Shown here: one piece after another, positions 1 through 64,000 of the stretch | Position numbering within the stretch: position 1 is the stretch's first letter | Layout of the letters: each line of letters starts with the position of its first letter | DNA from: Spirulina major PCC 6313 | Lineage (GTDB): Bacteria > Cyanobacteriota > Cyanobacteriia > Cyanobacteriales > Spirulinaceae | Direction: 5' to 3' | DNA: 64,000 nt | Assembly: GCF_001890765.1 (NCBI RefSeq) | Contig: NZ_KV878783.1 | Coordinates: 791,625 to 855,624 of the forward strand | The notes under the pieces: model-generated | Databases searched by the model: none | What the model saw: the letters and a program-made list of their open reading frames with translations, nothing else | What the model was told of the DNA's origin: nothing | Made by a program: the position numbers and the translations under genes

Positions 1-530
1 CCAAAGTGGCATTGCTCACCGCTGCCTTTTTTGTCACCTCTTTAATTCATATTCCCATGCCTCCGGCTAGCATTCATTTAGTGCTCAATGGCCTGTTGGG
101 GATTGTTTTGGGCTATTACAGTTTCCCCGCGATTTTGGTGGGTCTCTTTTTCCAAGCGGTGATGTTTGGCCATGGGGGGATTTCGAGTTTGGGCGTGAAT
201 GCGCTGATTATGGGGCTGCCGGCGTTGTTGGCTTACAATCTTGTCCAATTGGGCCAGGGGATGTTTCGGCATGTTCTTTGGCGGCAAACAATCTTTTTTC
301 TGGGCGGTGCGATCGCAGTGATCACCGCTGCCGTGATGTATGTGATCATCACCCTCAGCACGATTACCCCCGACCTCAACGCTACCCTTGAGCGCACCGC
401 CACCCTGGCCGCCCTCGTTGGCTATCTCGGTCAAGGCTTATTAGAGGGAGCCTTCACGGTGATGGCGATCAATTTTCTGGAACGGGTGAAGCCGGAAGTG
501 CTCAATTGGGGGGAACCGTCTTCGAGTTGA
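1..530 (+). CDS. cbiM: Cobalt/nickel ECF transporter permease CbiM (3' part)
   Basis: The 5' end lies outside the window and the frame is open from base 3. The last ~175 residues are very hydrophobic, with about four membrane segments, and match the CbiM substrate-capture/permease subunit of energy-coupling-factor cobalt (or nickel) transporters. The landmark stretches are HIPMPPASIHLVLNGLLG and FGHGGISSLGVNALIMG. In the family CbiM works with CbiN/CbiQ/CbiO at the inner membrane to bring in cobalt for corrinoids; the N-terminal metal-binding end (Met-His near residue 2) is not in the window. The stop at 528-530 is followed by a strong hairpin. Cobalt versus nickel specificity cannot be read from this part. 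Confidence 0.9.
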   Translation, partial: KVALLTAAFFVTSLIHIPMPPASIHLVLNGLLGIVLGYYSFPAILVGLFFQAVMFGHGGISSLGVNALIMGLPALLAYNLVQLGQGMFRHVLWRQTIFFLGGAIAVITAAVMYVIITLSTITPDLNATLERTATLAALVGYLGQGLLEGAFTVMAINFLERVKPEVLNWGEPSSS

Positions 531-568
531 AGGGGCGATCGCGCCCACTCGCCAGCGCCATGAAAACA

Positions 569-593
569 GACAAGGGGCTTAAAGCCCCTTGTC
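569..593. terminator. Hairpin between convergent cbiM and hypothetical gene
   Basis: Perfect 11-bp stem GACAAGGGGCT / AGCCCCTTGTC with a TAA loop, placed between two convergent genes. No long T-run follows on either strand, so it may act as a transcript-end stabiliser rather than a classical intrinsic terminator. Confidence 0.55.
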
Positions 594-628
594 ATGCGTT
601 CAGTGGCTATCAACCAGAATAAATCGGG

Positions 629-1450
629 TCAGAATAAATCGGGAAAGATCGAATCGATCAATGAGCGAGAAATGGTATCGGGTTTCGGGTTTGAGGTCGG
701 AGTTGAGGGGGGCGGCGTTGACTGAGCGGTCGCTTGTGGAGTCACACCACCGCCCATAAATTTGCGATAGAGCAATTCTCGAAACTGCTGAACATCGGTT
801 TGCCACAAACTCAGCCGGTGGGTGAAGTATTCGAGGGGGTCGGGTGGGTTGGGTTCCGGGAGGGCGTAGGTGAAATTACCGGTGAAAAGGAGGCCAGATA
901 TTGCATCTTGAGGCCCTTGCTTAAACTGGACTTCAGCAATGTTGAGGCTGAAGGGGCAGCGTTTCAGGACATAATTCAGGGTTAGGGCAGCCCGGAGCGG
1001 TTCTTGGCCGAGGGTCTGCCAGGGGCCAGGGGCGAGGAGTTTCTGGGTGATGAATTGCTGGGGGGCTTGGGGATGGTCGGGAAAGCCGATCAGGATTTTA
1101 GGGGCAATGCTGAGGCCTTGGTAATGGGCGTGGGGAAATTTGCTCAGGTAGGCTTGGGCGATCGCTGGCCCCTGAATAGTGCTAGGGTCTTTGTCCGTGG
1201 TCTGCTCTAGCAACATCAAACGGCGGGCTTGGCTGAGAATATTTAAACCATTGGTAAAAGTCAACTGCACCATCTGCTCCGACTGAAGCGGGGCTTGGGC
1301 CAACTCCCAATCCGCCGGAATCACCCCGCTCATTTTCAACAGATCGACCGTGATCACACCGGGTTTCAAATCCAAAGCAGTGATGTTGATCGCCAATTCC
1401 TGGAGTTCAAGAATGGGCAGGGATGATTTTGCGGAAGAGACTGAAGCCAT
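629..1450 (-). CDS. Conserved hypothetical protein (273 aa)
   Basis: Family not recognised. The protein starts at an ATG with residues LPILELQELAINITALDLKPG and has no signal peptide or membrane segment. The N-terminal ~240 residues look like a folded alpha/beta domain. The C-terminal ~30 residues are a low-complexity Pro/Thr/Ser linker ending in a short hydrophobic tail (RSLIDSIFPDLF), which may be a docking peptide. It is the last gene of the minus-strand run asd-dapA-rnj and follows rnj after 86 bp that contain a 16-bp inverted repeat. The gene is probably real, because codon use and HIP1 sites resemble its neighbours. Its function is unknown. Confidence 0.7.
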   Translation of the reverse strand: MASVSSAKSSLPILELQELAINITALDLKPGVITVDLLKMSGVIPADWELAQAPLQSEQMVQLTFTNGLNILSQARRLMLLEQTTDKDPSTIQGPAIAQAYLSKFPHAHYQGLSIAPKILIGFPDHPQAPQQFITQKLLAPGPWQTLGQEPLRAALTLNYVLKRCPFSLNIAEVQFKQGPQDAISGLLFTGNFTYALPEPNPPDPLEYFTHRLSLWQTDVQQFRELLYRKFMGGGVTPQATAQSTPPPSTPTSNPKPDTISRSLIDSIFPDLF

Positions 1451-1471
1451 AACACCGTCATCTAAACAACT

Positions 1472-1536
1472 GCGTAAACCCCTCCCCAGCTTCAGCCCGC
1501 AGCAAAAGCAGGCCGTCGCCGGGGAGGGGTTTACGC
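1472..1536. repeat. 16-bp perfect inverted repeat just after rnj
   Basis: GCGTAAACCCCTCCCC (1472-1487) pairs exactly with GGGGAGGGGTTTACGC (1521-1536) around a 33-nt loop. The right arm abuts the rnj stop codon (1537-1539 on the minus strand). It lacks a strong U-run, so it may be a processing or stability element between rnj and the downstream gene, or a weak terminator. Confidence 0.7.
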
Positions 1537-3312
1537 CTAGGACGCAGCCGATGCCGTCGAGCGTCGCCGCCGTCGGGGTGAAGACGAGTGGGTTGCCGTC
1601 ACCATCTCCTGATTGTCCGGCGTTTGGAGCAGGAAAACCACCGAGGGGCGACAGTTCAACTCACGACGAATCAAGCGGATTAACGCCGCTTCAATCTCTT
1701 CCTTCAAGCCCACCCAATCCATATCGGCCTGATTGGATTGGCTCCGGATAAACTCAGCGCCGCGATCGTTCAACACCCGCGAAATCGAGCGATTCACAAT
1801 CTGCTGGAACATTTCCCGCTCGATATTGCGGGCCACACCCCGCAGATGAATTTCCGGCCGGGCTAACAGTTTTAACTGAGCATCCACCGCTGCGGCGATC
1901 GTCACCACACCATCTTCGGCCAGTTGTTGACGTTCCTTCATCACGTGGTCATGGACAATCCCGGAACCATCCACCAACTTGATCCCCGAAGGCACTTGGC
2001 CCGCAATCCGGATGCGTTCTGGCGACACTTCCACAATGTCACCATTGTTGATGATCACCATGTTTTCTTCCGGAATCCCCATCGACTGCGCCATCTTGGC
2101 ATGTTCAACGAGCATCCGGTATTGACCGTGAACCGGCACAAAGAATTTCGGGCGAGTGAGGGCCAGCATTAATTTATGGTCTTCTCGTGACCCATGCCCG
2201 GACACATGGATACCATGCTGGCGACCGTAGATCACATTAGCCCCTTTCATGATCAGGCGGTCAATGGTATCCACCACCGCCAGGGTATTCCCCGGAATCG
2301 GATTGGCCGAAAAGACAACAGTATCCCCTTCCCGGACGCTGACTTGGCGGTGCTCCCCTTTGGAAATTCGGGTCAGGGCGGCCAGTTCCTCCCCTTGGGA
2401 ACCGGTGGTGAGGACGAGGATTTTCTCGTCGGGCAAGCTGGGCATTTGCTTGAGGGGCACAAACAAATTATCCGGGCATTTGATGTAGCCCAATTCGCGG
2501 GCATGGGCGATCACGTTCAACATGGAACGCCCGACGACGACCACTTTGCGATTGTGTTTTTGGGCCAGGCTGAGGATGATGTTAACCCGATGCACCGAGG
2601 AGGCAAAGGTGGTGATGAAAATTCGTTTGGGCGTGCTGGCGATAATCCGATCCAAGTTGGGACGCACGGATTCTTCCGAGGCGGTGTGGCCCGGTACTTC
2701 GGCATTGGTGGAGTCACTGAGGAGACAGAGGACACCATTTTCGCCATGTTCTGCGAGTTTTTGGAGGTCGAAATGTTCGCCATCGACGGGGGTGTAGTCG
2801 ATTTTAAAGTCGCCGGTGTGGATGACGATACCGAGGGGGGTATGGATGGCGACGCTGAAGCTGTCGGCCATGGAGTGGGTGTTGCGGATGTATTCGACGA
2901 GGAAGGAGGGGCTAATCCGCACCATGTCGCGGGGGCCGACGGTGTGGATTTCGGTGCGATCGCTCACCCCCGCCTCGGCTAATTTATCCCGCAGCAGAGA
3001 CATCGCCAAGCGTGGCCCGTAGATATGGGGAATATCAAACTGCTTCAGGTGGTAGGCAATGCCGCCAATGTGGTCTTCGTGACCGTGGGTGACAATCATG
3101 CCCTTGATCTTGTGGCGATTTTCCTGCACATAGGTCATGTCGGGCAAGACCACATTCACCCCGTGCATCCCATCGGTGGGGAAACCAATCCCCGCATCGA
3201 GCAAGACCATTTCATCGTTGTACTCAAAAATACAAGTATTTTTGCCGATTTCATGGAGTCCTCCGAGAGGAATGATTTTCAAGGCAGCAGATTTTGGTTT
3301 GGGTTTATTCAT
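1537..3312 (-). CDS. rnj: Ribonuclease J
   Basis: 591-residue metallo-beta-lactamase/beta-CASP RNase, with endonuclease and 5'-3' exonuclease activity in RNA turnover. The metal site motif HGHEDH is at residues 76-81. GDFKIDYTP and the beta-CASP segment SDSTNAEVPGHT follow, and the later VHGQYRM stretch carries another metal-ligand histidine. Length fits cyanobacterial RNase J; the C-terminal ~35 residues end in a basic patch (PRRRRRS). The ATG start lies 19 bp after dapA, so the two are probably co-transcribed. An unusually strong inverted repeat sits right behind the stop. Confidence 0.96.
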   Translation of the reverse strand: MNKPKPKSAALKIIPLGGLHEIGKNTCIFEYNDEMVLLDAGIGFPTDGMHGVNVVLPDMTYVQENRHKIKGMIVTHGHEDHIGGIAYHLKQFDIPHIYGPRLAMSLLRDKLAEAGVSDRTEIHTVGPRDMVRISPSFLVEYIRNTHSMADSFSVAIHTPLGIVIHTGDFKIDYTPVDGEHFDLQKLAEHGENGVLCLLSDSTNAEVPGHTASEESVRPNLDRIIASTPKRIFITTFASSVHRVNIILSLAQKHNRKVVVVGRSMLNVIAHARELGYIKCPDNLFVPLKQMPSLPDEKILVLTTGSQGEELAALTRISKGEHRQVSVREGDTVVFSANPIPGNTLAVVDTIDRLIMKGANVIYGRQHGIHVSGHGSREDHKLMLALTRPKFFVPVHGQYRMLVEHAKMAQSMGIPEENMVIINNGDIVEVSPERIRIAGQVPSGIKLVDGSGIVHDHVMKERQQLAEDGVVTIAAAVDAQLKLLARPEIHLRGVARNIEREMFQQIVNRSISRVLNDRGAEFIRSQSNQADMDWVGLKEEIEAALIRLIRRELNCRPSVVFLLQTPDNQEMVTATHSSSPRRRRRSTASAAS

Positions 3313-3331
3313 TGCAATAGGTTTCAGGTTT

Positions 3332-4234
3332 CTAAGACTCAGCAGTGTGAGTTAACAGATCGAGATTTTCAAGAACAGTTTTAACTTGAACGCTTTGATC
3401 GGGAGAGATTGCACAGAGGGGCGGTCGAACACTCCCCACAGACCAACCCTGGAAGGCTAAGGCCGCTTTGACAGGAATCGGGTTGGCGGTGCAAAACAAG
3501 ACTTTAAATAGTTCAAACAGGCGGCGGTGAATCTGCTGGGCGGTTTGAACCTGGCCCGTTTTAAAGGCTGTCACCATCGTTTGTAACTCCGCACCGACCA
3601 GATGGCTCGCCACACTCACCACCCCAGTGCCACCAATGGCGAGGAGGGGTAAGGTCAGGGAATCGTCCCCAGAGTAGAGGGCAAATTCAGGCGGGGTCAG
3701 GGTGCGAATTTGGCTGGCACTATCGACATTGCCGCTGGCTTCTTTGATGGCAACGATGGAGTCAAGTTCGGCTAGGCGGGCGACAGTGTGAGGGTCGATG
3801 CTTTGTCCTGTGCGGCCCGGAACGTTGTACAGCATCATCGGCAGATCCGGACAGGCTTTAGCGATCGCCTCAAAATGCAGATACAAGCCCGCTTGCGGGG
3901 GTTTGTTGTAGTAAGGAACCACTTGTAAGGTGCCATCTAGCCCTAGTTTAGCGGCTTTTTTCGTGGCCTCGATGGCCTCACGGGTGGAATTTGATCCCGT
4001 GCCTGCCATAATCTTACCCCGCGACCCCACCGCCTGCTGCACGACCCGAAATAATTCATATTCTTCGGTCCAGGTCAGGGTTGGCGATTCTCCCGTGGTG
4101 CCGCAGACTAACACGGTATCGGTGCCGTGGGTGACGAGATAGTCTGCGAGTTGTTCTGTGGTTGCGTAATCTACCTCACCGCTGGCCGTAAAGGGCGTAA
4201 TCATCGCGGTTACTACATTGCCAAAATCACTCAC
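3332..4234 (-). CDS. dapA: 4-hydroxy-tetrahydrodipicolinate synthase
   Basis: Condenses pyruvate with aspartate semialdehyde, the first committed step towards diaminopimelate and lysine. TIM-barrel family features are visible. The Schiff-base lysine lies in [10 protein letters not shown] (about Lys164 from this start) and the catalytic tyrosine in YNVPGRTG (about Tyr136). [10 protein letters not shown] forms the carboxylate-binding loop. I chose GTG at 4234 because family members begin close to (S)DFGxVxTAM; an in-frame GTG at 4258 would add eight residues and overlaps the AGGAG that otherwise serves as ribosome site. It lies between asd and rnj on the same strand, next to the enzyme that supplies its substrate. 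Confidence 0.95.
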
Positions 4235-4362
4235 ACCGTCATGTTCTCCTGATATCACTATTCACAACGTTACCCATTCTGGCTTGAGGGTTTCCCCGAT
4301 TGTCCATGGGGGGCTTGAGGGGAGGGGCGATCGCACCCGCCGCAGCCCTTCACACCCTTAGC

Positions 4363-5412
4363 CTACAGGGTAGACACTAACTCCGTCCCCTGGGGCTTGA
4401 GCCACTGACGTTCTACCAACAATTCAGCAATTTGAATCGCATTGAGGGCCGCGCCTTTGCGGATCTGATCCCCACTGAGCCACAATTCCAAACCATGGGG
4501 GTGAGAAATATCCTGACGAATCCGACCGACAAGTACAGCATCCTGGCCCGACGCTTCGCTAGGCATCGGGAAATAATTCCGCTGCCAATCTTCGACCAAC
4601 TTCACCCCCGGCGCTTGGGCAATCAAGTCCCGCGCCTGATCCACCGCAAAGGGCGCATCAAACTCCAGATTCACCGCCTCCGAATGGGCCCGCAACACCG
4701 GCACCCGCACACAGGTGGCCGTCACCCGCAACTCCGGTGCGCCGAAAATTTTGCGCGTTTCCTGCACCATTTTCATTTCCTCTTGACAATAACCCTGGTC
4801 ATTGAGGGGGGAATTGTGGGGAAATAAATTAAACGCCAAGGGATAGGGCAAAATTTCCGCCTGGGGGGGTTCGCCGTTGAGGATGGCTTGGGCTTGGGTT
4901 TCCACTTCCGCCATCGCCCGCGCTCCCGCCCCGCTAGCGGATTGATAGGTGGCAACCACAATCCGCCGAATCGGCTGCACACAATGGAGGGGATAAATGG
5001 CGACCCCCATCAAGATAGTGGTGCAGTTAGGGTTGGCGATAATCCCGCTGTGGGTGGCCGCCGCGTCTGGGTTGATTTCCGGCACGATTAAGGGCACTTC
5101 AGGGTGCATCCGAAAGGCGCTGGAATTGTCAATATAAACCGCACCCGCCGCCACCGCTTTCGGGGCCCATGCTTTCGAGATGCTGCCCCCCGCCGAAGCG
5201 AGGACAATATCCACGCCTTGGAGGGCGGCTTCGCTGACCACTTCAACGGTGAGGTTTTGGCCGTGGAAGGGGAGGGTTTGCCCGGCGGAACGGGGCGATG
5301 CGAGCAGTTTCAACGAGTCGAGGGGAAAATTTCGCGCCTCTAGGAGTTGGATGAGTTCGGTACCAACTGCGCCCGTTGCGCCCAGGATGGCGACTTGCAA
5401 TGAGTTTGACAA
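4363..5412 (-). CDS. asd: Aspartate-semialdehyde dehydrogenase
   Basis: Reduces aspartyl phosphate with NADPH to aspartate semialdehyde, the branch point for lysine, threonine and methionine. The N-terminal nucleotide loop GATGAVG is at residues 11-17 and the catalytic cysteine is Cys130 in NPNCTTI. VPVLRAHSEAV carries the catalytic histidine. The 349-residue length is normal. The start is TTG at 5412, supported by GGAGG about 10 nt upstream and by the family N terminus (LQVAILGATG). Lies 128 bp upstream of the chosen dapA start in the same direction; the product is the direct substrate of DapA. Confidence 0.95.
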   Translation of the reverse strand: MSNSLQVAILGATGAVGTELIQLLEARNFPLDSLKLLASPRSAGQTLPFHGQNLTVEVVSEAALQGVDIVLASAGGSISKAWAPKAVAAGAVYIDNSSAFRMHPEVPLIVPEINPDAAATHSGIIANPNCTTILMGVAIYPLHCVQPIRRIVVATYQSASGAGARAMAEVETQAQAILNGEPPQAEILPYPLAFNLFPHNSPLNDQGYCQEEMKMVQETRKIFGAPELRVTATCVRVPVLRAHSEAVNLEFDAPFAVDQARDLIAQAPGVKLVEDWQRNYFPMPSEASGQDAVLVGRIRQDISHPHGLELWLSGDQIRKGAALNAIQIAELLVERQWLKPQGTELVSTL

Positions 5413-6161
5413 AGTAAAACGTCCTCCAAGGAAAAAAGATCGAGATCGGCAGGGGGAGAATCAATGAGGATTGATCAACAAAGGGCAATCCCATCGTTAA
5501 GGGGGAAGAGGGGGGTACGGGAGAAATTTCGGCGACGGGGGGAATGGGGCAGCATTTAAACAGCATCAACGGAATCGGGTCACGGGTGAGGCGGGGGTGG
5601 AAAAGTTGGGGGCGAGGGTTGGGGCGATCGCAGTCTGAAATTCTGGGTTGGGAAGGTCTGGACGATTTTTGGAGAGCTTGTTAAAGCAGATTGCGAGGAG
5701 CGATCGCAATAAACGTATCCTAATCCATTTCAGGACAGGTCAGACAGACTCTCGACAGAAAACACCATCAATATACTATTATCATAGGGCTGTCCTGATT
5801 GTGCCACGCTTAACCCGTTTCTTTCGCTCACAATCAATCCCGGCATCTAGGGGACTACACCCCATCAGCATGCCATTGAGACGCTGCAACGATCCCGATC
5901 TAGCCTGCTCAAATTAGGACGTGAGATTCTAAAATGGTCAGTCCAGACAGTGCGAGTCAGCCAATCCCCAGGACATCAAGGCGCGGAGCAGCGGACTATT
6001 GTTAACCTAGATTCAGCCGATTGTGGACTCTCCACATATAGTGCCAGAATCTCCCAGTCTGGCTTTGGTTGTTGCGATCAACACAACAGGTTTGGCGGTC
6101 TCTTTGACAGTGTCACCCTTCATTTATCCCATAAGTTTACGGTTTGGAAAGCGAGTTGTCC
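5413..6161. other. 749-bp divergent intergenic region (asd / tig)
   Basis: Separates minus-strand asd from plus-strand tig and must hold both promoters. I find two HIP1 sites (near 5625 and 5700) and a small 6-bp hairpin TGTGGA-CTC-TCCACA at 6022-6036 in the tig leader. A TTGACA hexamer lies at 6104-6109 without a clear matching -10. Short open frames here lack protein-like composition and are not called. A small RNA cannot be excluded. Confidence 0.5.
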
Positions 6162-7568
6162 ATGAAAGTATCCCAGGAAAAATCACCGAATAGTCAGATT
6201 ACCCTCACCATTGAAATCCCCGCTGATGCCTCGAAGCAGGCCTACGAAAAAGTCGTCAAAGACTTAGCTCGGACGGTGCGGATTCCTGGGTTTCGGAAAG
6301 GCAAAGTGCCCCGTCCGATTCTGTTACAACGTCTCGGGCCAGAACGAGTCCGCGCCGAAGCGCTGGAAAATCTGGTGCAAAGCACTGTGATGAAGGCAGT
6401 CTCGGACGAAAAAATCGACGTTTTGGGCAATTATCAAATTCACCCCGACATTAGTGAATTATTGACGCAGTATAAACCCGGCGAAGTGTTTACCTTTAAG
6501 GCATCTATGGATGTCCCGCCGGAAGTGACCCTCGGTGACTACACCGCCCTCTCCGTCAAGGCTGAGAACAGCGAATATGATCCGACCCAAGTGGATCAAT
6601 TCCTCGCCTCTCAACAAGCCAAAGTTGCCACCTTAGTTCCGGTGGAAGGCCGGGCTGCTCAACGGGGGGATGTGGTGGTGGTGAACTACCAAGGACGCTT
6701 GGTGGTGGATGGTGAGGTCAGCGAAGAGGTCATCTCTGGGGCAGAAGCGACGGATTTTCAATTGGAATTGGAATCGGATAAGTTTCTCGAAGACTTGATT
6801 TCTGGGATTGAGGGGATGAATCCCGGTGAGACGAAAGACATTCCCGTTTCGTTTCCGGATGACTATGCGCGGGAAGATCTGGCTGGAGAAACGGCCCAGT
6901 TTTCGGTGACGCTGCAAGAAATTAAGGAGAAAGAGTTACCGGAACTTGATGATGATTTTGCGGAAGAAATTAGCCGCTTTGAAACCCTGGCGGAGTTGCG
7001 CGAAGATCTCGAAACCCAGTATAAAAAGCAGGCTGAAGATACGACAAACAGCCGTATCGAAGATGCGATCGCGAAAGAACTGCTGACCATTGCCGAAATT
7101 GATCCCCCCGAAACCTTGATCAAACAAGAGGTGGACATGATCATTCGCCAAACCGTCTCCCAAATGGAGCAGTACGGCTTGGATATGCAAAGTGTCCTCA
7201 AAGCCGACATGATGCCCACCCTCCGGGAAAATGCTCGCCCCGAAGCCATTGAACGGCTCAAAACCACCTTAGTTCTCGAAGAAGTGGCCCGGCGCGAATC
7301 CCTCGAACCCGATCCGGAAAAACTCGATCAACAGATCAAAGAAATTTTCGAGCAACTGAGCGATCAACCCCTTGATCAAGATCGGGTTCGGGAGTTTGTG
7401 TCTAAAGAACTGCTCCAAGCCCAGGCCCTCGAATGGCTGCGGGACAAGGTGACCGTGGAGTTAGTCCCCGAAGGCACGCTGAACCCTCCGAGTGAAGACA
7501 CCGAAGCCAGTGCCGAAGCTGAAGCCGAAGCCATCCTCGCCGAAGCGGTCAGCGCCGAAGAAGAATAA
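6162..7568 (+). CDS. tig: Trigger factor
   Basis: Ribosome-associated chaperone and peptidyl-prolyl isomerase that meets nascent chains at the exit tunnel. The ribosome-binding signature GFRKGKVP (in IPGFRKGKVPRPI) is near residues 44-56. The FKBP-like PPIase domain follows at roughly 155-245 (GDVVVVNYQGR to FSVTLQEIKEKELPELDD), then the long helical C-terminal domain. 468 residues, with an Ala/Glu-rich tail of ~25 residues. The start is ATG 6162 (MKVSQEKS, the family N terminus); an upstream in-frame TTG at 6144 would add only six residues. Heads the tig-clpP-clpX chaperone/protease block. Confidence 0.96.
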   Translation: MKVSQEKSPNSQITLTIEIPADASKQAYEKVVKDLARTVRIPGFRKGKVPRPILLQRLGPERVRAEALENLVQSTVMKAVSDEKIDVLGNYQIHPDISELLTQYKPGEVFTFKASMDVPPEVTLGDYTALSVKAENSEYDPTQVDQFLASQQAKVATLVPVEGRAAQRGDVVVVNYQGRLVVDGEVSEEVISGAEATDFQLELESDKFLEDLISGIEGMNPGETKDIPVSFPDDYAREDLAGETAQFSVTLQEIKEKELPELDDDFAEEISRFETLAELREDLETQYKKQAEDTTNSRIEDAIAKELLTIAEIDPPETLIKQEVDMIIRQTVSQMEQYGLDMQSVLKADMMPTLRENARPEAIERLKTTLVLEEVARRESLEPDPEKLDQQIKEIFEQLSDQPLDQDRVREFVSKELLQAQALEWLRDKVTVELVPEGTLNPPSEDTEASAEAEAEAILAEAVSAEEE

Positions 7569-7757
7569 TGCTAGATGATCTGGGGTGGGGGCGATCGCGC
7601 CCAAACCATAGCAAGGGCAACGAGAAATCATGCCAGGATTTTTCCTCCCCTTGCATTGTGATCTTTCGGGCGATCAAACCCCACTCTGGAAAGACATAAG
7701 GCATAATGGTCAACAAGCAGAGGGGTAATTCCCTTGTCGTCGTCCCCAAACTTCAGC

Positions 7758-8450
7758 ATGATAGACTCGCAATCATCCCATCCTTCACCCTCAAACCGCT
7801 CCACCTATCACTACAACGCCATGAGTCAAGCCATTGTGCCAATGGTGGTTGAGCAATCCGGCATGGGAGAACGCGCTTTCGACATCTATTCCCGTCTCCT
7901 GCGCGAACGGATTGTTTTTCTAGGCAGTGCGATCGACGACACGATCGCGGATTCCGTCGTCGCGCAACTCCTCTTCCTCGACGCAGAAGACCCCGAAAAA
8001 GATATTCAACTCTACATCAACTCCCCCGGCGGCTCCGTCTACGCGGGCATGGCCATCTACGACACCATGCAGCAAATCCGCCCCGACGTGGTCACCATCT
8101 GCTACGGCATCGCCGCCAGCATGGGAGCTTTCTTGCTCTCCGGTGGCACTAAAGGCAAACGCATGTCCCTCCCCAGTTCCCGGATCATGATCCACCAGCC
8201 CCTCGGCGGTGCTCAGGGGCAAGCCGTAGACATCGAAATCCAAGCCAAAGAAATCCTCTACATCAAAGACCAACTCAATGGCCTACTGGCTGAACATACC
8301 GGCCAGCCCCTGGATCGGATCGCGGTAGACACCGAGCGCGATTTCTACATGTCATCCAAGGAAGCCCAGCAATACGGGCTGATCGACGAAGTGATTAACC
8401 CCGCTGCCCTACCCCACGTTACAATCCCTGCGTCGTCTGCATTTCAGTAA
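7758..8450 (+). CDS. clpP: ATP-dependent Clp protease proteolytic subunit
   Basis: Serine protease of the barrel-shaped Clp complex, which degrades substrates unfolded by ClpX or ClpC. The catalytic triad is intact: Ser121 in GIAASMGAF, His146 in MIHQPLGG and Asp195 in DTERDFYM (numbered from ATG 7758). There are three candidate starts: TTG 7734, ATG 7758 and ATG 7821. The N-terminal ~28 residues before [13 protein letters not shown] are not typical of mature ClpP and may be a propeptide, or the true start may be 7821. It lies nine bases upstream of clpX, so this is probably the ClpX-linked paralogue. Confidence 0.94.
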
Positions 8451-8459
8451 GAGGTCAAC

Positions 8460-9806
8460 ATGCCGAAGTACGACTCCCATCTCAAATGCTCTTTCTGCGG
8501 AAAATCCCAAGAACAAGTCCGCAAGCTGATCGCCGGCCCCGGAGTCTATATCTGTGATGAATGTGTTGAACTCTGTAATGAAATCCTCGACGAGGAACTC
8601 ATTGATTCATCCAGCCCCGCCACCCAGCCGGTGGCCCATTCCGAAGAGCATCCCCCCAAACGGCGTGCCCCCTCTGAGCGACTCAGTTTCACCCAAATTC
8701 CCAAACCCACCGAAATTAAAACCTACCTCGATGAGCATGTGATTGGCCAAGATGAAGCCAAAAAAGTGCTTTCTGTTGCGGTCTATAACCACTACAAACG
8801 CCTGAGTGTCGTTCACGCGAAGGCAACGAGCAGCAAAGGCATCCAGGATGACTCGGTTGAGTTGCAAAAATCAAATATTTTGTTAATTGGCCCGACTGGA
8901 TCAGGAAAAACCCTGCTGGCTCAAACCTTGGCGAAAATTCTGGATGTGCCCTTTGCGGTGGCAGATGCCACGACCCTGACGGAAGCCGGGTATGTGGGGG
9001 AAGATGTGGAAAATATTCTGCTGCGGCTGTTGCAGGTGGCGGATCTCGATGTGGAAGAAGCCCAGCGCGGCATTATCTACATTGATGAAATTGATAAGAT
9101 TGCCCGCAAGAGTGAGAACCCTTCGATTACCCGTGATGTATCGGGTGAGGGGGTGCAGCAGGCGTTGCTCAAAATGCTCGAAGGCACGATCGCCAATGTT
9201 CCCCCCCAAGGCGGCCGTAAACACCCCTATCAAGACTGCATCCAGATCGACACCAGTAATATTCTGTTTATCTGTGGTGGGGCGTTTGTGGGCCTAGATA
9301 AGGTGGTGGAACGGCGGGTGGGCAAGAAGGCGATGGGCTTTGTGCGGCCCGGTGAAAACCAGTCGAAAGAGCAGCGCACCGCTGATGTGCTCAAGGAACT
9401 GGAGCCGGAAGATCTGGTGAAATTTGGCTTAATTCCTGAGTTTATTGGGCGAGTGCCGGTGGATGCGGTGTTGCATCCGTTGGATGAGGAAACCTTGGTG
9501 GCGATCTTGACTGAACCCCGCAATGCGTTGGTGAAGCAGTATCAAAAACTGCTGCGCATGGATAATGTGCAACTGGAGTTTGATGAAGAGTCGGTGCGGG
9601 CGATCGCTCGTGAAGCTTACCGCCGCAAAACCGGAGCACGGGCCCTACGCGGCATTGTCGAAGAATTGATGCTCGAAGTGATGTATGAACTGCCCTCCCG
9701 GAAAGATGTGCATCGCTGTGTGATTACCCCAGAAATGGTAGAGAAGCGATCGACGGCGGAACTCCTGCTCCATCCCTCCACCTTGCCCAAACCAGAATCT
9801 GCTTAG
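8460..9806 (+). CDS. clpX: ATP-dependent Clp protease ATP-binding subunit ClpX
   Basis: AAA+ unfoldase that recognises tagged substrates and feeds them to ClpP. The N-terminal C4 zinc finger has Cys10, Cys13, Cys32 and Cys35. Walker A is GPTGSGKT, Walker B is [10 protein letters not shown], and the pore loop region is [10 protein letters not shown]. The RKH loop is seen in GGRKHPYQD. The loop that docks ClpP reads KKAMGFV, i.e. MGF where E. coli has IGF. 448 residues. The ATG is 9 bp after the clpP stop, and the next gene begins 3 bp after its own stop, so clpP-clpX-hydrolase looks like one transcript. Confidence 0.97.
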
Positions 9807-9809
9807 ACG

Positions 9810-10661
9810 ATGGCAGACACAGTGACTCTGCGCGGCGTTCCCCATTATTACGAATGGGTGAAATCAGACTCCTCTGCCCCGAAGCCGGTGTTGGTGTTTA
9901 TGCATGGTTGGGGCGGCTCGGCTCGCTATTGGCGCACCACGGCTGAAGTCCTGTCCGATGGGTTTGATTGTTTGCTCTACGACTTGCGCGGCTTTGGGCG
10001 ATCGCCCCTCCCGCCCGATTGCACCCTCGGCTACGAACTGCACGACTACGCCGATGATCTGGCCCTCCTGCTCGATCAGTTTGAGATTGATCAAATCACC
10101 CTCAACGCCCATTCTTTGGGGGCTTCGATCGCGGCAGTATTCGCGGATCGGTATTGCGATCGCCTCCAACGATTGATCCTCACCTGTAGTGGCATCTTTG
10201 CCTACAACCGGATCACCTTCCCCCTCTTCCATCGCGCCAGTGAATCTGTGGTCAAATTCCGCTTTCCCTGGTTCTTGAACGTGCCCCTCGCCGAACACCT
10301 GTTCATGAGCCGCTTCCTCCATCGCCCCCTCCCCAGTGCGATCAGCCGCGAATTTCTCGCTGACTACCTCGACGCAGACCCAGCCGCCGCCATGGGCACG
10401 ATCTACACCGCCGTCAGCGAACAGGCCGCCCAAACCATGCCCACCGTTTTCCAACAGATCCAAGCCCCCACCCTCTTAATTTCCGGGCAAAAGGATCAAA
10501 TCATTCCCCCCAGACTCGGCCGCAGCGCCGCCGCTCTCAACCCCAAGATCACCCACATTGAACTGGCGAAAACGGGTCATTTTCCGATGCTAGAAGTGCC
10601 CGATACCTATCATCCCGCTGTCCGTGAGTTTCTCGACTTGGCTCCGATGACGGCGGTGTAA
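9810..10661 (+). CDS. Alpha/beta hydrolase
   Basis: 283-residue alpha/beta-hydrolase-fold protein; the substrate is unknown. The oxyanion region is FMHGWGGSARYW, the nucleophile elbow is NAHSLGAS (Ser), the acid lies in SGQKDQIIPP and the catalytic histidine in TGHFPMLE. The middle section (about 130-200) is a lid rich in aromatic and proline residues, like lipase/esterase or C-C hydrolase caps. The start codon follows the clpX stop by three bases, which suggests translation coupled to clpX. No signal peptide, so probably cytoplasmic. Confidence 0.9.
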   Translation: MADTVTLRGVPHYYEWVKSDSSAPKPVLVFMHGWGGSARYWRTTAEVLSDGFDCLLYDLRGFGRSPLPPDCTLGYELHDYADDLALLLDQFEIDQITLNAHSLGASIAAVFADRYCDRLQRLILTCSGIFAYNRITFPLFHRASESVVKFRFPWFLNVPLAEHLFMSRFLHRPLPSAISREFLADYLDADPAAAMGTIYTAVSEQAAQTMPTVFQQIQAPTLLISGQKDQIIPPRLGRSAAALNPKITHIELAKTGHFPMLEVPDTYHPAVREFLDLAPMTAV

Positions 10662-10707
10662 AGTGCGATCGCCCCTCGTTCCTAACCCTCGATGGAACGA
10701 AAATTCG

Positions 10708-10713
10708 TATAAT
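10708..10713 (+). promoter_or_regulatory. Likely -10 element of trpB
   Basis: A perfect TATAAT lies about 37 bp before the trpB GTG, in a short A/T-rich patch. The -35 region is poor, so this is a tentative call. Confidence 0.4.
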
Positions 10714-10749
10714 AAAAATCTGTTGAACGACCCCTAAACCCTAGCCACT

Positions 10750-11985
10750 GTGACCACCACTCCCCTGCCTCTCACCTCCACACAACCGGATCAACTCGGC
10801 CGCTTTGGTCGCTTTGGGGGGAAATATGTCCCCGAAACCCTAATGCCCGCCCTGACGGAATTGGAAACCGCCTACCAGCAATACCGCCATGATCCAGAGT
10901 TTCAAGCGGAACTGAATGGCCTCCTCAAAGACTACGTGGGCCGTCCGAGTCCCCTCTACTTTGCCGAACGCTTAACGGCCCATTACGCCCGTCCCGACGG
11001 TTCTGGCCCCCAGATTTACCTCAAACGGGAAGACCTCAACCACACCGGGGCCCACAAAATTAACAACGCCCTCGCCCAAGCCATCCTCGCCAAACGGATG
11101 GGCAAGCAGCGGATTATTGCCGAAACCGGAGCGGGACAGCATGGTGTGGCAACGGCCACCGTTTGTGCTCGGTTTGGTTTGGACTGTGTGATCTACATGG
11201 GCGTTCAGGATATGGAACGTCAGGCCTTAAATGTGTTTCGGATGCGTCTACTGGGGGCCACCGTGCAGCCGGTGGCCGCTGGGACAGGAACCCTCAAAGA
11301 TGCCACATCTGAAGCGATTCGCGACTGGGTCACGAATGTAGAAACCACCCATTACATCCTTGGTTCCGTGGCCGGCCCTCACCCCTACCCGATGATGGTG
11401 CGGGATTTCCATGCGGTGATTGGTACGGAAACGCGGCAGCAGTGTTTAGAACAGTGGGGCGGCTTACCGGATATTTTGCTGGCCTGTGTGGGGGGCGGCT
11501 CCAATGCGATGGGCTTGTTCCATGAGTTTGTGCATGAATCGTCGGTGCGCTTAATTGGGGTGGAGGCAGCAGGTGAAGGCACGGAGACGGCTCACCATGC
11601 CGCCACGTTGACGAAGGGCCAGCCAGGAGTGCTCCATGGGGCGATGAGTTATCTGCTCCAAGATCCGGAAGGGCAAGTGGTGGAGGCCCATTCGATTAGT
11701 GCGGGGCTGGACTATCCCGGTGTGGGGCCGGAGCATAGTTATTTGATGGAGACGGGACGGGCGGACTATTACAGTGTGACCGATGCTGATGCGGTGGCGG
11801 CGTTGGAACGCTTGTCACGGTTGGAGGGGATTATCCCGGCGTTGGAAACGTCCCATGCGATCGCCTATCTCGACACCCTCTGTCCGCAACTTGAGGGCAG
11901 TCCGCGCCTTGTGCTTAACTGTTCCGGACGGGGTGATAAGGATGTCCAAACCGTTGCCAAGTACCTCAAAATGCGCGAGGCGTAG
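10750..11985 (+). CDS. trpB: Tryptophan synthase beta chain
   Basis: PLP enzyme that joins indole and serine to give tryptophan, in a complex with TrpA (not in this window). The PLP lysine is Lys103 in HTGAHKINN, and the phosphate-binding glycine loop is GGGSNAMG. 411 residues, with the standard N-terminal [19 protein letters not shown]. The start is GTG at 10750. An orphan trpB away from other trp genes is usual in cyanobacteria. It is followed 12 bp later by the RNase D-like gene. Confidence 0.97.
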
Positions 11986-11997
11986 GATTGAAGAGCC

Positions 11998-12624
11998 ATG
12001 AATAAGTTTCACGTTTGCGATCGCGACCTCGACACCGCCAGTTTCGAGCATTATCAACAGGCCGAAGCCCTCGCCCTCGATACCGAAACCATGGGGCTAG
12101 TATTGGGGCGCGATCGCCTCTGCCTCGTGCAACTCTGCGACCCCGATGGCTACATCACCGCCATCCGGATCGCCCCCGGCCAAACCGCCGCCCCCAACCT
12201 CAGCCGCCTCCTAGAAAATCCCCAAATCACCAAGATTTTCCACTACGCCCGGTTTGACGTTGCCCAATTTCAGCACACCTTCAACACCGTCACCCAGCCC
12301 ATCTTCTGCACCAAAATCGCCAGCAAAATCGCCCGCACCTACACCGGCAGCCACGGCCTCAAATCCCTCGTCCAAGAACTCGAAGGCATTGAACTCGATA
12401 AAAGCTCCCAAAGTTCCGACTGGGGCAACCCCCACACCCTCTCCCCCGACCAACTCCAATACGCCGCCAACGATGTTCGCTATCTCATTCCCCTCCGCCA
12501 AAAACTAATCACCATGCTTGAGCGCGAGAATCGCTGGGTATTGGCACAACGCTGCTTTGATTGTCTGCCGGTCATCATCGATCTCGACATCTTGCAGTTC
12601 AAAGATATTTTTGACCACAAGTAA
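11998..12624 (+). CDS. Ribonuclease D-like 3'-5' exonuclease (DEDDy)
   Basis: 208-residue DEDD-superfamily exonuclease with only the catalytic domain; the HRDC domains of full RNase D are absent. Metal-binding motifs are ExoI LALDTETMG (Asp, Glu), ExoII HYARFDVAQF (Asp) and ExoIII YAANDVRYL (Tyr and Asp, the DEDDy type). Probably trims the 3' ends of structured RNAs such as tRNA precursors. It begins 12 bp after trpB and may share its transcript. Short stand-alone forms of this kind are common in cyanobacteria. Confidence 0.9.
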   Translation: MNKFHVCDRDLDTASFEHYQQAEALALDTETMGLVLGRDRLCLVQLCDPDGYITAIRIAPGQTAAPNLSRLLENPQITKIFHYARFDVAQFQHTFNTVTQPIFCTKIASKIARTYTGSHGLKSLVQELEGIELDKSSQSSDWGNPHTLSPDQLQYAANDVRYLIPLRQKLITMLERENRWVLAQRCFDCLPVIIDLDILQFKDIFDHK

Positions 12625-12808
12625 GCGGTTGTTTTCTTCGTGCAAAGAGTATAGTCAAGATAGTCAAAACGCGATTTCATCGTGATGCCCCATGCTCCCA
12701 ATCATGGGCGGCACTGTCCATGTTACCCCCGGAACGAGTCTGCATCACACAACAAACGTTATCGGTCTAACGTGCGGGTTAATGTCCTTTGGAGAGGAGT
12801 AGAAACAG

Positions 12809-14872
12809 ATGAGGCTCGGAAGGTTTCCCCATGCCCGCCTTATTCTTTGGTTTGGAATTTTCATGATCAGTTGTTTCCTGCCCGTACAGGCGCAATTACA
12901 ACTGGATGCCAACCAAGCCCCAATTCCGAACCACGCCCCGATTCCCCTAACCACCAATTGGCATTATCGCTGGGACACCCTGCCCGAATTTCCAGCCGGG
13001 GTCGAACTGCCCCAATGGAACGAACTCGAAGACTGGCAAAGTCTTGATCTCCCCCAAAAAGTGCGCGTCGAACCGGATCAAGACATTCTCTGGTTAGCCG
13101 TAACCTTGCCAGAGGTGCGATCGCGCTTCCCCGCTCTCTACTTTCGCGGCATTCCCCACATCCTCGAAGCCTACATCAACGGCGAACAAGTCTACCTCTA
13201 CGACGAACTCAAATCCGATGGCACCCTCAAAGAAAAAGAAGGGGAATTTCCCATCATTAACCTCCAACCCACCCACTACGCCCAAATCCTCCTGATTCGC
13301 GTTTATGTGGGCAGCGATCGCCTCACCGTCGGCAACGATCCCAGCGTCCTGATCGGCTTTGGTCACCAACCCCTCTACGGCTCCCAACCCGATCTCTTTC
13401 GACGCTTAATTTTTAATGATGGTGTGCGGTTTATCCTCGGCTTTCTCTTCATTGTCTGTGGCTTTTTTCCCCTGATCATCACCCTCTTCAAACGCACCGA
13501 CCCCATCTATGTATCCTTCGCCTTTGTTACTTTTCTACTCGGCATTTACACCATCACCCCCGCCCAACTAATTCGCCTCCTCTTCAACTACAGCCTCTTC
13601 TGGACATTCATTCATCACACCACCTTTCACCTCCTCCCCGTCAGCCTGTCCCTATTCTTTGAACATGTGTTTGGCGCAGGCCCTAAAAAAATCATTCGTC
13701 GTCTCCGGTATGTGCATTTAATCTATGCCCCGATCGCGATCATCCTCGCAAGCACTCCCCTCGTCAGTTGGGGAAACGCCGCCCTCCCCACTCAAATCGG
13801 CTCCCTCTTTACCTCCTCAATTCTCATTCTCCTCGCCACCTGGAGAGCCATTAAAGGTGATCCCGAAGCCAAGATTATTTCCTTTGGCTTTTCGATTTTC
13901 CTGATTTGTGCAATGCACGATATTGTGATGTACATTTACCCCATTTCAAACTGGGTCACGATCCAGTTTTATCCCTGGGGAATGCTGTTCTTTTTAATCT
14001 GTTTAGCCTTCATTGTTGAACGTCGGTTCACCGAAGCCCAAAACCACCTCAAAGCCTATGCCAGAGCCTCCGATCGCTTCGTTCCCCATGAATTTCTCCA
14101 ATTCCTCGGCAAAACCAGCATCATTGATGTCAAATTAGGCGATCAGGTTCAAAAAGAAATGACCGTTTTATTTTCTGATATTCGCTCCTTCACGAGTATT
14201 TCAGAAAGTATGCCCCCCGAACGCAACTTTAACTTTTTAAATGCCTATCTCCGGGCCGTTAGTCCGGTGATTCGTCAATATAATGGTTTTATTGATAAAT
14301 ATATTGGGGATGCCGTGATGGCCCTCTTTCCCCACAGCGTTGAAGATGCCATTCAGGCCGCCGTTTCCATGCAGAAAGCGTTGGATCAATTTAATCAAAG
14401 TGTGCGCGAAGAAGGCTATCCCGCGATTCAGATTGGAATTGGCCTGCACCGAGGGACGCTGATGTTAGGAACCATTGGCGAACAACAACGAATGGAAACG
14501 ACGGTGATTGCGGATGCGGTGAATCTTGCCTCACGTTTAGAAGATTCCACCAAACGGTATGGCGCAAGTTTAGTGATTAGTCAAAGCACCCTCAATCAAT
14601 TAAAACATCCTGACCAGTTTTCCTCGCGCTATTTGGGGACAATTCTCGTCAAAGGCAAAAAAGAACCGATCAGGATTTGCGAAATTTATGAGTCCGATGC
14701 CACCCATATCCGCAATCTCAAAACTGAAACCAAAGGCAGTTTTGAAGCTGCCATTGATCTTTACGACCAAGGCAAATTAGAGGCAGCGGCGCAACTGTTT
14801 CAATCGGTCTGTGCTGAGAATCCTGAAGATGCTGTGGCGAAACTCTGCTTGCTGCGGTGTAAGCATCTGTGA
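12809..14872 (+). CDS. Membrane class III adenylate cyclase with 7TMR-DISM-like sensor
   Basis: 687 residues in four parts. (1) A signal peptide (residues ~1-29) and an extracytoplasmic beta-sandwich domain (~30-190) like 7TMR-DISMED sensors. (2) Seven membrane helices (~200-410). (3) A class III cyclase domain (~440-630) with metal aspartates Asp457 in FSDIRSF and Asp501 in IGDAVMALF. The ADAVNLASRLE segment fits ATP rather than GTP specificity. (4) A short TPR-like C-terminal tail. It probably turns an envelope signal into cAMP. The ATG is preceded by GGAGAGGAG at 12791-12799, a strong ribosome site. The ligand is unknown. Confidence 0.92.
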   Translation: MRLGRFPHARLILWFGIFMISCFLPVQAQLQLDANQAPIPNHAPIPLTTNWHYRWDTLPEFPAGVELPQWNELEDWQSLDLPQKVRVEPDQDILWLAVTLPEVRSRFPALYFRGIPHILEAYINGEQVYLYDELKSDGTLKEKEGEFPIINLQPTHYAQILLIRVYVGSDRLTVGNDPSVLIGFGHQPLYGSQPDLFRRLIFNDGVRFILGFLFIVCGFFPLIITLFKRTDPIYVSFAFVTFLLGIYTITPAQLIRLLFNYSLFWTFIHHTTFHLLPVSLSLFFEHVFGAGPKKIIRRLRYVHLIYAPIAIILASTPLVSWGNAALPTQIGSLFTSSILILLATWRAIKGDPEAKIISFGFSIFLICAMHDIVMYIYPISNWVTIQFYPWGMLFFLICLAFIVERRFTEAQNHLKAYARASDRFVPHEFLQFLGKTSIIDVKLGDQVQKEMTVLFSDIRSFTSISESMPPERNFNFLNAYLRAVSPVIRQYNGFIDKYIGDAVMALFPHSVEDAIQAAVSMQKALDQFNQSVREEGYPAIQIGIGLHRGTLMLGTIGEQQRMETTVIADAVNLASRLEDSTKRYGASLVISQSTLNQLKHPDQFSSRYLGTILVKGKKEPIRICEIYESDATHIRNLKTETKGSFEAAIDLYDQGKLEAAAQLFQSVCAENPEDAVAKLCLLRCKHL

Positions 14873-15279
14873 CGATCGCCCTAGGCAGCGGCTAAATTTG
14901 GCTAAATTTACAGCTTGTTCGCTCATTACCCTCACCCCAAACCCTGGTTGACTGACAAAAGTCAGGGTAGCGAGCTAGAAGCTCGCACTACAGCGGATTC
15001 CAATCCCCGACGGACTGATCCGAAATTCAGTCAGGTCAAACCCAAGATTGGTGGGGATGAGTTTGCCGAACCCCGATCCGTCAAGAACTTTAGTTCTTGG
15101 CTCAGAGCGAAAGTGGGCTAATGCCCACTGTGGAACCCGTGAACACGGGTTTTCGCTCTGAGGCGGGGATTTTAAGCCCTGACTGGGGGAACCGCTGCTT
15201 GGGTTATGGATAAGCTGTCTGTCGCCCAGGGGGCGGGGGGATTCTGATCGGTGCGGGATGATTGCTGAACAAGCTGTCA
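14873..15279. other. Structured non-coding region with several hairpins
   Basis: About 400 bp between the cyclase gene and a minus-strand hypothetical gene, with no convincing coding frame. It holds a GCGAGC-TAGAA-GCTCGC hairpin (14970-14986) followed by ACTACAG, an 18-bp hairpin CAAGAACT-TT-AGTTCTTG (15082-15099), and directly next to it the three-way-junction fold at 15101-15162. All are members of the small-hairpin repeat family found elsewhere in the window. Confidence 0.7.
15101..15162. repeat. 62-nt perfect three-way-junction fold
   Basis: The outer 11-bp stem CTCAGAGCGAA (15101-15111) / TTCGCTCTGAG (15152-15162) encloses two perfect hairpins: AGTGGGC-TAAT-GCCCACT (15112-15129) and AACCCGTG-AA-CACGGGTT (15134-15151). 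Only four unpaired bases (GTGG) lie at the junction. There are no mismatches in any of the 26 base pairs. It may be a cruciform-forming DNA element or a structured RNA; the sequence alone does not decide. Confidence 0.85.
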
Positions 15280-15654
15280 TTAGTGGTTGGGGTCACGGTC
15301 GGCGGGGTCGAGAAAGTCTTGGAGGATTTCGTCGGGTTCGTCGTCTACGTCCCAATATTCGTGATCTGAGGGTGGGGGGGGTGGGGTGGGCTGGCTGGAG
15401 GTACGGCTGAGGGCGATCGCTTGCACATAGTTGAGGCGTTGGGTGAGTTCCTGGAGGGATTGGCGCAGGGTGGTGACTTCGCTGTCGAGGTGATCGAGGC
15501 GTGGGACATTGGTGTTGACAGTTTCACCGAGGTAGTAGGCGATCGCTTCGGTCATCACCTCGGCGGGGGCTTTTTTGCGTTCGGCGGCTAACCGTTCGAG
15601 TTTTAGTTTCCAGGCGAGGGGTAGCTCGCAATGCACTTTGACCACATCACTCAT
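15280..15654 (-). CDS. Small protein with ribbon-helix-helix-like N terminus
   Basis: 124 residues. The N-terminal ~45 residues (VHCELPLAWKLKLERLAAER then PAEVMTEAIAYYLGE) have the beta-strand/two-helix pattern of RHH (CopG/Arc-type) DNA-binding proteins. A coiled-coil segment follows (~52-82), then a proline run and a very acidic tail. No membrane segment. It lies 45 bp downstream of the MATE gene on the same strand, so it may be co-transcribed. It could be a small regulator or an antitoxin-like protein, but no toxin gene is beside it. Confidence 0.65.
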   Translation of the reverse strand: MSDVVKVHCELPLAWKLKLERLAAERKKAPAEVMTEAIAYYLGETVNTNVPRLDHLDSEVTTLRQSLQELTQRLNYVQAIALSRTSSQPTPPPPPSDHEYWDVDDEPDEILQDFLDPADRDPNH

Positions 15655-15698
15655 AGGACATCACACCGAAGAATTCAGAGGGAATCGTTCAGGGTATG

Positions 15699-17063
15699 TT
15701 ACGCGATCGTGGTTCCGGTTTGCCGCAGAAATCGCCCGGTTAAGACCACCGCCGCCACGATCAACCCCCAGACTAAGCCAATCCACAGCCCTACCCCCTG
15801 CCACGGCCCCACAATCCCTAATAGATAACTACACCCTAACCCCATCCCCCAATAGGACAGCAGCCCGATCCACATCGGCGCGTAGGTGTCTTTGAGGCCG
15901 CGTAAGGCTCCATTGGCGATCACTTGAATGCCGTCAAACACTTGAAACAGCGCGGCGACTCGTAATAACTGCACGGCATAGTGAATGACGGCGGTATTGT
16001 CGGGGTTGGTGCGATCGAGATAGATGCCGATGATCAGATCCGGCAGCAGCCAAAACAGCACCCCCATGCAACTCATAAACAGGGTTCCTAGGCCAATCCC
16101 GACACAGCCGGCTTGACGCATTCCCCGCCGATTTCCCTGGCCGTAGAATTGGCCGACCCGGACGGCGGTGGCGTGGGAAATGCCCAGGGGAATCATGAAG
16201 GTGATGGCGGCGGTTTGGATGGCGATCTGGTGGGCGGCGAGGGCGGTGGTGCTGAGGGTTCCCATCAGATAGGTGACACAGAGGAACAGACCGGTTTCTA
16301 GGGTCATTAGGCTACCATAGGGGATGCCAATGCGGAACAGTTCGGCCATCATTGCGGGTTGCCAGGGACAGCGGGCGAAGAAGCGATAGGGGCGAAAGCT
16401 GGGGCGAGAGAAGATGATGCTGAGGGCGATCGCAAACTTGACCCAAAAGGCGATCGTACTGGCCCAGCCTAAACCGGCTAACCCCAGTTCCGGCAAGCCC
16501 CAGCGACCGAACATCAACCCGTAGTTGAGCACGACATTGAGTGCAATCCCTAACCCCATGATCTGCATGATGATCTGGGGTTGGTTCACCGCTGAGGCGA
16601 GGTTCCGAATCAGGCTAAACCCAAGGGCGGCGGGGATGCCCCAGGCGATCGCTTGGAGATAGCCTTGGGCCAGTTCGGTATTGGTGACGGATTGGCCCAG
16701 GTAGGGGAGGGCGGTGGCTAGGTTCCAGACGATCAGGCTTAGGGGTGTGGCGATCAGCAGGGTGAAGAGAAGACCATGGATGCTGATCGTGGGGAGGCGA
16801 TCGCGCTGTCCGGCTCCGATGGCGATCGCCGCCACCGTTCCCACGGACGACACACAACCCACCCCAATAATGAGCAATGACATCACCGAGGTAGACCCCA
16901 ACGCTCCGGCGGCGAGGGACTGTTCCCCCAGCCACCCCATCATCATCGTATCCACGAAGTTCGTAGCCGCTTCAGAGAGTTGAGCGATCGCCAAAGGGAA
17001 GGATAATTGTACGCAGGCCCGGAGTTCTTGCTGTAGCCGCCAGGGCATTGGTGATGAAGACAT
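15699..17063 (-). CDS. MATE family efflux transporter
   Basis: 454-residue integral membrane protein with about 12 helices in two similar halves, the multidrug and toxic compound extrusion fold (cation-coupled antiport). N-terminal signatures include QLSEAATNFVDTMMMGWLGE and the second half GIPYGSLMTLETGLFLCV. The chosen start is ATG 17063, since the longer frame to TTG 17081 adds six untypical residues. The substrate cannot be predicted. The small RHH-like gene follows in the same direction. Confidence 0.93.
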   Translation of the reverse strand: MSSSPMPWRLQQELRACVQLSFPLAIAQLSEAATNFVDTMMMGWLGEQSLAAGALGSTSVMSLLIIGVGCVSSVGTVAAIAIGAGQRDRLPTISIHGLLFTLLIATPLSLIVWNLATALPYLGQSVTNTELAQGYLQAIAWGIPAALGFSLIRNLASAVNQPQIIMQIMGLGIALNVVLNYGLMFGRWGLPELGLAGLGWASTIAFWVKFAIALSIIFSRPSFRPYRFFARCPWQPAMMAELFRIGIPYGSLMTLETGLFLCVTYLMGTLSTTALAAHQIAIQTAAITFMIPLGISHATAVRVGQFYGQGNRRGMRQAGCVGIGLGTLFMSCMGVLFWLLPDLIIGIYLDRTNPDNTAVIHYAVQLLRVAALFQVFDGIQVIANGALRGLKDTYAPMWIGLLSYWGMGLGCSYLLGIVGPWQGVGLWIGLVWGLIVAAVVLTGRFLRQTGTTIA

Positions 17064-17247
17064 AGGGCTGAGAGTTTTCAACTGAACAACTGAATCGGTG
17101 ATCCAGCGGTGAGCCTCTGACCGCTGTGGCCAAGACCGATCCGCCGGAGAATCGCTCGTAATACAAGATACTACAAAAAGCGGTCATCCTGAGACCCCTG
17201 GGGCGGATTCCCGGATAATCCGTGCTTTTAGCTACAATTCCAAACCC

Positions 17248-17263
17248 AATCTATGTATAGATT
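17248..17263. promoter_or_regulatory. Palindrome upstream of the small membrane ORF / ppc
   Basis: AATCTA-TGTA-TAGATT, six-base arms around TGTA, in the 277-bp divergent spacer between the MATE gene and the plus-strand genes. It could be an operator or an extended -10 region. No protein is implied. Confidence 0.3.
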
Positions 17264-17340
17264 CTGGCGAATTGAATCGTGACTTTCAACGGGTCAATTT
17301 TCCGCTACACTACTGAACAGTTCAAATCAATCTAACCCGC

Positions 17341-17535
17341 GTGACTTCTCGTTCTTTGCAGACATCCACTCCCGTGCTACTCAGTATGATGACCCTGCCC
17401 TTTTTAGGGACGGTGCTTCTGGTTGATGCGATCGCGCAGCACCTCCAAACCTTGGGTGAAACCAGTGAAGAACTGCTGCGGGGCGATCGCCTCCCCACCC
17501 TCCCCTTCCCGGAACCGCACCCCTCTCAACCCTAG
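17341..17535 (+). CDS. Small membrane protein (64 aa)
   Basis: GTG-started frame with one clear membrane segment (VLLSMMTLPFLGTVLLVDAIA, about residues 12-32) and a charged, proline-rich C terminus (SEELLRGDRLPTLPFPEP). The composition is protein-like and it sits just upstream of ppc in the same direction. There is no good ribosome site before the GTG. Function unknown; it could be a small thylakoid or plasma-membrane protein, or a chance frame. Confidence 0.45.
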   Translation: MTSRSLQTSTPVLLSMMTLPFLGTVLLVDAIAQHLQTLGETSEELLRGDRLPTLPFPEPHPSQP

Positions 17536-17658
17536 CCACCCAGAGCGTCAATCCCCGGAGTTGACAAATCGTAACTCTGTGTTGCTAAACGTGTCGATTC
17601 CCCAAAATCTCAATCGAGATCCTCTAGACTACCCTAGTATCTGCAACCATCAGACATC

Positions 17659-20600
17659 ATGAGTTCGCTGCTTCAAACCTCAGAGCAAACCCTGCAACTG
17701 CCGTCTAATTCAATGCTCCTGTTGCACCATCGTCTTAGGATGGTTGAAGATTTATGGGAATCAGTCTTGGTGGCCGAATGTGGTCAACCGCTAGTGGATC
17801 TCCTGCGTCAACTCCGCTCCATGTGCTCCCCTGAAGGGCAGACCAAGATCCTCGACAAAGCGGCGGTTCTTCACCTGATTGAACAGCTTGACCTCAACGA
17901 AGCGATTCGCGCCGCCCGCGCCTTCGCCCTCTACTTCCAACTGATCAACATTGTTGAACAGCATTACGAACAGCGCGAGCAGCGCCTCTCTCGCCGCGCC
18001 ACCTATAAAGAGAAGTCCCCCGCCTTTCTCACCACCCCCACCCCCCCAACCCCGACGAGCCGCCCCCCGATGACGCAGCCAACAATCACCGAGAGGATGC
18101 CGCCGCGCCCCTCGGTGCCAAGCAACTCGAACGCAATCTTAAAGACAGTGAACTCGCCAAGCCCAAAGCCGGGACGTTCCATTGGCTCTTTCCCTACCTG
18201 CGGCAGCAAAATATGCCGCCCCAAAAAATTCAACGCCTGCTCGATAATCTCGATATTCGCCTGGTCTTTACCGCCCACCCGACGGAGATCGTGCGCCATA
18301 CGATCCGACGTAAACAACGCCGCATTTCCAACACCCTGCGCCATCTCGATCAAGCCGAGGAAGCCTATCGCGGCCTAGGGCTGACCAACTCCTGGGAAGC
18401 CGAAACCGCCACCCGCCAACTCCATGATGAAATTCGGCTCTGGTGGCGCACCGATGAACTGCACCAATTCAAGCCGACGGTGTTGGATGAGTTGGACTAT
18501 ACCTTGCACTATTTCCAAGAGGTGCTGTTTGATGCGCTGCCGGAATTGGCGGTGCGCCTCAAGCAGGCATTACAAGATACCTTTCCGACGTTGCGATCGC
18601 CCAAAAACCGGTTTTGTTACTTCGGCTCCTGGGTGGGTTCCGATCGCGATGGCAACCCCTCCGTTACCCCCGAAGTCACCTGGCGCACCGCCTGCTATCA
18701 ACGCAACATCGTTCTCGAAAAATACCTCCTGTCGATCCAAGAACTGATCAATCAACTCAGTCTGTCCCTGCATTGGAGCAATGTCCTGCCGGATCTCTTG
18801 GATTCCCTAGAGCGCGATCGCACCTACCTCGGTGAAGTCTACGAAAAACTCGCCATCCGCTACCGCCAAGAACCCTATCGCCTCAAACTCGCCTACATTC
18901 AAAAACGCCTCGAAAACACCCGCGAACGGAACCACCTCCTCACCAGCAGCGACCCCCATCAGCAACGCCTCCTAGACGAAATCCACCCCAAAACCATCTA
19001 TCAATCCGGCGATGAATTTCTCGCAGAATTGTGTCTCCTGCAGCGCAACCTCAGCGAAACCGGCATCGCCTGCCAAGACCTCGACAAACTGATCGCCCAA
19101 GTGGAAATCTACAGTTTCCACCTGACGGAACTAGACATTCGCCAAGAATCCCTCCGCCATTCCGAAGCGATCACCGAAATCGCTGCCTATATCCAAGCCT
19201 TGCCCAGGCCCTACGATGAACTCGAAGAGGCCGATCGCCGGAATTGGTTAATCACCGAATTGCCCACCCGCCGCCCGTTGATCCCCTCAGAAGCGCCCTT
19301 TTCCGATCGCACCCGTGAAACCATTGAAACCTTCCAGATAGTGCGTCGCCTCCAAAAAGAGTTTGGCCCGAACATTTGCCAAACCTACGTGATCAGCATG
19401 AGCAACGATGTAAGCGATGTGCTCGAAGTGCTGATTTTGGCCCAGGAAGCGGGGCTGTATGATCCGGTGACGGGGAAAAGTAGCATTCAGATTGTGCCCC
19501 TGTTCGAGACCGTGGACGATCTCAAACGTGCGCCGGCGGTGATGACGGCATTGTTTAATTTGCCCTTGTACCGTGCCACCTTGGCCGGCGGTTACGAGGC
19601 CTTGAATACCCAATTAGCCGCGGCCAATTTACCCCATTCGCAACTTCCCCACACGGAACCCCTACAAGAAGTCATGCTGGGGTATTCCGATAGCAATAAA
19701 GATTCGGGGTTTTTGAGTAGTAATTGGGAAATTCACAAGGCGCAGAAGGCGTTGCAGACGATCGCCAGCCAGTTCGGGATCGCCTTGCGGATTTTCCATG
19801 GGCGCGGCGGTTCCGTGGGACGCGGCGGTGGGCCAGCCTACGAGGCGATTTTGGCGCAACCGAATTCCACCATTAACGGCCGGATCAAAATTACCGAACA
19901 AGGGGAGGTGCTCGCGTCGAAATATTCCCTCCCGGAATTGGCGCTGTATCATCTTGAAACCGCATCAACGGCGGTGTTGCAGTCGAGTTTGCTCGGTAGC
20001 GGCTTTGATGATATTGAGCCGTGGAATGAAATTATGGAGGAGTTGGCGACGCGATCGCGCACCTGCTACCGGAATTTAATTTACGAGCAACCGGACTTCA
20101 TTGATTTCTTTATGTCCGTCACGCCGATCCAAGAAATCAGCCAATTGCAAATTAGCTCCCGCCCCGCTCGGCGCAAAAGTGGCAAAAAAGACCTTAGTTC
20201 ATTACGGGCGATTCCCTGGGTGTTTAGCTGGACTCAAAGCCGCTTTCTCCTTCCGGCTTGGTATGGGGTGGGGACGGCCCTAAAAAGTTTCCTCGATGAA
20301 GAGCCAGAAGAAAACTTAAAACTGATCCGCTATTTCTATTTCAAATGGCCCTTTTTCCGCATGGCCATTTCTAAAGTAGAGATGACCCTCGCCAAGGTGG
20401 ATTTACAAATGGCGAACCACTATGTGCAAGAATTATCGGCTCCGGACGATCGCGATCGCTTCATGAAAGTGTTCGACCAAATCGCCGAGGAATTTAAACT
20501 CACCTGCGAGATCATCTTGGCCGTGAAAGGGGCCACCAATCTGTTAGATGATGACCCCGAATTACAGCGTTCCGTGTATCTCCGCAACGGCACGATTGTC

Positions 20601-20759
20601 CCCCTCGGCTTCTTGCAAGTCTCGCTCCTGAAGCGGTTACGGCAATACAGCAGCCAAGCCTCTGGGGTGATTCACTACCGTTACAGCAAAGAAGAACTGT
20701 TACGGGGCGCATTGTTGACCATCAACGGCATTGCCGCCGGGATGCGCAACACGGGTTGA
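17659..20759 (+). CDS. ppc: Phosphoenolpyruvate carboxylase, frame interrupted
   Basis: Adds bicarbonate to PEP to make oxaloacetate, the main anaplerotic reaction in cyanobacteria. The N-terminal part reads in one frame from ATG 17659 ([20 protein letters not shown]). The rest reads in the -1 frame from about 18050 to the stop ([14 protein letters not shown], then catalytic [46 protein letters not shown], and the canonical C terminus AAGMRNTG). With one base restored the product would be about 1033 residues, the normal length. The break lies in the variable linker, within C5 and C7 runs. It is either a sequencing/assembly error, a mutation, or slippage. Confidence 0.93.
18035..18047 (+). other. 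ppc: C-rich run where the ppc frame changes
   Basis: CCCCC A CCCCCCC. Upstream coding is in the 17659 frame; downstream coding is one base earlier. The downstream frame has a stop (TAA) at 18006-18008, so the switch must occur between there and about 18060. In the upstream frame the bases read xxC CCC CCA, which fits the X XXY YYZ pattern of a -1 slippery heptamer. Confidence 0.7.
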
Positions 20760-21114
20760 TCACAAACGATGCGATCGAGAGGTGAGGACTATTCCCTATC
20801 CAGAGAAGGCTGCTGCTGGTGGCAATTTGATGCCGCGTTTCATGGGTTTGTGGGGCGCGATCGGCGAACAAACTTTGATCACTGGGGGAAATTTGCACGA
20901 TGCGATCGACTCGTTCGGCACTGATGTGAGGTTTAAACAGAGGTGTGGCGAAACGCTCAGCGGTGTTGAGTTCGAGACGTTCATCCCTCAGGAGTTTTCC
21001 GGCCCAGTTTTCCGCGTGTTGCTGAAGTTGGGGAACGGTTTGACGTAGAACGTCTTGAGCATCTTGGATTAATCCATATTTGAGTAATAATTGTGCTTCG
21101 GTGGCGGTTACCAC
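20722..21114 (-). CDS. Small hypothetical protein (130 aa)
   Basis: Begins at GTG 21114 with GAGGTGG seven bases upstream, a good ribosome site. The N-terminal ~55 residues ([20 protein letters not shown]) look like a TPR-type helical hairpin. The C-terminal ~40 residues are less protein-like and overlap the end of ppc on the opposite strand by 38 bp. It may be a short genuine protein or one shortened by a frame change. Divergent from the GT2 gene. Confidence 0.45.
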
Positions 21115-21222
21115 TGCCCCACCTCAGCAGAATACTATTGGTTGGGGCAATGGGAGGGTGGGCTGTTGTGGCATCTGGATAATTTGCGCCTATTCTAGAA
21201 CAATGCCGTTTTCGACTGTGCC

Positions 21223-22176
21223 ATGTTTACGATTGTGATCACGACTTATAATCGGTTGCCGTTGTTGAAGCGAGCGATTCGGACATCTTTAGAGCAAACG
21301 ATCGCCTGTGAAGTGATTGTGGTGGATGATGGGTCAACCGATGGGACAGAAGCCTATTGTGAGCGGTTGGCTCAGACCGAGGTGCGGTTTTGTTATTTGC
21401 GGAATGAGCAAAATCGGGGCCACTCCTATAGTGTGAATCGGGGGGTGGAATTGGCTCAGGGGGATTGGGTGAAGTTCTTGGATGATGATGATTATTTAGC
21501 CCTCGACTGTGTGGCGGTGCTGGAGGACGCGATCGCCCTTTGTCCTGATGCGGTGATTTGTTCCTGTCAAGCCGCCCAGGTGAACGAGCAGGAGGATCAA
21601 CTGTCATTAACTGTGACGGCGGGGCCGGGGGAGATCTGCCGGATTCCCCAAGCGGATATTCACTACGGAATGTTGATCGAGGCGATTCCCTTTGGGACTC
21701 CGGTACAGGTGGCGGTGCGGCGACAGGCATTTTTACAAACGGGGGGTTGGGATTCGGAGTTGGATACGAATTTTGATGATATTGATTCGTGGCTCAAGGT
21801 GGCAGAACATGGGGATGCGCTGTTGATTAATCGGTGTTTGAGTTATCGCACGGTGTGGCCGGGGGCCTATAACTATCGGTTGAGTCTGCGCGATCGCCTC
21901 CACACGCACATTGAAATCAAACACCGCATCTATGAGCGGATCGCGCCGGTGCATCGCGCCCACTGTCCGCCGTTTCGTCAGGTGGCGGCGTATCTACGCT
22001 TACACTGGGGCTTGGTGGCGTTTAGGCAGCGGCAATGGCGGCCGGGTTTGGCTGTGATGGGCTGGGCGATCACTTCGGTGGGGGCATGGCGACTGTTGTG
22101 GCGGAGTCGATACCACCGGGCCCATCTCACGGCATCCACCCGCTATGTAACCAAGGAAGTCCTCCGCCCCGCCTAG
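21223..22176 (+). CDS. Family 2 glycosyltransferase
   Basis: 317-residue GT-A fold enzyme that transfers sugar from a nucleotide donor with inversion. The N terminus shows the GT2 pattern FTIVITTYNRLPLLKRAI, VVDDGSTDGT and the metal-binding FLDDDDYLAL (DXD-type) near residues 86-95. The C-terminal ~80 residues are basic and amphipathic, perhaps for membrane contact. Acceptor and sugar are unknown. It lies upstream of the WecB/TagA gene, so a role in surface polysaccharide or glycolipid synthesis is likely. Confidence 0.9.
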   Translation: MFTIVITTYNRLPLLKRAIRTSLEQTIACEVIVVDDGSTDGTEAYCERLAQTEVRFCYLRNEQNRGHSYSVNRGVELAQGDWVKFLDDDDYLALDCVAVLEDAIALCPDAVICSCQAAQVNEQEDQLSLTVTAGPGEICRIPQADIHYGMLIEAIPFGTPVQVAVRRQAFLQTGGWDSELDTNFDDIDSWLKVAEHGDALLINRCLSYRTVWPGAYNYRLSLRDRLHTHIEIKHRIYERIAPVHRAHCPPFRQVAAYLRLHWGLVAFRQRQWRPGLAVMGWAITSVGAWRLLWRSRYHRAHLTASTRYVTKEVLRPA

Positions 22177-22266
22177 ATCAATCCGACCTCAACCGCACTC
22201 CCGGACGATTCCCGGTGTACTCTAAATGTAGTTTTATGAATTGCTGAACTGCGCCCCTTGACTGCC

Positions 22267-23004
22267 ATGATGACTGAGCCGAGAGAGATGCCTGCTGTAC
22301 CGGAAACCGTTGCGGTGTTGGGATTGCCCCTACATCTTTGTCCGGATTACGGGGAATGGGTGCGATCGCGCCGTACCCAAGGGACGCATATTGTCACCCT
22401 CAACGCCGAAATGGCGATGCTGGCCGAGCGCACGCCCCCACTCGCCACCATCCTCCATCGGGCGGATCTGATTGTTCCCGATGGCGCAGGGGTGATTTTT
22501 TATCTCTGGTTACGGCGAAAAAAACAGCGACGCTGTCCGGGGATTGAACTGGCTGCCCAACTGATTGAACAGTTGGGGCAGGAGGGCAACACGCAGCCTA
22601 TTATCTTGTTTGGGGCGGCCCCTGGGGTGGCGGAACGGGCGGCGCAGACCTGGCGATCGCGCTTTCCTCACTTAACCATCCAGACCCAACACGGCTACCT
22701 CACCGACGCAGAAAAAACCGCCTTTGCCGACCAATTAACCGACCTCAACCCTGCCCTGGTGTTGGTGGGGTTGGGTGTGCCCCGCCAAGAATATTGGATT
22801 GCAGACCACCGCGATCGCTGTCCCCACGCCACCTGGATCGGCGTTGGCGGCAGTTTCGACATCTGGGCGGGCACAAAACAACGCGCTCCCCGGTGGTTGC
22901 GGGATAATCACCTCGAATGGCTCTATCGTCTGTACAAAGAACCCTGGCGCTGGCGGCGGATGCTGGTATTGCCGCATTTCGCCCTGCGATCGCTCTTGCC
23001 CTGA
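22267..23004 (+). CDS. WecB/TagA/CpsF family glycosyltransferase
   Basis: 245 residues. Members transfer N-acetylmannosamine or a related sugar onto an undecaprenyl-diphosphate-linked sugar. Family motifs are TLNAEMAMLAER and ADLIVPDGAGVIF (with the conserved aspartate), then LVGLGVPRQEYWI and WIGVGGSFDIWAG, ending in WLYRLYKEPWRWRRM. Candidate starts are TTG 22258, ATG 22267 and ATG 22270; I use 22267. It follows a GT2 gene and precedes an FtsE-like gene by 8 bp, so envelope polysaccharide assembly is the likely setting. Confidence 0.92.
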   Translation: MMTEPREMPAVPETVAVLGLPLHLCPDYGEWVRSRRTQGTHIVTLNAEMAMLAERTPPLATILHRADLIVPDGAGVIFYLWLRRKKQRRCPGIELAAQLIEQLGQEGNTQPIILFGAAPGVAERAAQTWRSRFPHLTIQTQHGYLTDAEKTAFADQLTDLNPALVLVGLGVPRQEYWIADHRDRCPHATWIGVGGSFDIWAGTKQRAPRWLRDNHLEWLYRLYKEPWRWRRMLVLPHFALRSLLP

Positions 23005-23012
23005 ATAGTCCC

Positions 23013-23768
23013 ATGCCCTCGTCCCCTTGGTTTAGCCACTGGTTTCAACGCCACCCCACAACCACCACCGTGCCGGCCATGGTTCAGTTGCGCAATGTCG
23101 TCAAACAATACCCCAACGGCATTCGCTGTTTAAAACGGATTAACCTCACCCTCAAACAAGGGGATTTCCTCTTCATCATCGGCACCTCCGGCACGGGTAA
23201 ATCCACCCTCCTGAAATTGCTCTACGGCGAAGAACAGGCCAGCAGCGGCCAAGTGCAGGTCAACGGCGTGGATGTGGGCAGTCTCCACGGCGATCGCCTC
23301 GCTAAATTTCGGCGGCGGATTGGGGTCGTGTTTCAAGACTACAAACTGATCCCCAATCGCACCGTGGCGGATAATGTCGCCTTTGTTCTCCAAGCCCAGG
23401 GCAAACGTCAACAGGAAATTAACCGCCGTCTCCTGCCCACGTTGAAAATGGTGGGCCTCGCGGCCAAGGCCGATAGTTTTCCCGATCAACTTTCGGGGGG
23501 TGAGCAGCAACGGGTCAGTATTGCGCGGGCGATCGTCAGTACACCGCCGCTGTTATTAGCCGACGAACCGACGGGTAATCTCGATCCCTACAACGCCACC
23601 CAAATCCTCCGCACCTTGCAAAACCTCAACGCCTACGGAGCCACCGTGATCGTCACCACTCACGATCGCCAAATGGCGATCCAGTCTCAGCAACCGGTGC
23701 TAGAACTCCATCAAGGCGTGCTCTATCCCGTGCATAGCGATGCGATCGCTGCCCCGTTATCGCATTAG
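23013..23768 (+). CDS. ftsE: FtsE-like ABC ATP-binding protein
   Basis: 251-residue ABC ATPase of the FtsE type, which with FtsX forms a membrane complex controlling peptidoglycan hydrolases at division. Walker A is GTSGTGKST, the signature is LSGGEQQR and Walker B is [12 protein letters not shown], with the H-loop VTTHDRQ. FtsE-typical text is [20 protein letters not shown]. The start at ATG 23013 avoids the 88-bp overlap with the upstream gene that a longer frame would give. No ftsX gene lies next to it. A ~23-residue N-terminal extension precedes the normal start of the fold ([14 protein letters not shown]). Confidence 0.88.
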
Positions 23769-23942
23769 ACAGCGGCAAAACTGTAACATAGCGCAACATT
23801 CACCCCCGTGAATAGGCTATCCTTAAGGGGATAAATAAACTCAATTTAACATTTCCTTACAACAGGCTCAGCCATGATTAGCGTTAAATTTGCTCTGAAT
23901 TCAAACTAAATCATAATCCTGAGCGTCTGCATTCGTAGAGTG
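23769..23942. other. Spacer between ftsE and the IS1 insertion
   Basis: About 175 bp with no supported gene. It contains an A/T-rich stretch (AAGGGGATAAATAAACTC) and an 11-codon open frame at 23874. It probably held the promoter region of the small gene now 82 bp beyond the insertion sequence. Confidence 0.4.
23935..23942. repeat. Target-site duplication, left copy
   Basis: GTAGAGTG directly before the IS end; an identical copy follows the other end at 24845-24852. Eight bases fits the 8-9 bp duplications of IS1-family elements. Confidence 0.9.
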
Positions 23943-23951
23943 GGTAGTGCA

Positions 23952-24419
23952 TTAGATTATTGTGGGGAAGGAGAGGATATCCTGCCAACTCCAGCGATGG
24001 TCAGTCAATCCTGCTCGTTGTGCCGCCGTGCTCTTGTAGCGACTGTGCTGCCAGATCCAGTTGAAATAACTCACCACTAAACGCACCGTCACCTTTGTCT
24101 GCTGCCACAGTTTGCCAAACTTGTTCTGTCGTCGATGCCACCTACCCGTCTGCTGCCTGATAATTCCATTGGTACGCTCCAACCGTTGCGTTTGGTCTTT
24201 GCCAATGTAGTGCTCAATTTCCAGCGGCAGTACCCGCTCATATCCTCCCCAGTTGTCACTATTCCATTGCTGGCAATGGGTCTTTCCCTCCGTGCTCACC
24301 ACCAGTTCTTCAATCAGTTCATCGGTGTGTTTCCCCACTCGTGCTGTCAAGATTAACCCGCTCGAATCTGCCAAACTCATCGCAATCCAGCAATCGCCTA
24401 CTTCAACTTCTTCGGGCAA
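23952..24419 (-). CDS. IS1 transposase, InsB-like catalytic part
   Basis: 155-residue frame with the DDE catalytic region of IS1: WIAMSLADSSGLILTARVGK (first Asp), WNSDNWGGYERVLP (second Asp) and RLERTNGIIRQQTGRWHRRQNKFGK (Glu region). It has no convincing start of its own and is probably made as the C-terminal half of a fusion with the upstream InsA-like frame. Its frame is +1 relative to InsA; dropping one A from the A9 run at the overlap would give one continuous protein. Confidence 0.88.
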   Translation of the reverse strand: MPEEVEVGDCWIAMSLADSSGLILTARVGKHTDELIEELVVSTEGKTHCQQWNSDNWGGYERVLPLEIEHYIGKDQTQRLERTNGIIRQQTGRWHRRQNKFGKLWQQTKVTVRLVVSYFNWIWQHSRYKSTAAQRAGLTDHRWSWQDILSFPTII

Positions 24420-24780
24420 GCATTGTTTGTTTTTTTTTCACGAATGACCACATCTCATCAGCACTCACGTCCTCCGTTTCCACGCCCTGCACTTGGTCGT
24501 TATGAACCAGCAAAGCTTTAGCACTGGCGGCACGAATAATACTGACCACGGTGTTATAGGCTAATCCGCTGATGCGGCTGACTCCTCGCAAGCTAGTGCC
24601 TTCACTGTGGGCTTGAAGTACTTGCTCAATCTGCTCCGGAGTAACATGGCGATAGTAGTAGAGGGTGTCAAAACTCTCGGCAAAGGTTTGCTGGCAGTGA
24701 GGGCAGAAGTAGCGTTGATGACCATTGGGCATTTTGCCGTGTTTGTGGGTTTTGGGATGACCGCAGAGCCGACATTCCAT
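24403..24780 (-). CDS. IS1 transposase, InsA-like DNA-binding part
   Basis: 125 residues with a zinc-finger N terminus (CRLCGHPKTHKHGKMPNG then YFCPHCQQTF) and a helix-turn-helix (GTSLRGVSRISGLAYNTVV). The end SADEMWSFVKKK runs into a run of nine A residues, then a short out-of-frame tail and a stop. It binds the terminal repeats and represses the element in IS1 relatives. The zinc-finger spacing is C2-C2 with an extra His. Confidence 0.9.
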   Translation of the reverse strand: MECRLCGHPKTHKHGKMPNGHQRYFCPHCQQTFAESFDTLYYYRHVTPEQIEQVLQAHSEGTSLRGVSRISGLAYNTVVSIIRAASAKALLVHNDQVQGVETEDVSADEMWSFVKKKQTMLARRS

Positions 24781-24844
24781 AGTTTTAGTGCAGTGGTAAC
24801 GATTCCTCTACTTTACCAAACCCACATCATTTTGACGCACTACC

Positions 24845-24852
24845 GTAGAGTG
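24845..24852. repeat. Target-site duplication, right copy
   Basis: GTAGAGTG identical to 23935-23942. It immediately follows the right terminal repeat of the IS1 element. Confidence 0.9.
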
Positions 24853-24923
24853 TCAACGGAACTCCTGACCTTTCATCTGTAGATCACGTTATCACTCCTT
24901 TTAGTTGCATTCCGGTGAATATT

Positions 24924-25178
24924 ATGCTGACCGACACTCGCACAATTCGTTACTACCAACGTCTCACCGATGGCCTAGTTGACCTCTGGCGACGGGGCAA
25001 TCGTTACAGTGAGATGCAATTGTATCTGGATGGATACATCGCCAGTTTGCGCCATAGTAATGCCCTTGAACCCTACTTGATTCATCGCCTCGAAGCAGAA
25101 GTGGCCCGCTTCCTGCGCGACCCGTCTAATTTTGAACTGGCTTTGCCGCAAACAGAAACCGAACTTGACTATTATTAA
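24924..25178 (+). CDS. Small conserved cyanobacterial protein (84 aa, DUF6761-like)
   Basis: A helical protein with the text TIRYYQRLTDGLVDLWRRG and YLDGYIASLRHSNALEPYLI, ending in tandem tyrosines. It resembles a short family I know only from cyanobacteria (I believe DUF6761). No membrane segment or known catalytic motif. ATG 24924 is preferred over GTG 24915. The IS1 element ends only 80 bp upstream, so the native promoter may have been displaced. Function unknown. Confidence 0.8.
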   Translation: MLTDTRTIRYYQRLTDGLVDLWRRGNRYSEMQLYLDGYIASLRHSNALEPYLIHRLEAEVARFLRDPSNFELALPQTETELDYY

Positions 25179-25231
25179 ATTCTGGTTTTAACCTCTGGGG
25201 CAAATTCCACCGGATTTCAATACCATTGATG

Positions 25232-25267
25232 CTAAAAAAGAGGGAGCGATCGCTCCCTCTTTTTTAG
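25232..25267. terminator. 36-bp perfect palindromic terminator with HIP1 centre
   Basis: CTAAAAAAGAGGGAGCGA followed by its exact complement, with GCGATCGC at the centre and A/T runs on both outer sides. It serves as an intrinsic terminator in both directions, between the convergent small conserved gene and grxD. Confidence 0.92.
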
Positions 25268-25293
25268 TCATGGAAAACCATCAAATTTTAGCC

Positions 25294-25617
25294 TTAAGAC
25301 GCAAGGGCAACTTCTAGCATTTGTTGCAATTCGCCGTTTTGGTAGAGTTCGATCATAATGTCAGAGCCACCCACAAACTCGCCATTGACATAGACCTGGG
25401 GAATAGTGGGCCAGTTGGAATATTCTTTAATCCCTTGGCGAATGTCGGGATCACTCAACACATCAACGGTGGTGAACGGAACCCCGCAGGTATTGATAAT
25501 TTGCACCACATTGTTGGAGAAACCACATTGCGGCATTAATTTCGAGCCTTTCATGAAGACGACGACTTTATCTTGCTTAACGATGCCATCAATACGTTCT
25601 TTGAGTTCAGGTGTCAT
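25294..25617 (-). CDS. grxD: Monothiol glutaredoxin (CGFS type)
   Basis: 107 residues. The single active cysteine is Cys31 in the CGFS motif (MPQCGFSNN), with the cis-proline and glutathione-binding segments [24 protein letters not shown] glutaredoxins carry and deliver [2Fe-2S] clusters, usually as a dimer or with BolA. The BolA-family gene lies 105 bp upstream on the same strand, so the two are probably a functional pair. Cytoplasmic. Confidence 0.96.
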
Positions 25618-25722
25618 AGTTTTTTTCGGTGTGGTTAATGTGTTCTATTGTGGATCACGGCCCCATCATGGTGTTGGCGCTCACAGCGATCGCACATTTT
25701 AGGATTTTAGCGAGTTGTTGGG

Positions 25723-25977
25723 TTAACCGTTCACTGTTGCCCAAGTGGCGGGGGTGTAGGTTTTGAGGGCGAGGGCGTGAATCGCTTCAGAAGCGAGGGC
25801 TTCTTGGAGTGCCCCGTACACCATTTGATGCTGCTTGACGCGGGATTGTCCTTCAAAGGCCGTGGAAATCACAGTGGCTTGGAGATGGTCACCACCGCCG
25901 GTCAGGTCTTCCACGGTTACTTCTGCATCGGGCAACGTTGCCTGAATCATCGATTTGACTTGATCTAAGCTCACCAT
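25723..25977 (-). CDS. BolA family protein
   Basis: 84 residues with the class II KH-like BolA fold. The conserved core is [17 protein letters not shown], with a histidine that in relatives helps bind the [2Fe-2S] cluster shared with a CGFS glutaredoxin. It lies directly upstream of grxD on the same strand, the classic partner. The pair probably acts in iron-sulfur trafficking or iron sensing. It lacks the C-terminal Pro-His end of E. coli BolA. Confidence 0.93.
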
Positions 25978-26049
25978 AGGTCGATTCTAAGGGTGTTTTC
26001 TAATAACGGTTGTGGGATAGATTTTAACGTTCTTTGTTGGAGGGTGGGC

Positions 26050-27006
26050 CTACTGAACAAAGCCTAGTTCCACAAGCTGTTGATAGGCTCTTTCTCCTAA
26101 ATCGGTGGTGGGATTCTGCGATCGCACAATTTGGATCAACAGCGGTACAGCCAATTCCGGCTGACCCTGGGCCCGATGGATCAAAGCAAGCTGATAGGTG
26201 GAGCGATCGCGCAGTTGAGCCGTGCGCAGCGCCTTTTCCCGTTGATCTTGAGCCACAGCCCCATCAATCCCAGAAAACGTACTCGCTAACTGCTGGTGAA
26301 AATTCGACAACTGGTTAAACACCTGACGGCTTTGCTTGAGCTTATCTTCTGCGAGGGGATAATTCCCGCTACTCACCGCGAGTTCCGCCTCTCCCATCAA
26401 TGCCTCACCACCATCCAAACTCAACAGCACCGGAGACGCTTCCGGCACTAACTCCGCAAAATCCCCACTGGGAGCAACGAAGCCAAACCGCACCAGATCC
26501 CGATGGGCTTGGCGGCCTAGGGCCGTGGTGGGATTCTGCGATCGAATAATCTGAATCAGCAGGGGAACGGCTAAATCCGTCCGACCTTGGGACTGGTGGG
26601 CCATTGCCAATTCATAGGTGGCTTGGTCGCGTAGCTGGGCCGTTTCGAGGGCTTGCCGGCGTTGCTGCTCCGCCCGGCGACTGTTAATCCCAGCAAAGGA
26701 GGAGGACAGTTGCTGATAAAAGTTAGAGAGTTGATTGAACACCTGACGCGCATCTTGAAACTGTTGCGTCGCGCGATCGTAGTTGCCTTGGGATGCCGCA
26801 GCTTGCCCCTCGGACAGCAAACGCCGTCCTCCCGCCAGGCTCAAAATACTATTGTCCTGTTCTAAGACTCGTTGTGTGTCTGGCCCGAAGGGATCTAACT
26901 CAAAGTCTTCTGTCGGTGTTTGGGCTTGCACACCCAGGGGAAGCAAGACGGCCATTGTTGTCAAACTAGCCATTGCGAAGCGACGAATGATGTGCCTAAT
27001 TACCAT
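26050..27006 (-). CDS. Secreted protein made of two homologous TPR-like halves
   Basis: 318 residues. A signal peptide of about 29 residues (after basic MVIRHIIRRF, ending VQAQ) suggests periplasmic export. The rest is a duplicated unit. In half one, RQVFNQLSNFYQQLSSSFAG is followed by PLLIQIIRSQNPTT; in half two, RQVFNQLSNFHQQLASTFSG is followed by PLLIQIVRSQNPTT. Each half has a TPR-like helical pattern. No enzyme motif is present. Function unknown; binding of a partner protein is likely. It is divergent from the SIMPL gene. Confidence 0.82.
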   Translation of the reverse strand: MVIRHIIRRFAMASLTTMAVLLPLGVQAQTPTEDFELDPFGPDTQRVLEQDNSILSLAGGRRLLSEGQAAASQGNYDRATQQFQDARQVFNQLSNFYQQLSSSFAGINSRRAEQQRRQALETAQLRDQATYELAMAHQSQGRTDLAVPLLIQIIRSQNPTTALGRQAHRDLVRFGFVAPSGDFAELVPEASPVLLSLDGGEALMGEAELAVSSGNYPLAEDKLKQSRQVFNQLSNFHQQLASTFSGIDGAVAQDQREKALRTAQLRDRSTYQLALIHRAQGQPELAVPLLIQIVRSQNPTTDLGERAYQQLVELGFVQ

Positions 27007-27334
27007 GAAGCCCTCAAACCCGTAACTAAATATTACTTGATATGAACTCGCTAACTACCATAACTTGTTTAGGGCAATAATCTAAAAAAAAAGCGAAGGA
27101 GCAAGCAATCCAGACCGCAAAACATCCGCCCCGGCTCAATCGTTAGCATCAGCCAATCGCCTCAACTGGCTGGAACCTGTAGCATAAATTGTCCCCATGG
27201 GGCGGGGTCGTTTCAATTTTGGTAGCGAGTCCGTGGCGAGGGTGAATCTCTCCTATAACGGAAGAGTAAGGAAGGCGGTGCTGTTGTGGCTGCGACCTTG
27301 CTCTACTTTTACACCTTAAAGATCGGTGAAACCT
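27007..27334. other. 328-bp divergent intergenic region
   Basis: Lies between the minus-strand TPR-like gene and the plus-strand SIMPL gene and should hold both promoters. I see an A-run (27086-27093), a CCCCATGGGG palindrome near 27195 and no convincing gene or RNA. Confidence 0.4.
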
Positions 27335-28042
27335 ATGAAACGATTGATGTTAAAACGAATTGCCCCTCTCATGTTGTCCTGTGCAGTGTTGAGTTTGGCT
27401 GTGCCGCTCCCCAGTTTTGCCGACGAGATCCGATCGCGCCTGCTGACGGTGACGGGCACAGGGATTGAGCGAGTTCCCACCACGATTACGCGGGTACGGT
27501 TGGCGGTGGAGGTGCAGGGGAGTGATGCGGCAGCGGTGCAGCGGAATGTAGCCCAGCGCACGGCCCAGGTGATTGAGTTGTTGCGATCGCAAGGCGTAGA
27601 CCGCCTCCAAACCACAGGGGTTAGCCTCCAGCCCCGCTACGAACGCCGCGAGGGTCTCAATGAAAACCGTCTCGTGGGCTATGTGGGGTCGAATAGTGTC
27701 GCCTTCCAGATCGCCACGGAGGAAGCCGGTACGGTGATTGACCGCGCGGTGTCCAGTGGGGTGAGCCGCATTGATGGGGTGGAATTTATGGCCACAGATA
27801 CCGTTTTGGACGCGGCCAAAGCCGATGCCCTACGCCAAGCCACCGCCAATGCTCGCTCAGAGGCTCGGATTGTCCTGGCCTCCCTCGGCTTGCAGGAGGA
27901 GGAAATTGTCGGCATCGAGATCCACAGTTCGGGCTACGTTAGCCCGATGCGAAGTAATGCGATCCAGTTTGAGGCGGCGGATACCTTGGTGGGTGGCGAT
28001 CAGACCGTATCGGCTACGGTGACGCTGGAAATTCGCTATTAA
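27335..28042 (+). CDS. SIMPL domain-containing periplasmic protein (DUF541)
   Basis: 235 residues. A signal peptide (KRLMLKRIAPLML to LPSFA) precedes a SIMPL/DUF541 domain: LTVTGTGIERVPTTITRV, then VQRNVAQRTAQVIELLRSQGV and LQTTGVSLQPRYERREG, ending in QTVSATVTLEIRY. The family is periplasmic or outer-membrane associated and linked to oxidative stress in other bacteria, with no enzymatic role known. ATG 27335 is chosen over GTG 27326 because it starts the signal peptide. Confidence 0.9.
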   Translation: MKRLMLKRIAPLMLSCAVLSLAVPLPSFADEIRSRLLTVTGTGIERVPTTITRVRLAVEVQGSDAAAVQRNVAQRTAQVIELLRSQGVDRLQTTGVSLQPRYERREGLNENRLVGYVGSNSVAFQIATEEAGTVIDRAVSSGVSRIDGVEFMATDTVLDAAKADALRQATANARSEARIVLASLGLQEEEIVGIEIHSSGYVSPMRSNAIQFEAADTLVGGDQTVSATVTLEIRY

Positions 28043-28048
28043 GTCCCG

Positions 28049-29212
28049 TTAGCCGAAGGGGCCCGCGAGGATGATTTTAGCGATCGCATCGGTGACATCG
28101 CTGGGAATTTCCTGCTTCAGTTGTTGATACCAGGCTGCGGTTTGGTCGGGATCTTTCGCGTAAATCACGTTGGTGCGCTTGCGGGCTTTGAGGACGAGGT
28201 CACGGGTGCGATCCTTGCGAGCCTCTCCATACCGTTGCAGGGCATCGGGCACGCTGATCGTTGTGGTGAGGAGGTAGCGGGTGAGAATTTCCACATCTTC
28301 GAGGGCTTGACAGCCCCCTTGTCCCAGGGTGGGGGTGGTGGCGTGGCCGGAATCGCCCACGAGGGCGACGCGACCCCGTACTAAGCGATCGAGGGGTTCT
28401 AGGTCGCCAATTTCTAAGCGATTGGTTTGGAGGGGGTCGAGGTGTTTGATCAGGTTTTGGACGGGTTGGGCCCAGCCTTGGAACAGTTGGGCTAGTTCCT
28501 CGCGGCGATCGCTCGGTTCAACCGTCGTCCCGGCCGACATCGGAGCCCCAAAGAAAAAGTAGAAGCGATCGCCCCCGATGGGCATCATCGAGGCCCGTTT
28601 CCCCTCGCCCACATAGATCACCCAACTATTGCCAGGGGGGAGATCGTCACTCATCGGCACAATCCCGTTCCAGTTCACATAGTCGGCATACCGTGGCCCG
28701 ACGGTTTTGCCGATCACATAGTCCCGCACCGTAGACCGCACCCCATCGGCCCCAATGATCACATCCGCACTGACCCGCCGCCCATCGTTGAGAATGGCGA
28801 TCGCTTCTGTTTCCGTCTCTTCCACCCCCACACATTGCACCCCCAACTCCACCTGTTCCGGGCCCAAGGCATCGAGGAGCATTTGCTGCAAATCGGTGCG
28901 CGAGACGGGGTAGGGGCGTTGTCCTACCTGTTGAATCATCGGGCGCAGATCAATTTCATTGAGCAATTCATCGGTATGGCTGCGATATTCCATCCAGTCC
29001 ATTTGTCCCCCGATGGCGGCTAATTTGTCCCCCAACCCCAAACGATTGAGCACTTTGACCCCATTGGACCACAGGGAAATCCCCGCCCCGGCCGGGCGCA
29101 ATTCGCGGGTGCGCTCAAACACGTTCACGGTGTAGCCTGCTTGCTGAAAGGCGATGCCTGTGGTGAGTCCGCCGATACCCGCGCCGATGATGACAACGTT
29201 GAGATGATACAT
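28049..29212 (-). CDS. FAD-dependent monooxygenase
   Basis: 387-residue class A flavoprotein hydroxylase/epoxidase-type protein. The dinucleotide-binding loop is IIGAGIGGLTTGIA near the N terminus, the DG motif is IIGADGVRS and the GD motif ALVGDSGHATTP. Relatives include salicylate hydroxylase-like and zeaxanthin epoxidase-like enzymes, so the substrate may be an aromatic or isoprenoid compound. The start is ATG 29212, because the 50 residues of longer open frame upstream are untypical. It converges with the SIMPL gene, with six bases between stops. Confidence 0.9.
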   Translation of the reverse strand: MYHLNVVIIGAGIGGLTTGIAFQQAGYTVNVFERTRELRPAGAGISLWSNGVKVLNRLGLGDKLAAIGGQMDWMEYRSHTDELLNEIDLRPMIQQVGQRPYPVSRTDLQQMLLDALGPEQVELGVQCVGVEETETEAIAILNDGRRVSADVIIGADGVRSTVRDYVIGKTVGPRYADYVNWNGIVPMSDDLPPGNSWVIYVGEGKRASMMPIGGDRFYFFFGAPMSAGTTVEPSDRREELAQLFQGWAQPVQNLIKHLDPLQTNRLEIGDLEPLDRLVRGRVALVGDSGHATTPTLGQGGCQALEDVEILTRYLLTTTISVPDALQRYGEARKDRTRDLVLKARKRTNVIYAKDPDQTAAWYQQLKQEIPSDVTDAIAKIILAGPFG

Positions 29213-29447
29213 AGAATTTCCAAGCGATGATGAATGGAGGAGAGGAAGCCGCCACACTGGTGGGCGATCGCTCTTCACTATAGCGACACCCAGGCCCTCC
29301 GAACAGCGTGCCGTGATACAACCCCACCCACAAAAACCGAACCGGCGGGAACTCCATAACATTCCTAAACTTCTTCAGACTAGCCCCCGGAAAATGTAGG
29401 ACAATCTGATTGCCATTGCCACAGCGGCAAGTTACAGGAGAATTGGT

Positions 29448-30704
29448 ATGACGTTAATACGACCGCTTAAATTTGCAGCCTTCACAACGGCTGCCCTCAC
29501 ACTCACATTAGGAGTACATTCTGCTCGCGCTGCGCTCTTTGGCCAACAGGAAGTGACCGACCCCAATGCCTTTGCTGCGATCGCCACTCCCTTCGGAGGC
29601 AATCAATACAGCTTGATTGTCATGGAACAAATCCCCAACCGCACCCAATGCTGGGGCGAAACAGGAACAAACCCCACGATCATTAACCCCCTCTGGACAA
29701 CCTTCGACTTTAGCGGCAGTTGTAAACGCTCCTCCGACAGTAACGGCTACTCGATCCGCATTAACGGCGAAGACTTTGCCCTTGAATATCTCTTGCGCAT
29801 TATCGAGCGCAATGGTGAACTGATGTTGCTCGGCACACCCCGCATCGGTAGCCGCGCCGGTTTGCAAGAAATTCTCATCGCTCGGACGGGCGGCGTGAGT
29901 GCGGGTCAAAATCATAAACTGTACCTGCAACCCGGTTGGCGTTTCACCCGTCGCACCTATGAAGGTAAAGTCTTAGGGCATCTTTACTTCACCAACGACG
30001 GAACCGTCACCACCCCCCCAACCCCAACGCCCACCCCAACGCCCACCCCAACACCCACGCCCACCCCAACACCCACGCCCACTCCAACACCTACTCCTAC
30101 ACCCACCTTTCGCGATATCAGTGGCGATATTTATCGCAGCGAAATCGAAGCCGCCGTGCGGGTCGGCTTCATTTCTGGGTTCTTAGAAGACAACACCTTC
30201 CGACCCCAAAGCGCCTTAACCCGTGAGCAAGTGGTGTCAATGGTGCTCGATGCCATGGGTGCATTGCCGGATGTGAACCCCAATGCTCCCACTCAAGTGA
30301 ATGCGGCTCCGTTCCCGGATGTGGCGACGAATCGTTGGAGTGCGGCGAAGATTCAATGGGCGAAAGCCAGCGGGATTGTGACGGGGTATCCAGATGGGAA
30401 TTTCCGACCGTCCCAAGCAGTGACCCGCGCTGAATTGATGGTGATCATGAAGAAAGCGGCGGAATATGCGAAGACCCAAAGGGGAACGGCGGCGACGTTG
30501 GGACAAACCCAAAACCCGTTTGCTTTCTCGGATACGAGTACCCACTGGGCGCGATCGCTGATCTCGGAAATGTCCGGCTATTGCGGTGTGGCGAGTCCCG
30601 TCAATGAACAGGGCACACAATTCCAGCCCAACTCTCCCGCCCTCCGTAACTATGCCGCCGCTGCGACCTTGCGCATGTATAACTGCGTCCGCAACGGCCA
30701 ATAA
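29448..30704 (+). CDS. DUF3747 / S-layer-homology domain envelope protein
   Basis: 418 residues: signal peptide (1-29), a DUF3747-like beta domain with conserved cysteines (about 30-185), a Pro-Thr dipeptide linker (about 188-222), then three SLH-type repeats (FRDISGDIYRSEIEAAV; FPDVATNRWSAAKIQWA; FAFSDTSTHWARSLIS). SLH repeats bind cell-wall-linked polymers, so the protein is probably anchored at the cell envelope. The ATG is preceded by AGGAGAATTGGT. A bidirectional terminator follows. Confidence 0.9.
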   Translation: MTLIRPLKFAAFTTAALTLTLGVHSARAALFGQQEVTDPNAFAAIATPFGGNQYSLIVMEQIPNRTQCWGETGTNPTIINPLWTTFDFSGSCKRSSDSNGYSIRINGEDFALEYLLRIIERNGELMLLGTPRIGSRAGLQEILIARTGGVSAGQNHKLYLQPGWRFTRRTYEGKVLGHLYFTNDGTVTTPPTPTPTPTPTPTPTPTPTPTPTPTPTPTPTFRDISGDIYRSEIEAAVRVGFISGFLEDNTFRPQSALTREQVVSMVLDAMGALPDVNPNAPTQVNAAPFPDVATNRWSAAKIQWAKASGIVTGYPDGNFRPSQAVTRAELMVIMKKAAEYAKTQRGTAATLGQTQNPFAFSDTSTHWARSLISEMSGYCGVASPVNEQGTQFQPNSPALRNYAAAATLRMYNCVRNGQ

Positions 30705-30742
30705 TCGCGCATCGCTCTCACCTCCTTGAGGGTTCATTCATT

Positions 30743-30779
30743 AAAAAAGGCTCTGAATGATCACGCTCAGAGCCTTTTT
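30743..30779. terminator. Bidirectional intrinsic terminator
   Basis: AAAAAAGGCTCTGA ... TCAGAGCCTTTTT: an 8-bp GC-rich stem with A/T runs on both sides, between the convergent SLH gene and the RPDPD-repeat gene. Confidence 0.9.
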
Positions 30780-30802
30780 CGTAGGGAGTTTAAATGCTTC
30801 GC

Positions 30803-31144
30803 TTATTGGGTGGGCGCATCAGGATCGGGACGCTCACGGTTAGGGCGTTCGGGACGTTGGCGATCGCCATCAGGATCAGGACGGTCAGGATCAGGACGTT
30901 GGGGGCGTTCCCGGTCAGGATCAGGACAGTCAGGATCAGGACGCTGGGGGCGTTCTCCATCAGGACGCTCACGGTCGGGACGTTGGCGATCGCCGTCAGG
31001 ATCGGGACGGTCAGGATCAGGACGTTGGGGGCGTTCTTGATTAGTCCGTTGGGCCAGTGGGAAATCGGTTTGAGGGACGGCGAAGACGGTGGTGGGGATG
31101 ACGACGGTGGCAAGGGTGATGAGGGCGAAGAACGTGCGTTTCAT
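30803..31144 (-). CDS. Small secreted Arg/Pro/Asp-repeat protein
   Basis: 113 residues. A signal peptide (KRTFFALITLATVVIPTTVF then AVPQ) is followed by a short linker and about 70 residues of repeats built from RPDPD, GDRQRP and RERP units, almost entirely R, P, D, E, G and Q. The charge alternates, so the region is probably disordered. The repeat is also seen in the DNA (units GGATCAGGAC and GGCGATCGCC). It may bind cell-surface polysaccharide, metal or calcium; no known family. Confidence 0.7.
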   Translation of the reverse strand: MKRTFFALITLATVVIPTTVFAVPQTDFPLAQRTNQERPQRPDPDRPDPDGDRQRPDRERPDGERPQRPDPDCPDPDRERPQRPDPDRPDPDGDRQRPERPNRERPDPDAPTQ

Positions 31145-31442
31145 GGTGTTTTCTTGACTCCGGAGCGATATTGTTTAGCTACCGTTTCAGTATCGGAAAC
31201 TGTGGGCGCGATCGCCTGAGTCTGACGGTTCATTTAAAAACGTGACCATTGGCCTAGCTGTCTTGTCCGGAAAATACTCCCATTCTCTTGAGGCGACAGG
31301 AGCACTAGAACAGCCCATCATGCAAGTCCTGGTTTATGAAGAAATATAAAGTAAAGTCTTCTTGCAATTCTGAGAATCCTGGAAATCTTGGGTTTCAATA
31401 AAAGTGAAGTTGCCATTAGTTGCCATTATTTGTCACCAAGTC

Positions 31443-31742
31443 ATGGGAAAGCTCAGGAGTCAGAAGCCGTCACAACTCACCCAACTCATTTGGGATTTTT
31501 ATCGGGAAAATCAACAGGAACTCGATCAACTTCGCTGTTTATCACACTGTCAGATCGTGCGGCGTTGGGGGGTCTTGCATATCCGCTGCCCGGATCAAAC
31601 CATTGTTAATGCAGTGCTGGCGAATCGGGCGTTGCTGGAAGTTCCGTTAGCAAAATTGCGGGTTGTGCAACGGATTAAAATTTTTATCCTGCGCAATCAA
31701 ATTACTTCATTTACGATTGGCTCTGATAAGCAATTGGCTTAA
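31443..31742 (+). CDS. Small conserved hypothetical protein (99 aa)
   Basis: Starts at ATG 31443 (MGKLRSQKPSQLTQLIWDF); a longer frame from GTG 31404 is less likely. Compact alpha/beta composition: RRWGVLHIRCPDQTIVNAVL then LRVVQRIKIFILRNQ. No signal peptide or motif. A good terminator follows at 31797. The spacer before it (31145-31442) shows no gene. Function unknown. Confidence 0.6.
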   Translation: MGKLRSQKPSQLTQLIWDFYRENQQELDQLRCLSHCQIVRRWGVLHIRCPDQTIVNAVLANRALLEVPLAKLRVVQRIKIFILRNQITSFTIGSDKQLA

Positions 31743-31796
31743 CAATCAGTTCCATGACTGGCGTTTTGATAGCCCATTGAACAGCAAAAGAGTAAC

Positions 31797-31828
31797 AAAA
31801 AAAGGGGATTCAGTCCCCCTTTTTTTTG
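31797..31828 (+). terminator. Intrinsic terminator
   Basis: AAAAAAAGGGGATTCAGTCCCCCTTTTTTTT, a strong GC stem with a T8 run, 54 bp after the preceding stop codon. Confidence 0.9.
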
Positions 31829-31872
31829 ATTTCTTTGCATTATGCTGTGGACGATGCAAGGTTGATCTACGT

Positions 31873-32087
31873 CTGAGTACAGAACAAACGTTGAAATGTA
31901 CGGCGGAATCTTGATTTTGATGGGGTGGGAGCATCCTGCTCCCTATTTTGTCTAATTCCAGCGGGCAAGATGCCCGCACTACAGACTATGGATTTTTAGG
32001 GAGCGTGTTGGATTTTGCTATTGTTCTCCCCAACCTACGAAATCATCAGGGTTTCAGCCCAAGCCTGATTTTTTGTCCTGTACTCAG
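31873..32087 (+). mobile_element. MITE-like element, copy A (215 bp)
   Basis: Terminal inverted repeats CTGAGTACAGAACAAA and TTTGTCCTGTACTCAG (one mismatch). Flanked by a near-perfect 9-bp direct repeat, GATCTACGT (31864-31872) and GATCTAGGT (32088-32096). The inside holds two hairpins, GGGAGCA-TCC-TGCTCCC and GCGGGC-AAGAT-GCCCGC, and no protein frame. It ends 3 bp short of the mraY stop codon. Strongly similar over its length to copy C at 63.3 kb in the opposite orientation. Confidence 0.75.
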
Positions 32088-32090
32088 GAT

Positions 32091-33188
32091 CTAGGTAATC
32101 AAGAAGGCTAACAACACCATGGCAAAGCAACAGAGATAAAACACGCCGACGATTTGGGTTTCACTCCAGCCGCTGAGTTCGAGATGGTGATGAATGGGGG
32201 CCATTTTTAAGAGGCGTTTGCCTTTGCCGTCGGGGCCTTTGGTGGCTTTGTAGTAGCTGACTTGGGCGATGACTGATAGGGATTCGACAAAAAATAGACC
32301 ACTGAGGAGAAAAAGCCCCCAAAGACTGTGGCTGAGCAGACCGACGGCAGCTAAGGTGCCACCGAGGGCGAGGGAGCCGGTGTCGCCCATGAAGACGCGG
32401 GCGGGGTTGTGGTTATGAACCACAAAGCCGAGACAGCCGCCACTGAAGCAGGCACAGAAGAGGGCGAGGGCGGGGTAGGTGGGGGCGATGAGGATGGCGA
32501 GGCCCATGAGAGCGATCGCAGCCGTGCCACTGGCTAAGCCATCCACCCCATCGGTGATGTTGGTGGCGTTGCTTTCGGCGGTGAACACAAATACGGCGAT
32601 GGGCCAAAACACGATGCCGAGGGGTAAAACCCAGCCGGCGCTGAGGGAAATCGTGGTGATGTCAGCGGGTTGGGTTTGACTCATCCACAGGCAAAAGGCG
32701 ATCGCACCGCTGATCTGCCAGATCAATTTCATGCGCGGCGTGAGACCTTTATTGGATTTGCGGCGGAGAATTTCCCAATCATCCACCCAGCCCAGTAATG
32801 CGTAAAACAGGGTAATCACACCCACGGCGATCGCATTACCGTCGAACCCCGACCAGAGCCACGCCACCGCCACCACCAACGGCACAAACGATAGACCGCC
32901 CATGGTGGGGGTTCCCACTTTCTTCAGATGGGTTTGGGGGCCGTCTTCTTGGATAATTTGGCTGGCTTTGAGGCGGCGCAAAATGGGGATTAAGCCATGC
33001 CCTAGGAGAGCACTGCCCACTGCACAAACCAACATCGGCAACGCTAAGGATTGCTGCCATTGCCCGAATTGCCCGGCGATCGCGTCGTAGCTCAGACCCA
33101 TACCGCCCACAAGCACGGCCAGCAACAGGAGCAACACTTTTCCCGATGGGTTTCTCAGACTGGTTCTTGACTCTAATTTTGCGTCCAC
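32091..33188 (-). CDS. mraY: Phospho-N-acetylmuramoyl-pentapeptide-transferase
   Basis: Transfers phospho-MurNAc-pentapeptide to undecaprenyl phosphate to form lipid I, the first membrane step of peptidoglycan synthesis. 365 residues with about ten membrane helices. Family motifs are DDWEILRRKSNKGLTPRMK, NATNITDGVDGLASG, VFMGDTGSLALGG and the cytoplasmic MAPIHHHLE. The start is GTG 33188 (DAKLES follows), since cyanobacterial MraY begins with MDAKL; a TTG at 33206 is less likely. A MITE ends just beyond its stop. Confidence 0.95.
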   Translation of the reverse strand: MDAKLESRTSLRNPSGKVLLLLLAVLVGGMGLSYDAIAGQFGQWQQSLALPMLVCAVGSALLGHGLIPILRRLKASQIIQEDGPQTHLKKVGTPTMGGLSFVPLVVAVAWLWSGFDGNAIAVGVITLFYALLGWVDDWEILRRKSNKGLTPRMKLIWQISGAIAFCLWMSQTQPADITTISLSAGWVLPLGIVFWPIAVFVFTAESNATNITDGVDGLASGTAAIALMGLAILIAPTYPALALFCACFSGGCLGFVVHNHNPARVFMGDTGSLALGGTLAAVGLLSHSLWGLFLLSGLFFVESLSVIAQVSYYKATKGPDGKGKRLLKMAPIHHHLELSGWSETQIVGVFYLCCFAMVLLAFLIT

Positions 33189-33275
33189 AACTTCAACACA
33201 CCACAATCAATGAATCACAATCAATTAATATCATCGGGGTCATCCGGCGTTCCTGATAACCCACAGTTATTGCGA

Positions 33276-33494
33276 TTAATCGTCTAAATCATCATCATCG
33301 TCATCATCTTCTGCGTCCATCAATTCTGCAATTTCTTCTTCGGAATCTTCGAGGGTATCATCCTCCAGGATGCCTTCACGGGGCAGCAGACGGCCGTTGG
33401 ACTCTAGCCAATAGAGGAGCGATTCACCTTGCTTGAGGGGAATAACGGAAGCGGGTTCGTAGCGGGGTTCTTGGCGGAGAGCAGGGTTTTGCAT
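33276..33494 (-). CDS. Small acidic protein (DUF3134-like)
   Basis: 72 residues. The N-terminal half PRYEPASVIPLKQGESLLYW resembles the short cyanobacterial DUF3134 family; the C-terminal third is an Asp/Glu tail with a run of seven aspartates. No membrane segment. It lies 87 bp upstream of mraY in the same direction. Function unknown; the tail may bind basic proteins or metals. Confidence 0.82.
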   Translation of the reverse strand: MQNPALRQEPRYEPASVIPLKQGESLLYWLESNGRLLPREGILEDDTLEDSEEEIAELMDAEDDDDDDDLDD

Positions 33495-33673
33495 CGCTAT
33501 ACTGAGATAATAGAAACGGTAACGAATCTGAATACTTAGGCTAAATACTCACCAGTGTACGGGAAAACGCCAGCGATTAAAAGCAATGATGGCAGGATCT
33601 GGCACGATTGAGAGGGTGAGTTTGGTTCGTTGTTTTGTACAGTTGCTGAATCATTGGAGAGGGTGGCAATTTT

Positions 33674-34279
33674 ATGGATCATAAGGCAAGTTTGCTCAGT
33701 GCGATCGCAGGTAAAAATCGCGGCTTACTGACGCAGGAACTCGATCGGGTGGCAATTCTAGAAGCGATCGCCAAACTCGAAGACGAAAACCCCACCTCCC
33801 GGCCCACCGAAGCGGCGCAACTCCTTGATGGCAACTGGCGATTACTCTACACCACCAGTCGAGAACTGCTCGGTATTGATCGCTTTCCCCTCTTTCAACT
33901 GGGGCAAATTTATCAATGTCTTCGCACCGAAACCCAACGGGTCTACAACATTGCGGAACTCATCGGCGTGCCCTGGCTCGAAGGTCTTGTCTGTGTCCTG
34001 GCGCACTTTGAACCCGTTTCAGAACGTCGGGTCACGGTTCAGTTTGAACGCTCGATCATCGGACTCCAGCGCCTACTCCGTTACGAATCCCCCAACGAAA
34101 TCATCCAACAACTGGAAAGCGGTCAAAAATTCCCCCCCCTTGACTTCGACATCAGTAATCGCGATCGCCAAGGCTGGATCGACATCACCTACCTAGATGA
34201 AACATTGCGGATCAACCGGGGTAATGAAGGCAGCGTTTTCGTCTTAACCAAAGACACTACCCTCAGCCGTAGCGGATGA
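33674..34279 (+). CDS. PAP/fibrillin family protein
   Basis: 201-residue plastid-lipid-associated-protein (fibrillin) domain, known from plastoglobules and thylakoids of plants and cyanobacteria, where it is linked to photoprotection and lipid handling. Visible family features are LLDGNWRLLYTTSRELLGID and the beta-barrel end LRINRGNEGSVFVLTK. No signal peptide. It ends at an intrinsic terminator facing petE. Confidence 0.9.
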   Translation: MDHKASLLSAIAGKNRGLLTQELDRVAILEAIAKLEDENPTSRPTEAAQLLDGNWRLLYTTSRELLGIDRFPLFQLGQIYQCLRTETQRVYNIAELIGVPWLEGLVCVLAHFEPVSERRVTVQFERSIIGLQRLLRYESPNEIIQQLESGQKFPPLDFDISNRDRQGWIDITYLDETLRINRGNEGSVFVLTKDTTLSRSG

Positions 34280-34300
34280 TCCACCGCAAGACAGATCATG

Positions 34301-34333
34301 AAAAACTCCCCCACCAGGAGGGAGTTTTTTTTT
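34301..34333. terminator. Intrinsic terminator between fibrillin gene and petE
   Basis: AAAAACTCCCCCACCAGGAGGGAGTTTTTTTTT: stem ACTCCC / GGGAGT with T9 on the plus side and A5 on the minus side. It can serve both convergent genes. Confidence 0.88.
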
Positions 34334-34373
34334 GGAAATGCAGCGATGAGCTACAGGTAGCCCGTAGTCTTGA

Positions 34374-34757
34374 TTATTTAACGATAATCTTGGCGACCAT
34401 ACCTGCGGCTCTATGGGGCTGGCAATAATATTCATATTCACCAGCCGGAGCACCGCTAAAGTCGGAGGTGTAGGATTCACCAGGGGAAAACAGTAACTGA
34501 TCTTTGGACAGTTTCGACAGGGCAGCACCATCAGGGCCTTTTCCGAACACTGCGTTGTGGGGGCCAAGTTTGTTCATGACAAACTTAACGGTATCGCCTG
34601 ACTCGATGGTGAGAGTTTCAGGGTCAAATTTCAAGAGGCCGCTGTCTGCACCCATTTTCACCGTGTATTCTGCTGCTGCCGCTGGTTGAGCGGTGAGGGC
34701 GAAGCTTGCAACGACGAGTAAAACAGTGGAAAGAATTAAACCGAGTTTCTTGAGCAT
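34374..34757 (-). CDS. petE: Plastocyanin
   Basis: Copper protein of the thylakoid lumen that carries electrons from cytochrome b6f to photosystem I. The 127-residue precursor has a signal peptide (1 to about 29, AQPAAAA), then the mature protein of about 98 residues. All four copper ligands are present: His67 in GPHNAVF, Cys112, His115 and Met120 in [20 protein letters not shown] -10 element lies at 34794-34801. Copper control is usual for the gene but is not visible here. Confidence 0.97.
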
Positions 34758-34793
34758 GAATTTCTACAGGGTGTCAAAGTTAAGTCTGTTTTG

Positions 34794-34801
34794 ATTCTAT
34801 A
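34794..34801 (-). promoter_or_regulatory. petE: Likely -10 element of petE
   Basis: TATAGAAT on the minus strand, about 37 bp before the petE ATG, with no good -35 hexamer; an activator may be needed. Confidence 0.4.
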
Positions 34802-34913
34802 ACCTCGACGGCCTGTAAAACCAGTCTTACGCTCAGAAAAACTTGAGTGTTCGCGAAAAATCCCTGCAATCTTAATTGAGGCCCTAAATCTCAGCATCAG
34901 CCTAGCTCAATCC

Positions 34914-35213
34914 TTAAGTACCGGACAAACGTTGAAATGTACGACAAAATCTGAAGTTTGCAGGGAGTGGGAGCATCCTGCTCCCTGTTTGGTCTAAATC
35001 CCAGCGGGCAAGTTTTTCTAAATCCCAGCGGGCAAGATGCCCGCACGACAGAGGATGAATTTTGCAGGGAGTGGGAGCATCCTGCTCCCTGTTTGGTCTA
35101 AATCCCAGCGGGCAAGTTTTTCTAAATCCCAGCGGGCAAGTTTTTCTAAATCCCAGCGGGCAAGTTTTTCTAAATCCCAGCGGGCAAGATGCCCGCACTA
35201 CAGAGGATGGAGC
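34914..35213 (+). repeat. Degenerate, internally expanded MITE-like copy B
   Basis: Starts AGTACCGGACAAACGTTGAA, like copies A and C, then diverges into duplications. A ~80-bp block with the GGGAGCATCCTGCTCCC hairpin occurs twice, 104 bp apart (34958 and 35062). A 24-bp unit containing AATCCCAGCGGGCAAG is repeated twice (34997, 35021) and then four times (35101-35188). It lies between petE and mutS. Reverse-strand open frames here (repeats of CPLGFRKT) are only the repeat read as protein. Confidence 0.75.
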
Positions 35214-35234
35214 ACTCAGATCTCAAGCTGTCGA

Positions 35235-37868
35235 TTAACCGAAAATGTCGAGTTGTTCGGGGGTGGGGTTGGCTTTGGGGGCGGGGGTGGATTTACGTTT
35301 GGGGTTGCCTTTGCGGAGGCCGACGGCGATTTTACTGTGTTTTTCGATTTGGGCCATCACTTGTTCCGCCCGTTGAATGACCACATCGGGGAGACCCGCT
35401 AAGCGGCCCGCTTCGATGCCGTAGGAACGGTCAGCGCCGCCGGGTTGGACTTGGTGGAGAAAGATGATTTTGTCGGGAAGTTCCTTGACGGTGACTTGAT
35501 AGTTTTTGACGTTTTTGAGGAGGGTTTCGAGTTCGTTGAGTTCGTGGTAGTGGGTGGCGAAAATGGTGCGGGCGCGGAGGGTTTGGGCGAGATATTCCGC
35601 CACAGACCAGGCGATGGAGAGGCCGTCAAAGGTGGCCGTGCCGCGCCCGATTTCGTCGAGGAGGACGAGGGATTGGGCGGTGGCGTGGTTGAGGATGTTG
35701 GCGGTTTCATTCATTTCCACCATGAAGGTGGATTGGCCGGTGGCGAGGTCATCGACGGCACCGACGCGGGTAAAGACGCGATCGCAAATTCCCAACCGCG
35801 CTTGGGTTGCTGGGACGAAACTCCCGGTTTGCGCCATGATTTGAATCAGCCCCACTTGACGGAGATAGCAGCTTTTGCCGCTGGCGTTGGGGCCGGTGAG
35901 GATGATCAGATCGGGGCGATCGCTGTTGTCCGGGTCATAACCGATGTGGGTGGAATTGGGGACGAAAAATTCCCGCTTAATCCGTTTTTCCACGACCGGA
36001 TGCCGTCCGGCGACGATCTCAATCTCGCGGCCGGTGGTAATTTCGGGGCGACAATAGCCCTGCTCTAGGGCCACGTCCGCGAGACCGACTAAAACATCGA
36101 GGGCGGCGACGGCTTTGGCAATGTCGCGGATGCCCTGGGCGTGGGAGCCGATCAGCGATCGCAACTCCTGGAAAATCTCATATTCAATGTCGTTGAGATC
36201 ATCTTGGGCGGTGAGGATGCGGGTTTCGCGTTCCTTGAGTTCCGGGGTGATGTAGCGTTCTTCGTTGGCGAGGGTTTGTTTGCGGGTGTAGTTGTCGGGG
36301 GCGGCGGCAGCTTGCGATCGCGGCAGACTCAGATAATACCCAAAGGTCTTGTTATAGCCCACCTTGAGCTTGTTTACCCCGGTGCGATCGCGCTCGCTCA
36401 CCTCCAACGCCGCCAACCATTGCTGATCGGCGTTCAACTGCTGACGACGCTCATCCAAGCGCGGATCAATCCCCTCCCGAATCACGCCCCCGTCCTTAAT
36501 ATGCAGCGGTGGCGCGTCCACAATCCGATCCAAAATATGCCGCCCCACCTGCTCCAATGCTGGCGGGATTTGGTGAAGGGCTTTCAGGTAGGGGGATTGA
36601 CCTTGGTTCGCCAGTTCTGACAGTTGCGATAGACGCACGAGGGAATCCGCCAGATTCACCAATTCCCGCGCATTGGCCCGCTCGGCTGCCGCCCGCCCGC
36701 TGAGACGCTCCAGGTCATAAAATTGCCGCAATTCTTCTTTGAGGGTGGTGCGCAGGGTGTTGTTGGCGAGAATTTCCGCGATCGTGTCTTGACGGGCGAT
36801 GATGCCGCGCTGATCGAGCAATGGTTCGAGAAACCACCGCCGCAACGCCCGCCCCCCCATGGCGGTATTGGTGTGATCCAAGGCCCAGAGCAGCGACCCG
36901 GTAAAAGTGCGATCGCGCACCGTCTCCATTAACTCCAAATTCCGCCGTGTTTGGGAATCCAGCACCAGATAATCCGTCAGGGCATAGGTTTTCAGCGGTT
37001 GGAGCGGGATGTGTCGCTCTTTTTGGGTGTCTTCGATATATTCCAGCAATCCCCCCGCCACCCGTACCGCCAGAGTTTTCCCTGCACAGCCAATCCCTTC
37101 TAAGGAACTGAGGCGAAAGGTTTCTAAAATACGGTTGCGGGCTTCGGTGGCGTTGAAATAGCGCTGCGATCGCGTCGTATAACACAAGTCCGTCGGCAGT
37201 TCCGGCGGGATCAACTCGCTCTGTTGCCCCGGTCGCAACAACCGCCCCACATCCGGCGCATCGGTAGGTAGCAGCACCTCTGATGGGTGCAATCGCTCCA
37301 ACTCCATCCCCAGCGCCGCCATCCCCTGGCTTTGGGTGGTGAAAAATTCCCCCGTGGTAATGTCTGCGTAGGCTAACCCCCAATGGTGTTTGACCATCAC
37401 CACCGCCGCGAGGAAATTATTGCGCCGCGCCGTCAGCATTCCTTCCTCGGTGAGTGTCCCCGGTGTGAGCAATTGCTGCACTTCACGCCGCACCATCCGC
37501 TTTTCCGCCGCCGCCTGGGCCGCATCTTCCACTTGGTCACAGATGGCGATCGCATAGCCTTTTTCCACCAGCATCGCGCTATACCGTTCGAGGGCATGGT
37601 GGGGCACACCCGTCATCCGCACCCGTCCGATCTCCTTGCCCCCTTCCTTACTGGTGAGCACCAGTTCTAATTCTTGGGCGATCGTCACTGCATCTTGAAA
37701 GAAGCATTCAAAAAAATCCCCCACCCGATACAGCAACAACGCCTGGGGATACTGCTCTTTCACATCAATATAGTGCTGCATCATCGGCGACAGCTTAGCC
37801 CGGTCTAGCCCTCGATAATCACCGTGGGGTTCGTGGGCAGGGGACGAGGTTTTAGACACAGCAGTCAT
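35235..37868 (-). CDS. mutS: DNA mismatch repair protein MutS
   Basis: 877 residues. Recognises mismatches and small loops and recruits MutL. The N-terminal mismatch-binding domain has the Phe-X-Glu motif within [17 protein letters not shown]. The ATPase domain has Walker [16 protein letters not shown], Walker [17 protein letters not shown] and the conserved [11 protein letters not shown]. The C-terminal ~35 residues carry a basic Lys/Arg/Pro linker and a hydrophobic tail (PEQLDIFG) like clamp-binding or tetramer-forming ends. ATG start at 37868. Confidence 0.96.
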
Positions 37869-38308
37869 AGGTCAATCGGCAGGATGCAAACGTCTATCCA
37901 TTGTGCCATTTCTCCCTACGCTTAGCCGGATTGGGTGCGATCGCCATGCTGTGCGATCGCACCCTGGAGTATAGACATCCCTAAGTTCAGGAATAGCCAG
38001 CCCCGCAAACCATCATTTTGATCGGAAATGATCAGGAATCAAAGTGATAGAAATATAGTGAAGATTGCGGATGATTAGTGATCAAAATGAAGCGAAGTTG
38101 GGCTAATCATTACCACTAATTTTCGAGATGTTCTCTAGTCTAATGTATGCAGAAATATCGCCTTGGGGGGCGAATCTGTACCACTTCTAAAAGTGGCCGG
38201 TAAACCGTGGGTTTTTGGAACTTGGATTCGCTTAACTGGTCAATACACACATCTCGAACAAAAACGAGAACACAACACAATCAACAGTAAAGACCAGGAG
38301 CCTCAATC
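37869..38308. other. 440-bp leader region of the barrel gene
   Basis: Divergent spacer between mutS and the outer-membrane barrel gene. It has two HIP1 sites 8 bp apart (37937-37960), a CCACTT-CTA-AAAGTGG hairpin (38179-38194), and AAACCGTGGGTTTTT soon after, which could be a weak leader terminator or attenuator. AGGAG precedes the ATG. No gene is supported. Confidence 0.4.
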
Positions 38309-38833
38309 ATGAAAAGCGTACTCTTCCACTCCACCGTCATGCTCGCCACCCTCTCTACCCTTCTCTTTTCCGGTCAATTTGCCCACGCTCAGTCCGTCGA
38401 AAAAGGAACCGATGCGGCCTATATTGGCGGTGGTTTATCTGCTGGCGTGACCAACGGTGGTCAAAACGGAGATGCAGCGAATCTAGGTGGAAATATCCAA
38501 GGGCGTTATCAAATTGAAGACACACCGGTTTCGGTGCGGGGCGCGATTTTATTCGGTGAAGAAACCAGCGCAATTATGCCGATGGTGTCCTACGATCTGC
38601 CCGTTGCTCAAAATACAAATGTCTATGTGGGTGCGGGGTATTCATTCGTTGAAGCAGACGGTCAACCCAGCCCCTTAGGGAATCGTGATTCCTTCATGGT
38701 TACGGTGGGCGGTGAATCCCAAGTGGCGGAAAATATTGTGGTCTATGGTGATGGCAAATGGGGCATTAATGCCTACGAAAACAGTTCAGCCGATGCCCTC
38801 AGTTTCCAAGCTGGTGTTGGTTACCGCTTTTAA
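38309..38833 (+). CDS. Outer-membrane beta-barrel protein (opacity-like)
   Basis: 174 residues with a signal peptide (KSVLFHSTVMLATLSTLLFS, cleavage near AHA-QS). The mature part is Gly-rich alternating beta strands (AAYIGGGLSAGVTNGG, GNIQGRYQIEDTPVSVRGAI, NVYVGAGYSF, ADALSFQAGVGYRF) ending in phenylalanine, the usual C-terminal signal of outer-membrane barrels. Probably an eight-stranded barrel. Function unknown. The long 5' leader and strong AGGAG suggest regulated, high expression. A terminator follows. Confidence 0.82.
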   Translation: MKSVLFHSTVMLATLSTLLFSGQFAHAQSVEKGTDAAYIGGGLSAGVTNGGQNGDAANLGGNIQGRYQIEDTPVSVRGAILFGEETSAIMPMVSYDLPVAQNTNVYVGAGYSFVEADGQPSPLGNRDSFMVTVGGESQVAENIVVYGDGKWGINAYENSSADALSFQAGVGYRF

Positions 38834-38896
38834 TTGACATCATTCCCCTGCGAATTTCTCCGCTGTCCTTGAACATCATAACTCTCCCAAATCTAG

Positions 38897-38920
38897 AAAC
38901 CGAGCATTGCTCGGTTTTTT
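38897..38920 (+). terminator. Intrinsic terminator after the barrel gene
   Basis: AAACCGAGC-ATT-GCTCGGTTTTTT: 8-bp stem with T6. Confidence 0.92.
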
Positions 38921-39022
38921 CTTGTTTAGCCGCCGAATGGTTCAACGATAATCGCAATTTCTCATCACAAGGGGTTAAGCATTGAATCCGGTCATTGAAA
39001 ATGCTCTCAACCTGTGGTTATC

Positions 39023-39254
39023 GTAGCGAGCAAGATGCTACAGAGCTATGCGTAGCGAGCAAGATGCTACAGAGCTATGCGTAGCGAGCAAGACGCTACA
39101 GAGCTATGCGTAGCGAGCAAGATGCTACAGAGCTATGCGTAGCGAGCAAGACGCTACAGAGCTATGCGTAGCGAGCAAGATGCTACAGAGCTATGCGTAG
39201 CGAGCAAGACGCTACAGAGCTATGCGTAGCGAGCAAGATGCTCGCACTACAGAA
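39023..39254 (+). repeat. Eight tandem copies of a 29-bp hairpin repeat
   Basis: Unit GTAGCGAGCAAGAYGCTACAGAGCTATGC starts at 39023, 39052, 39081, 39110, 39139, 39168, 39197 and 39226. The Y position reads T, T, C, T, C, T, C, T. The last copy changes into the standard GCGAGC-AAGAT-GCTCGC-ACTACAG hairpin. There is no spacer between units, so it is not CRISPR. Confidence 0.95.
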
Positions 39255-39320
39255 TTACCGGATTGATTGCTGAAGTTCCATAGGCTGTTGGGGTTGGAGG
39301 GCGATCGCACCCCAACCCCC

Positions 39321-39344
39321 AAAAAAATCCCCCGTGTGGGGGAT
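39321..39344 (-). terminator. Terminator of the ferrochelatase-family gene
   Basis: Read on the minus strand: ATCCCCC-ACAC-GGGGGATTTTTTT, a strong stem plus T7, just beyond the stop codon at 39367. Confidence 0.88.
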
Positions 39345-39366
39345 AGTCAGGGAGTCGAAACCTCCG

Positions 39367-40548
39367 TTAGTGGTGGTGATGGTCGTGGTCGTGACTGTGG
39401 TCGTGACTGTGGTCGTGGCCGTGGCTGTGCCCGTGATCTTCGTAGAGTTTGGGAATGAAGGTCAGGGGGGCGTTTTGAGCCGCTGCGGTTTCGTTGAGCA
39501 GGGCTTCGATTTGGGGGTTAGCCCAACGGGCCGCCATCGCCATAAATTCCGGGTGGTCGTTGACGCAGGGCATCCGCACGTAGGTGACGTGGGGGGCGGT
39601 GCGTTTGAGGCCGCTGGTGATGTGGTCAACGTCGAGGATGGTTTCGTGGTTTTCCGTGGCGAACCCGATGGGCATCATTACGATCGCAGTCGCGCCGAGA
39701 TCAATTAAGTTCTTGGCGGCCAACTCGGCGTTGGGTTGCGTCCAGTCAATTAAGGGGGTGTCGTGATTGAGCCAGCCGACGGAAATCAGCGGGTATTTAT
39801 TGATCAATTTCGCCCGCACGGCTTCGTAGAGGGCTTCGCTTTCCATGATGCCGGAGGTGAAGCCTTTGGCCTTGTGAGGGCAGCCGTGGTTGAGCAGGAT
39901 GATCCCGGTTTGCGAGGGGAGGTGAGCGACTTCGAGGTCTTGGCGGATTTTGGATTCCACCATCCGGGCCAAGAGATCGATGTAGTCGGGTTCGTTGTAG
40001 AACGAGGGAATGTAGCGCGTGCCGTCGAGCCAGCCTTCGCGTTGGGTGTCGAGTTTGGTGAGGGCATCGTTAACCTGTTCGACGGCGATGCCGCTGGTGA
40101 AGATGGAATCCACCACGAGGAGGGGATAAATCAGCAGCTTGGTGAAGCCTTCCGCTTTAATTTGGGCGAGGACTTGCTCTGGGAGATAGGGGGCGCAGAA
40201 GTTAAAGGCTTTGAAGACTTTGATGCGATCGCCCCAGGTCTGTTTCAGTTCGCGCTCAATGCCCGCCCGTTGGTGTTCAAAAATATGGTTATGGGGCGAG
40301 ACAAATTGGCCATGCTGATGGCTCCATTCGTGGAGGTCGAAGATGGCTAGGAGTTTCGCGAGGGGCGGATAAAGCCAGGTGGGGACGGGGGCGAATTTGG
40401 CCGTTAGCAGGTTGAGGGCTTGTTCGTTATAGTTGGCAAAGTCTTCGTAGCTTTCAACTTCACCGTAGCCCATGAGCAGGACGGCAACGCGATCGCTGTC
40501 AGATTCGGTCAGAGGAGTTTGTTGAGATTTTTCCGGAGTTGCAACCAC
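39367..40548 (-). CDS. Ferrochelatase-family protein with C-terminal histidine tail
   Basis: 393 residues. The body looks like a two-domain class II chelatase (VLLMGYGEVESYEDFANYNE; KLLIYPLLVVDSIFTSG; GIILLNHGCPHKAKGFTSG; MPIGFATENHETILDVDHI). It lacks the chlorophyll-binding C-terminal segment of the usual cyanobacterial HemH. Instead it ends in ~20 residues of alternating His with Asp/Ser/Gly, a metal-binding tail. So it may insert or store another metal, or be a second ferrochelatase. The start is GTG 40548, only 24 bp from a divergent hydrolase gene. Confidence 0.8.
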   Translation of the reverse strand: MVATPEKSQQTPLTESDSDRVAVLLMGYGEVESYEDFANYNEQALNLLTAKFAPVPTWLYPPLAKLLAIFDLHEWSHQHGQFVSPHNHIFEHQRAGIERELKQTWGDRIKVFKAFNFCAPYLPEQVLAQIKAEGFTKLLIYPLLVVDSIFTSGIAVEQVNDALTKLDTQREGWLDGTRYIPSFYNEPDYIDLLARMVESKIRQDLEVAHLPSQTGIILLNHGCPHKAKGFTSGIMESEALYEAVRAKLINKYPLISVGWLNHDTPLIDWTQPNAELAAKNLIDLGATAIVMMPIGFATENHETILDVDHITSGLKRTAPHVTYVRMPCVNDHPEFMAMAARWANPQIEALLNETAAAQNAPLTFIPKLYEDHGHSHGHDHSHDHSHDHDHHHH

Positions 40549-40572
40549 AGTATTTTCGTAGGTAGGGTTCCA

Positions 40573-41103
40573 TTGTCCTTGATCTTACTCTGTCCTGGCT
40601 TTAACCCCCCAGGGGGGACAGCCCAATTTCGAGCCAATCTTCAGGATTTATCTAGATTTGCTGACTTGGATCTGCTGACAGTTCCGACTGGGACGATCGC
40701 CCCCTACGATGGCGGCAAAATCGTTGAATTTCTCAAAACCCACAGGAATCCTGATCCCATCACATTGATCGGTTTTAGTGCGGGGGTGGTGGGTGCGATC
40801 GCTGCTGCCCACCGCTGGCAACAACAGGGGGGAACCATTACCCAACTGATCGCCCTCGATGGCTGGGGTGTGCCGCTGGTGGGGGATTTCCCGATCTATC
40901 GCCTCAGTCACGACTGGACGACCCATTGGCAATCGTTCCCCCTAGGGATGGGGTCGCGCAATTTCTACGCCGATCCGCCGGTGGAGCATTTGGAACTGTG
41001 GGCCAATCCTGCCCAGGTGCAGGGCTGGGTTGAACAGGGTTGGGGGCAACGGGAGCGACTGAGTGCGATCGCCTTTATCGCCCAACTCCTCGCCCTACAT
41101 TGA
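40573..41103 (+). CDS. Small alpha/beta-hydrolase-like protein
   Basis: 176 residues beginning at TTG 40573 (SLILLCPGFNPPGG), with AGGG five bases upstream. The nucleophile elbow is LIGFSAGVVGAI and the fold text (LIALDGWGVPLVGDFPIYRL) fits a compact hydrolase or thioesterase. The acid and histidine are not certain. Divergent from the His-tail chelatase-like gene, with only 24 bp between starts, so their promoters must overlap coding sequence. Confidence 0.75.
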   Translation: MSLILLCPGFNPPGGTAQFRANLQDLSRFADLDLLTVPTGTIAPYDGGKIVEFLKTHRNPDPITLIGFSAGVVGAIAAAHRWQQQGGTITQLIALDGWGVPLVGDFPIYRLSHDWTTHWQSFPLGMGSRNFYADPPVEHLELWANPAQVQGWVEQGWGQRERLSAIAFIAQLLALH

Positions 41104-41202
41104 TGAACTGGGGCCAAGGATCGGGGAATCGTCTCTAGCCCAAACTAACGCCACCCTTAAGGCGGTTAATTCAGAATCTATTCAAAAACTATAGTTAATC
41201 TA

Positions 41203-41232
41203 TTGACAATTTAAAAATTCTTACGCTATTCT
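41203..41232 (+). promoter_or_regulatory. Sigma-70-type promoter
   Basis: TTGACA (41203-41208), 18-bp spacer, TATTCT (41227-41232), about 28 bp before the ATG at 41261. The best-matching housekeeping promoter seen in the window. Confidence 0.65.
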
Positions 41233-41260
41233 ATATTCATACTAAACAAGAGATTCACCC

Positions 41261-41635
41261 ATGACATTCGCAAACTATCAAAAGACAATGGAAGATACTC
41301 TACTCACCTTTACCGGCCACGATGAGCAGTACATTAAAACCAATCAGTATGATGATGCGTGGGTGCTGAGCGCAGAGCGGGCCAGCCAGTGCCAATACTT
41401 GGTGTGTTGTCATTCCCAAGGGGCGCACAAAGGAACAGCATTCTGTGTGGGCCGGGTGAGCCAGATCCAAGCCAAAAATCCTGAAGATGCAAAAACACGG
41501 TATGCCATCTGCATCAGCGAGTATGCCCCTATTCATCTGCCTAATGTTTGGGATGGTGGTCAAAATCCTGTGCGCTATGTGAACTTGCAGGACTTAGGCA
41601 TTGATCCTGCCTCCCTGAGGTTTGAAACCCTCTAG
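41261..41635 (+). CDS. Hypothetical protein, tandem paralogue 1 (124 aa)
   Basis: Family not recognised. Nearly the same as the next gene over ~115 residues: MEDTLLTFTGHDEQYIKTNQ, SQCQYLVCCHSQGAHKGTAF, YAPIHLPNVWDGGQNPVRYV. It ends right after GIDPASLRFETL and so lacks the C-terminal tail of paralogue 2. The start at 41261 is favoured by AAGAG upstream and the promoter; ATG 41288 is the alternative. No membrane segment; three conserved cysteines. It may act with, or be a shortened copy of, its neighbour. Confidence 0.75.
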   Translation: MTFANYQKTMEDTLLTFTGHDEQYIKTNQYDDAWVLSAERASQCQYLVCCHSQGAHKGTAFCVGRVSQIQAKNPEDAKTRYAICISEYAPIHLPNVWDGGQNPVRYVNLQDLGIDPASLRFETL

Positions 41636-41778
41636 GCATAACGATGGTTGTAAAACTGTCAGAACATCATTCGGTAATGCTGTGAGCTTGGCTGCTCTGC
41701 GATCCGACCCCATGACTTAGCGGACAGCCAAACCACGGGATTACCCAATCGGTTATATTCATTCGCGATAAACATTGT

Positions 41779-42249
41779 ATGGAAGATACTCTACTCACCT
41801 TCACCAGCCACGATGAGCAGTACATTAAAGCGAATCATTATGATGACGCTTGGACACTGAATGAAAAGCGGGCCAGCAATTGCAAATATTTGGTCTGTTG
41901 CTATTCCCAAGGGGCAAAGAAAGGGACGGCGTTTTGTGTGGGCTTGATTAGTTATTTAGCAGAAGTGCCGACCCCCGACCATGAAAAAACACGCTACGCC
42001 ATCCACATCACGGATTACGCCCCGATTGATCGGCCGGATACGTGGGATGGGGGACGGTTTCCGGTGCGTTATGTGGCGTTGGCGGATTTGGGGATTGATT
42101 TAGAATCCCTCACGTTTGAATCGCTCCGAACACCGGCGATCGCACCCCTAGACACGATTCCCCCGCTCACCATTGCCCAAGCGAAAGAAGGCCTCGCGAA
42201 ACAATTTGGTGTAGAGCCAGAGCAAATTGAGATCGTGATTAAAGGGTAG
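41779..42249 (+). CDS. Hypothetical protein, tandem paralogue 2 (156 aa)
   Basis: Copy of the preceding gene (MEDTLLTFTSHDEQYIKANH, NCKYLVCCYSQGAKKGTAF, YAPIDRPDTWDGGRFPVRYV). It has an extra ~40-residue C-terminal tail with a small motif, LTIAQAKEGLAKQFGVEPEQIEIVIKG-like in arrangement (residues ~128-156), separated by a Pro/Ala linker. I have seen similar tails on unrelated bacterial proteins, but no function can be given. A terminator follows at 42260. Confidence 0.78.
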   Translation: MEDTLLTFTSHDEQYIKANHYDDAWTLNEKRASNCKYLVCCYSQGAKKGTAFCVGLISYLAEVPTPDHEKTRYAIHITDYAPIDRPDTWDGGRFPVRYVALADLGIDLESLTFESLRTPAIAPLDTIPPLTIAQAKEGLAKQFGVEPEQIEIVIKG

Positions 42250-42259
42250 TGTGATCTTG

Positions 42260-42292
42260 AAACCCCTCAACGTTAGCCGTTGAAGGGTTTTT
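42260..42292. terminator. Intrinsic terminator
   Basis: AAACCCCTCAACG-TTAGC-CGTTGAAGGGTTTTT, a stem with one internal mismatch and T5, directly after paralogue 2 and facing the minus-strand TerB-like gene. Confidence 0.85.
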
Positions 42293-42359
42293 AAGCATTA
42301 GGCATGGGCAGGAATTGGCGGATCAGGTGCTCAACTCTAGGATGGACTCGATCCAACGA

Positions 42360-42812
42360 TTAGCCGCGATTTTTAATCAGCATGACCTGAATGACTTGAT
42401 TGACAAGGGTTGGGTCAAGCTCGAAAGAGCGGGCGAGACTGCTGAGGAGGTCTTCCTCTTCTTGGCTCACTTCCCCATCCGCGAGAACGAGATCGGTAGC
42501 GATCGCAAAAGCTGTTTCATACAAATCGTGGGGTAAGGTCGCGATCGCCGCCTCAAACAACACCCCCGAACCCTCCCGGCGCAAAATCCCACAGAGATTA
42601 TCAAACATCCGACGCATCACATCTTCGGAATAACTCCGAAACAAGCGCATCCGTAACAGCGTAATATTAAGCAGCCGCACCTCATCATCCGCTAAATACC
42701 CGTCCGCTGCGACCACCAACAACATAATGGCGGCAAACCCTTCCGCCGGGCCAAGGCTTAATTGACTTTTCTGCAAGCTGTCATTTTTGCGAAACGCATC
42801 AAAGAGACCCAT
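42360..42812 (-). CDS. TerB-like protein
   Basis: 150 residues, all helical, with the two TerB-type acidic helix-pair signatures LLVVAADGYLADDEVRLL and ATDLVLADGEVSQEEEDLL. TerB relatives bind divalent metals and appear in stress and membrane-linked systems; the name comes from tellurite-resistance operons, but stand-alone copies need not act there. No other ter genes are near. It lies 78 bp upstream-facing from the aminopeptidase gene end. Confidence 0.85.
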   Translation of the reverse strand: MGLFDAFRKNDSLQKSQLSLGPAEGFAAIMLLVVAADGYLADDEVRLLNITLLRMRLFRSYSEDVMRRMFDNLCGILRREGSGVLFEAAIATLPHDLYETAFAIATDLVLADGEVSQEEEDLLSSLARSFELDPTLVNQVIQVMLIKNRG

Positions 42813-42890
42813 TTGTGACTGCTCTCCAACATCTAAAATTGAATCTATCCTGGCCGATAGTTTGGCAAAATGGTCAAAATATTAAGTTCT

Positions 42891-44249
42891 TTAAACCGCT
42901 GCCATTCGCGCTTCAATGGCATCAATCCGCGTCGGTAAACCCGCCGTCAGCACCGTTGCCCCCGTATCCGTAACCCACACTTCATCCTCAATGCGGATGC
43001 CACGCACGTCTGCAAATTCCGCCAAGCGATCCCAGTTGATCAGGGCCTTTTGTTGGGCGGTGGCAGCGTTGAGGAGGGCGGGGATTTGGTAGAAACCGGG
43101 TTCAATGGTGACGACCATGCCCGCTTGGAGGGGGCGATCGAGACGAAGATACCGCCAACTGGGGCGATCGCACCGTGTTCGGCCCGACCCGTAGCCCGCC
43201 CAATCGCCAAACTCTTCGAGATCATGAACATCCAACCCCACCAAATGCCCCACCCCATGGGGAAAAAACAACGCCGTCACATCCAACGTGTCCACCTTTT
43301 CCCCCGTACCCTGCAAAACACCAAGATCCAACAAGCCCGCCGTCATCGTGTCGAGGGCCAGGCGGTGAATGTCGCTAAACTCCACCCCCGGAGCGATCGC
43401 ATCAATACAGGCATCATGGGCAGCGAGGACAATCTCATAGATCGCCCGTTGACGCTCGGAAAAGCGGCCCGTTACGGGGAGGGTGCGGGTGATGTCAGCG
43501 GCCCAGCCTTGGGGAGTTTCTGCGCCGAGGTCGATCAGCAGCAGATCGCCGGGGTTGAGGGGGTGGGGGGATGTGTCGGCGTGGAGAATTTCGCCGTGGG
43601 TGGTGACGATGCTGGGGTAGGGGGTGGCCATCCCGGCGGCGGTGACGATCGCTTCCATCGCGCCGCGCACTTCGGCTTCTTTTTCCGCGTAGGGGATTGT
43701 TTGCAGGCCGATCAGGTGGGCTTCCATGGCGATTTGGGCGGCTTGTTGGAGTTCTGCGATCGCCCATTCGTCATGACAGAGGCGCAGAGTAATAATCGCT
43801 TGGGCCAGGGCGCGATCGCAATCCGGGCAGTCCGGCAGGGGTAAAATTGGCCGCCCCAAACAGGCCCCTTGTTTTTGGCGCGTTGCCGGATCGAGGGCCG
43901 CCACCGTTGCCCCGTGGGGAAAGCGTTCCGGCAGTTGAGAAAGGGGAAAATGCGCCGCCGCGCCGATCTGTGCCGCCAACACCGCCCGGCTGGGGAGTTC
44001 GCCGAGCCACAGGGCCGCACTGGCTGGCGGTTCATCATAAAACAGTTCTAAATCTCCTTCAATCAGACCAATCACCGCCCCCTCAATGGCTTGACCGGCA
44101 AAGTAGAGAAACGAACTGCTGGCCCGAAACGGATACCGATTGGCCGCAAAATTTCGCATCGGGGCTTCCCCGGCCCACAGCAAGACAGGATCGCTTAATT
44201 GAGTCGCTAGGTCACGGCGACGTTCGTGCAAAATACTGGGGTAGTCCAT
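42891..44249 (-). CDS. pepP: Xaa-Pro aminopeptidase (M24 family)
   Basis: 452 residues. Removes N-terminal residues preceding proline, using two metal ions. The pita-bread domain has the five expected ligands: two Asp in LIDLGAETPQGWAADITRT, His in FFPHGVGHLVGLDVHD, Glu in VTIEPGFY and Glu in RIEDEVWV. The N-terminal ~170 residues form the AMP-N domain. The start is ATG 44249 (MDYPSILHERR); 27 upstream residues of open frame are not typical. Divergent from the SPFH gene. Confidence 0.94.
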   Translation of the reverse strand: MDYPSILHERRRDLATQLSDPVLLWAGEAPMRNFAANRYPFRASSSFLYFAGQAIEGAVIGLIEGDLELFYDEPPASAALWLGELPSRAVLAAQIGAAAHFPLSQLPERFPHGATVAALDPATRQKQGACLGRPILPLPDCPDCDRALAQAIITLRLCHDEWAIAELQQAAQIAMEAHLIGLQTIPYAEKEAEVRGAMEAIVTAAGMATPYPSIVTTHGEILHADTSPHPLNPGDLLLIDLGAETPQGWAADITRTLPVTGRFSERQRAIYEIVLAAHDACIDAIAPGVEFSDIHRLALDTMTAGLLDLGVLQGTGEKVDTLDVTALFFPHGVGHLVGLDVHDLEEFGDWAGYGSGRTRCDRPSWRYLRLDRPLQAGMVVTIEPGFYQIPALLNAATAQQKALINWDRLAEFADVRGIRIEDEVWVTDTGATVLTAGLPTRIDAIEARMAAV

Positions 44250-44412
44250 CGTTCTATTGCTGCTGATATCATCCAAAACCCGCAGAGTTCGGGCATTATG
44301 CCGTGGAAGTCTCCCGGAGGTGATCCCCATGACGGCCCTTCCTGATCGCCGAAGGGGCGATCGCTTTTCTGCTATACCTTAAGCTAAGGCAAATCCGTTG
44401 AGGCTGTCGGCC

Positions 44413-45315
44413 ATGGAATCATTAATTTATCTCTTTGTCCCGATGGTGCTCGGCACAGCATTCACGCTGATGAACTCGATCAAGATCATCAACGAAGGCA
44501 ACGAAGCCCTCGTTGAACGTTTTGGTCAGTACAGCCGCAAGTTGAATCCCGGCTTAAACATTGTCTTACCGGTTCTAGAAACCATTGTTGTCGAAGAAAC
44601 CACCCGCGAAAAAGTTCTGGGGATTGAACCCCAATATGCGATCACCAAAGATAACGTCTCGCTGAAAGTGGACGCGGTGGTGTATTGGCAAATCATTGAC
44701 CTCGAACGGACGTTTTATGTGGTGGAGGATATTAAAAAGGCCATTGAGAACTTGGTGTTAACCACCTTGCGATCGGCGATCGGTCGCCTCAAACTGGAAG
44801 AAACCTATTCATCCCGCGACAAAATCAATCAATCTCTCCTTGAACAATTGGACGAGGCGACGGCTAATTGGGGGGTGAAGGTAACCCGGATTGAGGTGCG
44901 GGAAATTTCCCCGGCGAAAAATGTGATGGATTCCCTGGAGTTAGAGCGGGCGGCGGAAAGTAAAAAACGCGCCGAAATTGCGGAAACGGAAGGGATTGTA
45001 CAATCCATTGAATTGTTATCAGCGGTGTTGAAAACGAAACCCGATGCGAAACGAGTTTTGGAATTTTTGGTGGCGCAACGGTATGTAGAAGCGAATGAAA
45101 AGCTGGGCAGTAGTCCGAATTCAAAAGTGCTGTTTATGGACCCGAAAGCGTTGAATGAGGCGATGCATGGTTTGATGGGGCAAAATCGCTATGCCAATCC
45201 GTCAGAGTTTCACGATGTCACCGCTGAATCTCCCGCAGTGGCTCCTGCCAATCCGCCGCAGCCGCAGCCGGAGAATGGATCGACGGCTCCGAACACCCCA
45301 ACCCATGAGGCTTGA
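44413..45315 (+). CDS. SPFH/Band 7 (stomatin-like) membrane protein
   Basis: 300 residues. One N-terminal membrane anchor (LIYLFVPMVLGTAFTLM), then a Band 7 domain (KIINEGNEALVERFGQYSRK; AITKDNVSLKVDAVVYWQI) and a coiled coil (LELERAAESKKRAEIAETEG) that drives ring formation. The tail is Pro/Asn-rich. Such proteins organise membrane microdomains and chaperone membrane complexes. ATG 44413 is preferred to TTG 44398. Confidence 0.93.
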   Translation: MESLIYLFVPMVLGTAFTLMNSIKIINEGNEALVERFGQYSRKLNPGLNIVLPVLETIVVEETTREKVLGIEPQYAITKDNVSLKVDAVVYWQIIDLERTFYVVEDIKKAIENLVLTTLRSAIGRLKLEETYSSRDKINQSLLEQLDEATANWGVKVTRIEVREISPAKNVMDSLELERAAESKKRAEIAETEGIVQSIELLSAVLKTKPDAKRVLEFLVAQRYVEANEKLGSSPNSKVLFMDPKALNEAMHGLMGQNRYANPSEFHDVTAESPAVAPANPPQPQPENGSTAPNTPTHEA

Positions 45316-45509
45316 TCGGGGGGGGGATTTGGAGCGATCGCTTCCCCCCAATTAAAATTCTGCGATAGGGTAGACATAATTGTTGCTTAGCCTTGCGCCT
45401 CTGGTGGCCGGATTTGACACCCCGATCGGGTCTGTGGCTCTTGTCGTATTTATTCCGGTGTGAATTGGGCGTGAAAACCCGGCCAGGAGAGGCAAAGACA
45501 TCTTTATTT

Positions 45510-46832
45510 ATGACTTCATCCAACGGTCAAACCTCTGCCTCTTTTTGGCAGCTTTGGACGATGAGTTTTGGCTTTGTGGGGGTTCAATTTGGCTGGACAC
45601 TCCAGATGGCCAATACCAGTGCCATTTATGAATATTTGGGCGCGAACCCCGAAGACATTCCGATTTTGTGGCTCGCGGCTCCGATCAGCGGTTTAATTGC
45701 TCAGCCGATTATTGGGTATTGCAGCGATCGCACCTGGACAAAATTCGGTCGCCGTCACCCCTATATCCTGGCCGGCGCTCTGCTCAGTTCCATCGCCTTG
45801 ATTCTCATGCCCAATGCCTCAAGCCTCTGGATGGCCGCCGGAACCCTTTGGATTCTCGACACCTCGATCAACCTCACCACAGAACCCTTTCGCGCCTTTG
45901 TCGCCGACAATCTCGACAATGAGCAAGATCTCACCCGTGGGTTTACGATGCAGTCCTTTTTCATTGGCTGTGGTGCGGTTCTGGCCTCCCTCTGTCCCTG
46001 GGTTCTGAGTCATCTGCTCGATGACACGACTGGGACGGGCACTGTGCCGCCATCGGTGACGTTTTCCTACTACATTGGGGCGGCAGTGTTTTTCTCGGCG
46101 GTGCTGTTCACAGTGCTGAACACGAAAGAACATCCCCCCCGCCCCCGACCCAAGGCCGAAGAGCAGACCCCCATGGTGGAGGAAATCGGCATCACCATTC
46201 GCGAGATTCCCGCAACGATGCGCGAGTTAGCCGTGGTGCAGTTTTTCACTTGGTTGGGGATGTTTTGCATCTTTTTATATTTACCGCCGGCGATCGCTCA
46301 CCAAGTCTTCGGAGCCACCAGCGAACAATCCCCCCTCTACACCAAAGGCATCGAATGGGGCGGCATCTGCATCGGGATCTATAACTTTTCCTGCTTCCTC
46401 ACCTCCCTCGTCCTCCCCCGCCTCGCCCAATTCACCAGCCGCAAATTCACCTACGGATTTTGTCTCTTCTGCGGCGGCAGCAGCCTCATTTCCCTCTATT
46501 GGGTGCGCGATCCCTACCTCATTTTTCTGCCTATGCTCACTTTCGGCATTGCCTGGGCGGGCGTGCTTTCCATGCCCTATTCGATCCTGGGCGACTCCCT
46601 GCCACCCCGCAAAATGGGAATTTATATGGGACTGTTCAACGCTTGCATCGTCATTCCCCAAATCATCGCGGCGTTGGGCTTGGGTTGGGTCATGGAGACT
46701 TTTTTACACCAAGAACATCTGTTAGTGGTTGTCCTGGGTGGGTTTTCCTTCCTGATTGCCTCGGTTTGTGTGGTGGGTGTGCATGATCCCGCCAGTGCCG
46801 AACTACCCGAATCCGAGGCAGAACTCAGTTAA
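45510..46832 (+). CDS. Major facilitator superfamily transporter (SLC45-like)
   Basis: 440 residues with 12 predicted membrane helices. The N-terminal signature FGFVGVQFGWTLQMANTSAI and the loop GYCSDRTWTKFGRRHPYI place it near SLC45/sucrose-proton symporter relatives in the MFS. A sugar or glycoside substrate is therefore possible but unproven. AGGAGAGG lies upstream of ATG 45510. It lies downstream of the SPFH gene in the same direction with a ~195-bp gap. Confidence 0.9.
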   Translation: MTSSNGQTSASFWQLWTMSFGFVGVQFGWTLQMANTSAIYEYLGANPEDIPILWLAAPISGLIAQPIIGYCSDRTWTKFGRRHPYILAGALLSSIALILMPNASSLWMAAGTLWILDTSINLTTEPFRAFVADNLDNEQDLTRGFTMQSFFIGCGAVLASLCPWVLSHLLDDTTGTGTVPPSVTFSYYIGAAVFFSAVLFTVLNTKEHPPRPRPKAEEQTPMVEEIGITIREIPATMRELAVVQFFTWLGMFCIFLYLPPAIAHQVFGATSEQSPLYTKGIEWGGICIGIYNFSCFLTSLVLPRLAQFTSRKFTYGFCLFCGGSSLISLYWVRDPYLIFLPMLTFGIAWAGVLSMPYSILGDSLPPRKMGIYMGLFNACIVIPQIIAALGLGWVMETFLHQEHLLVVVLGGFSFLIASVCVVGVHDPASAELPESEAELS

Positions 46833-46888
46833 GCTCAAGGCGCGATCGCCAATGGGTGGACGCTCTTGGGGAGTGGCTCCGTCCGTCT

Positions 46889-47845
46889 CTAAATCCACGC
46901 ATCGGGATCAGTGTCTTTGACCACTTCGCCCTTCACGACAATGACATCGGGTTCCGGGGCTGGTTCCTTGGGGTCTGAATCATCCTCGGCGATCGCTCCC
47001 TCATCAACCTCATCCTTGACCTGAAACGGTTCACTGTCAGGCTCGTCAATCAACCCTAATCCCTCAAGATCTTTCACTACATCGGGTTCAGGAACTTGAC
47101 TGAGATCTTCATGGAGTAGGGCGGGTTCTGTGACGATCAGATCCTCTCGCCGTGTGGGTTCTGTCGCGGTGGGTTCAGGGGGCGCATCGACAGGATCGGC
47201 TAATTCTTGTGATGCTGGCGGGTCGGGTTCTGTCGCGGCGGGTTCAGGGGGCGCATCGACAGGATCGGCGGATTCTTGTGATGCTGGTGGGTCGGATGCT
47301 ACGGGTTCGGATTCTTGTGATGCTGGTGGGTCGGATTCTGTCGCGGCGGGTTCGGATTCTTGTGATGCTGGCGGGTCGGATTCTGTCGGGGTTGACGGGT
47401 CGGACGGGGTCGGTGCTGCTGCCTCTGGGGTGTTTTCTGGTTCAGATTTTGAAGCGTCTGAGGAGGCGGGATCAGGGGCAGGGGCGAGACGCTCGGAGGA
47501 ACCGGGGCGGAAGCGATCGACAAGTTGGCCGAGGCCAAACCCGTTTTTGGCTTTGGCGATGGTGGCATCGCTGATGGGGGTTTGTTCCAGGACGGGGGTT
47601 TTGGCGCGGCGGAGGCTGAGGGTTTGCCAGGTAAGCCATCCTAAGAGCGCGACGCTAGCGGTTTGGCCCAGTAACACGCCGCCGGTAATGCGCCCGGCAC
47701 AAATCCACAACACCAAGGCATAGAACCAACCGACCCCGCACCAGAAAAAATCTCGTTGGCGGTGAATTTCGGGAAAGAAGAAGGCGGCGAGGTAAAAAAG
47801 AGAGCTACCGAGGGCAACGGCGATCGCTAAAAAATGAGCCAGCAT
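46889..47845 (-). CDS. Ycf66-family protein with long repeat tail
   Basis: 318 residues. The N-terminal ~90 residues have two to three membrane helices and fit the Ycf66 family (FYLAAFFFPEIHRQRDFFWC; ITGGVLLGQTASVALLGWLT). The remaining ~200 residues are acidic and disordered, with tandem SDPPASQESEP and ADPVDAPPEP units. The role of Ycf66 is unknown. Start ATG 47845; a TTG at 47878 is possible. DNA repeats in 47170-47400 show that the tail varies in unit number. Confidence 0.8.
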   Translation of the reverse strand: MLAHFLAIAVALGSSLFYLAAFFFPEIHRQRDFFWCGVGWFYALVLWICAGRITGGVLLGQTASVALLGWLTWQTLSLRRAKTPVLEQTPISDATIAKAKNGFGLGQLVDRFRPGSSERLAPAPDPASSDASKSEPENTPEAAAPTPSDPSTPTESDPPASQESEPAATESDPPASQESEPVASDPPASQESADPVDAPPEPAATEPDPPASQELADPVDAPPEPTATEPTRREDLIVTEPALLHEDLSQVPEPDVVKDLEGLGLIDEPDSEPFQVKDEVDEGAIAEDDSDPKEPAPEPDVIVVKGEVVKDTDPDAWI

Positions 47846-47912
47846 AGCGAAAAGGGGGTAAACAAGGGACGGTATCAAGGAACACCACTACTAACAACGA
47901 TACGCTACCAGG

Positions 47913-48335
47913 TTAAAATCGCTCAACTGTGCCATCATCTCGCAGATAAACCGCGCTCATCCCCGCCACCCGACCCCCGGCAATGATATTAACGCGCAGA
48001 TGTTGGGGGGTGTTTTGGCTGAGGGTGGCGAGGAGGGTGGCTCCGGTGCGATGCCAAAAGGTGAGGGAAAAATTCCGAATCGTCGTGCCCACATACAGGG
48101 GACTCAATTCACCGGGGGCGAGGGCGATCGCTTCCCCGCCAAAGGGTTCAATATAGACTGTTAGCGGCGTGCGATTTTGCACCTCAATCTGAATCCGTTG
48201 ACCCACGGCCACCCGTACCGGCGGCGGCGGACAACTTTGCCCCGCATTACACGACCCCGCCAGCGCATCCGGAGGGGAGATCATCCCCAGGGCGAGGCCA
48301 AGGCTGAGATAAAGCATGAGGTGCGATCGCCCCAT
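47913..48335 (-). CDS. Small secreted protein coupled to the tyrosine-kinase gene
   Basis: 140 residues. Signal peptide GRSHLMLYLSLGLALGMIS with cleavage near ALA-GS. The mature domain is beta-rich (RVAVGQRIQIEVQNRTPLTV; SLTFWHRTGATLLATL) with two N-terminal cysteines. Its ATG overlaps the stop of the upstream autokinase gene as TGATG, with GGAGGGAG before it, so translation is probably coupled. This ties it to polysaccharide export, perhaps as a periplasmic accessory. Family not recognised. Confidence 0.75.
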   Translation of the reverse strand: MGRSHLMLYLSLGLALGMISPPDALAGSCNAGQSCPPPPVRVAVGQRIQIEVQNRTPLTVYIEPFGGEAIALAPGELSPLYVGTTIRNFSLTFWHRTGATLLATLSQNTPQHLRVNIIAGGRVAGMSAVYLRDDGTVERF

Positions 48336-50926
48336 CACTCCCTCCAGGTTTGGGTCACCGTAGACAACCAACTTTGCTTACGCTCTGTGTCTTGCTCTCC
48401 ATTCCTCCCCTCCTCAACCTGGGTGTCATGGTCATCAGCACCCATCTCCACCGTCGTTGGCTCAGTATCATAGTCATGATTATAGTCATGACTCGCAAAC
48501 AAATGATCATATTCATCCGCCGCCTCTAGAGCCGTCTCTCGGTCATCCTCATCATCAATACGAGTATCCTGATCATCGTCAATGAGATCCGCCGCCGTAT
48601 CCGCTTGATGGATACGAGACGACTGCGAGAGATGGGGCTTGAAGCGACCCTCAGCGATCGTGCTTTGATCTTGATTAATCACAGTCTGCTGATCTGTGTC
48701 GAAGTCCTCCACCCCAGTCTCAGTCATCTCATCCTCTACGGTCACCGTTGGCTCCTGAACCATCGGCACATCCGGCTGCGGTAACTTCAACGGAATACTA
48801 CTCACACCATTCACAATTAATCCCAAAATATTGAGATCTGTTTGGCGCACCGTTTCCTGAGCCGAAGCCGCATCTGCTTTATTCAACACCCCCGGCCGAA
48901 GCACCAACAACACCCCATCCGTGAGCTTACTCAACGACAGCATTTCCGGGGCCACCAGCAAGGCCGGTGAATCCACAATCACATAGTCATACACCTCAGA
49001 CATCCGCCGCACCAGCATTTCCATCCGTTCACTATCCAACAGCGCCACCAGCCCCGGTGTCACAATTCCCGCACTCATGATGTCGAGGTTGGGCGTAATG
49101 GATTGGATCGCCTGCTCAGAAATAATCTGCTCTTGGAGGACATTGCCCAGCCCCCAGACATTGGTGAGCCGCCAGATTTCATGTTGTTGCGGTGCGGCTA
49201 AATCCGCTTCGAGTAGCAGTACCCGATGGGACAACATCGAAAGGGAAATTGCCAAATTTGCCGCCGTGACCGATTTACCTTCCCCTGGAATTGAACTGGT
49301 GACGGCTAAAATGCGAGCTTTTTGCTCACGGTTAATGAGTTTAAGATTGGTTTGCAAACGACGGTAGGCAACCGTCACAGCATAGAGGGGGCTGTCCGTT
49401 GACGGAATACTGCCTAAAAGGGGGAGATTGTAATTGATATCTTGATAATCGCCCTCCTCGGCAACGGGCCAATCTTGGGGATACCAAGCGGGAATTGTGC
49501 CAATGACCGGAAATTGATTGAAAAAGCGGCGGGCTTCGTATTCGGTGCGGAGGGAGCGATCGAGCAGTTCTAACAAAATCGAAATCGATAGGCCCAGGAA
49601 CCCCCCAAGAATGCCCCCTGCGATCAACTCCAGAGAAATGAGGCTAGCCGAATTGGACGGCATCACAGGTACTTCAGCACTGGAAATAACCCGGACGTTG
49701 CCGACTTCTTGGTTTTCACGCACTTGGGCTTCTTGCAAGCCTGCCAAGAGGGTTTCGTAGGTGGTGCGTGCGGCTTGGTGTTTGCGTTCGAGTTCCCGCT
49801 GTTGTTGTTCGAGGCGGGGGAGTTCTTCGGCGCGACGGCGGTAGCTGGTGAGGCTGGTGTTAATGGTGTCGAGGGCCCGTTGTGCGGCGATGCTAGCGAG
49901 GGAATTATCAACAATACTGGCCCGCAGGGTTTGCTCCTGAGTTCCGGCTTCGATCCAGTCGTAATTACTGAGGGTTTGATTGGTCACGACTTGAACCCGT
50001 TCAGCGAGGAGTTCTTCTAGGCGTTGTTGGCGGTCTTTCAAATTCAAAATGACGGGACTTTGATCCGTGAAGCGGGCCCGTTGGGTTTCGATTTCTTGCT
50101 CAAGTTGTTGAAGGGCGCGATAGGCTTCCTGGACTCCCGCCGATTGACTGACGGCGTTGGCGGTGATCGCTTGATCGGGGGTTAACCCCAATTCTCGATT
50201 GAGAAAATCCAAACGGACATTGGCGGAGGCGAGTTCCTGTTCCCGCGCAATGACTTGACCTTCTAGAGTTGAAATGGTTTGTGAAATGACGATCGCTTCT
50301 TGGTCAATAGAGGTGATATTGTTCGCTTCTTTGAAACGTCGGAGGGCAAACTCAACTTCCTGGAGATCGGCTTCTACTTTGGGGAGTTGTTCCCCGATGA
50401 ATTCGCGGGTGGCTTTGGCTTGCTGACGGTTGGTGTTGATGTTGTTTTCAATGTAGACCTCGATCAGCGCATTAACGACTTCGGCCGTATCTGCCGGACG
50501 CTCTGATTCAAATACCAGCTTGATTACGTCGGTTTGGGGTAGCATTTCGACGGCAAGTCTTTGCCCGATCGCACCGGCGGTGAGGGGCTGGCCGGTGGCA
50601 TCGGTAATGTTGACTTTTTCGGCCACCTTTTCGAGAATCGGGCGTGATTGAATGACGAGCATTTCGGTGGCGAGGGGATTGCTCAGGGCGCTGGTGGGGT
50701 TGATTAAGCCACCTTCGTCACTGAGGCCCACGAAGGAAATAGACTGTTGTGGTACGAGTTGAAGGGTTCCCCCCGAACGATAGATGGGGGTGTTGAAGAG
50801 GGGCGGAATTCCGCCTAAGGCTCCTCCTAAGATACCGCCAACGAAGATGATGGGCCAGCGTCGTTTGACGATGAGCCACAGTTGCCGAATGTTAACTTCA
50901 ATATCGAACTGTTCACGAGTTCGCAT
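48335..50926 (-). CDS. Polysaccharide chain-length / tyrosine autokinase (Wzc-like)
   Basis: 863 residues: Wzz domain with two membrane helices (about 26-46 and 435-460), a large periplasmic coiled coil between them, then a cytoplasmic BY-kinase domain. Walker A is SSIPGEGKSV (Lys551) and Walker A' is LLLEADLAAPQ. The Walker B-type aspartate is in YVIVDSPALL. The last ~150 residues are an acidic, His/Asp-rich tail with few tyrosines (DEYDHLFASHDYNHDYD), unlike the usual Tyr cluster. Controls the length and export of exopolysaccharide. ATG 50926 chosen. Confidence 0.93.
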   Translation of the reverse strand: MRTREQFDIEVNIRQLWLIVKRRWPIIFVGGILGGALGGIPPLFNTPIYRSGGTLQLVPQQSISFVGLSDEGGLINPTSALSNPLATEMLVIQSRPILEKVAEKVNITDATGQPLTAGAIGQRLAVEMLPQTDVIKLVFESERPADTAEVVNALIEVYIENNINTNRQQAKATREFIGEQLPKVEADLQEVEFALRRFKEANNITSIDQEAIVISQTISTLEGQVIAREQELASANVRLDFLNRELGLTPDQAITANAVSQSAGVQEAYRALQQLEQEIETQRARFTDQSPVILNLKDRQQRLEELLAERVQVVTNQTLSNYDWIEAGTQEQTLRASIVDNSLASIAAQRALDTINTSLTSYRRRAEELPRLEQQQRELERKHQAARTTYETLLAGLQEAQVRENQEVGNVRVISSAEVPVMPSNSASLISLELIAGGILGGFLGLSISILLELLDRSLRTEYEARRFFNQFPVIGTIPAWYPQDWPVAEEGDYQDINYNLPLLGSIPSTDSPLYAVTVAYRRLQTNLKLINREQKARILAVTSSIPGEGKSVTAANLAISLSMLSHRVLLLEADLAAPQQHEIWRLTNVWGLGNVLQEQIISEQAIQSITPNLDIMSAGIVTPGLVALLDSERMEMLVRRMSEVYDYVIVDSPALLVAPEMLSLSKLTDGVLLVLRPGVLNKADAASAQETVRQTDLNILGLIVNGVSSIPLKLPQPDVPMVQEPTVTVEDEMTETGVEDFDTDQQTVINQDQSTIAEGRFKPHLSQSSRIHQADTAADLIDDDQDTRIDDEDDRETALEAADEYDHLFASHDYNHDYDTEPTTVEMGADDHDTQVEEGRNGEQDTERKQSWLSTVTQTWRE

Positions 50927-51251
50927 AGGCAAGGGGCAGTTAAGTTCAGAATAGATGGACGTTATGGAAACATTCCCTATTGTCTAAGGATAGTGCAGAT
51001 GACTAGGGAGCGGCAGTGGTAATTATGGCTGGAATAACGGACTGATCGGTTTGTAGTCGGATAACTTGGGGGGTTTGTTCCGGTGGCGGTGGAGGGGGGG
51101 CGATCGCACTCCCTGCGCCATTACGTTACATCGGCAACAGACGCTGAGAAAAAATCTATCTTAGGGTTAATCCCAAACTCAGATGCTCAAAACCTTACGA
51201 GTTTAAGCGTCTGGGTTCTTTGATGATGTTAGCCATAAAAACACCAAGCCT
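50927..51251. other. 325-bp divergent region (autokinase / NCS1 permease)
   Basis: Contains one HIP1 site (51101-51108) and the hairpin at 51180-51213 in the permease leader. No gene seen. Confidence 0.45.
51180..51213 (+). promoter_or_regulatory. Leader hairpin upstream of the NCS1 permease gene
   Basis: CAGATGCT (51180-51187) pairs with AGCGTCTG (51206-51213) through all eight positions (one G-T wobble), with an inner AAAC/GTTT pairing. It ends 38 bp before the start codon, which would place it in the mRNA leader. It does not match a riboswitch class I know. Confidence 0.4.
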
Positions 51252-52511
51252 ATGGACACCCCAAGCTCTAATTACGAAGCGAGTGAAGACTATCCCCTCA
51301 GTCCCGTTCCAGCCCATGCCCGTAAATCCATGGTCTCCCTCGCTCCTCTTCTCATCGGTTTTACACTCTACTCCGGAACATTGTTCGCCGGGGGCATTGT
51401 GGGGCCCTCCTTTGCTTTTTTTCCGGACTTAATTTTGGTTATCCTCGTCGGCAATCTCATTTTGGGGTTGTACGCGGCGGCTCTGGGCTATATTGCCGGG
51501 CAAACGGGTTTGAATACGGTGCTGCTGGCCCGGTTTAGTTTTGGGGCGGTGGGATCACGATGGGTGGATTTTATTCTGGGCTTTACCCAAATTGGCTGGT
51601 ATGCCTGGGGGTCTGGGTTGATTGCTGATTTGCTCAATACGGTGGTGGGGTTCCCCACCTCCCTGAACTGGTTGTTAATCATTGGCGTTACCTACGGCTT
51701 TTGTGTGACGGCATATATTGGCTATCAGGCGCTGGATTGGCTGAGTCGGATTGCCGTGCCGGCCATGGTGATTTTGATGCTGTGGAGTTTAACGGTGGCG
51801 ACGGGTGACGCGGGGGGCTGGAGTGGCTTAACGGCGATGACCCCCAGTGAACCGTTGCCCTTGACGGTGGCGATTACGATTATCGTCGGCACGTTTGTTT
51901 CTGGCGGAACGCAAGCGACGAACTGGAGCCGCTTTGCAACATCGGGGCGGACGGCGGCGATCGCCACCCTCATTGCCTTCTTTCTCGGCAACGGCTTTCT
52001 GATTTTCAGCGGGGCTTACAGTGCCCTGGTCTACGACAATTCCGACATTGTCCAAGTCATGGTGCAGCAAGGATTGTTGGTGTGGGGGTTAATCCTTTTC
52101 TTCTTGAACATGTGGACAACCCAAGACAACACAATCTACGCCTTCTCAGTGGCCGGCGCTCACGCCTTCCGTACCCCCAAACGTCACCTTGTCGTCCTCA
52201 CCGGGGCCACCATTGCCCTCGCCCTCACCTTTGGCGGCATTTACGCCAGCGAACAGTTTGTTAACTTTTTGGTGTTGCTGGGTACGTTTATCCCCCCCAT
52301 TGGTGGGGTGATCATGGCGGATTTTTGGCTCTATCGGCGCGGTGTACTGCCGGCCTTGAGTATCCCTCAACCGGCGATGAACTGGGTTGGGATTGGGTCC
52401 TATGTCGTGGCAGCGGCGATCGCCTATTTCGCCCCCGGCATTACCCCCCTCAACGGCATTATCGCTGCCTTTGCACTGTATACCGTATCCAGCCGATTTT
52501 TTCAGCCATAA
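51252..52511 (+). CDS. NCS1 family nucleobase permease (CodB-like)
   Basis: 419 residues, about 12 membrane helices, of the cytosine/purine/uracil/thiamine/allantoin permease family. Text such as FLGNGFLIFSGAYSALVYDN, NMWTTQDNTIYAFSVAGAHA and GGVIMADFWLYRRGVLPAL fits the CodB branch. The substrate could be cytosine or another base or vitamin. No deaminase or catabolic gene adjoins it. The leader has a hairpin (51180-51213). Confidence 0.9.
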   Translation: MDTPSSNYEASEDYPLSPVPAHARKSMVSLAPLLIGFTLYSGTLFAGGIVGPSFAFFPDLILVILVGNLILGLYAAALGYIAGQTGLNTVLLARFSFGAVGSRWVDFILGFTQIGWYAWGSGLIADLLNTVVGFPTSLNWLLIIGVTYGFCVTAYIGYQALDWLSRIAVPAMVILMLWSLTVATGDAGGWSGLTAMTPSEPLPLTVAITIIVGTFVSGGTQATNWSRFATSGRTAAIATLIAFFLGNGFLIFSGAYSALVYDNSDIVQVMVQQGLLVWGLILFFLNMWTTQDNTIYAFSVAGAHAFRTPKRHLVVLTGATIALALTFGGIYASEQFVNFLVLLGTFIPPIGGVIMADFWLYRRGVLPALSIPQPAMNWVGIGSYVVAAAIAYFAPGITPLNGIIAAFALYTVSSRFFQP

Positions 52512-52677
52512 TCGAAGCAGGAGAGTCACGGTCTGCCTCCTCCCCCCAGCCTCGTAAGTTTGGTAGACTATGCACGCGATCCGCTTCTCGGTTGCTGTCA
52601 TTGTCTAGCGAGTTGGGTAGGCTAGTTCATCGTCACAGCGATTTTCGTTGATCGCTTCTTTTTCTGGCTAACTATTC

Positions 52678-53664
52678 ATGACCTTAACCTCCTTTGATCC
52701 GTCTCATTTTCTGATTATGGTGGTGGATGACACACCACCTAATCTCAAGGTCATGGGTAGTATTTTAGAAAGCGTTGGGTACAAAACCACCTTTGCCATC
52801 AGTGGACAGCAAGTCCTCGATCGCCTCGCCACCCTCAAACCCGATCTCATCCTTTTAGATTGGATGATGCCTGAAATGGATGGCCTCGAAGTCTGCCAAA
52901 AACTACAACGCCATCCGGACTATTCCCACATTCCGATTATCTTCCTCACCGCTCGCCAAGATCGTGAATCCTGCGTCCAAGCCTTTAACAGCGGTGCGGT
53001 AGACTACATCACCAAACCCTTTAACCGCTCGGAACTCTTAGCACGGGTGCGCACTCATCTCCGCCTCAAAGATCTCAGCGATCGCCTCCAAAAATCCCTC
53101 ACCGAAGTTGAAATCCTCGCCCGCACCGACTCCCTCACCGGCATTCTCAATCGTCGTTCCCTCTTTGAATTCGCCGCCGCCGAATTTCAACGCGCCCATC
53201 GCTATGATGTGATCTTTTCGGTAATCATCTTCGATGTCGATCACTTCAAAACCGTGAACGATCGCTACGGCCATCTCATCGGAGATGTTGTCCTCAAAGT
53301 CATCGCCGCCAAAGTCCAAAGCCAACTCCGCTCCTTAGACGGCTTTGGGCGTTACGGTGGCGAAGAATTCGTCATTGTTTTACCCGAAAGTAACCTCACC
53401 GCCGCCGCCACCCTCGGCAATCGCCTCTGTACAAGTCTCAGCACCCTCAAACTCCCGGATCTCGACCCCGCCCCGCAAATCACCGCCAGTTTTGGGGTCG
53501 CCACCTACACCGCCACAGACCACAGCATTGATGATCTCTTCAGCCGTGCCGATCAAGCCCTCTACTATGCCAAACAAGCGGGACGGAACTGCTGCTACGC
53601 CAACATCACTCACCCCACCAGCCACCATCTCAACTGCACCCAACTCGCCCAAGATTGCCACTAG
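52678..53664 (+). CDS. Response regulator with GGDEF diguanylate cyclase domain
   Basis: 328 residues. The receiver domain (about 10-130) has the phosphoacceptor Asp61 in LILLDWMMPEMDG and the conserved FITKPF-type end (YITKPFNRSELLARV). The GGDEF domain (about 155-310) has an intact GGEEF active site and an RxxD inhibitory site (RSLD) five residues before it. It should make cyclic-di-GMP under phospho-control with product feedback. No histidine kinase gene is adjacent. Confidence 0.94.
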   Translation: MTLTSFDPSHFLIMVVDDTPPNLKVMGSILESVGYKTTFAISGQQVLDRLATLKPDLILLDWMMPEMDGLEVCQKLQRHPDYSHIPIIFLTARQDRESCVQAFNSGAVDYITKPFNRSELLARVRTHLRLKDLSDRLQKSLTEVEILARTDSLTGILNRRSLFEFAAAEFQRAHRYDVIFSVIIFDVDHFKTVNDRYGHLIGDVVLKVIAAKVQSQLRSLDGFGRYGGEEFVIVLPESNLTAAATLGNRLCTSLSTLKLPDLDPAPQITASFGVATYTATDHSIDDLFSRADQALYYAKQAGRNCCYANITHPTSHHLNCTQLAQDCH

Positions 53665-53816
53665 GGTCACGACACCCCTTAAGCCGTAGCTCACGGCGGA
53701 TTGCCAAATTGCAGTCAAAGCCTATCGTTTAGCCACCTAACCCACCCCACAATCAAGCCTGATTTTAGCTATGCCATGTCACTGCTACCGTGACCCAGCT
53801 AAGATAGTGAGATAGA

Positions 53817-54326
53817 GTGAAATCATTGAATGAGACCATGGGACGAGGAAGACGAAATAAGATATTTCTCAGCCAAGAGCAGAGAGAACGGCTAGAAAAG
53901 ATCAGCCGCAATGGACAGGCTCCGACCAAGAAAATCCTTCACGCCCAGATCTTGCTAATGAGTGATGAAGGAGAAGGAGCAACGAGAAAATGGACAGATG
54001 TGGAAATCAGTGAAGCGTTAAATCTGCACGTCAACACAGTAGGTCGCATCCGGAAACAATTTCTAGAACAAGGAGAAGCGTCAGCCTTAGAACGAAAGGC
54101 AAGAAGCAAGCCCCCCGTAGACCCGATCGTAGATGGAGAGACAGAAGTGCAAATCATCGCCCTGTATGCTTCAGACCCACCAGACGGGAGAGCGCATTGG
54201 AGTGTGAGGTTATTAACCCAAGAACTCAAACGGCGCACAATCGTGACTAAAATTTCGAGAGAAACAGTCAGACGAACGCTTCAAAAAACAAATTGTGTCT
54301 CTAGTGGACAGTCAAATGTTTATTGA
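53817..54326 (+). pseudogene. Truncated IS630-type transposase
   Basis: 169 residues with the helix-turn-helix half of an IS630/Tc1 transposase: LSQEQRERLEKISRNGQAP, then ISEALNLHVNTVGRIRKQFL and HWSVRLLTQELKRR. It ends soon after TVRRTLQKTN with an unrelated 9-residue tail, so the DDE catalytic domain is missing. The product would not transpose but could bind element ends. I could not fix its terminal repeats or target duplication. Confidence 0.8.
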
Positions 54327-54440
54327 CGGGTAGCCAAAGTCTACAATTCTTGCCTGTGGGCTTTTTCAGAAATAATTTACCCGTTATTATCTTTTTGGCT
54401 TAGCACGAGGAAGCGTTGGTTGGCGGCGTTGATCCTGAAC

Positions 54441-57400
54441 CTACCAGGGGCTGCCGACTAAGGTGAAGCCACTCCAATAGAAAGGATGGGTTAAATCGAG
54501 GTCGTATTGGGCGAGGCCGGGCGGGAGGTCAAGATTGGCGATCGCACCGTCGCGGATGGTCGTTTGACCCCGGAGCAAATTGAGTTGGGCTTGGCGGAGG
54601 GCTTCGGCTTTAATTAGCGGCGTGGGGGCATTGAGTTGAGCATAGAATTGATCCATCAGTCCCAACGTGCCCAGATCCGACACTTGCCACAGACTCGCCA
54701 GGGCAGACTTGACCCCCGCCTGCACCGCCAACCCCGCAAACCCCAGTTCCACGGTTGGATCATCAAACGCAGTGTCACAGGCACTAAGCACCAGCAATTC
54801 TACCGGCGGCGCATTGTTCCAGCCCAGGGTTCGCAGGTCAGAAATGAGTAATCGTTCATCCCAGAGTTGGATATAGGCTTGATCTAGCTGATCGGGTTGA
54901 AAGGCGGCATGGGTGGCGAGGTGGATGACGTTAAAGGTGCGATCGCGGCTATAGGTGCGTAAATTTTCCAGGGTAAAGTCTTGGTTGAGAAAGGCTCGGC
55001 TAGTGGGGTTTTGGGTGATGCTTTGGAGTTCGAGGGGGACGCTGGGCAGGTCTTGCAACCGGTCAAACTCCGATGCACCCATGGCGAGGACGGTGGGATT
55101 TTGCACCGAGCGATAGGTGCGATCGGTGAGGCTGAGGCTGGGGACTTGGCCGAGGCTGTATTTTTCAACGAGGAACCGCTCACCATCGTAGAGCGCCGCG
55201 AGGGGAATTGTCCGCAGGGCTTCGCTCATGGAAAACACCAGGGTATCAACATCAAGGTCGGCTAGATACGGCTCCAGGGGGCGAATTAACCAATCGTAAA
55301 GCTGGCTGGCTGAGGTTTGATACCCATTTCCTAACCCCTGAATCCGACGGCGGAAGGTGGTGACGGTGCGGTTGAGGGTGGCGCGATCGGCTTCGGGAAT
55401 GATCTGACGGATGACTTTGCTATCGGGGGTGATTAAGATCAGTTCTATGGCATCGGGTAAGCTCAACGCATAGATGAAGCCGTAGGATGTGCCGGTTTGT
55501 TCCCGAATGTAGGTGAAGAGTTCGGCGAGGTCGGGGGTGTTGGTTTGGTTAGGTGTGCCTTGATTGTTCAAGAGTTGGGCAAAAACATCGGTGCGATCGC
55601 CCTCCTCGGCATCACTGCTACTGGTTTGAGGGGTCTGAGCGCCGGCGAGTTGTTGAAAGGCGGCGGTATAGTCCTGACTCATGAGCCGATCAATTTGGGA
55701 CAGGGTTGCGATGATTTTGGGATCACCCAGGGAGTTAACAGTATTGGTGCGGATTTGAATCGCGGGAGAATGGGCCCTCGGTTGCTCCACGTAGCGATCG
55801 GATGGGTTAAGGTCGTCCATCCCCCCCACAAAATCCTCGTCATTGTCGCAAATCACGGGACATTGGCGGCGAATTCGCAAATCCCCGAAGTCCAAATTCT
55901 GTTCGTAAATGCCCGTTTCCAGGGTGGTTAAGCCTGTGGTGATCCACCCGGATGTGCCGCTGCGATTACTGCGCACCGCTTCGCCGACGCGGAAGGGATT
56001 TAATCCCCCATGGAGAATATTGACCTGCCCACTGTTCCACGCTCCGGCAGCGGTTCGCCCGGCGGTGGAAATGCTGACCTCCACGGGAAAATCATTAATT
56101 TCACTGAACAGACTACGGGCGATCGCGCCATCGATTTGCATAAACCCCAAGGTATTGAGGGTGACATCTCCCCCACGTCCCACGCGGGCTTCGGTATTGA
56201 TTGCGCCGGTCTGAATCGTTTGAGCGGCCCGCAGGCTCACCGCGCCGGCATTGCCGCTGGTGGTGGCGGTGGTGGCGATCGCGCCGGTGGCGATGCGGCG
56301 GCCAGCGGTGAGGGTAATTGCCCCGCCGCCGGTGGCGCTGCTCGTATCTAGGGAGCCGGTGGTAATCCGATTGGCTGCGGTGAGGGCGATCGCACCCATT
56401 GCTCCGTCTGGAGTTGCCACGGTTTTTAAATCCCCCGTGCGAATTTGATCCCCCGCCGTCAAGGTCACATTGCCTGCTGTTAAGGTTAAGCCGGTGATGT
56501 CGATCGTGGTGGCGGCGGTTAAGGTCAGGGCCTCGTTAGTCTGCACATCCCCCGTTAACAAAATCCGCCCCGTTCCCCCCAAAGACACCCGATTGCGCCC
56601 ATAGAGGTCAAGGTCTAAATTGCCATCATGATTGGCGATCGTCACTGTGCCGGAATCACTATAAATCCCGCCCCCCGATCCCGTGGCTTGATTATTGCGG
56701 AGCCGCACCTGATCGAGGGTTAACGCCCCCGTCCCGGTATGGTTAATCCCCGCCCCATTGCCCGCCACCCGGCCATTTTGAATCCGGATATTTTGGAGCG
56801 TTGCGGTATCGGCGGCAATATTAAATACACGGGTGCGATTCTGACCGCTCACCGTCGCCCCATTGCCGTCAATCGTCAGGTTATCCGTGGCCCAAGCGAT
56901 TTCACTGTTTAACTGCACTGAACGAGAGGCATCGGCAAAAGTGACCGTATCCCCAGCGGCAGCGGCGGCGATTTGCGATCGCAACGTTCCCACCCCCGCA
57001 TCGTCATAGTTCGTCACGGTCAGGGTGGCTAATTTCCCCGACCATTGCTCTAGGGTGGTCACCGGAAAGGGATTGTGCGCCTCAATGGCCCCCGTGCTGC
57101 GTTCTAATCCCCAATCCGCGCCATAGTTGGCGCTGCCGGTAGCATTGAGCGATGCGGCTACATCTGCTCCCGTGAAATCGGCCAAACTGGTCATCAGCGC
57201 ATCCCCCGTCGCCCCCAAGGCCGTAAAACAGCTATACAACAGCAGATCTGCCCCCGCCGTCAGAGAATCCGACCAGGTTTGCAACTGGGTTTGATAGTCC
57301 TGCACCGTCTCGCTCGTAATCCACTGATTCCCAAACCAAAAATTCCCCGCATTCCCCTCCGCCACGATCGCCACCGATGCCAAGGGGCCCACGGCATCAC

Positions 57401-58451
57401 TCAATTCGGCTAACTGTGTCGTTGCGATCGCCAGCCCGTCTTTATCCCGTTTCACCATCTGCGTCACCGTCCCCGCCGCCCCTCCAAACAGCAGCGCCTC
57501 CGCCTGATCCGCCCGCTGATCAATAAACACCGCCTGATTCGGATTCAGCCCCCCCTCGCTGAACCGCGCCACCCGCACATCACCCCCGACCATTGCCGGA
57601 GTCGTCACCGTCACCCGATCCGCCGCCCACAGATCCACCCGATCCCCCGTCACCTCCCCTTCTAAATGCACCGAACCCGTCACCACCGCCGCCTCAGTGG
57701 TCACCGCGCCCCCCGTCAACAACGCCGGTAAATCCGTCGGTGCAATCCCCGCTGCGATCGCCTCCAGCGGCACTTCCACACTCAACAGCGATCCCTTCGG
57801 AGTCACCTTCACCCACCGTTCCCCCGGAACCGCCGCCAACGTCACGCCATCACCCTGAATCGTCCCCGTATTGATAATCGTGCCACCGAGGAGATGCACC
57901 CCCCGCCCGGCGGTCAACGTCCCCGCATTAATAATGGCCCCCGGCGTTTCACTCAAAAACGCAAACTGATGCGGCTCCCCCACCAACGTTGCGTAGTCAT
58001 TCGCCCCCGACGCATCCCACCAGCCCCCCTCAAAACCAATGCGATCGGCCGTCGTCGCCCAGAAATCCCCCCCCACATCCAGCCGCGCCCCCGTCCCAAA
58101 CACAATCCCCGCCGGATTGATCAGGTATAGGTTAGAGTCCGCGCCACTCACCTGCAACAGCCCATGAATCACCGACGGATCGCCCCCCGTCACCCGCCCC
58201 AGAATATTCGTCACCGTCGAATTACTCAAAAAACTGGCGATTTCACCCGAATTTAACCCCAATTTCGCAAAACTATGGAACAGATTCGCCCCTGCTTGAG
58301 TTCCCCCCTCAATGGTGTAGGTTATGCCGTTGTAGTCAATCACTGTGCCCGTGCCATCGGCGGCGGGGATGATGGATTGGGCCACTGCCGGCATTGCACC
58401 GAAAAGGCTACCCACAGTGAGAAATAGAGGCAGAGCAAGGGGTTTAGACAT
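54441..58451 (-). CDS. Secreted TPS-DUF4347-beta-helix-CHAT protein
   Basis: 1336 residues. Signal peptide (1-24); TPS/haemagglutinin secretion domain (about 25-290, LYLINPAGIVFGTGARLDVG); DUF4347-like segment (about 310-475, with LLLYSCFTALG and ADWGLERSTGAIEAHNPFPV); right-handed beta-helix region with Thr/Gly-rich repeats (about 480-830); and C-terminal CHAT caspase-like protease domain (about 1000-1336) with His1181 in HLATHAAF and Cys1225 in LSACDTAF, both intact. The TPS domain predicts export through a TpsB outer-membrane pore; none is encoded nearby. Probably a surface or released protease. Its target is unknown. Confidence 0.9.
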   Translation of the reverse strand: MSKPLALPLFLTVGSLFGAMPAVAQSIIPAADGTGTVIDYNGITYTIEGGTQAGANLFHSFAKLGLNSGEIASFLSNSTVTNILGRVTGGDPSVIHGLLQVSGADSNLYLINPAGIVFGTGARLDVGGDFWATTADRIGFEGGWWDASGANDYATLVGEPHQFAFLSETPGAIINAGTLTAGRGVHLLGGTIINTGTIQGDGVTLAAVPGERWVKVTPKGSLLSVEVPLEAIAAGIAPTDLPALLTGGAVTTEAAVVTGSVHLEGEVTGDRVDLWAADRVTVTTPAMVGGDVRVARFSEGGLNPNQAVFIDQRADQAEALLFGGAAGTVTQMVKRDKDGLAIATTQLAELSDAVGPLASVAIVAEGNAGNFWFGNQWITSETVQDYQTQLQTWSDSLTAGADLLLYSCFTALGATGDALMTSLADFTGADVAASLNATGSANYGADWGLERSTGAIEAHNPFPVTTLEQWSGKLATLTVTNYDDAGVGTLRSQIAAAAAGDTVTFADASRSVQLNSEIAWATDNLTIDGNGATVSGQNRTRVFNIAADTATLQNIRIQNGRVAGNGAGINHTGTGALTLDQVRLRNNQATGSGGGIYSDSGTVTIANHDGNLDLDLYGRNRVSLGGTGRILLTGDVQTNEALTLTAATTIDITGLTLTAGNVTLTAGDQIRTGDLKTVATPDGAMGAIALTAANRITTGSLDTSSATGGGAITLTAGRRIATGAIATTATTSGNAGAVSLRAAQTIQTGAINTEARVGRGGDVTLNTLGFMQIDGAIARSLFSEINDFPVEVSISTAGRTAAGAWNSGQVNILHGGLNPFRVGEAVRSNRSGTSGWITTGLTTLETGIYEQNLDFGDLRIRRQCPVICDNDEDFVGGMDDLNPSDRYVEQPRAHSPAIQIRTNTVNSLGDPKIIATLSQIDRLMSQDYTAAFQQLAGAQTPQTSSSDAEEGDRTDVFAQLLNNQGTPNQTNTPDLAELFTYIREQTGTSYGFIYALSLPDAIELILITPDSKVIRQIIPEADRATLNRTVTTFRRRIQGLGNGYQTSASQLYDWLIRPLEPYLADLDVDTLVFSMSEALRTIPLAALYDGERFLVEKYSLGQVPSLSLTDRTYRSVQNPTVLAMGASEFDRLQDLPSVPLELQSITQNPTSRAFLNQDFTLENLRTYSRDRTFNVIHLATHAAFQPDQLDQAYIQLWDERLLISDLRTLGWNNAPPVELLVLSACDTAFDDPTVELGFAGLAVQAGVKSALASLWQVSDLGTLGLMDQFYAQLNAPTPLIKAEALRQAQLNLLRGQTTIRDGAIANLDLPPGLAQYDLDLTHPFYWSGFTLVGSPW

Positions 58452-59083
58452 GGTTTAAAAATGGGATGGACGATGAAACAGCAGGGATGAGGGGGGATGG
58501 ACGGGAACGGCGGTCAACTCAATGCAGAATGAGGGAGGGCAAATGTTCGCATTTTTTGTCCTGATTTACCCACTGTAGCCGATCAACAGAGGTTTTCAAC
58601 CCTCACGCTAGGTGCAAAGATACGGCTGATTTGACCGATCATTTCAAGACAAAAGAGGCGATTTTTTGACAGGTCAAAAAAATTTACAGATCTCAATCTC
58701 ACATTTTTTGACAGTATTGATCCGCTCAGAACTTAGCATGATAGCCTTCTCAAATGGGTAAACTATTCCAAAGACCTATTGAGTAATTATTCCTATGCTT
58801 GGCAGTACCGGAAGAGTTTCCGAGGGGATTCTAGATGTTCAGTGTTATCGGTGTAGAGCAAGGGGTTTTGTGATGGATTTTCAGACTGCGTTTGAGGTGC
58901 GATCGCTCCGCCTCAATCCGTACCATCAAGTCCATTAAGGGAGTCTATTCGTGGTTGCAACATTTCGTTAGAATCCACCGATCGCACGAGTCATTGAGGT
59001 TAGAATTAAACAGGATTAAATCGATTCAATCGACGGAATCAGGGCCCTGCCACGCACCCTCAACGAGTTCACAAAATCCCCCC
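58452..59083. other. 632-bp divergent region (CHAT protein / chemoreceptor)
   Basis: A/T-rich in its middle. It carries a perfect 20-bp palindrome (58662-58681) and a repeated half-site 42 bp away, described separately. An open frame runs into the chemoreceptor gene from 58892 but its first 64 residues are untypical and the ATG at 59084 is the better start. No other gene seen. Confidence 0.5.
58662..58681. promoter_or_regulatory. Candidate operator: TTTTTTGAC-AG-GTCAAAAAA
   Basis: Perfect 9-bp arms around AG, plus a second TTTTTTGACAG starting at 58704, 42 bp (about four helical turns) away. It lies between two divergent genes, so it could control either or both, or form a weak bidirectional terminator. 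Confidence 0.4.
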
Positions 59084-60562
59084 ATGAAGCTGATCAACAT
59101 CAACGCTCAAGCTAAAACCTGGAAACTCAGAACAATGATGGCTTTGGGTTTGGGACTGGTCGCATTGATTAACATGATTGTCAGTGCGATCGCCTATTCA
59201 ACTAACAGTAGCGTGATCAAAACCATTACCTCTGTTGGTCATACCCACGAGGTCAAGTCTAACATTCGCCTCCTCGAAAAAGTGTTAGTGGATGCAGAAA
59301 CCGGTCAACGGGGCTTTATTTTCGCAGGCAGTGACAGCTTTCTAGAACCGTATGATCAAAGTCTTGAAGCTATTGATCGTGTCTTTCAAGATCTGTATCA
59401 GTTAACCAGTGATAACCCGCTACAAACTCAAAATTTAGATGATCTAAGACCTATCATTGATGAAAAAATAGCCGAACTCAATCAAACCATTCGTCTTAAA
59501 AAAAGTAGGCAAGAAGAACAACTGATGGCACTGGTGAAATCTGAGCTTGGTAAGCGATTGATGGATGAAATTCGATCTAGGCTTCATGAGATGTATGAGA
59601 TTGAAGATGAATTGCTGCTAGTCCGACAAAGTGACGCTATGCAGGCAAGACGATGGATGCAATTTTCGCTCTTGTCTGGGACGATCAGCCTATTATTCTT
59701 AATCTTTTTCATCTATCGATTGATTGAAAATAACGTCATTCTACCCATCGAAGATGTTGCGCTAAGCTTAACATCCATGTCGTCTCAATTGGCGAGTACG
59801 ATTGAAGAACAGGAAAATGTTACGAGTCAGCAGGCTGCTTCCATGAGCCAAACGACAGCAACCATTAGTGAACTGGCCGCCTCTTCTCAACATATGGCGA
59901 GTCAAGCGGAATCGAGTTCTGCCCAAGGAAAACAAGTGATTACGCTCACGGAAACGGGTCAGGATTCGATGCAATCTTCAATCCAGAAAGTCACGATCTT
60001 GCACGATAATTCTGAAAAAATCACCCACCATACACAACGTCTTGAATCCCAAACGGCTCAAATTGGTTTGATTTCTAATTTGGTGAGTGAGATTGCGATG
60101 CAAACGGAGTTGTTGGCGTTAAATGCCGCGATTGAGGCGGTGCGGGCGGGGGAGAATGGCAAGGGGTTTGGGGTTGTTGCGTCTGAAATTCGGAAGCTGG
60201 CGGATCAAAGTAAGCATTCAGCAACTCAAATCAATGGCTTGGTTCAAGAGATTAAACAGTCGATTACGGCAACGACGAAAGTTACCGCAGTCGGGACAGA
60301 AAAAATCAATCAATTAATGGAGGTGCTGCAATCCAATGCGGCGATTTTTGAAACGGTGGTGACTGCTGTGCATACGGTGGTGCTCAATTCTCAACAAATT
60401 GCCGCCAATGTGAAGCAGCAAGATATTGCCTTGCAACAAATTACGGAGGTGGTGACGAGTATTAACCAAGGGGCGGCCCAAACGGTGATTGGTATTGGTG
60501 AAACGCGCACGAGTACGGAACAGTTAAAGCACAATGCGCTGACGTTGTCGAATTTGGTTTGA
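59084..60562 (+). CDS. CHASE3 methyl-accepting chemotaxis-like protein
   Basis: 492 residues: TM1 (MMALGLGLVALINMIVSAIA), a CHASE3-type sensor domain (KVLVDAETGQRGFIFAGSDS near residue 64) and TM2 (about 190-210). A long signalling coiled coil follows, whose hairpin tip is QTELLALNAAIEAVRAGENG. The usual HAMP linker after TM2 is missing; the coil begins almost at once. The tip should bind CheW/CheA. Probably a phototaxis or chemotaxis receptor. ATG 59084 chosen. Confidence 0.88.
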   Translation: MKLININAQAKTWKLRTMMALGLGLVALINMIVSAIAYSTNSSVIKTITSVGHTHEVKSNIRLLEKVLVDAETGQRGFIFAGSDSFLEPYDQSLEAIDRVFQDLYQLTSDNPLQTQNLDDLRPIIDEKIAELNQTIRLKKSRQEEQLMALVKSELGKRLMDEIRSRLHEMYEIEDELLLVRQSDAMQARRWMQFSLLSGTISLLFLIFFIYRLIENNVILPIEDVALSLTSMSSQLASTIEEQENVTSQQAASMSQTTATISELAASSQHMASQAESSSAQGKQVITLTETGQDSMQSSIQKVTILHDNSEKITHHTQRLESQTAQIGLISNLVSEIAMQTELLALNAAIEAVRAGENGKGFGVVASEIRKLADQSKHSATQINGLVQEIKQSITATTKVTAVGTEKINQLMEVLQSNAAIFETVVTAVHTVVLNSQQIAANVKQQDIALQQITEVVTSINQGAAQTVIGIGETRTSTEQLKHNALTLSNLV

Positions 60563-60735
60563 TGGGCTGCTTTGGGGGTGCGATCGCACGGCCTCCGCGT
60601 GTTTTTTCTGCTCAACGGATCGGCAGTCCTGTATCGTTGAACCATAGTCCTCTGCTGAAGCCAAAACCCTATGTCTGATCATTGCGATCGCCTCCTCATC
60701 GTTTGGCCCTGGATCACGACGATGGAGGGGTAGCC

Positions 60736-61452
60736 ATGACCTGCGATCGCCCGTTGTCGTCTTGCCGCCAATCCACCCGGATTGATCTCAACGCCCTGAT
60801 CCAAGCCCCCGATCCCTACGACTTTTTTACCTTTAAACCGCACCTCAAAAAACTGATCCTGTCCGGAGCCGCCGATGCCCAACATCTCAGCATTCTCTGG
60901 TACACGATCCCCAATGGCAGCGTCGGACAGCACTACCACACCCAAACCGAAGCCATCTACACGATCCACGGCTCCCAAACCGATACGAATGGGGTCTATC
61001 CCACCGGCTCCCTGGCCTTCAACCCCCCCGGCAGTGCCCACGCCATCACCCACAGCAGCGGTTTTTTTCTGTTGGCCTATGCCTCCCCGCCCAATTTTGA
61101 CCCCATTGCTCCCGATCCCACCGCGTCCCCCATCCAGATCAACGCCCTCGCCCCAGACCTCGATACCCAATACCCCTTTACCCCTGTTCACGAGGCTGTT
61201 TCGGTCTACCCGATCCCCCTCGATCCGGCGGGGGGCATCCGTGCCGAGTTGGTGAACCTGACCGCTGCCGGACAATATATCTATCGGGGCAATTGTCTGC
61301 TGGTGCTGCAAGGGTGTTGTACCCTCGACGGTACACCTGCGGATCGCCATCACTTGGTTGTTACCCCTAGCCTCGACCCGCAATCCTACCGAGTGGGGGG
61401 GATGGGCGATCGCTGTCTGGTGTTGGGACTTGCGTTTGAGTTCTCGGCTTGA
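60736..61452 (+). CDS. Cupin-like protein
   Basis: 238 residues with two cupin-like halves. The first has metal-ligand residues in GQHYHTQTEAIYTIHGS (two His and Glu), then TGSLAFNPPGSAHAI (His). The second half (QYIYRGNCLLVLQGCCTLDG; DRHHLVVTP) resembles it without the full metal set. It may be a small-molecule dioxygenase, a sugar-phosphate enzyme or a ChrR-type sensor. The ATG is preceded by GGAGGGG. No operon partner. Confidence 0.75.
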   Translation: MTCDRPLSSCRQSTRIDLNALIQAPDPYDFFTFKPHLKKLILSGAADAQHLSILWYTIPNGSVGQHYHTQTEAIYTIHGSQTDTNGVYPTGSLAFNPPGSAHAITHSSGFFLLAYASPPNFDPIAPDPTASPIQINALAPDLDTQYPFTPVHEAVSVYPIPLDPAGGIRAELVNLTAAGQYIYRGNCLLVLQGCCTLDGTPADRHHLVVTPSLDPQSYRVGGMGDRCLVLGLAFEFSA

Positions 61453-61485
61453 ATGGTGCTACTGCTAATAGATAATGTGCCACTG

Positions 61486-61629
61486 TTGACCTAGCCTGCA
61501 TTTGATCCTCTGAATCAGCAGCAGCGAGCTAGAAGCTCGCACTACAGAGGATTAAAGTTGACCTAGCCTGCATTTGATCCTCTGAATCAGCAGCAGCGAG
61601 CTAGAAGCTCGCACTACAGAGGATTAAAG
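61486..61629 (+). repeat. Two identical 72-bp tandem repeats with hairpins
   Basis: Copies at 61486-61557 and 61558-61629 are the same base for base. Each holds an outer stem ATCCTCTG / CAGAGGAT around the inner hairpin GCGAGC-TAGAA-GCTCGC followed by ACTA. Lies between the cupin gene and ycf46 ends. Confidence 0.92.
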
Positions 61630-61679
61630 CCAGAGCTAGACTCGCAACTTGGGTTATGGAGCAGCAGCAGGCTTGACTG

Positions 61680-63251
61680 TTATGGGGTGGGGGGTTGGCG
61701 GGTTCCGGTTTTGACATCGACGAAACGACTGCGAGCCGTGGTGCGGAGGTGTTCCACGTCTTCGCGGCGAGAGACGGAGAGGGGGACGGTGGATTCAATT
61801 TCGAGGATGAGGAGATCGGTGTCGAGGGCTTGTTTGAGGTAGAGGGCGCGGTAGAGGGCTGAGACGATCGCTTGTTCAATTTCGGCCCCACTGAAGCCGT
61901 GGGTGGCTTGGATCAGGCGGGGGAGATCGAAGGTTTCGAGGGGTTGATGGTGCGATCGCAGGTGAATCGTCAGGATCGCCGCCCGCTCCTGCTCGTCTGG
62001 TAGATCCACAAAAAAGATCTCATCAAATCGCCCCTTGCGCAGCAATTCCGGCGGCAGTTGGGTTAAATCATTGGCCGTCGCCACCACAAACACCTCTTGA
62101 GACTTTTCCTGTAACCAGGTGAGGAAGGCCCCAAACAGCCGCCGACTCAGGCCCCCATCACTGCCACCGCTGTCGGTGCTGCCCAAACTTTTTTCAATCT
62201 CATCAATCCACAACACCGTCGGCGCGATCGATTCGGCGAGGGTGACGGCGCGGCGAAAATTGCGATCGGATTCGCCGACATATTTATCGTAGAGCCGCCC
62301 CATGTCCAGCTTGATCAAGGGTAAACGCCATTCGCGGGCGATGGTTTTGGCGGCGAGGGACTTACCGCAGCCCTGTACCCCGACGATCAAGATGCCTTTG
62401 GGGGGTGGGAGTTTGAGGTCGCGGGCTTCGCTGGAAAAGCCGACGCGGGCGCGTTTGAGCCATTGTTTCAACCCGACGAAGCCGCCGAGGTTGGCTTGGT
62501 TTTCTGAGGCGGGGAAATATTCGAGCAGGCCGTCGGCTTGGATGACTTGGGCTTTGCGGTGGAGGATGCGGTTAATGTCCTCGGCGGTGAGTTTGCCGTC
62601 TTCGAGGGCGGCGTAGGCCACCACTTGGCGGGCTTGGATTAGGGTCATGCCGCTGAGGGCGCGGACGAGTTCTTTGAGTTCGTGGTCTTGGAGTTCGACT
62701 TTGACTTGTTGCTTGCGTTGGTTGAGCGATCGCACCACCTCGGACACCACTTTATACAGTTCATCCCGCCCCGGCAGTTTCAAATCATAAAACACCGTCT
62801 CATGGGCGATCGCTGTCGGTAATTCCAACGCTGTCCCCGTCAACACCAATGCGCCGCGATTTTTCCGCAACAATCGCGCCAAATTCCGAATCTGTCGCGC
62901 CACCTCATCATCTTTTAAATACCCCCCAAAATCCTTGAGCAGATACACCGCTTTCCGGTTCAATGTTTCGAGATGACAGAGCATATCCAGGGGTTTTTGG
63001 GTGTTTTCATACACCGTCATCGGATTGCCACTGTCCGGGGTGCATTCATTCAGTTGGGGCGCGAACTTACTGCCGGGGGACAGATACAAGCCCCGATTCA
63101 CCGTCCATTCAAAGAGGGGAATATGGAGTTCTCGCGTCATTCCTTTGAGGACATTTTCTACCCGTTCTTCTTCCACGGTTTCCATGGCGATGATCGGATG
63201 GAAAGATTGGACGAGCAGTTTAAGATCGTAAATACTGGCGGCTAAATTCAT
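61680..63251 (-). CDS. ycf46: Ycf46 AAA+ ATPase
   Basis: 523 residues. An N-terminal helical domain ([20 protein letters not shown]) precedes an AAA+ module with Walker [14 protein letters not shown], Walker [13 protein letters not shown], sensor 1 VVATAND and the arginine-finger region [15 protein letters not shown]. Ycf46 is found in plastids of algae and in cyanobacteria and is linked to photosynthesis and inorganic-carbon use, but its substrate is not known. ATG 63251 chosen; it lies inside a 19-bp direct repeat created by the neighbouring MITE. Confidence 0.93.
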
Positions 63252-63266
63252 GGTGTGGTTATGGGT
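63248..63266. repeat. 19-bp direct repeat flanking MITE copy C, left
   Basis: TCATGGTGTGGTTATGGGT; the same 19 bases recur at 63467-63485. On the minus strand it carries the ycf46 start codon. Confidence 0.9.
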
Positions 63267-63466
63267 ATAGGACAAAAATCAGGCTTGGTCTAAAACCCTG
63301 ATGATTTCGTAGGTTGGGGAGAACAATAGCAAAACCTAACTCCCTAAAAATCCATAGTCTGTAGTGCGGGCATCTTACCCGCTGGGATCAGACAAAATAG
63401 GGAGCAAGATGCTCCCACTCCATCAAAATCAAGATTTTGCCGTACATTTCAACGTTTGTCCTGTAC
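63267..63466 (-). mobile_element. MITE-like element, copy C (200 bp)
   Basis: Strongly similar to copy A (31873-32087) in reverse orientation, with the same two internal hairpins (GGGAGCAAGATGCTCCC; GCGGGTAAGATGCCCGC), and ends ATAGGACAAA / TTTGTCCTGTAC. Sits between the stop of the upstream membrane-protein gene and the ycf46 start, flanked by 19-bp direct repeats. Confidence 0.8.
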
Positions 63467-63485
63467 TCATGGTGTGGTTATGGGT
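63467..63485. repeat. 19-bp direct repeat flanking MITE copy C, right
   Basis: Identical to 63248-63266. It overlaps the stop codon (63478-63480) of the upstream gene. Confidence 0.9.
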
Positions 63486-64000
63486 TTGCTAATTGGGATG
63501 GATCGCGGACTGCTCGCCGGGCGATCGCTCCCATCCACCACTGTTCATACCGAAAGGCCAGGGCTGCGATCGCGATCGCCCCACCCCCCAACAGGATCAA
63601 CAGCATCGCCAAGGCCTTCACCCCCACCAGGGGCAACTGATCCGCCAGTTTGACCAGATCATGATCTAAAAGGCCGCCTTTGCCCGCGATATAATTCGCC
63701 AGAGCCGTCGCCGAAAACAGCAGTTTGCCGCCAAAATGCCACAGGTCAAACAGCGTAAACCAGCCCAACAGCGCCATGATCAACCGTTCCTGCGGCCGCA
63801 GACAAAAATATCGACCCAGGGCGAAATAAAGACAGAGGGCGATCGCTACCAGTTCGCCGCCGTGGCCCATGGCGGTAATCAGGATCTGATCGAGGGCGGT
63901 GATGCTGGCCAGGCCGTAGAGGAGCAGAATCCCGCCCCAGAGTCGCTGGGTGGGAATATTGTGGCGGTAGTGATAGCAGAGATAGCCGAAGCCGCTGAGG
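63478..64000 (-). CDS. Multi-span membrane protein, 5' end beyond window
   Basis: The frame is open to the window edge, so the start is missing; an internal ATG at 63870 is not the start because LLLYGLASITALDQILITA runs into it. At least four membrane segments are seen (GGILLLYGLASITALDQILI; ELVAIALCLYFALGRYFCL; IMALLGWFTLFDLWHFGGKL; VKALAMLLILLGGGAIAIAA). Family not recognised. It was probably the gene directly upstream of ycf46 before the MITE entered. Confidence 0.7.
   Translation of the reverse strand, partial: LSGFGYLCYHYRHNIPTQRLWGGILLLYGLASITALDQILITAMGHGGELVAIALCLYFALGRYFCLRPQERLIMALLGWFTLFDLWHFGGKLLFSATALANYIAGKGGLLDHDLVKLADQLPLVGVKALAMLLILLGGGAIAIAALAFRYEQWWMGAIARRAVRDPSQLANP

What the first reader, a model, noticed from the sequence alone, without database searches (positions are those of the whole stretch)
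54441..58451. Exported caspase-like (CHAT) protease fused to TPS and DUF4347 modules
Intact His1181/Cys1225 dyad in the CHAT domain, an N-terminal two-partner-secretion domain and a DUF4347-like segment in one chain. CHAT proteases are usually cytosolic and in bacteria some act in defence or programmed death; here the protease should leave the cell. No TpsB pore is beside it, so the export partner is elsewhere. A truncated transposase adjoins its 3' side and a chemoreceptor-like gene is divergent.
Basis: partly seen in the sequence, partly recalled or inferred. Interest (0 to 1): 0.6.

Follow-up and report, generated by a model that had tools for sequence, protein, structure and literature searches.

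The report
Exported protease tied to two-partner secretion
This cyanobacterial gene encodes a large exported surface-type protein that ends in an apparently intact caspase-like (CHAT) protease and holds a second, apparently disabled caspase-like domain inside, and relatives suggest that such proteases are a recurring part of one cyanobacterial protein-export route.

Summary
Window 54441-58451(-) encodes 1336 aa: signal peptide, TPS secretion domain, DUF4347, beta-helix-like passenger, C-terminal CHAT protease. It is one of ten TPS...CHAT genes in a Spirulina-like genome. All 32 TPS...CHAT ORFs examined (18 of 29 genomes) keep the His/Cys dyad; in 13 of 32 the catalytic Cys is the mature chain's only Cys.

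TPS-fused copies lack the catalytic His (0 of 19) that others keep (30 of 33). (2) CHAT is linked to two-partner secretion: TpsA-TpsB-CHAT operons, CHAT within 200 bp of 8 of 27 TpsB loci (0.1 expected), one TPS-TpsB-CHAT single ORF. This gene itself has no TpsB within 279 kb. (3) CHAT should leave the cytoplasm; crossing the outer membrane is unproven.

Best reading: a TpsA exoprotein with a built-in envelope protease, perhaps for its own maturation or release. Dyad geometry (model failed), activity, location and substrate are untested.

The parts
54441..58451 (-). TPS-DUF4347-CHAT exoprotein gene (1336 aa)
   Evidence: ORF and Pfam architecture; one of ten TPS...CHAT ORFs in the genome
58377..58451 (-). 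signal peptide, residues 1-25 (ending PAVAQ)
   Evidence: read by eye; paralogues have similar starts; no signal-peptide predictor was run
57840..58349 (-). TPS secretion domain, residues 35-204, with the NPAG motif at 112-115
   Evidence: PF05860 109.9 bits; TIGR01901 70.2 bits
57030..57530 (-). DUF4347, residues 308-474: caspase-fold domain without the catalytic His
   Evidence: PF14252 133.9 bits; AF2 model pLDDT 80, pTM 0.82; fold matches
57357..57359 (-). codon of E365, at the place of the His of canonical DUF4347
   Evidence: column table; alignment A6
57228..57230 (-). codon of C408, the retained DUF4347 cysteine
55872..56993 (-). beta-helix-like passenger, residues about 487-860 (limits approximate)
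   Evidence: weak NosD-like and POMP-repeat matches; PF13229 Beta_helix over cut-off after DUF4347 in paralogue L061 and in L175
55848..55862 (-). cysteine pair C864/C868 between passenger and CHAT
   Evidence: sequence; such a pair in 4 of 10 own TPS...CHAT proteins and in L091 and L102 of 14 others printed
54450..55316 (-). CHAT protease domain, residues 1046-1334
   Evidence: PF12770 214.8 bits
54909..54911 (-). codon of predicted catalytic H1181
   Evidence: invariant 10 of 10, 32 of 32; faces a TPR-CHAT His in the weak profile match to 7zoq
54777..54779 (-). codon of predicted catalytic C1225
   Evidence: invariant 10 of 10, 32 of 32; faces a TPR-CHAT Cys
53817..54326 (+). IS630-type transposase first-half remnant; 3' neighbour, not part of the system
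   Evidence: NF033545 57.9 bits, below its cut-off of 100; 65% copy elsewhere in the genome
58892..60562 (+). divergent CHASE3-MCP chemoreceptor-like gene; not taken as part of the system (its conservation beside paralogues was not tested)

Best explanation
The gene encodes a TpsA-type exoprotein with a built-in protease. It is exported by Sec through its signal peptide, handed by its TPS domain to an unlinked TpsB pore, and displays a beta-helix passenger; its C-terminal CHAT domain is a His/Cys caspase-like protease that works in the cell envelope, most likely as a maturation or release protease of its own chain or of fellow TpsA proteins. The internal DUF4347 is a second caspase-fold domain that lost its catalytic His and probably serves as a non-catalytic scaffold, binding or regulatory part. 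Shown here: architecture, dyad conservation, DUF4347 fold (by model) and His loss, genomic linkage of CHAT to TPS/TpsB. Inferred: export, envelope location, proteolytic activity. Guessed: the substrate (own chain or fellow TpsA).
For: Domains over cut-off. Dyad kept in 32 of 32 TPS...CHAT ORFs (18 of 29 genomes, from the loci I held), and the catalytic Cys is the sole Cys of the mature chain in 13 of 32. The CHAT profile places H1181/C1225 on a His and a Cys of TPR-CHAT 7zoq (E 0.2, weak overall); the published TPR-CHAT dyad is H585/C627 and changing C627 to Ala or Ser abolished activity (PMC9729208, passages). TPS...CHAT ORFs lie directly beside TpsB in G004 (L175), G017 (L176), G019 (L177) and G012 (L179). 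A CHAT ORF lies within 200 bp of 8 of 27 TpsB loci in seven contiguous genomes against 0.1 expected. Fused TPS-TpsB ORFs are followed by CHAT in L171, L181, L183, L218, L219, L220, L227, L228, and all three are in one 2363-codon ORF in L182. Named example as annotated: S-layer family protein, ShlB, CHAT in a row on a Nostoc sp. UHCC 0302 plasmid.
Against: No activity, localisation or substrate data. The AF2 model of this CHAT failed (pLDDT 40), so the dyad geometry is not shown. None of the ten TPS...CHAT genes of this genome is within about 30 kb of a TpsB. 19 of the 27 TpsB loci have no CHAT ORF within 200 bp (count). CHAT domains occur in many proteins here without TPS (36 matches, 35 over cut-off, against ten TPS...CHAT ORFs). 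In G028 the CHAT ORF overlapping a TPS ORF has lost the dyad (Q/S in L111).
Confidence: 0.5

Rival explanations
1. Secreted effector: the CHAT domain is delivered outside, or to neighbouring cells or grazers, and cleaves foreign proteins, as LepA (a TpsA protease) does or as CdiA toxins act.
For: TPS is an outer-membrane export route; LepA is a TpsA protease (PMC5422565, passages); ten TPS...CHAT genes of 1266 to 1790 aa with different middle parts in one genome.
Against: In operons (L067, L068) and behind the barrel (L182) CHAT should be periplasmic, not secreted. Small immunity genes were not searched for (one search lists ORFs of 120 aa or more only), so this rival is weakly tested.
Confidence: 0.2
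2. Envelope stress or phage-sensing protease: the surface passenger senses and CHAT triggers a cell-death or defence response.
For: CHAT effectors exist in defence (Craspase, PMC9729208; DGR-linked systems, PMC10907252); partial PADLOC match to BovA and an IetA-like AAA ATPase at 61680-63275.
Against: Export-type chain; the BovA match is 16.6 bits over 85 residues of the CHAT core; repeated linkage to TPS genes instead.
Confidence: 0.12
3. Structural relic: CHAT and DUF4347 are folded decoration of an adhesin without catalysis.
For: DUF4347 lacks its His in all 19 TPS-fused copies examined; one CHAT ORF in G028 lost its dyad.
Against: 32 of 32 TPS...CHAT ORFs keep both residues, 13 of 32 with the catalytic Cys as the only Cys.
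Confidence: 0.1
4. No special link: CHAT proteins are abundant in cyanobacteria and some lie near TPS genes by chance or by shared mobility.
For: 36, 34, 23 and 38 CHAT matches in four of the seven genomes counted; CHAT and TPS genes also lie side by side on plasmids.
Against: 8 of 27 within 200 bp against 0.1 expected; fusions in single ORFs; the same gene order in several families.
Confidence: 0.08

Closest known systems
Two-partner secretion exoproteins (TpsA; FHA, HMW1, HxuA)
   Same: Signal peptide, N-terminal TPS domain with NPXG motif, beta-helix-like passenger, no own barrel; sequence match to heme/hemopexin-binding protein 4i84 (E 7.9e-6)
   Different: C-terminal CHAT protease and internal DUF4347; TpsB not in an operon with this gene
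LepA, a TpsA protease of P. aeruginosa (PMC5422565, passages)
   Same: A protease exported by TPS
   Different: To my recollection a trypsin-like serine protease, not a caspase-fold enzyme; sequences not compared
SphB1 and LapG as TpsA maturation/release proteases (PMC5422565, passages)
   Same: Process or release TpsA adhesins in the envelope
   Different: [quoted passage not shown] here the protease is in cis or, in relatives, in the operon. No sequence relation tested
TPR-CHAT of Craspase
   Same: CHAT domain with His and Cys in aligned positions
   Different: RNA-triggered partner of a CRISPR effector with TPRs; no TPS domain
HetF of Anabaena (PMC8406250, passages)
   Same: Cyanobacterial CHAT putative protease whose active site is needed for function
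   Different: Acts in division and heterocyst development; not compared by sequence here
Tce1 (PA0256), DUF4347 type VI effector (PMC13323088, passages and outline)
   Same: Same family and fold as the internal domain (9qpe_G, Z 13.6; canonical DUF4347 profile E 0.0015)
   Different: Tce1 keeps H186 and C240; here Glu replaces His

Membership tests
TpsA exoprotein (two-partner secretion, type Vb) | N-terminal TPS domain behind a signal peptide | tested here: met
   PF05860 109.9 bits, TIGR01901 70.2 bits; signal peptide by eye only
TpsA exoprotein (two-partner secretion, type Vb) | TpsB partner gene | tested here: inconclusive
   None linked (nearest 279 kb); 7 TpsB over cut-off in the genome; relatives L175, L176, L177, L179 are beside TpsB
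TpsA exoprotein (two-partner secretion, type Vb) | Translocation to the cell surface | not testable with these tools
   needs an experiment
CHAT protease (PF12770) | CHAT domain | tested here: met
   214.8 bits against a cut-off of 24
CHAT protease (PF12770) | His/Cys dyad residues | tested here: met
   H1181/C1225 in 10 of 10 and 32 of 32
CHAT protease (PF12770) | Dyad geometry in the fold | tested here: inconclusive
   AF2 model pLDDT 40
CHAT protease (PF12770) | Proteolytic activity | not testable with these tools
   needs an experiment
DUF4347 / caspase-fold cysteine protease of the Tce1 type | Fold | tested here: met
   Model pLDDT 80; Z 13.6 to Tce1, 8.9 to SAVED-CHAT
DUF4347 / caspase-fold cysteine protease of the Tce1 type | Catalytic His and Cys | tested here: not met
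   E365 in place of His, C408 kept; filed as a fold relative, not as an active protease
Contact-dependent inhibition (CdiA) | Polymorphic C-terminal toxin | tested here: inconclusive
   CHAT is the C-terminus of ten ORFs, but these were chosen for holding CHAT
Contact-dependent inhibition (CdiA) | Adjacent immunity gene | not tested
   paralogue regions were listed only for ORFs of 120 aa or more
Known anti-phage defence protein | Match to a defence model and defence neighbours | tested here: inconclusive
   Only match BovA, 16.6 bits over 85 residues; one of six neighbours tested, the AAA ATPase at 61680-63275, matches IetA with 79 bits

The most novel reading that the evidence does not exclude
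Cyanobacterial two-partner secretion has a third, proteolytic partner: a CHAT protease, found in two distinct CHAT lineages (one fused to the end of TpsA; one as a TPR-CHAT third gene or fused behind TpsB), that matures, releases or gates the exoprotein; and in part of the fused family a His-less caspase-fold DUF4347 acts as a built-in pseudoprotease regulator or substrate-docking part for the CHAT protease on the same chain.
Probability: 0.4. Interest if true: 0.75.

Novelty: new variant of a known kind. Interest (0 to 1): 0.57.

Why it matters
[quoted passage not shown] Here a protease-type domain sits in the TpsA chain, and in relatives in the operon or in the same chain as the pore. If CHAT processes TpsA, this would move a caspase-like family often discussed for cell death or defence into the envelope, might help explain why some cyanobacteria hold more than 30 CHAT domains, and gives a testable system. 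The chain also pairs a probably inactive with an apparently intact caspase-fold domain, worth testing for pseudoenzyme regulation. The library held no paper with both 'CHAT domain' and 'two-partner secretion'; wider searches listed none that joins them (lists of 5, 23 and 88 were capped).

Tried and rejected
Structure of the CHAT region (residues 975-1336) with four sequences: pLDDT 40, not used. PDB sequence search with the mainly TPS-type DUF4347 profile A3: nothing relevant; the canonical profile A4 then found 9qpe_G at E 0.0015. hhalign of DUF4347 against CHAT: local P 7.9e-4, probability 25 with all 34 sequences, P 0.012, probability 4 with 25 canonical ones, His and Cys facing each other; suggestive only. 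Foldseek rows for the DUF4347 model also hold Rossmann dehydrogenases at E about 1e-3, and unrelated folds appear at Z about 6, so the caspase-fold call rests on Tce1 and SAVED-CHAT. Viral contigs: A2 and A3 gave no relatives; A4 gave three, A5 two; the three stretches of a DNA pattern held no DUF4347 by my profile. Genome contigs: one relative, L087. A conserved HMW1-like cysteine anchor: the pair occurs in 4 of 10 own proteins and 2 of 14 others, dropped. TPS-CHAT outside cyanobacteria: the one Azospirillum hit opened is Sel1/TPR-CHAT without TPS; not tested further. The open_frame_aa column disagreed with frames that I computed (2364 against 882 for G196), so I used my own frames. In L177 the TPS domain is seen by my profile and by eye but not listed by Pfam. 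I first read the tree as two independent couplings of CHAT to TPS; it holds too few CHATs unrelated to TPS to exclude one coupling with later rearrangement, so I claim two lineages only.
Full report
WHAT IS THERE. Window 54441-58451(-) is an intact ORF of 1336 aa. Pfam finds TPS (35-204), DUF4347 (308-474) and CHAT (1046-1334), all well over cut-off; NCBIfam adds the NPXG secretion domain, and the PDB search matches the N-terminus to a heme/hemopexin-binding TpsA-type protein, 4i84. The N-terminus reads as a signal peptide ending in PAVAQ (by eye). The 3' neighbour is an IS630-type half transposase; the 5' neighbour is a divergent CHASE3-MCP gene.

GENOME CONTEXT. The genome (5.05 Mb, two contigs) is a cyanobacterium close to Spirulina: the one named relative found is from Spirulina sp. 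SIO3F2, 56% identical in its best segment. It has 36 CHAT matches, 35 over cut-off, 20 TPS, 9 DUF4347, and 7 TpsB over cut-off plus one weak. Ten ORFs join TPS and CHAT; five of the ten, this one included, also hold DUF4347. None of the ten is within about 30 kb of a TpsB. The gene is one of a paralogous family whose pores must be shared or unlinked.

SELECTION ON THE DYAD. Both residues are invariant in the ten. I took every CHAT ORF above a length and score floor in the loci of the window, (duplicates removed): 32 with TPS in the same ORF, all 32 His plus Cys; 38 without a visible TPS (several cut by the locus end), 37 His plus Cys and one Q/S, L111. The 32 come from 18 of the 29 genomes of the relatives search, a lower bound because only held loci were examined. 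Mature TPS...CHAT chains are very poor in Cys (1.5 per 1000 residues), and in 13 of 32 the only Cys is the catalytic one. This is hard to reconcile with a relic. The CHAT profile aligns this dyad with a His and a Cys of TPR-CHAT 7zoq, though the overall E-value is only 0.2; in that family Cys627 to Ala or Ser abolishes activity (PMC9729208, passages).

DUF4347 IS A SECOND CASPASE-FOLD DOMAIN. A model of residues 290-490 from five sequences has pLDDT 80 and pTM 0.82. Its best PDB match is 9qpe_G, the DUF4347 effector Tce1 of P. aeruginosa (Foldseek E 2.5e-6; Z 13.6), followed by SAVED-CHAT (Z 8.9) and then C11, TPR-CHAT, C80 and legumain chains at Z about 6 to 7, a level at which unrelated folds also appear. 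The authors of the Tce1 structure propose His186/Cys240 as its dyad (PMC13323088, passages); the canonical DUF4347 profile aligns exactly these two residues with the His and Cys invariant in its eight members. In 52 distinct DUF4347 copies, those in an ORF with TPS have His in 0 of 19 (18 Glu, 1 Asp) and Cys in 18 of 19; those without a visible TPS have His in 30 of 33 (exceptions Phe, Asn, and one Glu in L101, whose ORF is cut by the locus end) and Cys in 33 of 33. Of these 33, 28 are the best-scoring copy of a genome, a bias towards canonical sequences. The TPS-fused copies share a changed motif (EGN in 16 of 19; YSC-x-TALG in 16 of 19, my count), which suggests a new role more than decay.

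CHAT AND TWO-PARTNER SECRETION. In this genome L067 holds a tight TpsA-TpsB-TPR-CHAT operon, and L068 TpsB followed by TPR-CHAT. I then took the TpsB loci of six contiguous relatives (20 regions; three weak partial matches in G011 and G028 not fetched, and the weak own one not counted): of 27 loci in seven genomes, 8 have a CHAT ORF within 200 bp (L067, L068, L157, L158, L164, L165, L167, L171), 19 do not, and 13 have a TPS ORF within about 1.5 kb or fused (my counts; for L167 the TPS part is seen in the longer L177). From the CHAT densities 0.1 such neighbours are expected, P about 1e-13; this treats loci as independent, which related genomes are not. Regions chosen because they looked informative, hence no count: TPS...CHAT directly beside TpsB in L175, L176, L177, L179; TPS-TpsB fused ORFs with CHAT next in L181, L183; one ORF of 2363 codons with TPS, TpsB, TPR and CHAT in L182 (a draft contig, so an assembly error is possible). 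Other regions of the same call (L184, L185, L186) had no CHAT near TpsB. A search with the L182 protein over 195 genomes of the order led me to 13 more regions, all with CHAT next to TPS or TpsB genes, but selected by that very query. Annotated plasmids show the same: S-layer family protein, ShlB, CHAT and FHA N-terminal protein in Nostoc sp. UHCC 0302; CHAT, one gene between, FHA N-terminal protein and BamA/TamA-family protein in Gloeothece citriformis PCC 7424.

TWO LINEAGES. In a tree of 70 CHAT domains, 31 of the 32 TPS...CHAT rows sit with 14 others in one clade (100/100); most TPR-CHAT proteins beside TpsB, and the triple fusion L182, lie outside it. Ten of the 14 are cut by the locus end before the place of a TPS domain, and L099 follows a TPS-DUF4347 ORF in another frame. 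So TPS-linked CHATs fall into two kinds. The tree holds few CHATs unrelated to TPS, so it cannot say whether the link arose twice or once with later rearrangement.

WHERE AND HOW IT ACTS. Shown by sequence: domains, dyad residues, linkage. Inferred: export by Sec and a TpsB. In L067 and L068 TPR-CHAT has a signal-like N-terminus but no TPS domain, and in L182 it follows the barrel, so both should be periplasmic (Omp85 topology, recalled). In TPS...CHAT the protease is C-terminal and crosses the outer membrane last, if at all; CdrA keeps a periplasmic C-terminal tail that the protease LapG cuts (PMC5422565, passage), and FhaB has a C-terminal prodomain whose degradation is regulated (PMC8263021, search listing). 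The most economical reading is a dedicated envelope protease for TpsA maturation or release. The review says such protease genes appear not to be in TPS operons, so this would be a variant. I put about 0.5 on the envelope-protease reading with maturation as the leading task; delivery to other cells is the main rival.

NOVELTY. Each domain is known and plasmid records label related genes as CHAT domain-containing proteins. What I did not find in print is the coupling: one search found 0 papers with both 'CHAT domain' and 'two-partner secretion'; one search listed all 11 of its papers, none with 'CHAT domain-containing'; searches listed none that joins them, though 5 (20 of 33), (20 of 22; 15 of 135) were capped lists. 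Papers of most subscription journals are not held. Four papers hold 'DUF4347'; one names PA0256, later called Tce1, as a DUF4347 protein (PMC8262886, passage). The Tce1 paper compares it with TcdB-type cysteine proteases and does not use the words caspase or DUF4347 in its main text. I saw passages only of PMC9729208, PMC9895726, PMC12691664, PMC10907252, PMC8262886, PMC4104836, PMC5422565 and PMC8406250, and passages plus outline of PMC13323088.

Noticed in passing
   Followed up: partly
L171, L181, L183, L218, L219, L220, L227, L228: TpsA and TpsB fused in one ORF (1450 to 1805 codons), each followed by a CHAT ORF.
   Followed up: partly
L077:3941-6803, 1.3 kb beyond the window's right end: A CHAT ORF that seems to lack its N-terminal part, with two transposase-like ORFs (155 and 208 aa) just upstream; possibly broken by insertion.
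   Followed up: no
L069:8083-15493 and L075:5861-7378: TPS-DUF4347 ORFs without CHAT (977, 570 and 506 codons), with transposase-like ORFs nearby by eye. The family seems to gain and lose members.
   Followed up: no
phylum sample: DUF4347 in 43 of 146 genomes. Outside TPS proteins it lies near the start of long ORFs and keeps the His/Cys pair in 30 of 33 copies; it may be an active protease domain of giant exported proteins.
   Followed up: partly
window 61680-63275 (-): AAA ATPase with PADLOC IetA matches (79 bits); perhaps the common Ycf46-like ATPase (recalled); IetS was not looked for.
   Followed up: no
L059:5559-13511: Two TPS-CHAT genes in tandem; also tandem in L179, and two incomplete neighbours in the Spirulina sp. 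SIO3F2 contig L087.
   Followed up: no
L233:2399-6800 (Kovacikia minuta plasmid pA): TPS and CHAT in two overlapping ORFs of different frames; a broken or mis-sequenced relative.
   Followed up: no
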